Assembly (NCBI GenBank): GCA_947458155.1
Contig: CANGZM010000007.1
Span: 1-33,838, forward strand
DNA from: Synechococcaceae cyanobacterium
GTDB lineage: Bacteria > Cyanobacteriota > Cyanobacteriia > PCC-6307 > Cyanobiaceae
DNA: 33,838 nucleotides
Direction of reading: 5' to 3'
The notes below the pieces were generated by a model, which was not told the DNA's origin, ran no database searches, and saw only the letters and a list, made by a program, of their open reading frames with translations. Positions 1 to 33,838 of this stretch are shown here, piece by piece (the first letter of the stretch is position 1; the number at the start of each line of letters is the position of its first letter). The position numbers and the translations under genes were made by a program.

Positions 1-285
1 CGGGGAGGGGGGCTCACCACCGGCCCTGATGGCCAACTCATCCCGCAACTCCTCAAGACCCATCAGCTCCTGCACCTGACGGCCCAGGGTGATCTCCTGC
101 TCATGGCTCAACAAAGGCACACGGCCGATGTCGCGCAGGTAGGAGCGCACAAGGTCCCCGTCCAGGGGGGCCATTAGGCGTTGACGGGCCGGTGCCGATG
201 GCGGGTCTTTCGACAGGGGGTCGGTCGACAGGGAGTCGGTCGACAGGTGGTCGGTGGTCAGATCGAGCGGAAGCGCAAGGATCAC
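1..285 (-). CDS. RpoD-like (group 2-type) RNA polymerase sigma factor, N-terminal part, truncated by window edge
   Basis: Reverse-strand reading gives ...MAPLDGDLVRSYLRDIGRVPLLSHEQEITLGRQVQELMGLEELRDELAIRAGGEPPSP, typical of sigma-70 region 1.2 (D.VR.YL..IGR.PLL...EE/QEI.LGRQ) in cyanobacteria. Start is either ATG at 174 or GTG at 285. Not in supplied ORF track. Confidence 0.85.
   Translation of the reverse strand, partial: MILALPLDLTTDHLSTDSLSTDPLSKDPPSAPARQRLMAPLDGDLVRSYLRDIGRVPLLSHEQEITLGRQVQELMGLEELRDELAIRAGGEPPSP
211..255. repeat. Three tandem 15-bp repeats (CGACAGGNNGTCGGT)
   Basis: cgacagggggtcggt / cgacagggagtcggt / cgacaggtggtcggt at 211-225, 226-240, 241-255; in frame with the sigma-factor reading frame (TDHLS-TDSLS-TDPLS). 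Confidence 0.9.
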
Positions 286-367
286 GGGCCTTTGCCCAAC
301 GATGTGTGAAGCCTAACCTAAAGAAGTGTGAATTTCTCTCATTGTTGGCGGGATGGCAGCCTGCGCC

Positions 368-1744
368 TCAGCCGCTGCCAAAGCGCGACAAAAGCCAGGA
401 GGCGGTGCGCAAATAGATGAAAACCCCTGCCACGTCAGTGGCCGTGGTGATGAAGGGCGCCGACATCAGGGCCGGATCCAGTCCCAGGCGGGAAAAAAGC
501 AAGGGCAGGGCGGCACCTGCGGTGGCCGCCAGGGTGGTAATTGCCACCAGGCTCAGCCCAGCCGCCGAGGCCACGAGCACGCTGCCGCCCATCTTCCAGG
601 CCCAGGGCACAACCACCAGCGCCATCAACACGCCCAGCAAGGCCCCGGCCAGGGTCTCCCGCCCCACGGCCCGCCAGGCCCCCAGGCTCTGCAGCCGTTG
701 GGTGCTGAGACCCCTAATCACAACGGTCGAACTCTGGGCTCCCACATTGCCCCCTGTGCCGATCAACAGCGGAATGAAAGCGGCCAGCATCACCACCTGC
801 TTAAGCACCCCCTGCTCGGAGGCGATCACCGCCGAAGTGCCGGTATTGGCAACCAGCAAAACCAACAACCACACCACCCGCCGACGGGCAATGGTGAAGA
901 GGCCGCTGCGGAAGTAGTCATCGTCATCGCCCGCTTGAACGGCGCCAGCGGCATAGAGGTCACGGGTAGCCTCCTGCTGGATGACATCAATAACGTCATC
1001 CACGGTGATGATGCCCACCAAACGCTGCTCCCGATCCACCACAGGCACCGCCAGAAAGTCGTAGCGCTGTATCACCCGAGCCACCTCCTCCTGGTCAGCC
1101 TCCGTCGCGACGCTGACCACTTCTCGGGTCATCACATCCCCGAGGCGATCCTGCGGATCGGCCGTTACGAGATCACGCAGGGACAGGATGCCGGTGAGAT
1201 GGCGCGACGCATCGGTGATGTAAAGGCTGTAGACCGTTTCCGTGTCCTTCGCCCGTCGCCGCACGATGTCGAGGGCCTGGGCGGCACTGTGGAATTCCTT
1301 GAGGTCAATGAACTCATTGGTCATCAACCGACCGGCAGTGCCCGAGCCGTAGCCCATCATTTGGGCTGTGACCCGACGCTCGGCTGGGCTCAGCCGCGTT
1401 AATAGGTCGCGGACCACTTTGGCGGGCAGTTCATCAAAGAGGCGCACCCGATCGTCCGGGGACATCTGCTCCACCAGTTCCAACACCTCGCCAGAGCGCA
1501 GACGCTCGAGCAGGCTCTGCTGCACTTCCGAATCGAGATATTCGTAGACCTCAATGGCCTCATCCTTGGGAAGCAAGCGAAAGGCCAGCGCCTGGCGGGT
1601 CTGGGGCAGGAGGCCGATCGCCTCTGCCGCATCCACCGGCTGAACCGGTTGCAGCAATAACTTGGCGCCGTCGTAGTTACCAGCCTGGAGAAGGCTTTCC
1701 AGCTGGCGCGCCACCACCTCGGCCACAGCGGAACCTTCTACCAT
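368..1744 (-). CDS. mgtE: MgtE family magnesium transporter
   Basis: 458 aa; MgtE N domain, CBS pair (GDVMTREVVSVATEADQEEVARVIQRYDFLAVPVVD...LVGIITVDDVIDVIQQEATRD) and C-terminal membrane domain (GTGGNVGAQSSTVVIRGL). Confidence 0.95.
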   Translation of the reverse strand: MVEGSAVAEVVARQLESLLQAGNYDGAKLLLQPVQPVDAAEAIGLLPQTRQALAFRLLPKDEAIEVYEYLDSEVQQSLLERLRSGEVLELVEQMSPDDRVRLFDELPAKVVRDLLTRLSPAERRVTAQMMGYGSGTAGRLMTNEFIDLKEFHSAAQALDIVRRRAKDTETVYSLYITDASRHLTGILSLRDLVTADPQDRLGDVMTREVVSVATEADQEEVARVIQRYDFLAVPVVDREQRLVGIITVDDVIDVIQQEATRDLYAAGAVQAGDDDDYFRSGLFTIARRRVVWLLVLLVANTGTSAVIASEQGVLKQVVMLAAFIPLLIGTGGNVGAQSSTVVIRGLSTQRLQSLGAWRAVGRETLAGALLGVLMALVVVPWAWKMGGSVLVASAAGLSLVAITTLAATAGAALPLLFSRLGLDPALMSAPFITTATDVAGVFIYLRTASWLLSRFGSG

Positions 1745-1822
1745 CGCCCCAGGAGCCCGCCAAGGCAGTGTATGGGGCGGGGCAGCCCCTTAGATTCGCC
1801 ATCTCTACCAACCAAAGCTGAG

Positions 1823-2302
1823 ATGAGCGTGAACATTGCCGATGTGGTGGTCACCACTGCCAGCGGCGCACCCCAGCGATTGGGCGATCTGGCCGGCCAA
1901 GTGCTTTTGGTTGTCAATGTGGCCAGTCGTTGCGGTTTCACCGCCCAATACGAAGGCCTGCAAAAACTGCAGGAGACCTTTGGCAACCGCGGCTTCAGTG
2001 TGCTGGCTTTCCCCTGCAACGACTTCGGTGGTCAAGAACCCGGTGAACTGGAGGAAATCAAAACCTTCTGCAGCACGAAGTACGGCGTCACCTTTCCGCT
2101 TTACGCCAAGGTCCACGCCAGCGGAGCCACCACGGCCCCTTACGACACCCTGACCAAGGTGGAACCGGCCGGTGATGTGGCCTGGAACTTCGAGAAGTTC
2201 CTGGTTGGCCGAGACGGCACGGTGATCAAGCGATTCAAAAGCGCAGTCAAGCCCCAGGACCAGGAGTTGGTGGGCGCCATCGAAGAAGCCCTGGGAGCCT
2301 GA
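1823..2302 (+). CDS. Glutathione peroxidase-like protein
   Basis: MSVNIADVVV...LLVVNVASRCGFTAQYEGLQKLQETF...VLAFPCNDFGGQEPG...WNFEKFLVGRDG; GPx signature motifs with U replaced by C. Start assigned to the internal ATG (MSVNI). Confidence 0.93.
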   Translation: MSVNIADVVVTTASGAPQRLGDLAGQVLLVVNVASRCGFTAQYEGLQKLQETFGNRGFSVLAFPCNDFGGQEPGELEEIKTFCSTKYGVTFPLYAKVHASGATTAPYDTLTKVEPAGDVAWNFEKFLVGRDGTVIKRFKSAVKPQDQELVGAIEEALGA

Positions 2303-2315
2303 AGGGCGGGCGGCG

Positions 2316-2681
2316 TCAACCCCGCAGCCAGCCGCGCATGGCCCGGTCCCCCGGGCCCCTGGCCGCCACCCTCAACCAACGTTGGCCATTGGGGGCCCGC
2401 CAGGCACGCAGCAGGGTCAGGGGCAAGCCTGACTCGAGCGCCACAAGCACAGGCGCCTCCGGTTGGGGGGCGCATAGCAAGGACACACAGGTGTTGCTGA
2501 CCAATGGTTCTTCGGCGCCTAGACGGCGACGCAGCTCAAGTCCACGGGCTTGGGCCCCACCGGCGGGGAGTGCGGCGGGCGCCAGCAAGGCAAAACCAAG
2601 GAGGGCAGCCCACTGCCAAGCCGATAAAGGTCGCAAAACATGCTGGGTCGGGGGGGCTAGGGGAACCGCAGCGGACTGCAT
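2316..2681 (-). CDS. Hypothetical secreted protein, SH3-like
   Basis: 121 aa with N-terminal hydrophobic segment (WAALLGFALLAPAALPAGGAQA) and a short beta-rich C-terminus; sits tightly between GPx and gyrB. Confidence 0.55.
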   Translation of the reverse strand: MQSAAVPLAPPTQHVLRPLSAWQWAALLGFALLAPAALPAGGAQARGLELRRRLGAEEPLVSNTCVSLLCAPQPEAPVLVALESGLPLTLLRAWRAPNGQRWLRVAARGPGDRAMRGWLRG

Positions 2682-2692
2682 CAGGGCCGACC

Positions 2693-4708
<2,016 letters not shown>

Positions 4709-4824
4709 TCACTCTACCACTGGGGCCCCCAGGCGCCAGCCAGGGCCCTCTCAGGGGCGATTCAAGGCCTGGATGCAACCGCCCCGTCAATGCATCCCCG
4801 AAGGGGGGCGGCCAAACTGGCGAG

Positions 4825-5727
4825 ATGACCCACCCCTCGCCACCCCTCGTCATCGCCCTGATGGGCCCGACTGCGGGCGGCAAGACAGCCCTGGCCCTGG
4901 AGTTGGCCGAAGACCTTGATCTGGCAGTGCTTTGCATCGATTCTCGCCAGCTCTATCGCCAGATGGCCATCGGGACCGCCCAACCCACCGCGGCTGAACG
5001 GGCCCGGGTCCGTCACGAACTCCTCGACCTGCGGGATCCAGACCAGCCCATCAACCTGCAGGAGTTCACGGTTCTGGCCAGGGAAGCCATCGCAGCGGAG
5101 CACCGCCGCCGCGGCGCCGCCCTGCTGGTGGGTGGCAGCGGCCTCTACCTCCAAGCCTTATTGCAGGGACTGAGCCCCCCGGCGGTCGCGCCGCAACCGC
5201 ACCTGCGGGCCCAGTTCGGGACCCTTGGCCAGGCCTGCTGCCATGCCCTGCTGGCCGACGCTGACCCCGGCTCCGCTGACCGCATCGCCGCCGCTGATGC
5301 GGTCCGCACCCAGCGGGCCTTGGAGGTGCTCTTTGCCACCGGACGACCCGCCTCCCAGCAACGCCACCGCCGCCCCCCGAATTGGCGGGTGCTGGAACTG
5401 GGACTTGATCCCCCAGACCTTGGCGAACGCATCAGCCGCCGTACAGCGCAGATGTTTGCAACAGGCCTGGTGGAAGAAACAGAGGCCCTTTTGGCCCGCT
5501 ATGGAGCCGACTGCCCGTTGTTGCAAACGATTGGTTATGGAGAAGCGAGTCGCCTGCTGGCTGGCGAAATCGACCACCATCAGGCCATCTTCCTAACGGA
5601 CAAGCGCACTCGTCAATTGGCCAAGCGCCAGCGCACCTGGTTCAGACGCCAGCACCGGCCCCAGTGGCTCCACGGTGCGGATCTGGCAGCGCAAGCGCGT
5701 CAACTGGCGCAGCAAGGTTTAGGGTGA
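4825..5727 (+). CDS. miaA: tRNA dimethylallyltransferase
   Basis: [55 protein letters not shown]...; P-loop plus IGTAQP/TIGYGE motifs. Confidence 0.96.
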
Positions 5728-5747
5728 AGCTTAAATCGCCCCTGTGA

Positions 5748-6440
5748 ATGCCTCCCCGTCCCCGTTTTGATCGCCGCGCTCCCGTGCGGGAGCTGCCCAA
5801 CATCAACGACCGCATCAGTTATCCCAACCTCAGGGTGGTGGATGCCGACGGGAGCCAACTGGGAGTCATCACGCGTGAGGCCGCCCTGGATGTGGCCCGC
5901 GATCGCGAGCTCGACCTGGTTTTGGTGAGCGAAAAAGCCGATCCACCGGTCTGTCGGATCATGGATTACGGCAAATACAAGTTCGAACAGGAGAAAAAGG
6001 CCAAGGAGGCCAAGAAAAAGTCGCACCAGACCGAGGTCAAGGAGGTCAAGATGCGTTACAAAATTGATTCCCACGACTACCAGGTACGGATCGGGCAGGC
6101 TGTTCGCTTCCTCAAGTCCGGCGACAAGGTCAAGTGCACGGTGATTTTCCGTGGTCGGGAAATCCAGCACACTGCCCTAGCCGAGCAGCTTTTGTTTCGG
6201 ATGGCCCAGGACCTGGCTGAAAATGCCGAAATCCAGCAGCCCCCCAAGCGAGAAGGCCGCAACATGATCATGTTCCTCAGCCCCCGTCGCCTGCCAGGGG
6301 GCAAGGTCGCTGCCAAGCCGTTGGGCAAGGCCGAAGGCAAGCCAACCGAGCTGCGCACCATCGAAACCAGGGTCATAGAGACCAAGCCAAGCCCAGCCCT
6401 GGTTACAGAAAATACGGAAGTGGCCACATCAGCCTCCTGA
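5748..6440 (+). CDS. infC: Translation initiation factor IF-3 with extended C-terminus
   Basis: [30 protein letters not shown]...[22 protein letters not shown]...[14 protein letters not shown]...[13 protein letters not shown]. Confidence 0.97.
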
Positions 6441-6450
6441 AACCAGCCTG

Positions 6451-6482
6451 ACCGACCCCCTGGCCATGTCCAGGGTTTCGGT
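6451..6482. terminator. Candidate bidirectional terminator / stem-loop between convergent infC and hydrolase gene
   Basis: ACCGA-cc-CCCTGG-ccatgt-CCAGGG-tt-TCGGT: 11 paired bases interrupted by one symmetric 2x2 internal loop; no clear T-tract. Confidence 0.55.
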
Positions 6483-7322
6483 TCAGCCGAGGCTTTCGCC
6501 GAAAAACTTCAACATTTCAGCCCAAGCGAGGGCCGCAGATTCGGGATTGTGGTCGGCGCGCTGGTCACAGAGGAAACCGTGGCCGCCTGGCAACAGCAAC
6601 AAACGATGGGGCCATTGACCGCTGGATTGCCGGCTTGCATTGGCTGCCCTCAGGGCCTGGTCCAGGGCCGCCACATCCCGGGGAGGAATCAGGGCATCTT
6701 CCGTCCCGCAGACGCACAGGAGCCGGCCTTGCACCCCAGCCACCTCGTCCAGAGTGGGAGGGCCACCCCCGGGTCGTCCACTGGCCACCCCGGCGCCGTA
6801 GAAGTCACAGGTGGCGGTAATCCCAGTAAGGCTGGCGGCCAACAAGGCGACATGACCGCCAAAGCAAAAGCCAAGGCAACCGATCGGTGCCCCAGGGGCC
6901 CCGGCGGACCCCAGGGAGCCTTGCAGCCAACGCCGGGCTTGGTCTAGATCCTGTAACAGCTCAGGGGCCCTGGTGCGCTCCTTGTGGGACCTTCCCTCAG
7001 CCAGGGACTCGGGGCTGTAGTCGAGGTCCAAGGCGGGCGCGGTTCGACTGAACAGGGGCAGGGCCAGGGCCCCATACCCTGCAGCCGCCAAGCGATCGGC
7101 CACACCCCTGACCCAGCCATTCACGCCAAACACTTCGGGCAGCACCAGCAGACCGGCCCGGGGCGTGCCTGAGGGGGGCGCCCACCAGCAGCGCAGCGGC
7201 ACCTCCCCAGGGTGCTGCGGGGGGATTGAAACCCAGTGGCTCTCGGTAACGGCAGCGACGCGCAGGGGGACGGTCAAGAGCACACCGGGCAACCGGCACA
7301 TGGTCCTATGCCAACGGGGCAA
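6483..7322 (-). CDS. Dienelactone hydrolase family protein
   Basis: GLLVLPEVFGVNGWVRGVADRLAAAGYGALALPLF...IGCLGFCFGGHVALLAA...LLCVCGTEDALIPP...HGFLCDQR; Glu-Cys-Asp-His type DLH motifs. True start may be downstream of 7322. Confidence 0.9.
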   Translation of the reverse strand: MPRWHRTMCRLPGVLLTVPLRVAAVTESHWVSIPPQHPGEVPLRCWWAPPSGTPRAGLLVLPEVFGVNGWVRGVADRLAAAGYGALALPLFSRTAPALDLDYSPESLAEGRSHKERTRAPELLQDLDQARRWLQGSLGSAGAPGAPIGCLGFCFGGHVALLAASLTGITATCDFYGAGVASGRPGGGPPTLDEVAGVQGRLLCVCGTEDALIPPRDVAALDQALRAANASRQSSGQWPHRLLLLPGGHGFLCDQRADHNPESAALAWAEMLKFFGESLG

Positions 7323-7377
7323 TTGTCACCGGGACCAAAGCTCCTTAGGGTGGCCAGCAGACCATCTGGCCCACGGC

Positions 7378-8367
7378 GTGCGATTCCACATTCAGCAGGA
7401 AAGCGACATCCCGGCTTCGACGCAGCTGTACAACCAGATCTGCTTCGCCATTGCCGCCCGTCACTACCCCCCGGGGCACCGCCTGCCAAGCACCCGCCAG
7501 CTAGCCATGCAGACCGGCCTGCACCGCAACACCATCAGCAAGGTCTATCGCCAACTGGAGACCGATGGTGTCGTCGAAGCCATGGCCGGATCGGGCATCT
7601 ATGTGCGTGACCAGCAAAAACCACGGGAAATCAAGCCGCCGCCGGGCCTGCGCAGCAAGGCCCTGCCCGATATTGATCGGGAGGTGCGGCAGAGCATCGA
7701 TGGCCTGCTCAACGCCGGATGCACCCTGCAGCAGGCCCGCGAACTGCTGACCCGGGAAGTGGATTGGCGACTGCGTTGCGGCGCCAGGGTGCTGGTGTCG
7801 ACCCCAAGGGAAGACATCGGCGCCTCGATGCTGATTGCCGAGGAGCTGGAACCGAACCTGGACGTGCCCGTGGAGGTGGTGCCCATGGAAGAGCTGGAAG
7901 CCGTGCTTGAAAGCTCCAGCAAGGGCACCGTGGTTACCAGCCGCTATTTCCTGCAGCCTGTGGAGGAGATCGCCCAGCGCCACGGGGTGCGCGCCGTGCC
8001 GGTGGATCTCAACGATTTCCGCCACGAACTGGATTTGCTCAAGGAGCTGCGCTCTGGCAGTTGTGTGGGGCTAGTGAGCATCAGCCCCGGCATCCTGCGA
8101 GCCGCCGAGGTCATCCTGCACTCGATCCGGGGCAATGAGCTCCTGGTCATGACGGCCAATCCTGATACCAGCAGCCGGTTGCTCGCCCTGCTGCGGGCCG
8201 CCAGCCACGTGCTTTGTGATCGGCCCAGCTTGCCCTTGGTGGAACAGACCCTGCGGCAGAATCGAGCCCAGTTGATGCGTCTTCCCGTGGTGCACTGTGC
8301 CCGCAGCTACCTGGGCACCGCCACCATCGACCAGCTGCGCAAGGAGATCGGCCTCCTGGCGGTCTGA
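7378..8367 (+). CDS. GntR-family transcriptional regulator
   Basis: [76 protein letters not shown]; classic GntR wHTH. GTG start at 7378 inferred. Confidence 0.9.
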
Positions 8368-9143
8368 TGCGCTCTTTCACCACCATCCTCCAGGCGATGG
8401 CGGCCGATCTGGCCATCATCAAGGAAAGGGATCCCGCAGCCCGCAGCACCCTGGAGATCCTGCTTTGCTACCCGGGATTCCATGCCTTGGTCATGCATCG
8501 CATCAGCCACCGTCTGTGGCGATTGCGTGTTCCCCTGCTGCCACGGCTGCTGAGCCAGGTGGGCCGGCTGTTGACCGGCATCGAAATCCACCCGGGCGCC
8601 CGCATCGGCCGTGGCGTCTTCATCGACCATGGCATGGGGGTGGTGATTGGCGAGACCGCGGTCATCGGCGACCACTGCCTGCTGTACCAGGGGGTAACCC
8701 TGGGCGGTACCGGCAAACAGCACGGCAAACGTCACCCAACCCTCAAGGAGAATGTGGTGGTCGGTGCCGGTGCCAAGGTGCTGGGGGCGATCACCGTGGG
8801 GGCCAACACTCGCATTGGCGCCGGCTCCGTGCTGCTGCGGGATGTGGCCTCCGACAGCACCGTGGTGGGCATCCCCGGGCGCGTTATTCACCAATCCGGT
8901 GTGCGCATTGATCCCCTGGCCCACTCAGCCCTTCCCGATGCGGAAGCCAGGGTGATCCGCAACCTGATGGAACGCATCGACAACCTCGAAAGCCAGGTCA
9001 GCCAGTTACAGGGTTGCCTGAGGGAGGTGGCGGCGGGCCGCCCCCTGCTGGAGGCCTGCGCTGGAAAAGCGCAAAACCTGCGTGATCGAGAAATCCTTGA
9101 ATTTCTAGGTGAGGGCATATCTCCACCATCCACCGCGAGCTGA
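8367..9143 (+). CDS. cysE: Serine O-acetyltransferase
   Basis: [31 protein letters not shown]...[55 protein letters not shown]; hexapeptide-repeat LbetaH. ATG overlaps the upstream TGA (TGATG). Confidence 0.96.
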
Positions 9144-9198
9144 CCAACCCGACAGACACCCTTTAACGTTGCCGGTTGCGCGGGCGAAGCAAAGCACC

Positions 9199-10302
9199 AT
9201 GGCCCATCTGCTGATCACCGGCGGTGCAGGCTTCATCGGCAGCCACGCCTGTCTGACGCTGCTGGAAGCGGGCCACTCGCTGGTGGTGGTCGACAACTTT
9301 GAGGGCAGCTCAGCGGAACCCCTGCAGCAAGTGGCCGCCCTGGCTGGTCTTGGTCCCCTGGAAAGGCTGGCTACGGCACAATGGGGCACGGCGGACGAGC
9401 CCCGACGACTTCTGGTTCTGCAGGGGGATATCCGCTCCAGTGGCGATTTGGACAGGGCCTTCAAAGTCTCCAGCACAGCCATGGTGGAGGCGGTGCTGCA
9501 TTTCGCCGGCTTGAAGGCGGTAGCTGAATCCGTGGCTGAGCCTCTGCGCTACTGGGATACCAACGTGGCTGGCAGCCGCTGCCTGCTCCAGGCCATGGCC
9601 CGTCACAACTGCCGGACGTTGGTGTTCAGCAGCAGTGCCACCCTCTACGGCTTCCCTGACTCGGTGCCAATTACGGAAAGTGCGCCAGTGCGACCACTCA
9701 ACCCTTACGGCCACACCAAGGCGGCCGTAGAGCAGATGCTGGCTGACCTAGCGGCCAGTCAAGCCGGCTGGCGCATGGCCAGGCTGCGTTACTTCAATCC
9801 CGTCGGCGCCCATCCCAGCGGCCGCATCGGCGAAGCCCCCCTCGGGCAGCCCAGCAACCTCTTTCCCCTGATCAACCTGGTGGCCCAAGGGCAAAAACCG
9901 TACCTGAGGGTTTATGGCAGGGACTGGCCCACGGCCGATGGCACAGGCGTCAGGGATTACATCCATGTCATGGATCTGGCCGAAGGCCACCGGGCGGCTG
10001 TGCACAGACTGCTCAACGCCCCTCCCCAACTCCTCACCCTGAATCTGGGGAGTGGCCAGGGCCATTCGGTGCTCGAATTGGTGCGGGTCTTTGAGAAGGT
10101 GACGGGCCGGCCGGTGCCCTGGGAAGCTGCCGATCGGCGCCCTGGCGACAGTGCCTGCAGCATCGCCGACCCCTCCTTGGCCAAAAAGGTCCTGGGCTGG
10201 GCCACGACCCGTAGCCTGGAGGACATGTGCCGAGACGGTTGGAGGTGGCAGGGCAGCCACCCCCATGGCTACATAAAGACCGGCGAAACGGTTGGGACTT
10301 GA
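9199..10302 (+). CDS. galE: UDP-glucose 4-epimerase
   Basis: MAHLLITGGAGFIGSHACLTLLEAGHSLVVVDNF...FSSSATLYGFPDSVPITE...NPYGHTKAAVEQML...RYFNPVGAHPSGRIGE; SDR-extended GalE motifs. Confidence 0.95.
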   Translation: MAHLLITGGAGFIGSHACLTLLEAGHSLVVVDNFEGSSAEPLQQVAALAGLGPLERLATAQWGTADEPRRLLVLQGDIRSSGDLDRAFKVSSTAMVEAVLHFAGLKAVAESVAEPLRYWDTNVAGSRCLLQAMARHNCRTLVFSSSATLYGFPDSVPITESAPVRPLNPYGHTKAAVEQMLADLAASQAGWRMARLRYFNPVGAHPSGRIGEAPLGQPSNLFPLINLVAQGQKPYLRVYGRDWPTADGTGVRDYIHVMDLAEGHRAAVHRLLNAPPQLLTLNLGSGQGHSVLELVRVFEKVTGRPVPWEAADRRPGDSACSIADPSLAKKVLGWATTRSLEDMCRDGWRWQGSHPHGYIKTGETVGT

Positions 10303-10304
10303 AT

Positions 10305-13169
10305 TCAGGCGGAGGTCACCTCCTGGGGGACCTGGGGTTGGAACATGAACATCGAATAAATAACATTACGACGCATCTGAGTCATCATCTCAAGGAACAT
10401 ATCATAGCCTTCATTCTTGTATTCAATCAGCGGATCCTTCTGGCCGTAGCCCCGCAGTCCGACGGATTCACGCAAGGAATCCATGGCCTGTAAATGCTCG
10501 CGCCAGAGGGTATCGATTTGCTGCAGCACAAAAAATCGTTCAGCTTCGCGCATCAGGCCGGGACGCACCTGATCCACCTGGCCTTCCTTGATGTCATAGG
10601 CATTTCGCAACTGCTCCTGCAGAAAGGCCTTGAGTTCATCGATGGAAAGTCCCTGAAGTTGCTCGGGCTGCAGATCTTGGAGCAGATAGATAAATTCCTT
10701 AACCTTGTCCAGAAGGCGGGTCAAGTCCCATTCTTCCGGGGGCAGATCGGGATTGACATAGGCATCAACAATTTCATTGACAGTCTTTTCGCCAAATTCA
10801 ATGACTTGTGACTTGAGCTCCTTACCCTCAAGCACCCGACGCCGCACACCATAAACGGCCTTGCGCTGATTATTCATCACCTCATCGTATTCAAAAACCT
10901 GTTTACGAATGTCGTAGTAATAGGTTTCGACCTTCTTCTGGGCCCCTTCCAGGGAGCGGGTCAGCATGCCGGATTCAATGGGCATATCCTCCTCAACCCG
11001 GAAGGCATTCATGAGTCCGGCCACCCGCTCTCCGCCAAAAATTCGCAGCAGGTTGTCCTCCAACGAAAGGAAAAAACGCGTACTGCCTGGATCCCCCTGA
11101 CGACCGGCCCGACCCCGTAACTGATTATCCACCCGTCGGGACTCATGGCGTTCGGTGCCGATGACATGCAAACCGCCAGCCCCACGGACCTGCTCCTCCT
11201 CTTGGCGCACGACCAAGTCATATTCGGCCTTGACGCGGCCGATCATCTCGCGCATCCAGGTGATTTCCGGATTATCCACGGGGGCCTTTTCAGCCGCCTG
11301 GGCAATGCGATCTTCGAGTTCGAGCACCGTGAGGCTGCGCTCACCCCAGGTCTTGACGAGGTGGCTGGCCAATGCTGAGAGATCATGCTCGGTCTCGGCT
11401 GAGAGGGCACAGGGGAAAAGGGTGCCCAAGGCCCTGGCCTCGCTCGGGGGCAGGGCAGCGGCGAGGACAGCCTCGGCCCCAAAGCCAGCGGCGGGCGAGG
11501 CCGAAGCGGGCAAGGGCACGGGGGGCCGGTTGCTTTCGTCTGGTCGAACCAGCCGGTTCAGTAACACCTCGCGCAACTTGAGACGGGCCATGTAATCGCT
11601 GTTGCCACCGAGAATGATGTCCGTACCCCGTCCAGCCATGTTTGTGGCGATGGTGACGGCTCCGGCGCGACCCGCCTGGGCAACGATTTCAGCCTCCCGC
11701 TCGACATTCTCGGGTTTGGCATTAAGCAAGTTATGGGGAATCTGCTGCTCAGCCAGCAGGCTGGAGAGCAATTCAGACTTCTCGACGCTGGTGGTTCCCA
11801 CCAAAACAGGGCGGCCGCCCCGGTGAATCTCGGCCGTCTCTAGGGCAACTGCGCGCCACTTGGCTGTCTCGGATTTGTACACCTGATCGGTCCAATCGGA
11901 GCGGGAGCGAGACCGGTTGGTGGGCACCACGGCTACCTCCAACTTATAGGTTTTTTCGAATTCCACTTCTTCGGTCTTGGCGGTGCCGGTCATACCGGCA
12001 AGACGCGGATAGAGCAGAAAGAAGTTTTGATAGGTAATGCTGGCCAAGGTCTGGGTTTCGGGCTGGATAGGCAGCTGCTCTTTGGCCTCAATCGCCTGAT
12101 GCAAACCATCACTCCAGCGGCGACCAGGCATGACCCTTCCGGTAAATTCATCGACAATCACCGCATCGGTGCCGCGCACGATGTAGTTGACATCGTTAAC
12201 GAAAAGCTCCTTGGCTTTAAGAGCGTTGTTGATAAAATGAGCCCAGGGATCCTTCGGATCAAATAGATCTTGCACCCCCAGCAGCTGCTCGGCCCTGGCA
12301 TAGCCTTCATCGGTAAGGGTAACGTTCCGCTGTTTCTCATCTACTTCATAATCACCTTCTGGATCAATACCGTCCTTACCCATTTCGGCAGAACGAATCA
12401 ACTGACTGGCAATTTCCGCTGCTGCTCGGTATTTCTCTTGGGGACGTTCAACCTGTCCAGAAATAATTAGAGGCGTACGAGCTTCGTCGACAAGAATAGA
12501 ATCAACTTCATCAATAATGCAAAAGTGGAAATCACGCTGCACCACTTCTGCGATGTCATTCGCCATGTTGTCGCGCAAGTAATCAAAGCCCAGCTCTGAG
12601 TTCGTGGCGTAGGTGATGTCGCAGCCATAGTTGCGCTGCCGCTCAGCCGGAGCCATTTCCTGCTGGATCAAACCGACGGAAAGCCCCAGGAAGCGGTGCA
12701 CCTGGCCCATCCACTCGGCATCGCGGCGGGCCAAGTAATCATTCACCGTAACCACATGAACCCCGCGCCCCGTCAGGGCGTTGAGGTAGGCGGGCAGGGT
12801 GGCCACGAGGGTCTTGCCTTCACCGGTCTTCATCTCGGCAATCTGGCCGTCGTGCAGCACCATGCCGCCAATCAACTGGACATCAAAGTGGCGCATGCCA
12901 AGCACCCGCTTGCCAGCCTCGCGGACCACCGCGAAAGCCTGGGGCAGCAATTCGTCCAGCAATTTGCGCTCCCGGTTGGCGCTTGCTTCTGGAGTGCCAC
13001 CAAGGCTGCGAGCCTGGTCAAGCTTGGCGCGAAATTCGGCGGTCAATCCCCGCAGCTGGTCATCGCTGAGGGGAGTGATCTCCTCCTCGAGCAGGTTGAT
13101 GTCGGAAACAATCGGCTGGTAGCGCTTCAGCTTGCGGGTATTGGGGTCACCCAGCAGCAGCTTGAGCAT
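10305..13169 (-). CDS. secA: Preprotein translocase ATPase SecA
   Basis: 954 aa; [21 protein letters not shown]...[20 protein letters not shown]...[13 protein letters not shown]...[28 protein letters not shown]; no C-terminal Cys-rich SEC-C motif. Confidence 0.98.
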
Positions 13170-13564
13170 GGAGAAGGCCTGTCCGTACTTGCTAACCCTA
13201 CCATCGCAAAACCGTGGCCGAGAGCGAAGAAACGTGCTGCCGCAAGGGTTCTCGGCGTCCTATTCGTCGGGTATCCGCACCTGCAGGGGGTGCAGGGCGC
13301 CGGCCCTGTCGCAGCACCGATTAAGGCCTGGAGCCGTGGGACTGCTGAGACAAGCGGGCCGTCACAAACGTGCCACCGTGCTGTCCGGATCAGCACGCGG
13401 ATGCTTGGGCTGCCATGGCGCATCCAACCCGCCGATCTATTGCCGTTATCGCTACCAGCATCCGAGTGCCTGCCGGCCAATTCATTGCCGACAGCTGGCG
13501 CCAGCGTTGCGAGCGAAGGACATCGAGCCTATTGATACAATTCCATGAACGTCTAGGCATTCAG

Positions 13565-14575
13565 ATGAGGCTAGCGATCCTGGTAGTTTCACGCACAGCG
13601 AGTCTGCTCAATACCATTCTGGCATCCCTAAATCAGGCCTGCAGCCTCAATCCCCTGGATGTAGAAATTCTTTGCTCGTGGAATGGATCCAGCGAAGAAG
13701 AAAGAAAGATTTCCAACACAAGTCGTTATGATTTTCACATTGCCCAACGGACTCCCTATCATTTTGCGAGTAATGTAAATAGTCTTGTTCGTCTATCCAA
13801 TTCCCATCTGGTCATGGTAGCCAACGATGATCTGATTCTTGATCCTGGCTGTGTAGATGCGGGCATTCGAACCCTGGAAAGCAGATCTGAGATTGGTCTG
13901 GTGGGCGCCGTCCTGCGGAACAAGGCCGGTGAGATAGGCCATGTGGGCATCAACTTTGACTTGAGAGGTTCGGCCTATCACATCTTGGATCAATTAGTGC
14001 CGGCTAGCAACCCAGAATTAAAGACCACTGGTCCGGTGGTGGCTGTTACCGGGGCGTTGCAGTGGATAAGACGAAGCGATGCCCTCGCCACTCCTCTAAA
14101 TGAAAGTTATCGAGTCTGTGGAGAAGACGTGGAGCTCTGCTTGGATCTGCAACAGCAGCTGGGCAAACAGGTGTGGCTATGCGGTGAAGCGGAAGCGATT
14201 CACGAGGCAGAAAGCAGCCGGGCGCATCAACCAGATCAGGCAGCAAACAGCGAGGACCTGCTGCGGCTGCGATCGCGGTATCACGACTTTGTACTCCAGG
14301 CCAGCCCTGCACAGCTGCAGCTGCTGCTCGAAAAACAGCAGTGGGAAAGCATGTGGCTTCGTGATTTGATTCAACAGCGCAACATGCTCTTTGACGAACG
14401 GGTAATGACCATTGAAGAGCGCCATGCCCAGCTGGATCTGAAGAAGGAGATAGAACTCCAAGGTTTGCGGCATGACGCCCGCGCACTCGAAGACTTGAAT
14501 GAAGAGCGACTGCGACTCAAAGCATTATTGGAGCGTCGGCCTACTGTGTTGGGCCGCCAGGGGGAATGGGAATGA
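13565..14575 (+). CDS. Glycosyltransferase family 2-like protein with C-terminal coiled-coil
   Basis: MRLAILVVSRTASLLNTILASLNQ...SNSHLVMVANDDLILDPGCVDAGIRTLES...GEDVELCLDLQQQLGKQVWLC; NDD/GEDVEL motifs of GT2; Glu/Arg/Leu-rich C-terminus. Confidence 0.8.
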   Translation: MRLAILVVSRTASLLNTILASLNQACSLNPLDVEILCSWNGSSEEERKISNTSRYDFHIAQRTPYHFASNVNSLVRLSNSHLVMVANDDLILDPGCVDAGIRTLESRSEIGLVGAVLRNKAGEIGHVGINFDLRGSAYHILDQLVPASNPELKTTGPVVAVTGALQWIRRSDALATPLNESYRVCGEDVELCLDLQQQLGKQVWLCGEAEAIHEAESSRAHQPDQAANSEDLLRLRSRYHDFVLQASPAQLQLLLEKQQWESMWLRDLIQQRNMLFDERVMTIEERHAQLDLKKEIELQGLRHDARALEDLNEERLRLKALLERRPTVLGRQGEWE

Positions 14576-16200
14576 GCCTAGATACCACCCGCAGCTACCA
14601 GAGCGACCTGGAAGGCTTGAAAGTCTTGATAACAGCCATTGACCTGGAACAGAGCGAACATCGCGGCATAGCCGTGTTTACCAAAGGGTTGCTGAAGGCC
14701 CTGCGCCAAGCTGGAGCCGAAGTGTGGCTATTGACGCAGTTTGATCCCTCCATGGCCGACGTGGAGTCCCGCCAACTACCAACCAGTACAAGCCAGCTGA
14801 TCTTCTCTGCCAGGGTGCTGGATAGCCTCGATATCGGCCAGCTGACACAGGGCTTCAAAGAGCAACAATCGCCGCTCAGTCGCTTGCCATTCCGACCGAC
14901 ATGGCGAAAGCAACTAGGCCGCATCAAGAGACTGATTACCATTCTGTTTCCTAGGCGGCATTTTGATCTTGGTCGCCTCAAGGCTTTGCCCCTGCATGGC
15001 ATCTATGACAATCCCTATCTGCAAAGCGAGAGGCTTGCCTACCTCCAGAACGTCGACGGCATCATCTGCGCCAATGATCTGTTTGTCCACTCGTTTCGCC
15101 TCGCCCAACAGCGGCAGGGTCATCGACTGCGCCTGGACCTAAATGGTTTCGATGGCCTGGTGTGCACGTGCCCCATCAACATCGAAACCCGCCATGCGAG
15201 GTTTCTTGTGCAAACCATTCATGACCTAATTCCTCTGGAGTATGTGCCAACAAGTGACGATGCCGTTACGTTTTCTCGACGACTCAAGGCCTGTGCAAGC
15301 AGTGCCCGGCTATTCGTATCGGATTCAACGCGCTATAAATACGAATCAGTTATCTTGCAAGATTTCAAGACACCTGACCCACATGCCAGCTGCGTTGCCA
15401 TCCAATCCCCATCACTCACCTTTCCAGCCGACGCCTGTGACTGGGAAGCTCGCATTCCTGAACTATCGCTGAATGCTGAAGGGCAGAAGCGCAACCAACT
15501 GCTAAAACCCTGCCACTACTTTCTGTTCAACTCATCAGTGGAGCCCAGAAAGAATCTACTCTTTGTCCTCAAGGCTTTTGTTGAGTCAGGTGTTGAGCGC
15601 CGTGGAGTCAAGCTGTGTATCACCGGCAAGCTGAAGGCGGATAGCTACAGCATGCAGGTAAAAAATCTGGTGCAGAACCATCCAGATATCATCCTGATGG
15701 GCTATGTGGATGAAGCCACCAAGCGCCAGCTGTTCCTCAACGCCCTTGCTGTCGTGAGCCCTTCCCTGGTAGAGGGTTTCGGGATCCCGGTGCTGGACGC
15801 CGCCTGCCTGGGGCTACCTGTGATTGCCAGCCCATCGGAATCGCACCGCGAGATCCTCAGCCTGCATGATTTCGAGCAGCACGTGCTGCTGTGCAGCACG
15901 CTCGAAACCAGCGACTGGGCCAGTGCGATGCGTCTTACGGTGGTTAAGCTGGAACGTCTGCGACAAGAAGCCTGCGGTGGAGAGTCCAGCCAGCTGCAGG
16001 ACCAGCGGGAGAAGCTCTGGCTGGATGAGCTGCGCCAGCAACGAATTCATCGTTACTGGCATTTGCAGCGCTCAATTGATGCCGCCTTCCAGGCTTCTAT
16101 CACCCGAGTGATCCAGGAAGAACTCACGTTGAGGAACTCCATGGGACACCCAGACCGACCTCAAGCAGCGGCGAGCGCACCGATCAGCTCCCGGATCTGA
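14566..16200 (+). CDS. Glycosyltransferase family 4/1 (GT-B)
   Basis: ITAIDLEQSEHRGIAVFTKGLLKALRQAG...FNSSVEPRKNLLFVLKAFVES...LFLNALAVVSPSLVEGFGIPVLDAACLGLPVIASPSESHREI; EPRKN and E-G-FG-P-V-L-A motifs. Overlaps upstream gene by 10 nt. Confidence 0.88.
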   Translation: MGMSLDTTRSYQSDLEGLKVLITAIDLEQSEHRGIAVFTKGLLKALRQAGAEVWLLTQFDPSMADVESRQLPTSTSQLIFSARVLDSLDIGQLTQGFKEQQSPLSRLPFRPTWRKQLGRIKRLITILFPRRHFDLGRLKALPLHGIYDNPYLQSERLAYLQNVDGIICANDLFVHSFRLAQQRQGHRLRLDLNGFDGLVCTCPINIETRHARFLVQTIHDLIPLEYVPTSDDAVTFSRRLKACASSARLFVSDSTRYKYESVILQDFKTPDPHASCVAIQSPSLTFPADACDWEARIPELSLNAEGQKRNQLLKPCHYFLFNSSVEPRKNLLFVLKAFVESGVERRGVKLCITGKLKADSYSMQVKNLVQNHPDIILMGYVDEATKRQLFLNALAVVSPSLVEGFGIPVLDAACLGLPVIASPSESHREILSLHDFEQHVLLCSTLETSDWASAMRLTVVKLERLRQEACGGESSQLQDQREKLWLDELRQQRIHRYWHLQRSIDAAFQASITRVIQEELTLRNSMGHPDRPQAAASAPISSRI

Positions 16201-17264
16201 TCCACCTGGCGGGCAAGATTCATCCTTCCTGCCAGCAGATAGCCCGCCTCTGATACCTCGTGCCAGGTGGACACCCCCCGCCGCAGCTGCTGCAGATGGT
16301 CAGCCAGCACAGAGCCATCATCCTGCAAGGGAAAGAACAGGGAGCTGCCCTCATGGAACTCGCGATGCACAGGGATCTCACTGATCACGGTAGGTAAACC
16401 TTCGGCCTTGGCCTCCAGCACCGGGTAGTCAAATCCCTCCTCAGTGCTGGCCGAAAGCAAGGCCAGACTCTGTCGCAAGTGCATGACCAACTCCTGCGGT
16501 TCAAGGGACGGCAGCAGCTGGACCTGGCCGGGACGGGGTAGGTCCCGGCACAGGCGCTGCAGCCGATGGGTCTCACGGCCAGCACGTCCCACGATGCGAA
16601 CGATGCCAAGCCAATCCGGCAGGCGCTGCTGCACACCAGCAAGGGCCCGCAACAGCCCTGCCAGATTTTTGTTGGCATCGTGCCGAGCCAGCACAAGCAG
16701 ATCTTCGCTGGCCGGCGCTTGGATGCGCTCGCGCACCACGTCAATGCCATTGGGCACGACGCTGATGCGCTCGGCAGCCACCCCGAAAGCCAGCAACTGA
16801 TCGGCGACATAATGGCTGATCGCCACAATCCTGCTGGCACAGCGCAGATGGCGGGGTTGCCAGAGGCGATAGCGCAACCAGGCCTTACGGCTGTTGGGCT
16901 GCACCAGGGGTGTGAGGTCGTGGCAGGTGATCAACTGCGGCACATGGGGCCATTGCAGCAAGGCATCGAAGAAAGGCGAATAGATCACCTCCAGATCTTC
17001 CAGGCCCAATCCCCGTTCGGCCAGGAGGCGGGGCAGGTCCAGGCCGTGCTGAACCAGGCTGTAACGCTGCAGTAGCGCCATCCGCCGCTGGGGCGCCTGG
17101 CTGGGTGGCTCGGGCTGCCAGGTCAGCGGATCAATCAACATCCCCCGGCCGGAGGCGTCAAGTTGAAGCCGCAGCCCTGGCAACTGGGGCACCACCCGCT
17201 GGACATAGCTGCCAAATCCGGAGTGACCCGGCAGCCAGGAAAGCAGGTTGATCAATTGTGGCAA
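16161..17264 (-). CDS. Glycosyltransferase family 4/1 (GT-B)
   Basis: MPQLINLLSWLPGHSGFGSYVQRVVPQL...VVPNGIDVVRERI...HDANKNLAGLLRALAGVQQRL...LALLSASTEEGFDYPVLEAKAEGLPTVISEIPVHREF. Confidence 0.88.
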   Translation of the reverse strand: MPQLINLLSWLPGHSGFGSYVQRVVPQLPGLRLQLDASGRGMLIDPLTWQPEPPSQAPQRRMALLQRYSLVQHGLDLPRLLAERGLGLEDLEVIYSPFFDALLQWPHVPQLITCHDLTPLVQPNSRKAWLRYRLWQPRHLRCASRIVAISHYVADQLLAFGVAAERISVVPNGIDVVRERIQAPASEDLLVLARHDANKNLAGLLRALAGVQQRLPDWLGIVRIVGRAGRETHRLQRLCRDLPRPGQVQLLPSLEPQELVMHLRQSLALLSASTEEGFDYPVLEAKAEGLPTVISEIPVHREFHEGSSLFFPLQDDGSVLADHLQQLRRGVSTWHEVSEAGYLLAGRMNLARQVDQIRELIGALAAA

Positions 17265-17290
17265 AACAGACTCCGATGCAGATCAGGACA

Positions 17291-18127
17291 TCAAATCAGG
17301 AATGGAAGATTTGGACGCTCACGATTGAGCAATTTTAGAGCCAGCCAGATGCCAACAATATTGAACAGGAGCAGGACGAATCCAGTGGCCCACTGCACCT
17401 GCCCCAGCATCAACGTATCTCGGACTGGGCTGAGAATACGATAGATAGGGTTAAAGTCGGCCGTCCAGGCCATTGAACCAAGGTTCTTTCTCTTATAAAG
17501 AATTGGCGACAGCAAAAAAATCAACTGCAATAGAATCGGCACCAATTGGTAGATGTCTCTGAACCTGGCCCCCAGCAAACACACCAAGACAGGAAACCAG
17601 TAAAGGAAAAGACACATATTGAGCAGAGGAAACCAGCCAACCAGCAGCAAATTAACCAGCAGACTGTGCTGGAACCAGGTCAGTGCCAGCACAACGAGGA
17701 TAAACGACTGGGCAAAAGTCTGAAGCTGAAACGCCCACTCCTCCAGGGTGTAAAAAATAGGGTTGAGATTAGTATTGTGCACATGGGAATGATTGTGCTC
17801 AAACAGATTTGGCGCCGAGCCAATCGCCGCACTTATGCTGTTCCAGACTACCAAGCCAAGGCCAAGGTAGACAACATAGGTGTTAAAGTCATCTACCTTA
17901 AAGACAGTGCCATAGACCAGGGCCAGGGCTGCGATGGAAAACAGATTGGAAAGTCCAAGCCAGAAACTGCCGAAGAATGTGCGCACAAATCGAGCCCTGG
18001 TGCGGGCCGTGGCCGTAAACCACCAGACGCGGCGCATGGCCCAGGCCTCGCCCAGGGTGCGAAGCACCGAGGCCTGGCGGCGGCCGCCTCGTCCTGGGGA
18101 AGCGGTGTGCAGGGACGTCTTGACCAT
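17291..18127 (-). CDS. ABC-2 type polysaccharide export permease (Wzm/KpsM-like)
   Basis: ~278 aa; ARTRARFVRTFFGSFWLGLSNLFSIAALALVYGTVF...; six hydrophobic segments; 1-nt overlap with the ATPase gene (TGATG). Confidence 0.85.
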   Translation of the reverse strand: MVKTSLHTASPGRGGRRQASVLRTLGEAWAMRRVWWFTATARTRARFVRTFFGSFWLGLSNLFSIAALALVYGTVFKVDDFNTYVVYLGLGLVVWNSISAAIGSAPNLFEHNHSHVHNTNLNPIFYTLEEWAFQLQTFAQSFILVVLALTWFQHSLLVNLLLVGWFPLLNMCLFLYWFPVLVCLLGARFRDIYQLVPILLQLIFLLSPILYKRKNLGSMAWTADFNPIYRILSPVRDTLMLGQVQWATGFVLLLFNIVGIWLALKLLNRERPNLPFLI

Positions 18128-18933
18128 CAGCTGTGGTGGTAGAAGGCAAGGGCAGCGTCCAGCGGCCCGTCAAACACAATCTGACCTTCCTGAAACACCA
18201 GACCGCGTTGGCAGAAACGCCGCAGCAGCTCATCGGAATGGGAGGCCAGCAGCAGGGTGCCGGTGGTGGCCAGGAAGGTGTGCAGACGCTCCTGGGCCTT
18301 GTCATAGAAGCTGCTATCCCCGGCCCCGAATCCCTCATCCATGGCCAGGCAGTCGTGGCTGCCGGCGGTGAGTACGGCAAAAAGCAAACGGGCTGCCATG
18401 CCCTGGCTGTAGGTCTTGACCGGCAGGTGAACGAAATCGCCGAGGCCCGAAAACTCCACGACGTCTCTACAGAAGGGCTCAAAACCACGCAAGCTGCCCT
18501 TCACCAGCAGGTAGTGGGCCTTGATGGCCTGCAGCCCACTGAGCTCCGGGCTGGTGATGAAGCCTTTGTGAATCATCGGAAAGACGGGCACCCGCGCCTC
18601 AAAGTGGCCGGCGGTGTGCTGATAGATCCCGGAGATCAACCGCAGGAAGGTGCTCTTGCCGGCACCGTTGTGGCCGATCAGGGCGACCCGCTCCCCTTCC
18701 CGCACCATGCAGTTCACATTCTGGAGAGCCGTGACGACGGCACCGCCACTGCGACGTTTCAACATGCCGCCGGTGACCGAGCGGATCAGGGTGGCTTTAA
18801 GGCTGCGGGTTTCCGTGGTCAGTACGGGAATGTCCAGCCGCACGTCACGCAACTCGAGCACCAGGGCGCGTTGAATCGCCGACTGGGGACTGGAGTCGCT
18901 GGGGAGAGCGATGGATGGAGGATGCTGACGCAA
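18127..18933 (-). CDS. ABC transporter ATP-binding protein (KpsT/short Wzt-like)
   Basis: LQNVNCMVREGERVALIGHNGAGKSTFLRLISGIYQHTAG...YSQGMAARLLFAV...CLAMDEGFGAGDSSFYDKAQ; polysaccharide-export ABC ATPase with no C-terminal carbohydrate-binding extension. Confidence 0.9.
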   Translation of the reverse strand: MRQHPPSIALPSDSSPQSAIQRALVLELRDVRLDIPVLTTETRSLKATLIRSVTGGMLKRRSGGAVVTALQNVNCMVREGERVALIGHNGAGKSTFLRLISGIYQHTAGHFEARVPVFPMIHKGFITSPELSGLQAIKAHYLLVKGSLRGFEPFCRDVVEFSGLGDFVHLPVKTYSQGMAARLLFAVLTAGSHDCLAMDEGFGAGDSSFYDKAQERLHTFLATTGTLLLASHSDELLRRFCQRGLVFQEGQIVFDGPLDAALAFYHHS

Positions 18934-18976
18934 GCAGGCCGCCGATCAGGCTGAACCTTGCGAGGTTACCGCTGGC

Positions 18977-20089
18977 CTAGGGGCCCAGGCCCTGCAACCG
19001 ACGCTGCCACACCTTGCGGGCAAACAACTGCTGATAACGACGACGGGCCTGCCGGCCCAGGGCGGCCCGCCACGGCGACTCAGTGGCCAGCCGCAGCAGC
19101 AGCTGGCCCAGATCGGCAGGGGCCCCCGACCAGGCCAACCCTGGCAGGTGTGAGACCCAGGCCATCCCCGAGCGGGGCAGGTGGAAGGCCACGGCGGGGA
19201 TCCCGGCGGCCATGGCCTCCAGCTGCACGATGCCGAAGGCTTCGTTGCTGCGGTCCGAAGGCAACACCAGTACCTGGGCGGCGGCGAGGCGGCCCAGCTT
19301 GCCCGCCTCATCCAGCCGCCCCCAGAACTGCACGGGCAACCCCTGGGCCAGTTGCTCGAACTGGTGCCGGCGGGGGCCATCCCCCACCACATCGAGCCGC
19401 CATGGGGCCTGCAGGGGGATCAGGGCGCCCAACAACAAGTCGACCCGCTTGTAGCTATCGAGGCGGCCGATGAATAGCACCCGCAAGGGATCGGCCAGGG
19501 TTGCTGGAGTGTCAGGCCGTGGCGGCAGGGCCAGCGCAGCCTTCTCCAAGCCGGCATCAAGACAACAAGGCAAGGTCCGCAGCCGGGCCCGCCTGCAACC
19601 GCGGCGCATCAGCTCCGCCACCAGGACCGGCGAGGTGGTGATCACAAGGGGTATCTGTTTCACCACCAGTAGGGCCAACTGCTGGTATAGACCCACCAGC
19701 AAGCCCGAGGGCGTGATCTCAGTCTGGAGAAAGGCATGCCAGTGCACGCTGAGCCGACGGCGGGGCTGCATCACTCGGGCCAGCAGCAACAGCAACAGCA
19801 CCCCCGGACAGGGCAGATGGGCATGAAGGGGCTCGTGGGAGCGGAGCAGTCGCCAGAGGGGAACGCTCGGCAACGGCAACAGCAACCGACCCAGCGCCAG
19901 GCGGGGCAACGGCACACGCTGATAGGGAGCCGGCAGCGGATCGAGCTCGGACAGGGCAACCGGCTGGGCCGCCAGGCTGAACACCGCGGCGGGTTGACCC
20001 TGCTGCTGCCAGTGGCAGGCCAGCTCATGGGCCACCCGTTCGACGCCGCCGTAGCCCGGGGGCCACTCACGCAGAAGCTGGAGGGTCAA
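18977..20089 (-). CDS. Glycosyltransferase family 4/1
   Basis: LTLQLLREWPPGYGGVERVAHELACHW...RVLFIGRLDSYKRVDLLLGALIPL...VLVLPSDRSNEAFGIVQLEAMAAGIPAVAF. TTG start at 20089 inferred, overlapping the upstream TGA. Confidence 0.85.
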   Translation of the reverse strand: MTLQLLREWPPGYGGVERVAHELACHWQQQGQPAAVFSLAAQPVALSELDPLPAPYQRVPLPRLALGRLLLPLPSVPLWRLLRSHEPLHAHLPCPGVLLLLLLARVMQPRRRLSVHWHAFLQTEITPSGLLVGLYQQLALLVVKQIPLVITTSPVLVAELMRRGCRRARLRTLPCCLDAGLEKAALALPPRPDTPATLADPLRVLFIGRLDSYKRVDLLLGALIPLQAPWRLDVVGDGPRRHQFEQLAQGLPVQFWGRLDEAGKLGRLAAAQVLVLPSDRSNEAFGIVQLEAMAAGIPAVAFHLPRSGMAWVSHLPGLAWSGAPADLGQLLLRLATESPWRAALGRQARRRYQQLFARKVWQRRLQGLGP

Positions 20090-22548
20090 AGGGCGTAGGG
20101 AAGCGCGAGCCAGGGATGGCGCTGCTGCAGGCAACGGCTGAGGGGCCGCCAGTTGCTGGCCGTGGACGTGGCCGTCATCGAATCGCTGTGGGTGTGATAC
20201 CTGGCAAGCACCCGAGGGCAGAGCACACCATGAAAGTTGGCATCGATCAACTTGCACCAGAAATCGAAGTCCTCCCAGCCGCCATCGATGTGGCTGTAAC
20301 CGCCCACGGCCTGCCAGGCGCGGCATCGCACCAGCGCCATGGCATCAATCACATTGCCATGCCGAAAGGCCTGACGCTGCCAGCTGAGCCGACTGATCAT
20401 GCTCCGTCCGTCATGGCCATGACTGCCATTGCCGATCACCTCAACAAACGGATGCACCACAGCGACGGCGGATCCGGCCAGCTGAGCCTGCCCCAGGCAA
20501 GCGGAAACCGCCTCAGGGAAGAGCAGATTATCGGCATCGAGAACAAACGCCCACTCCGCCGTGCAATGGCTGAATGCTGTGTTGCGCGCAGCAGCGAGGC
20601 CGGCATTCGTCTGATGTCGCAGCAACTGAACCCGGCAGAAACGGGAGGCCTGCCGCTCCAGCCAGAGCCGCACCACTTCAGCGCTGGAGTCGCTTGAGGC
20701 ATCATCAACAACAATCAGCTCCAGGGGCTGCAGCGTCTGGGCTGCCACGCTGTCGAGCGCCAATTCAATCCTGTCGGCGTAGTTGTAGAGGCTGATCACC
20801 ACGGCAGCAGACGGTGTTTCAGTCGCCCCGAAATCCAGAAGCAGATCAACCCCAGGCGAGGCAGGGTCTGTGGCAGCGGCCACTGGTCGGCCCTGCAGTT
20901 CGGCCAGCAGCTCCGCCGGCGTTAAGGGTGGACGGAAATGGCGCAGGGGTTCGCCTCGCAGGCAGCTGATGGCAGCATCGAGGCCGAAGCCCTGATCACC
21001 AAGTGTCACCGCAAATTGAGCCGCACATGCACTAGACATGAGCCAGGAAGCCAATAAACGTGCCCCATCAATTGTTTCTGCTGCATGCAGGGGCAATTGG
21101 GGATGGTAATGAAAGACGGGATTACCCAACTGAGCTTCCCAGGCCGCCAGGGCGTGCTCCCAGTCTTCACCACCAGACCCCAGGCAGAGGCAATGGCAGG
21201 GCAAAGGCTGAGGCAATCCAAAGCATGCGACCCACTGATCAGCCACTCCTGCACTCAGGTCAAGCCAACCATTTGGCGCCGTCGCAGGGTCAAGCCAATA
21301 GGCCGGTAATCCCAAAGCCCGCAGCAGGCCCACCCTTGGAGCATCAGGATCCCAGATCGCCTGCTGACTACGCAGATGGGCGAGCCAGTGCTCGACCCGA
21401 TCGGGAGGTGGCAGCTCCACGTTGATCGCGATGCGCTCCAGACCACGATTCTGAGCACCTGCAGCGTGACATTTGAGCGGGAGATTGTGGGGATCGCCAA
21501 GCTGATCCGCCAGGCTGGAAAAACCCAGGTCTGGAATTGGCAGCCGTTGCAGCCAGAGATGGGCTTGCCAGCTGGTGAGGGGCACACCACAGAGGCTGAT
21601 CAGCGCCTGGGGCGCCAAGGCGGCCAGGCCGGGATGGCGCGGGGCGGGAAAATGGCAGCGGCGCTCCAGCCAGCCAGGCCAGCCTGCAGGATCGGCGACG
21701 CGAACCTCGGGCGAAGCTGGCACCGCTGCAGAGCGGCCCAGCTCAGGAGGTGGAGTAGCTGCGGGCCAACGGCGCTGGCCTGGTGTGAGCAAGTCGCTAT
21801 GCAGTTGGCGCAAGCTGTGGTGCAGCGGCAGTTGCGCAGCGGTGGCCAGACTGCGGCGGTGCTTGGGCTGGATGAGGGCCAGGGTCTGACGACATTGCTC
21901 AGCGCTGGGCCGCAGCTCCGGCAAGACCTCCAACAGACGTTGGAGCTGGGTCTCAGGCTGGCTAAACCAGGCCTCGAAATCCACCACGGCCAGAGGCAGT
22001 GTGGCGGGAGCAGCGTGCAATGGCTCCAGGTTGTGACGCCACCAGAGCTGCTGGGCGCGATCCAGGTCCATCCCGGTGATCGGGCCGTCGCGGCTTATCA
22101 GCGAACGGGCCACCTCGGCAGGATCACGCACCGCCAGGAGCAAGCGCAGGGGAATCCCCAACTCGGCGGCAACATCCAGCCATAGGGGCAGGAGTCGGCT
22201 GGTGCGGGGATCCTTGATGGCCCAGGGGCCGATCTGGCGGGCGACCTCCGGTCGTAGGAGATCGGCCAGCTGCGCCCGGACCGCCCGGGTGGCGGGATGC
22301 TGCAGCCAGCCCTCGGGCAGGGCCAGGCAGCCCTGGGCGGAGGGCCACCAGCGATCCAGATCAATCAGCAGCCGCTCCTGCAGCGCCGCCAGCTCCTGCC
22401 ACTCGAAATATCCCTCGGGGTTGTGATGATCGGCAGCGATCAGTTCACCGGGCAACTCCACCCCAAGGCCCTGCAGCAGTGAGCCCAGCAGCGATGTGCC
22501 GCTGCGGTGCATGCCCACCACCAGGATCAGGGGAGCAGCGTGGGCCAA
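20086..22548 (-). CDS. Sulfotransferase - glycosyltransferase (GT2) fusion protein
   Basis: N-term MAHAAPLILVVGMHRSGTSLLGSLLQGLGVELPGELIAADHHNPEGYFE (PAPS 5'-PSB loop) and LAVRDPAEVARSL (3'-PB); C-term AVVISLYNYADRIELALDSVAAQTLQPLELIVVDDASSDSS...NAGLAAARNTAF...AFVLDADNLLFPEAV (GT2). Confidence 0.87.
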   Translation of the reverse strand: MAHAAPLILVVGMHRSGTSLLGSLLQGLGVELPGELIAADHHNPEGYFEWQELAALQERLLIDLDRWWPSAQGCLALPEGWLQHPATRAVRAQLADLLRPEVARQIGPWAIKDPRTSRLLPLWLDVAAELGIPLRLLLAVRDPAEVARSLISRDGPITGMDLDRAQQLWWRHNLEPLHAAPATLPLAVVDFEAWFSQPETQLQRLLEVLPELRPSAEQCRQTLALIQPKHRRSLATAAQLPLHHSLRQLHSDLLTPGQRRWPAATPPPELGRSAAVPASPEVRVADPAGWPGWLERRCHFPAPRHPGLAALAPQALISLCGVPLTSWQAHLWLQRLPIPDLGFSSLADQLGDPHNLPLKCHAAGAQNRGLERIAINVELPPPDRVEHWLAHLRSQQAIWDPDAPRVGLLRALGLPAYWLDPATAPNGWLDLSAGVADQWVACFGLPQPLPCHCLCLGSGGEDWEHALAAWEAQLGNPVFHYHPQLPLHAAETIDGARLLASWLMSSACAAQFAVTLGDQGFGLDAAISCLRGEPLRHFRPPLTPAELLAELQGRPVAAATDPASPGVDLLLDFGATETPSAAVVISLYNYADRIELALDSVAAQTLQPLELIVVDDASSDSSAEVVRLWLERQASRFCRVQLLRHQTNAGLAAARNTAFSHCTAEWAFVLDADNLLFPEAVSACLGQAQLAGSAVAVVHPFVEVIGNGSHGHDGRSMISRLSWQRQAFRHGNVIDAMALVRCRAWQAVGGYSHIDGGWEDFDFWCKLIDANFHGVLCPRVLARYHTHSDSMTATSTASNWRPLSRCLQQRHPWLALPYAL

Positions 22549-22639
22549 GAGTGAAAGAGCGTTTAAACAACAATCCTAGGGGACCGTCCCTCCAATAAGT
22601 TCTAGTAGCAGGCGTGCTTACTCTTGGAGTCGCTACAAG

Positions 22640-22770
22640 CCTGTTGGTCGTCCCATCGTTCCTCTTGTCCTCAATGATGAGCTGACATACCAGCTCCAGA
22701 GAATCGCAAAAACCAGGTCAATTCCTCACTCTCTGGTGCTTCGAGAACAAATCATTCTAGCTTGCGGGGC
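22640..22770 (+). pseudogene. IS630-family transposase N-terminal remnant
   Basis: Frame reads YKPVGRPIVPLVLNDELTYQLQRIAKTRSIPHSLVLREQIILACGA, resembling IS630 N-termini (PLVLSDEE..QLQ..AR.R..P..LVLRARI.LACA). No start codon in the readable frame; homology breaks off abruptly. Confidence 0.65.
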
Positions 22771-22899
22771 CAGGGCAACGAACTCATCGGGCCACCGAGC
22801 TTTCTCCATGGCAGACTCATATTGCTCCTCGGTGCAGTAGTGCCACTGAAACTCTGAAAGTGAGAGGACTTTCTGGAACTGGATAGCACTACGCGCCAA
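22765..22899 (-). pseudogene. IS1595-family transposase N-terminal remnant
   Basis: Reverse frame reads ARSAIQFQKVLSLSEFQWHYCTEEQYESAMEKARWPDEFVALAP, resembling IS1595 N-termini (Q...LS..EF...YGTE..C...L...RWP.GF.CP.CG), cut at the CPxCG zinc motif. Confidence 0.6.
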
Positions 22900-22931
22900 G
22901 ACCTGAATGGTATTTGCGTACCAATCCACGC

Positions 22932-22966
22932 GACCAGTTCGCCCTGCGCAGCAGAGCGAACTGGTC
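22932..22966. repeat. 11-bp perfect inverted repeat (stem-loop)
   Basis: GACCAGTTCGC-cctgcgcagcaga-GCGAACTGGTC. Confidence 0.85.
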
Positions 22967-23007
22967 AATCAAGAAGGTGATTAGGGACTAGGATTTTTGA
23001 AGACTGC

Positions 23008-24009
23008 ATGAGCCTGGGCCTGATCATGAAAAACATTATGAAACAGGCGCTGGGATTCAACACCCTGAAAAACCGTCTGAAGACGTACATTCGTGCCGTT
23101 GTCGACGAGGCAGTTGAGGCAAGTTCCCAGGCTGAAAAAATCAACCAACAACGCCAGTCGAGATATCAGCTCACTTCGCGTCTCGCCAGCTGCCTTCAGC
23201 CTGGACAGGCATCGCCTCATGCTTTATTTGGCTCGAGCCTATGCCGCGCCGAAGACCTGATCAACCCTGTCTATCAAGCAATCTGCAGAGATGATCTGCG
23301 CTGTGAACCGGTTTTCCATCGCAAACAGTGGGAGTTCGTTTACATCGTTCATCAGCTCAGAATGAATGGCTTCCTCCGGCAGGGGTTCAGTGGCCTTGGC
23401 TTTGGAGTGGGCACAGAGCCTCTGTCGAGCCTGTTTGCATCGCTAGGCTGCACCATTCTGGCCACAGACGCGCCTGACAATGTCAGCGACGAAGGCTGGA
23501 AGCGCACGGCTCAACATGCCAGTGCCCTGAAGCAACTATGGCACAGTAAGCTCATTCCCTGGGAAAACTTTGCAGCAACTTGCACGTTTCAAGCCCTCGA
23601 CATGCGGGACCATGATCAGATTCCAATGAGCCATGACTTTCACTGGAGCTCCTGCGTGATTGAACATATCGGAGGAATCCGCGCAGCGCGTGACTTTCTG
23701 CTGGCCAGCACAACGAGACTTAATCCTGGTGGAATCGCAGTGCATACCACAGAGTTCAATCTCTCATCAGATCTGGAGACTGTAGATGAGCCGGGCACCT
23801 GCGTTTTTCGAGCCAGGGATTTGCAGCAACTGAAGTCTGAGCTGAAACAGCAAGGATTGCAGATGGACCCGTTGATCCTCGACCCCGGCATGCATGCCTA
23901 CAATTATCACGTCGATGCACCTCCCTACGACAGCAAGGTACACCTGCGCTTGCTCTTGGAAAGGTTTGCCGCCACTAGCATCGGGATCGTGATCCGCAAG
24001 CCGGGTTGA
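23008..24009 (+). CDS. Class I SAM-dependent methyltransferase-like protein
   Basis: FSGLGFGVGTEPLSSLFASLGCTILATDAPD (motif I-like), SSCVIEHIGGIRAARDFLLASTTRLNPGGIAVHTTEFN (motif III/IV-like). Start may be the internal ATG (MKNIMKQ). Confidence 0.7.
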   Translation: MSLGLIMKNIMKQALGFNTLKNRLKTYIRAVVDEAVEASSQAEKINQQRQSRYQLTSRLASCLQPGQASPHALFGSSLCRAEDLINPVYQAICRDDLRCEPVFHRKQWEFVYIVHQLRMNGFLRQGFSGLGFGVGTEPLSSLFASLGCTILATDAPDNVSDEGWKRTAQHASALKQLWHSKLIPWENFAATCTFQALDMRDHDQIPMSHDFHWSSCVIEHIGGIRAARDFLLASTTRLNPGGIAVHTTEFNLSSDLETVDEPGTCVFRARDLQQLKSELKQQGLQMDPLILDPGMHAYNYHVDAPPYDSKVHLRLLLERFAATSIGIVIRKPG

Positions 24010-24370
24010 TGCTCCTGATTCAAGCCACCTCAGCAGCTCACGACGAACATCGGCCCTGCCAAACCCTTGACAGCAACCTGATTTCCGCTTGCAGATCAGG
24101 CAGTGATTGCTTGAGATGGGCGCCCCTCCTGCTGGCATTTTCGACTTTGATTAATTGGCATAGCAGGCTAAAGCCAGAGAGTTCATCCTGGATCAGCAGC
24201 GGGATATTTGAACTCATAAGGAGGAGATGAACAGCTCCGCATCCAGCTCACCGCCCTTGCCATCGAACTGACCAGCTTGCGGGAGGTGCCGCCAGTGTTG
24301 GACAGTTGCAACCACTAGGACGCCTCAGCTATCATCATGACCCGAAGACAACTGCCGTCAAGAGGAGCTT

Positions 24371-25123
24371 ATGGGTGGGCGGTTACCTGATTTTCTCGGT
24401 GTCGGGGTACAGAAGGGAGGCACCACCACACTGCAGAAGCTACTAGAACAGCATCCTGGGGCATTTCTACCGGCGGCCAAAGAATTGCACTATTTTAGTC
24501 TTCACTACGCCCGTGGTGAAAGCTGGTACCGCCAGCAGTTCGCAGCCGCATCCCCGGGGCAAAGCAACGGTGAGATCACTCCCTACTATCTTTTTCATCC
24601 CGAAGCTTCTGCACGCATCCAATCTTTGCTACCCCAGGTCCGCCTGGTGGTGCTGCTGCGAGATCCAGTGCAAAGAACTCTGTCGCAGTATTTTCACTCC
24701 CGGCGACTGAAGCTGGAACCGCTGGAGCTGGAGCAGGCCCTAGCGGCCGAGCCGCAACGGTTGGCAGGCGCTGCGGCGATACTGGCCGAAGCGGATGGGC
24801 TCCACCGCAGCCATCAGGAGCACAGCTATGTGGCCCGTAGCCGCTATGAGGAGCAACTGCGACGACTCGAAACCCTCTTTCCCGCTGAGCAGCTGCTGGT
24901 AATGCGCAGCGAGGATCTCTTCGAGCATCCCGAAGCTATCTGGCGGCAGCTGCTGGCCTTTCTGAACCTCGAACCGATCTCTCTGCCGCCGCTGGACAAT
25001 CCCGCCAATGCGGGCCAGGGAGAAGCGGCCTTTGTGCCGCCATCGGTACGCCAGCGGCTGCGACAACAACTGGAGCCCACCTATAAATGGGCGGCACAGC
25101 GCTACGGCATTCACTGGACTTAA
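24371..25123 (+). CDS. Sulfotransferase domain protein
   Basis: PDFLGVGVQKGGTTTLQKLLEQHPGAFLPAAKELHYFS (5'-PSB), VRLVVLLRDPVQRTLSQYFHSRRL (3'-PB); preceded by AGGAG. Confidence 0.92.
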   Translation: MGGRLPDFLGVGVQKGGTTTLQKLLEQHPGAFLPAAKELHYFSLHYARGESWYRQQFAAASPGQSNGEITPYYLFHPEASARIQSLLPQVRLVVLLRDPVQRTLSQYFHSRRLKLEPLELEQALAAEPQRLAGAAAILAEADGLHRSHQEHSYVARSRYEEQLRRLETLFPAEQLLVMRSEDLFEHPEAIWRQLLAFLNLEPISLPPLDNPANAGQGEAAFVPPSVRQRLRQQLEPTYKWAAQRYGIHWT

Positions 25124-25272
25124 GTACTCGCTAACATACCAGCAGCCTCCCAGGGGAGTCGCAATTGTTATGGTGGCCGGCTGGAAACTTTCGTCGTTCT
25201 GATATCACTGCCGCTTCCGCAGGTGCCCAACCGGATGCGGCGGCTGCCTACCCACGCCCTGATGAGGAGGTT

Positions 25273-25986
25273 CTACAGAATGGCCTGATAACTTCTAGAC
25301 TCCATCAACTGGCGGCAAACCTCGATCAGCCGAATATCCTCCGCGTACCAATGGCGGAGGGCCTCCACCCCTGGTGGGGCGATCTGCCTCGAAAGACCAG
25401 GAGGATTGCGGTGGGCTTCCAACTCTCCTGTGGGGAGCACTACCGAAGAGGGGAGGTGCAGCAGGCGCCGCAGGATCTCAAAGTCGCGATCAAGGGATTC
25501 CTGGAAGGCAACGAACAGGATCTGGGAGCGGCGGGAGAGCAGGAAGTCCTCACCAATGAGCCATCGGTTCAGACGCCGGAAGTGACGGATGCCCTCCAGC
25601 GCCTCCCGTGCCAAGGTGTGATGAACAGCGCCAGTGTCGGCTAGAGCAAGCGCCAAGGCCTCGGGTGTGGGAAAAACTGAGAACACCTTCTGCTCAAGCT
25701 CACTCCATGGGAAGAAATAGCGGGGCCGGCCGCAGCGCATTCGGCTGTAGAAGGCGCTCACAAAGCGAGAAATTGGCTCGCGCAAACTGAAGATGACCGG
25801 CTCGGCGGGATCAAGCTCATCAAGAGAAATATCGTGCCCATGCAAAATCAGTTTTAGACCCGGTGGACTAATTGCCTCGGCGAGAGCGTGCTTGATCGCG
25901 GTGCCGCCGGTCTTGCCGATGTGCAGAAAGTGAACGCACTGAAGATCGCCAGCACCGTCAGCCCAGTCGTTCGGTGCCAGTTCCAT
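25273..25986 (-). CDS. Sulfotransferase family protein (Sulfotransfer_2-like)
   Basis: VHFLHIGKTGGTAIKHALAEAI...EPVIFSLREPISRFVSAFYSRMRCGRPRYFFPWSELE; H.GKTGGT P-loop-like and REP..RF.S.F motifs. Confidence 0.85.
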   Translation of the reverse strand: MELAPNDWADGAGDLQCVHFLHIGKTGGTAIKHALAEAISPPGLKLILHGHDISLDELDPAEPVIFSLREPISRFVSAFYSRMRCGRPRYFFPWSELEQKVFSVFPTPEALALALADTGAVHHTLAREALEGIRHFRRLNRWLIGEDFLLSRRSQILFVAFQESLDRDFEILRRLLHLPSSVVLPTGELEAHRNPPGLSRQIAPPGVEALRHWYAEDIRLIEVCRQLMESRSYQAIL

Positions 25987-26017
25987 GGACCGGGTCCGAG
26001 AAAGTTGATCTTATGGC

Positions 26018-27316
26018 CTATGGATGGTCTAGGGGGGGAAGGTCGATGCGGTTGCCATCCGCCAGAACCATCGTGCGCCGCTCGCCGCGAATCTCGAAGC
26101 GCTCCCCTGCAAAGGTACTGACGACCGGTCCTGGATGGGCCGCCAGGTTCTCCAGCGGGCGTTGGCGTCTGCCCCTGCGCACCATCGCAGCCATGGACTG
26201 CAGAGCGGGAGTGAGCGGCACTGGGCGTCTGCTGCCCCAGGAGCGCCAGCGCCTGCGGCCCCCGGGAGGACTGTGAAAACAGAGGCTACGGACGGCACCC
26301 TCAAGAAAGCAACCCTTCAGCAGCAGACCCCAGTCGCCGAGCAGCTCACCATGGTCACTCACCACGCTCACGGCCACTCGAGAGTGATCGGGGCGTCTGG
26401 CCAGGGCAGCCATCAGGTGCCCCACCTGGGTATCGAGCAAGGCCAGGTGGTCGGCATAGTCGGCGCGCAGCTCCTGCAGGGCCGTACTGGGGATCCCCTC
26501 CGGCCAGCGGGCCATGAGCCGGCTGAGCTGGCAATCCACGGGAAGGCTGTCCGCCCAGCCGGGTCGGGGATCGGGGCCGGGAATCGTGGCGGCGGTGTGA
26601 ACACCACGCCAGCGGGCTGGCACATCGAAGGGCTCGTGAGGCCCCGGAAAGCTCACCCAGAGGAACCAGGGTCGGTCGGTGGGCATGGCTTGCAACTCCG
26701 CCACGGCCTCCGTACCCACCCACAAATCTGGGTAAAGCGCCTCCGGCAACACCGAGGGTTGAACCAAATGGGCGCGGCCGCCCTCGTAGCGATTGGCCAG
26801 ATCCCGGCGGTAGGTCTCCAGCACGCCGGCCTCACGCCAGCGATCCGTAAGCTCACACTCGATCACGGCAAGCGCCCGGGGTCCGGCGATCTCCCGAGCG
26901 CGATCGAAGCCCAACGCCCGCAGCAGGGGGATGTTGTCGCGAAGATCGATCCCCGGCTGGTCGTGGGGTGTCCAGTGGGTTTTGCCGATCAGAGCTGTGG
27001 CGTAACCAGCCTGGCTCAGGTCCCTGACGAACGATGGAGCGTTTGCGGAAATGGTGTAAGGCCTATTACTGGCCAAGCCCAACTCAAGGGGAGTAAGCCC
27101 TGTGAGCCAGCTAGCCCGGGCAGGGACGCAGTGGGGGCAGCTCGTGTAGCACCGCTCCGCCACCCAGCTCTGCCCAGCAAGTTTTTGCAGGTGGGGGAGC
27201 CGCAACCAGGGCTGCCGCAGCCAGTCGCCGCGCCATTGATCGAAGCTAATCAGCAGCCAGCAGTGCGGTGGCTGGCGACGCATCCGGAGCTCTTCATCGA
27301 AACGCCATGATGGCAT
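26018..27316 (-). CDS. Sulfatase (type I, Cys-type)
   Basis: CWLLISFDQWRGDWLRQPWLRLPHLQKLAGQSWVAERCYTSCPHCVPARASWLTGLTPLELGL (C-V-P-A-R maturation motif), SVVSDHGELLGDWGLLLKGCFLEGAVR. Start may be at internal ATG 27283. Confidence 0.9.
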   Translation of the reverse strand: MPSWRFDEELRMRRQPPHCWLLISFDQWRGDWLRQPWLRLPHLQKLAGQSWVAERCYTSCPHCVPARASWLTGLTPLELGLASNRPYTISANAPSFVRDLSQAGYATALIGKTHWTPHDQPGIDLRDNIPLLRALGFDRAREIAGPRALAVIECELTDRWREAGVLETYRRDLANRYEGGRAHLVQPSVLPEALYPDLWVGTEAVAELQAMPTDRPWFLWVSFPGPHEPFDVPARWRGVHTAATIPGPDPRPGWADSLPVDCQLSRLMARWPEGIPSTALQELRADYADHLALLDTQVGHLMAALARRPDHSRVAVSVVSDHGELLGDWGLLLKGCFLEGAVRSLCFHSPPGGRRRWRSWGSRRPVPLTPALQSMAAMVRRGRRQRPLENLAAHPGPVVSTFAGERFEIRGERRTMVLADGNRIDLPPLDHP

Positions 27317-27344
27317 CCGGGAAACGCTGGGTCATGTTACAGGT

Positions 27345-28589
27345 TTAGCCTGGGCCCGGGGATGCTTCCCGGAACCTGTTCCTCAGGTTGAGAATTGGAA
27401 TCTCCACAACAACGTAAAGAAGCCACCCCGCCAGCAAACTGGAGAACATGTAGATGAGAAAGGTATTCGGTAGGGCTTGAAGGGTGCCAGGGGAGCGGAA
27501 CGCTCCGAGGATGGGAAGGTGGACGAGATAGAGCGAATAGCTAGAAGAAGCAGGAATGTCCACCAGCAGCTTCCAGCGTCTGCGGTTGGAGAGCATGACC
27601 GTTCTCATGGGTACCACAGCCGCGAGCAAGATGAAGATGGCGCAGGTGATGCGGCTGAATACCTGACCGGCAACAACTAGCTGGCTGAGAATAAGGGTGG
27701 AGTTCTGAAACTGGGATTTGGCCTGGAGAAGCAAGAATCCAAAACGCAGCGCCAAGCCCAACCCCATCATCGCCAATATGGTGCTCAATAGCACCAAGAT
27801 CATCGAACCGATTCGGGCGGGTGGCGGGCTTGCTGCGAACGAAAACCACCGTCGGAGGCTGGGCTGCACCAGCACAATCGCCGCTAGGCCGCCATAGCTG
27901 AGGGCATCGAGCTGCAACACAGTGGACGCCTTGATTTGCTCGAATCCGAATCCGTTGCGGCAGGCGACCCAGCGAGCCACCAGCATCATGATGATCAAGG
28001 AGAGATGGAGAACGGCGAGACGGAAGCAGACTGCGCTCCTGCGGTCGCAGTCTGAGGGCAAAAAACGACCGATGGTGGTGGCGCTGAGCCCGATCAGCAG
28101 GTAGCTCGCTTCCTCTATTGCCAGCGACCAGGTAACGGGGATCAGCCCGGCCGGCCCCTGGGGAGCCAACGGCAGGGTGGGGAGAAAGAAAGCATTCGCC
28201 AGAATGTCCTGCGGAGAGGTGCCCATGAACAGTCCGGTCACCAGGATCACAAGCCAGTAGAGAGGAAGCGTCCGCAGGAATCGACGCATGAAGAAATTGC
28301 GCGAGGCCTTCCAGCTAGATGCCGTGGCCAGCTTGATGGCCTGGCCGGTGATCAAGTACCCGCTGAGGGCAAAAAACAGTTCGATGCCCCAGTGGGCGGG
28401 AGCGAACCAGTAGTCCCCTCTCCAGAGCTGGGGGAGCAGGACGCGCCCATGGGCGAAGACCACCAGCATGACGGCGCTCGCTCGGATCAGATCGAAACTC
28501 CGGATCCATTCCCGTGGGGTCTGCTCATGCACCTCCGCAGCGGCGGCAGCCTGCTGTAAAGATCCCACCTGGTTTTGATGGACCACCAC
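27345..28589 (-). CDS. Acyltransferase family 3 (OafA/YrhL-like)
   Basis: EWIRSFDLIRASAVMLVVFAHGRVLLPQLW...HWGIELFFALSGYLITGQAIKL...NFFMRRFLRTLPLYWLVILVTGL; multiple TM segments. Confidence 0.9.
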   Translation of the reverse strand: MVVHQNQVGSLQQAAAAAEVHEQTPREWIRSFDLIRASAVMLVVFAHGRVLLPQLWRGDYWFAPAHWGIELFFALSGYLITGQAIKLATASSWKASRNFFMRRFLRTLPLYWLVILVTGLFMGTSPQDILANAFFLPTLPLAPQGPAGLIPVTWSLAIEEASYLLIGLSATTIGRFLPSDCDRRSAVCFRLAVLHLSLIIMMLVARWVACRNGFGFEQIKASTVLQLDALSYGGLAAIVLVQPSLRRWFSFAASPPPARIGSMILVLLSTILAMMGLGLALRFGFLLLQAKSQFQNSTLILSQLVVAGQVFSRITCAIFILLAAVVPMRTVMLSNRRRWKLLVDIPASSSYSLYLVHLPILGAFRSPGTLQALPNTFLIYMFSSLLAGWLLYVVVEIPILNLRNRFREASPGPG

Positions 28590-28686
28590 GATTAGTGGAA
28601 AGAGAAACTTCTATTACCGTGACCCACTTGCACGTTAAGCCGCATCTGTCGCTCAGCCTCCGGTTAGTCTGCACCATTAGCGGAGC

Positions 28687-29808
28687 GTGGCGCTGGTGAA
28701 CATCAGCCCCTTTTTCCGGCAGGAGTCTTGGGTGCTTGAGAGCGCCTCCGCCGATCACCCCGTTTCGCCCACAACTGCCGAAGTCCCGCCGACGGGGCCG
28801 AAGAACGCCGAGGCCCGGCGCCTCCTGGCCGAAGGAGCGCGCCTGCAGCGAGCCGGCCGGCCGGGGGAGGCGGAGGCCTTTTGGCGGCGTTCCCTTGTCC
28901 TGGCGCCCGCAGACCTGCTGGTGCGCAGGGCGATCAATCAGCTCTGCCCCACGCTCAATAGCCATCCCCTGCCAAGCCGCCGCAGCTGGCCACCCCGGGG
29001 GACCCGCTTTGCCCTGCTGCTGCCAGGCCAACTCCGCTGCCTGGAGCACAGCCGCGGATTCCTTGAGCAGCTTTGCCGCCAGGCCGATCTCTTTGTCTGC
29101 ACCGAGGGGCGCTACCGGGAGGCCGCCACAAGCCTCCGCTGCCGACGCCATCGGGAGGTGCGGATCATCGAGGACGATCCGGAGACAGCGGCCGAGGATG
29201 CGGCCCTGCCCGTGGCTTCAATGAAGCAGTGGCACAAGCTGGCGGTATGCCTGGCAATGGTGCGGGAGCAGGAGCGACACCAGGGCCACCGATATACCCA
29301 TCTGGTGAAACTACGCAGCGATTACCTGCACGTGAATCCTGAGTGGTTCTTCCAAGACCTCGTGCAGCACAAGCACGACGGACTGGCCTGTGCTTCGGAC
29401 AAGGTCTTCGCTGGCAACCGGGACGTGATGATGCTCTTCCGGGGGTTTCAGAAAGCGATTGCTGGGTTCTTCGATGGGCACGAGCACACCTACTGGCCGA
29501 TCAACGTGGAGACCATCCTCAGTTCCGATGATTCCAGCAAGTGGTACGGCATGAACTGGCCTGAACGGCTCGTGGGCAAACCGGCGAGGGTGGAGGAACT
29601 GCGGCAGGTCCTCCAGCGGGGGGGAAGCGAATTGGCGTCGGCGCTGGCCGGGTTCCGGAGCCAACCGGATGAGCCCTTCCTGCGCCTGTTCCAAGGACAT
29701 CCCCGCTTCGCTTCGGAGGTGTGCTTTGCCCGTTTCCTGAACCTCTGCGGTATTGCCGCCCATGGGAACCGGGCACTGCAGGGCTTCCTGCGCAACGACC
29801 GGAGCTGA
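28687..29808 (+). CDS. Hypothetical protein: TPR-like N-terminus plus possible glycosyltransferase-like domain
   Basis: NAEARRLLAEGARLQRAGRPGEAEAFWRRSLVLAP (TPR-like); YTHLVKLRSDYLHVNPEWFFQDLVQ...SDDSSKWYGMNWPERLVGKP. GTG start. Confidence 0.6.
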   Translation: MALVNISPFFRQESWVLESASADHPVSPTTAEVPPTGPKNAEARRLLAEGARLQRAGRPGEAEAFWRRSLVLAPADLLVRRAINQLCPTLNSHPLPSRRSWPPRGTRFALLLPGQLRCLEHSRGFLEQLCRQADLFVCTEGRYREAATSLRCRRHREVRIIEDDPETAAEDAALPVASMKQWHKLAVCLAMVREQERHQGHRYTHLVKLRSDYLHVNPEWFFQDLVQHKHDGLACASDKVFAGNRDVMMLFRGFQKAIAGFFDGHEHTYWPINVETILSSDDSSKWYGMNWPERLVGKPARVEELRQVLQRGGSELASALAGFRSQPDEPFLRLFQGHPRFASEVCFARFLNLCGIAAHGNRALQGFLRNDRS

Positions 29809-29814
29809 AGGGAG

Positions 29815-31461
29815 GTGGATCGTCTTGCGATCAGCGTGCTCGTGCCGGCAGGGGGGAGCCTTGCCGCGCGCACCCTCGGACCGGCCCCGCCCTTGCATCC
29901 GGATCCCCTGTGGCTGCCGGCGGGGAGCGCCCTTGCCATCGAACGGATCGCCCGCTTCCACCTGGCCAACCCCGAGGTGTCGGAAGTTCTGGTCGTGAGC
30001 GACTGGGAGGCGGCGGGAGGACCTCCCGCCGATCTGCAATGTCTGGCCGGGGTTCGTCTGCTGCGGGTGCCGCCCCAGTGCCACATTTGCGGCTCCATCG
30101 CGGCGGCCCTTCCAGCCCTGCAGAACGCCTGGGTGATGATCAACCCGATCACCACTCTTCCGAGCCATGCGGCGCAAGCGCAGACGGCCATCCTGATTGG
30201 CAGCGATCCCCTCATCCGCGAGGACTGGTCCTCGCTGCTTGACGAGCGCCCGCAGGGCTGGCGGTTTCTCCGCAAGGGGATACCAGGGGAGGGGGAGCCT
30301 CCTTCCCATCCTTTCACCGGCATCCTCACGGCTCCCGTCTCCCTGCTCAGCGACGTTCTGGCGGATCTGTCAGAGCCGGAGGGCCACGATCTTCTGGCCG
30401 TGGCGGAGCGACTTCATCGCCTGCACGGGGCATCTGTAATCACTACAAAATGGTTTGACCTGGGGCATCGCGCCAGCGTCGCCGACTCGAACCGCAGCCG
30501 CCTGCCCAGCCGCTCTTTCAATCACCTGAGTTATTGCCCCCGGCGCGATGCGATCGTGAAGGTATCGAGCGACGGGGCGCGGCTAAGGCAGGAGATGGCC
30601 TACTTGGAGGCGCTGCCTCCGGCTCTGCGCCGTCATTTCCCTGCCCTGCTGCCCCCGCAGGCGGGGGAGGAAAAGGCACTGGTGATGGAGGCCCTCCCCT
30701 TCCCCAACTTGGCCGAACTCTTTCTCTACTGGCGGATCGGCCCTAATGCCTGGCTGGCGATCCTCGAAAGGCTGGCGGCGATCCTCGCGGAGTTCGCCAC
30801 AGCCAGTTCACCGCGCCAAGGCATGGGGGACTGGCTCTGGGGCCGCAAGCTGGAACAGCGCTGGGAGATGCTCTGGCAGGGAGATGGAAATACGGTGCTG
30901 ATGGGGTGGCGCAAGCAGGGGATGCGTATCAACAGCCGCTGGTATCCCCCGCTGGAGGTGGTCGTGGAGACCATGCTTGAGGCCTTGGGGCCCTTGCAGA
31001 CACGCAGCCAGCTCCAGCTCATTCACGGGGACCTGTGCTTCAACAACATCCTCTGCGACCCCCTTTACACCAGTGTGCGTTTGATCGATCCGCGCGGAGA
31101 GACGCCGCCCGGCCGAATCCTGGCGGTCGGCATCGGCGATGCCCGCTACGACTTGATCAAGCTCAACCATTCCCTCGCCGGCCTCTACGACGCCACTGTG
31201 AACAATCTCTTCTCCCTGGGCGTTGAGAACAACCACCTCGAACTACGGCTCTATGCCCCTCCGAATCACAGGTTCCTGCTGGAGGCAGCCGAGGGGATGT
31301 TGCTCAAGGTGGTGCCTGCCGAAGAGCGGAGAATCCTCACAGCCTGCCTTTTCCTCAGCATGCTGCCGCTGCACAGGGAGGATCCAGCTCGGCAGCTTGC
31401 CCTGGCGGCCACCGGCGTGCTGCTCTGGCACGACGATATCGACACTGCTGTGGCACATTGA
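29815..31461 (+). CDS. Degenerate nucleotidyltransferase-like N-domain fused to APH/choline-kinase-like phosphotransferase
   Basis: N-half is an NTase-like fold guess (SALAIERIARFHLANPEVSEVLVVSDW...); C-half contains LIHGDLCFNNILCDPLYTSVRLIDPRG (HGDxxxxNIL...DPRG Brenner/DFG-like kinase motifs). GTG start. Confidence 0.7.
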   Translation: MDRLAISVLVPAGGSLAARTLGPAPPLHPDPLWLPAGSALAIERIARFHLANPEVSEVLVVSDWEAAGGPPADLQCLAGVRLLRVPPQCHICGSIAAALPALQNAWVMINPITTLPSHAAQAQTAILIGSDPLIREDWSSLLDERPQGWRFLRKGIPGEGEPPSHPFTGILTAPVSLLSDVLADLSEPEGHDLLAVAERLHRLHGASVITTKWFDLGHRASVADSNRSRLPSRSFNHLSYCPRRDAIVKVSSDGARLRQEMAYLEALPPALRRHFPALLPPQAGEEKALVMEALPFPNLAELFLYWRIGPNAWLAILERLAAILAEFATASSPRQGMGDWLWGRKLEQRWEMLWQGDGNTVLMGWRKQGMRINSRWYPPLEVVVETMLEALGPLQTRSQLQLIHGDLCFNNILCDPLYTSVRLIDPRGETPPGRILAVGIGDARYDLIKLNHSLAGLYDATVNNLFSLGVENNHLELRLYAPPNHRFLLEAAEGMLLKVVPAEERRILTACLFLSMLPLHREDPARQLALAATGVLLWHDDIDTAVAH

Positions 31462-32255
31462 ATCTGCTTCTCACCGCCGCCGGAGCCGGCAGTCGCTTCC
31501 GCCAGCAAGGAATCTCAACCCCCAAGCCGCTCATCCGGGTGCAGGGCAAGGAGTTGCTGCTTCATGCTCTTGCCTCGTTCGAGCTCGCCCATGGCGACCG
31601 TCTGCTGCTAGGGGTGCAGCGGCAGCACAGGGTCCGTCAGCAGCTTGAGCAGGTGCTGGCGGAGGAGCTGCCCGACGTGTCGGTGAGCTGGGTGGAGCTC
31701 GAGGAGCTGCTGCCGGGGCAACTCGCCACGGCGGCTGCCTGCGTTAGCAGGGCCTGGGGGGAAAACGACCAGGCGCTGGGGGGCCCCCTTCTGATCCACA
31801 ACTGCGACACGGGGTTCGCCTGGCCTGACGAAGGTGGCCGGAGCCTGCTGCCCGGTGAGTCTTACGGGTCCATGGCCGTGTTCCCGGCGGCAGGAGAGCA
31901 CTGGTCCTTCGGCCGCCCTGATCCTGCCGACCCTCGCAGGGCACTGGAGATCCGCGAGAAAAGCCGCATCTCCCCGTTGGCCTCGATCGGGCTCTACGGC
32001 TTCCGGCACGGCGGAGAATTCCTTGCCGATGCCCGCCGATGGCTCCGCGATACCCAACCGCTGCGGGGTGAACACTACGTGGCACCGCTGCTGCAGGGGG
32101 CCCTGGAGCGAGGTGAAACGGTGCTACTGCCGCGGGTGGAGGGGGTGCGGCTGTTCGGGACGCCACAAGAATTGTGCTCAACATTCGGTATCGACCTCGC
32201 GGAGCTGCGCCAACAGAACGCCCCAACCCCTGCTGGGGAGGAGGACCATGGCTGA
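31458..32255 (+). CDS. Sugar-phosphate/small-molecule nucleotidyltransferase
   Basis: MNLLLTAAGAGSRFRQQGISTPKPLIRVQGKELLLHALASF (GxGxR...PKPL signature). TTG start overlapping the upstream TGA. Confidence 0.82.
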   Translation: MNLLLTAAGAGSRFRQQGISTPKPLIRVQGKELLLHALASFELAHGDRLLLGVQRQHRVRQQLEQVLAEELPDVSVSWVELEELLPGQLATAAACVSRAWGENDQALGGPLLIHNCDTGFAWPDEGGRSLLPGESYGSMAVFPAAGEHWSFGRPDPADPRRALEIREKSRISPLASIGLYGFRHGGEFLADARRWLRDTQPLRGEHYVAPLLQGALERGETVLLPRVEGVRLFGTPQELCSTFGIDLAELRQQNAPTPAGEEDHG

Positions 32256-33153
32256 GCCGGTGCCGAGGCCCAGCCTCGTGCGGGTGGCCATTCCCCACCA
32301 CTGGCAGCCGCTGGAGGGTCGTGAGGGCCATGGCTCCCTGCGGCGCGAAGAGGGGATGCTGCGGGCAATCGCCCTGGCCCGCTGCCTCGGCGGGGTGCTG
32401 GCGCTGGCCCGTGGTGAGCGCGAGGAGATCCTGGCCATCGCTGATGATCGGATCGAAGCGGCGCCCACCCCTGCCTACCCGGCACGGCGACTGCCCGGGG
32501 TATGGGTCGACTGCCACGTGTTCGTCAATGGCGATGCCTGCCGCCAAGACGTGCTCGCGGCCTTCGAGCGCCGAATCAAAGTGCACCGGCTGCAACTGGA
32601 GGATCCGATGCAGCTGCCCGCAGCCGCCCGGGACTTCCTGCTGCGGGAAGCATCGACAGTGGCGGATCTTTCCCTCTATCTGGAAGATGATCTGGTAATC
32701 GGCGATCGGCTCTATGCCGACAAGCTGTTGTGGTTCTGCGAGCGCACCCAGCACCGCTACACGCTGATGCCCCACCGCTACGAGCTCACCGGCGTGGTCA
32801 GGGCGCCACGGTTGTTTGTGGATGGCCCGATTGATCCTGAGTACCTGCGGGGCTTCCAGGCAACGCAGCAGGGAGTGGCCCAAGGAAGGTTTTGGGATGG
32901 GCAGGAGGTGAGCTTCGATCTGGCGAGCAATCCCCATTCAGGCAGCTTCGCGCTCAGCCGCCCGCAGCAACAACGGCTGCGGCAGGAGGCCCTGGCCGCT
33001 ACAGAGTTCGTGGGGCCGCTGGAAACCGTGGCCACCGGCACCGTGCTGGCCGCATTTCCTGTGATGAAGGCTGGCTGGCAATGGCGGGACTTCCTGCTGC
33101 TCGAGCACGCCCACCCCTCCTTCCTGGCCTGCCGGTTTCGGCGGCAGGAATGA
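32248..33153 (+). CDS. Hypothetical protein, possible glycosyltransferase-like (EDD motif)
   Basis: [19 protein letters not shown]...[12 protein letters not shown]...[44 protein letters not shown]; overlaps upstream gene by 8 nt. Confidence 0.6.
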
Positions 33154-33337
33154 GGTTTCGCCCACAATCACCACGCCGGCCTCACCCCGGATCACCTTGG
33201 ATTCGAACTCCAGCGCCCAGGGATGGATGCCGGGAGTATCGCCACGGCGGAGGCCATAGCGCACGAAAGTGACTCCCTCTGGCAGGGCCGCCCATGCGGG
33301 CGAGAGCGACAAGAATGTGAGAACAGGATGAATGGGC

Positions 33338-33364
33338 AAAAAAAGCTCCCCCGAAGGAGAGCTT
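33338..33364 (-). terminator. Rho-independent terminator with C(UUCG)G tetraloop
   Basis: Minus strand: AGCTCTCC-TTCG-GGGGAGCT-TTTTTT, 8-bp stem (one G-U) followed by T-tract, ~20 nt after the stop of the partial CDS. Confidence 0.9.
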
Positions 33365-33383
33365 GGAAAGGATCAACAGAGGA

Positions 33384-33838
33384 TCAGACCAAAGTAATTT
33401 GGCCGGGAAGAATTCCCCCGAGTGATTGTGTTTGAAAAAGAAGATCAGAGGAAGAATAGGTTTTTTGACTGTCTTGGATCCAGAGGTATGATGCGGTTAC
33501 GACGGAACCAGGGGCGCCAATAGTAGCCGTGAAGTTGTATGACTTGATGTTCGATGTAGTTGAAGCGTTGACCTGACCGGGTCCAGGGCCTAGAGGCAGG
33601 GCATCAAGTTGAATCGTGAGAGCGGCAAAATCAGTGGCCGTAAAGGCACCAAGGTTATTTGATGTGACCGCAGCACCCAGAGTTAGGGGGCCACCGGCTA
33701 GCTGGTTGGCTACAGCAGAAATGTTCAGCCTGTCATTAGCTGCAAATGCGTAGTTAATGAAACTATCAAATGTCAGCGTGGCCGCGGCTGCAGTTCCTGA
33801 AGTAGCAGCAGCTGATTCGGCAATTGAGTTGATGTTAA
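33384..33838 (-). CDS. C-terminal part of a secreted/surface-like protein (5' end outside window)
   Basis: Reverse frame is open from window end to TGA at 33386-33384: NINSIAESAAATSGTAAAATLTFDSFINYAFAANDRLNISAVANQLAGGPLTLGAAVTSNNLGAFTATDFAALTIQLDALPLGPGPGQVNASTTSNIKSYNFTATIGAPGSVVTASYLWIQDSQKTYSSSDLLFQTQSLGGILPGQITLV*. Ser/Thr/Ala/Asn-rich, Cys-free. Missing from ORF track because no start is in the window. Confidence 0.8.
   Translation of the reverse strand, partial: NINSIAESAAATSGTAAAATLTFDSFINYAFAANDRLNISAVANQLAGGPLTLGAAVTSNNLGAFTATDFAALTIQLDALPLGPGPGQVNASTTSNIKSYNFTATIGAPGSVVTASYLWIQDSQKTYSSSDLLFQTQSLGGILPGQITLV

Follow-up and report, generated by a model that had tools for sequence, protein, structure and literature searches.

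Closest described systems

The logic by which a kinase and a nucleotidyltransferase (NTase) together activate a compound is known. In the MurNAc salvage of Pseudomonas, the NTase MurU activates the product of the kinase AmgK, with the HAD phosphatase MupP acting upstream (PMC5371407). The phosphocholine decoration by LicA, LicC and LicD likewise joins a kinase, an NTase and a transferase. In the MeOPN pathway of Campylobacter, four enzymes, Cj1415–Cj1418, together turn glutamine, ATP and CTP into CDP-phosphoramidate 3'-phosphate, and the enzyme named "cytidine diphosphoramidate kinase" takes the CDP compound as its substrate, after the cytidylyltransferase (PMC11800397).

We analyzed a window of 33,838 nucleotides—contig C7 of a 2.48 Mb genome that is 85% complete—in which a kinase gene (gene 2) adjoins an NTase gene (gene 3), an arrangement whose nearest analogue in logic is AmgK–MurU. 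Unlike that pair, however, the module has a kinase with a predicted dead NTase-like domain, a candidate transferase (gene 1), a sulfatase-like gene and a glycan-island setting, and gene 3 reaches 22.4 bits against the MurU equivalog (cut-off 250) in fragmentary matches; by that score the module is not an AmgK/MurU member. A preliminary description of this DNA had also drawn comparisons with LicA/LicC and with Cj1415–Cj1416. The former shares the kinase, NTase and transferase logic, but fails as kinship: membership was rejected because the choline-kinase motif is missing, and no LicD-type gene was recognized. The latter, compared through the literature only, is a loose likeness in that both concern a nucleotide-activated capsule substituent, and it does not carry over, since Cj1415–Cj1418 act jointly and the kinase there works on the CDP compound (PMC11800397), unlike the order proposed for the module (i.e., kinase, then NTase).

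Our preferred reading, to which we give a probability of roughly 55%, is that genes 1–3 constitute a module that activates a compound and transfers it to a surface glycan, with the dead N-terminal domain of gene 2 pairing with gene 3 and the sulfatase- and sulfotransferase-like neighbors performing tailoring. From the gene content, motifs, co-occurrence and signature loss seen directly, we infer the reactions, the identity of the activated compound (X) and the gene 2–gene 3 pairing. The C-terminal domain of gene 2 would phosphorylate X (X + ATP → X-P), a small hydroxylated compound and most likely a sugar or polyol; gene 3 would convert X-P and an NTP into NDP-X; and gene 1 would move X or phospho-X onto the polysaccharide of the surrounding cluster. 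The dead domain of gene 2 probably pairs with gene 3 by docking or channeling, and the sulfatase-like and sulfotransferase-like neighbors may further tailor X or its acceptor. None of the family matches of the module proteins indicates the substrate. The unusual NDP-activated substituent of the preliminary description gains from the kinase–NTase linkage within and far outside cyanobacteria and from the glycan setting, though not in the role it gave to gene 4 (see below).

More tentatively, and at odds that fall a little short of even, the locus may represent a new glycan-substituent pathway in full—a dead-NTase kinase partnering an NTase, a new transferase family (gene 1), a cytoplasmic CxPxR hydrolase and a core pair shared with phages that would build NDP-activated compounds of their own, some of them from DHBP-synthase/transaldolase-derived precursors. 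In picocyanobacteria, encounters with phages and grazers are presumed to depend on the surface glycans; a compact, patchy and enzymatically readable module with cyanophage relatives is a concrete gene set for expression and assay.

Layout of the locus

Four plus-strand genes stand in a row:

28687–29808, plus strand: gene 1, candidate transferase of the GQxR/GELR family with an R-x-D motif (KLRSDY)
29815–31461, plus strand: gene 2, degenerate NTase-like N-terminal domain (aa 1–~230) followed by an APH-type kinase (aa ~235–540)
31458–32255, plus strand: gene 3, intact MobA/4evw-type nucleotidyltransferase
32248–33153, plus strand: gene 4, EDD family of cyanobacteria, resembling a GT by motif only

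Genes 1 and 2 are 6 nt apart, genes 2 and 3 overlap in the TTGA at 31458, and genes 3 and 4 overlap by 8 nt, so that the tight spacing first described was recovered with the same coordinates throughout. The longest open reading frame of gene 4 begins at 31834, and the ATG at 32248 is preferred, in agreement with its homologs. We take the frames to be real, beyond chance, because they are kept as proteins in other genomes. A sigma-70-like promoter was sought at the locus and none was found, which is a weak test for cyanobacteria. Of the four-gene coupled operon proposed earlier, the close packing and the linkage of genes 1–3 stand and the integral place of gene 4 does not; a single transcript is a prediction.

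The kinase and nucleotidyltransferase and their relatives

The C-terminal domain of gene 2 matches Pfam APH (PF01636) at 29.7 bits (cut-off 23.2). Its kinase motif, IHGDLCFNNIL...IDPRG (residues 403–428), includes the Brenner motif HxDhX3N as H404GDLCFNN411 (with D406) and the metal-binding D425 (D425PRG), and these are conserved together with the ATP lysine K249. The choline-kinase motif ID(FWY)E(YF) (PMC4364537) was sought in the module kinases and their stand-alone relatives and is absent, IDPRG standing in its place. Gene 3 keeps the signature GAGSRF...PKPL (GxGxRF, PKPL, NCD and EK are all conserved) and exceeds the cut-off for Pfam NTP_transf_3 (28.2 bits vs. 27). The APH-like kinase and the intact NTase that had been read from the letters alone are thus both borne out. 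The nearest solved relative of gene 3 is PDB 4evw (E = 5e-16), which is annotated as a nucleoside-diphosphate-sugar pyrophosphorylase and for which we know of no measured substrate. Two further genomes hold tandem NTase–NTase proteins (L037:5948-7528 and L038:5604-7172, in G080 and G042), both halves of which are related to gene 3.

Scans with gene 2 profiles found kinases in Brevibacillus, Longirhabdus, a micrarchaeon and 14 viral contigs. With the kinase as the only query, a gene-3-like NTase proved to be adjacent or next but one to it at all 14 loci that are uncut on the relevant side, and the kinase loci examined by family search contain a small TIGR01689-related HAD phosphatase. In phages, the NTase is fused to, or then followed by, DHBP synthase, and a transaldolase-like gene is present; Synechococcus phage S-SKS1 has the same arrangement. 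The phage clusters (L051–L063 and, for S-SKS1, L089) hold the NTase–DHBP synthase fusion, the gene-2-like kinase, the TIGR01689-like HAD, and transaldolase-like and GQxR proteins, and suggest that phages carry a pathway leading to an unusual activated sugar. NTase and kinase are fused in one protein in six cyanobacterial genomes and in Enterococcus phage Planchet (L091, 1454–3426). In the latter, an adjoining 115-aa protein is annotated as a polynucleotide kinase and the neighbors include thymidylate synthase/pyrimidine hydroxymethylase and glycosyltransferases; the locus possibly serves DNA-base hypermodification.

The Brevibacillus and phage sets, i.e., a kinase with a TIGR01689 (EcbF-BcbF-like) HAD and a 4evw-type NTase, likewise place a homologous kinase and NTase side by side; by comparison, the module is without TIGR01689 and adds gene 1, the dead N-terminal domain and the sulfatase-like gene. 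A TIGR01689 HAD was sought in the seven genomes that carry the module (the present one 85% complete, four of the other six about 99%) and found in none; only G302, where gene 2 adjoins an NTase–HAD fusion, was positive. On this count we rejected a hidden EcbF-like HAD partner encoded at another place in the genome, and searching the literature for the EcbF-type phosphatase turned up nothing of use. As the HAD of the relatives suggests a phosphorylated precursor there, on the pattern of MupP–AmgK–MurU (PMC5371407), and is absent from the module genomes, X is probably phosphorylated directly.

These relatives bear on a salvage-type alternative, in which the kinase would phosphorylate sugars at the anomeric position, after the logic of AmgK/NahK, and gene 3 would be a sugar-1-phosphate NTase, the two supplying an NDP-sugar to gene 1 as an ordinary glycosyltransferase. 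It amounts to a more restricted version of our preferred reading, and we regard it as a genuine possibility with the odds against it. It has a precedent in AmgK–MurU, where a kinase is paired with an NTase and fed by the HAD phosphatase MupP (PMC5371407), and it accords both with the NTase and HAD phosphatase beside the kinase relatives and with the weak MurU-, RmlA- and GlmU-type matches of gene 3 in NCBIfam. Every one of those matches, however, lies far under its curated cut-off, so the substrate of gene 3 is not assigned from family, and the lack of a TIGR01689 HAD in the module genomes also counts against it, though a free sugar needs none.

The candidate transferase

Gene 1 has no Pfam family above cut-off. 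The "TPR" of the preliminary description falls away, as the match is sub-threshold (E = 0.07) and the TPR-like linker occurs only in some members, being short or missing in other homologs. Its suggested role as a transferase fares better: gene 1 is related to a phage GQxR family (GQMR...VIKxRPDF; hhalign probability 94, E = 1.3e-7) that turns up repeatedly in those phage clusters which also hold the kinase–NTase relatives. We therefore treat gene 1, on sequence grounds, as a candidate transferase. A pattern scan of the viral contigs for gene 1 relatives gave none, whereas profile comparison does find this family. Homologs stand in all seven modules (37–79% identity) and conserve an N-terminal QPxWVLxSAS tag, a GELR/GQLR strand and KLRSDY; the tag (28687–28760 in the window) precedes the variable linker in all seven proteins. 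The AF2 model is of moderate quality (pLDDT 70, pTM 0.68), and its best PDB fold match is the GT-A protein EXTL2, at a non-significant E of 0.1. An early match in G084 (L041, 4580–5791) was dropped because the alignment looked unrelated.

Wider module and setting

The module reaches left of the four genes described at first, where a sulfatase-like gene and a sulfotransferase-like family belong to it. The features on this side of the window are:

24371–25123, plus strand: sulfotransferase (PF13469/PF00685), with near-module homologs in G029 (60%) and G418 (55%)
25273–25986, minus strand: hypothetical protein adjoining the sulfatase-like gene, no Pfam match, 81% in Cyanobium FGCU6 (tblastn)
26018–27316, minus strand: sulfatase/phosphonate-monoester-hydrolase-like (PMH) protein, Pfam Sulfatase, CVPARASWLTG (CxPxR)
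27345–28589, minus strand: acyltransferase-3 membrane protein (PF01757, 6e-18), divergently oriented to gene 1

The sulfatase-like gene is present in all seven modules (57–83% identity), each time with C-V/I-P-A-R-A/V-S-W-L-T-G, and so carries the CxPxR motif of type I (formylglycine) sulfatases; a signal peptide is not evident by eye. Its three strongest matches among 385 genomes of the class all lie in module genomes. A 40% homolog in G276 and G366 has no module genes near it and was left out as belonging to another subfamily. By profile, choline-sulfatase is closest in the PDB (2e-28), followed by PMH (3e-21), and arylsulfatases also match; against the choline-sulfatase equivalog of NCBIfam the protein scores 120 bits, below the cut-off of 433.

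This match is part of what could favor the activation of a small alcohol akin to choline or ethanolamine (LicA–LicC logic), whereby X-P would become CDP-X, phospho-X would be transferred and the sulfatase-like protein may free X from a sulfate ester. The kinase–NTase–transferase architecture would suit such a route, yet we consider it unlikely: the kinases have IDPRG where the choline-kinase motif would be, gene 2 matches only APH in Pfam, a LicD-type transferase is not seen in the module, and the resemblance of the sulfatase-like protein extends to phosphonate monoester hydrolase and arylsulfatases.

The second family, of 335 aa, is marked by HxGHGKTGSSYLQ and VRDPLEHACSVY and resembles PAPS sulfotransferases by motif. 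It occurs in six of the seven modules:

L021:10989-11987, L022:4096-5160, L075:6502-7512, L076:4861-5862, L087:4720-5775 and L088:2389-3387: members of the 335-aa sulfotransferase-like family

No Pfam family exceeds its cut-off here (one member matches Sulfotransfer_3 at E = 0.07), and a PDB sequence search returned nothing. In the window, the acyltransferase-3 gene, for which the other module loci show no homolog, occupies the place of the 335-aa gene of G029. The sulfotransferase at 24371–25123 is possibly a module accessory.

The window also encodes glycosyltransferases, sulfotransferases and an ABC-2 exporter pair, in keeping with a polysaccharide-cluster setting, and beside the module in G047 are genes for an NTase with a CBS domain, CTP_transf_3, MocA and a 2-epimerase, as in nonulosonate pathways. 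Together, these genes fit a surface polysaccharide.

The N-terminal domain of gene 2

All eight gene-2-type proteins have lost the GxGxR...K signature, which all seven related NTase–kinase fusions keep, as might be expected of the possibly inactive NTase-like domain that had been noted ahead of the kinase. A separate gene 3 accompanies each protein with a signature-less domain (8/8), while the six cyanobacterial loci whose fused NTase is intact have no strong gene-3 match nearby; a split of 8/8 vs. 0/6 has a chance of 1 in 3003 (counted by hand) given independence, and related genomes are not independent. We conclude that the domain is likely a catalytically dead NTase, a prediction from signature and model. 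An intact fused NTase without a partner, set against a dead domain with a separate NTase, makes a clean test case of catalysis lost and domain retained.

That the domain might instead be of other origin, e.g., an unrelated substrate-binding Rossmann-like domain, seems improbable to us. Such an origin would agree with the want of a significant match—a PDB sequence search with the domain gave nothing, and profile comparisons with NTases were empty apart from a hhalign alignment to the fused NTases, which is colinear and full-length but weak (E = 0.034, probability 1.5%). That alignment nevertheless points toward NTases, as does a low-confidence model (pLDDT 44) built from three rows without any NTase sequence, for which the top 21 Foldseek matches in the PDB are nearly all NTases, with IspD and RmlA among the best. 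Kinases of the gene-2 type form a single clade (support 100/100) in the kinase tree, and this clade lies nearer to stand-alone kinases than to NTase–kinase fusions, though many forks are unresolved, so the N-terminal domain need not derive from these fusions.

Distribution and co-occurrence

Strong matches to genes 1, 2 and 3 among 149 related genomes were confined to the genome itself (G000), Cyanobium sp. FGCU6 (G029), which is its nearest module-bearing relative, and Prochlorococcus sp. AG-363-O15 (G047); a further four, G418, G360, G472 and G499, emerged when profiles were run over about 390 genomes of the class and over two genera. Gene calls in the other loci are simple ORF calls, and E-values from the collection scans cover candidate stretches only. 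Genes 1–3 adjoin on one strand in all seven genomes found, in the orders 1-2-3, 1-2-3-4 and 1-2-4-3, and so withstand the co-occurrence test that the preliminary description had set for itself, although these seven modules, drawn from four genera, do not count as so many independent events. Within a genus, few genomes carry the module (2/34 and 2/31 in two genera), which suggests that it has been gained and lost, a frequent behavior of glycan-island genes. The idea that the genes are functionally unlinked, i.e., a generic hexose-1-P NTase and a chance kinase in a variable glycan island, is very improbable, since although such islands shuffle genes (as with gene 4 here), genes 1–3 stay linked in 7/7 modules despite order changes, kinase and NTase are linked across phyla and phages, and NTase–kinase fusions exist.

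Gene 4 and the right flank

Gene 4 has no relatives in Pfam or in the PDB (sequence search included), and its family shows an invariant EDD motif and VRVAIPH..GYGSGR. Contrary to its initial inclusion as an integral part of the set, it is an accessory, and core membership was rejected: it is found in four of the seven modules and in two positions, at the end (G000, G029) or between genes 2 and 3 (G047, G499), being absent from G418, G360 and G472; the module copies do not form one clade; and the family, common across the cyanobacterial class, occurs in 34 of the 149 related genomes, mostly without the module.

To the right of gene 4, at 33343–33836, lie a terminator-like hairpin and the C-terminus of an Ala/Ser/Thr-rich protein, which is encoded convergently and leaves the window. 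The corresponding side in Cyanobium FGCU6 holds a type I secretion system and an RTX protein.
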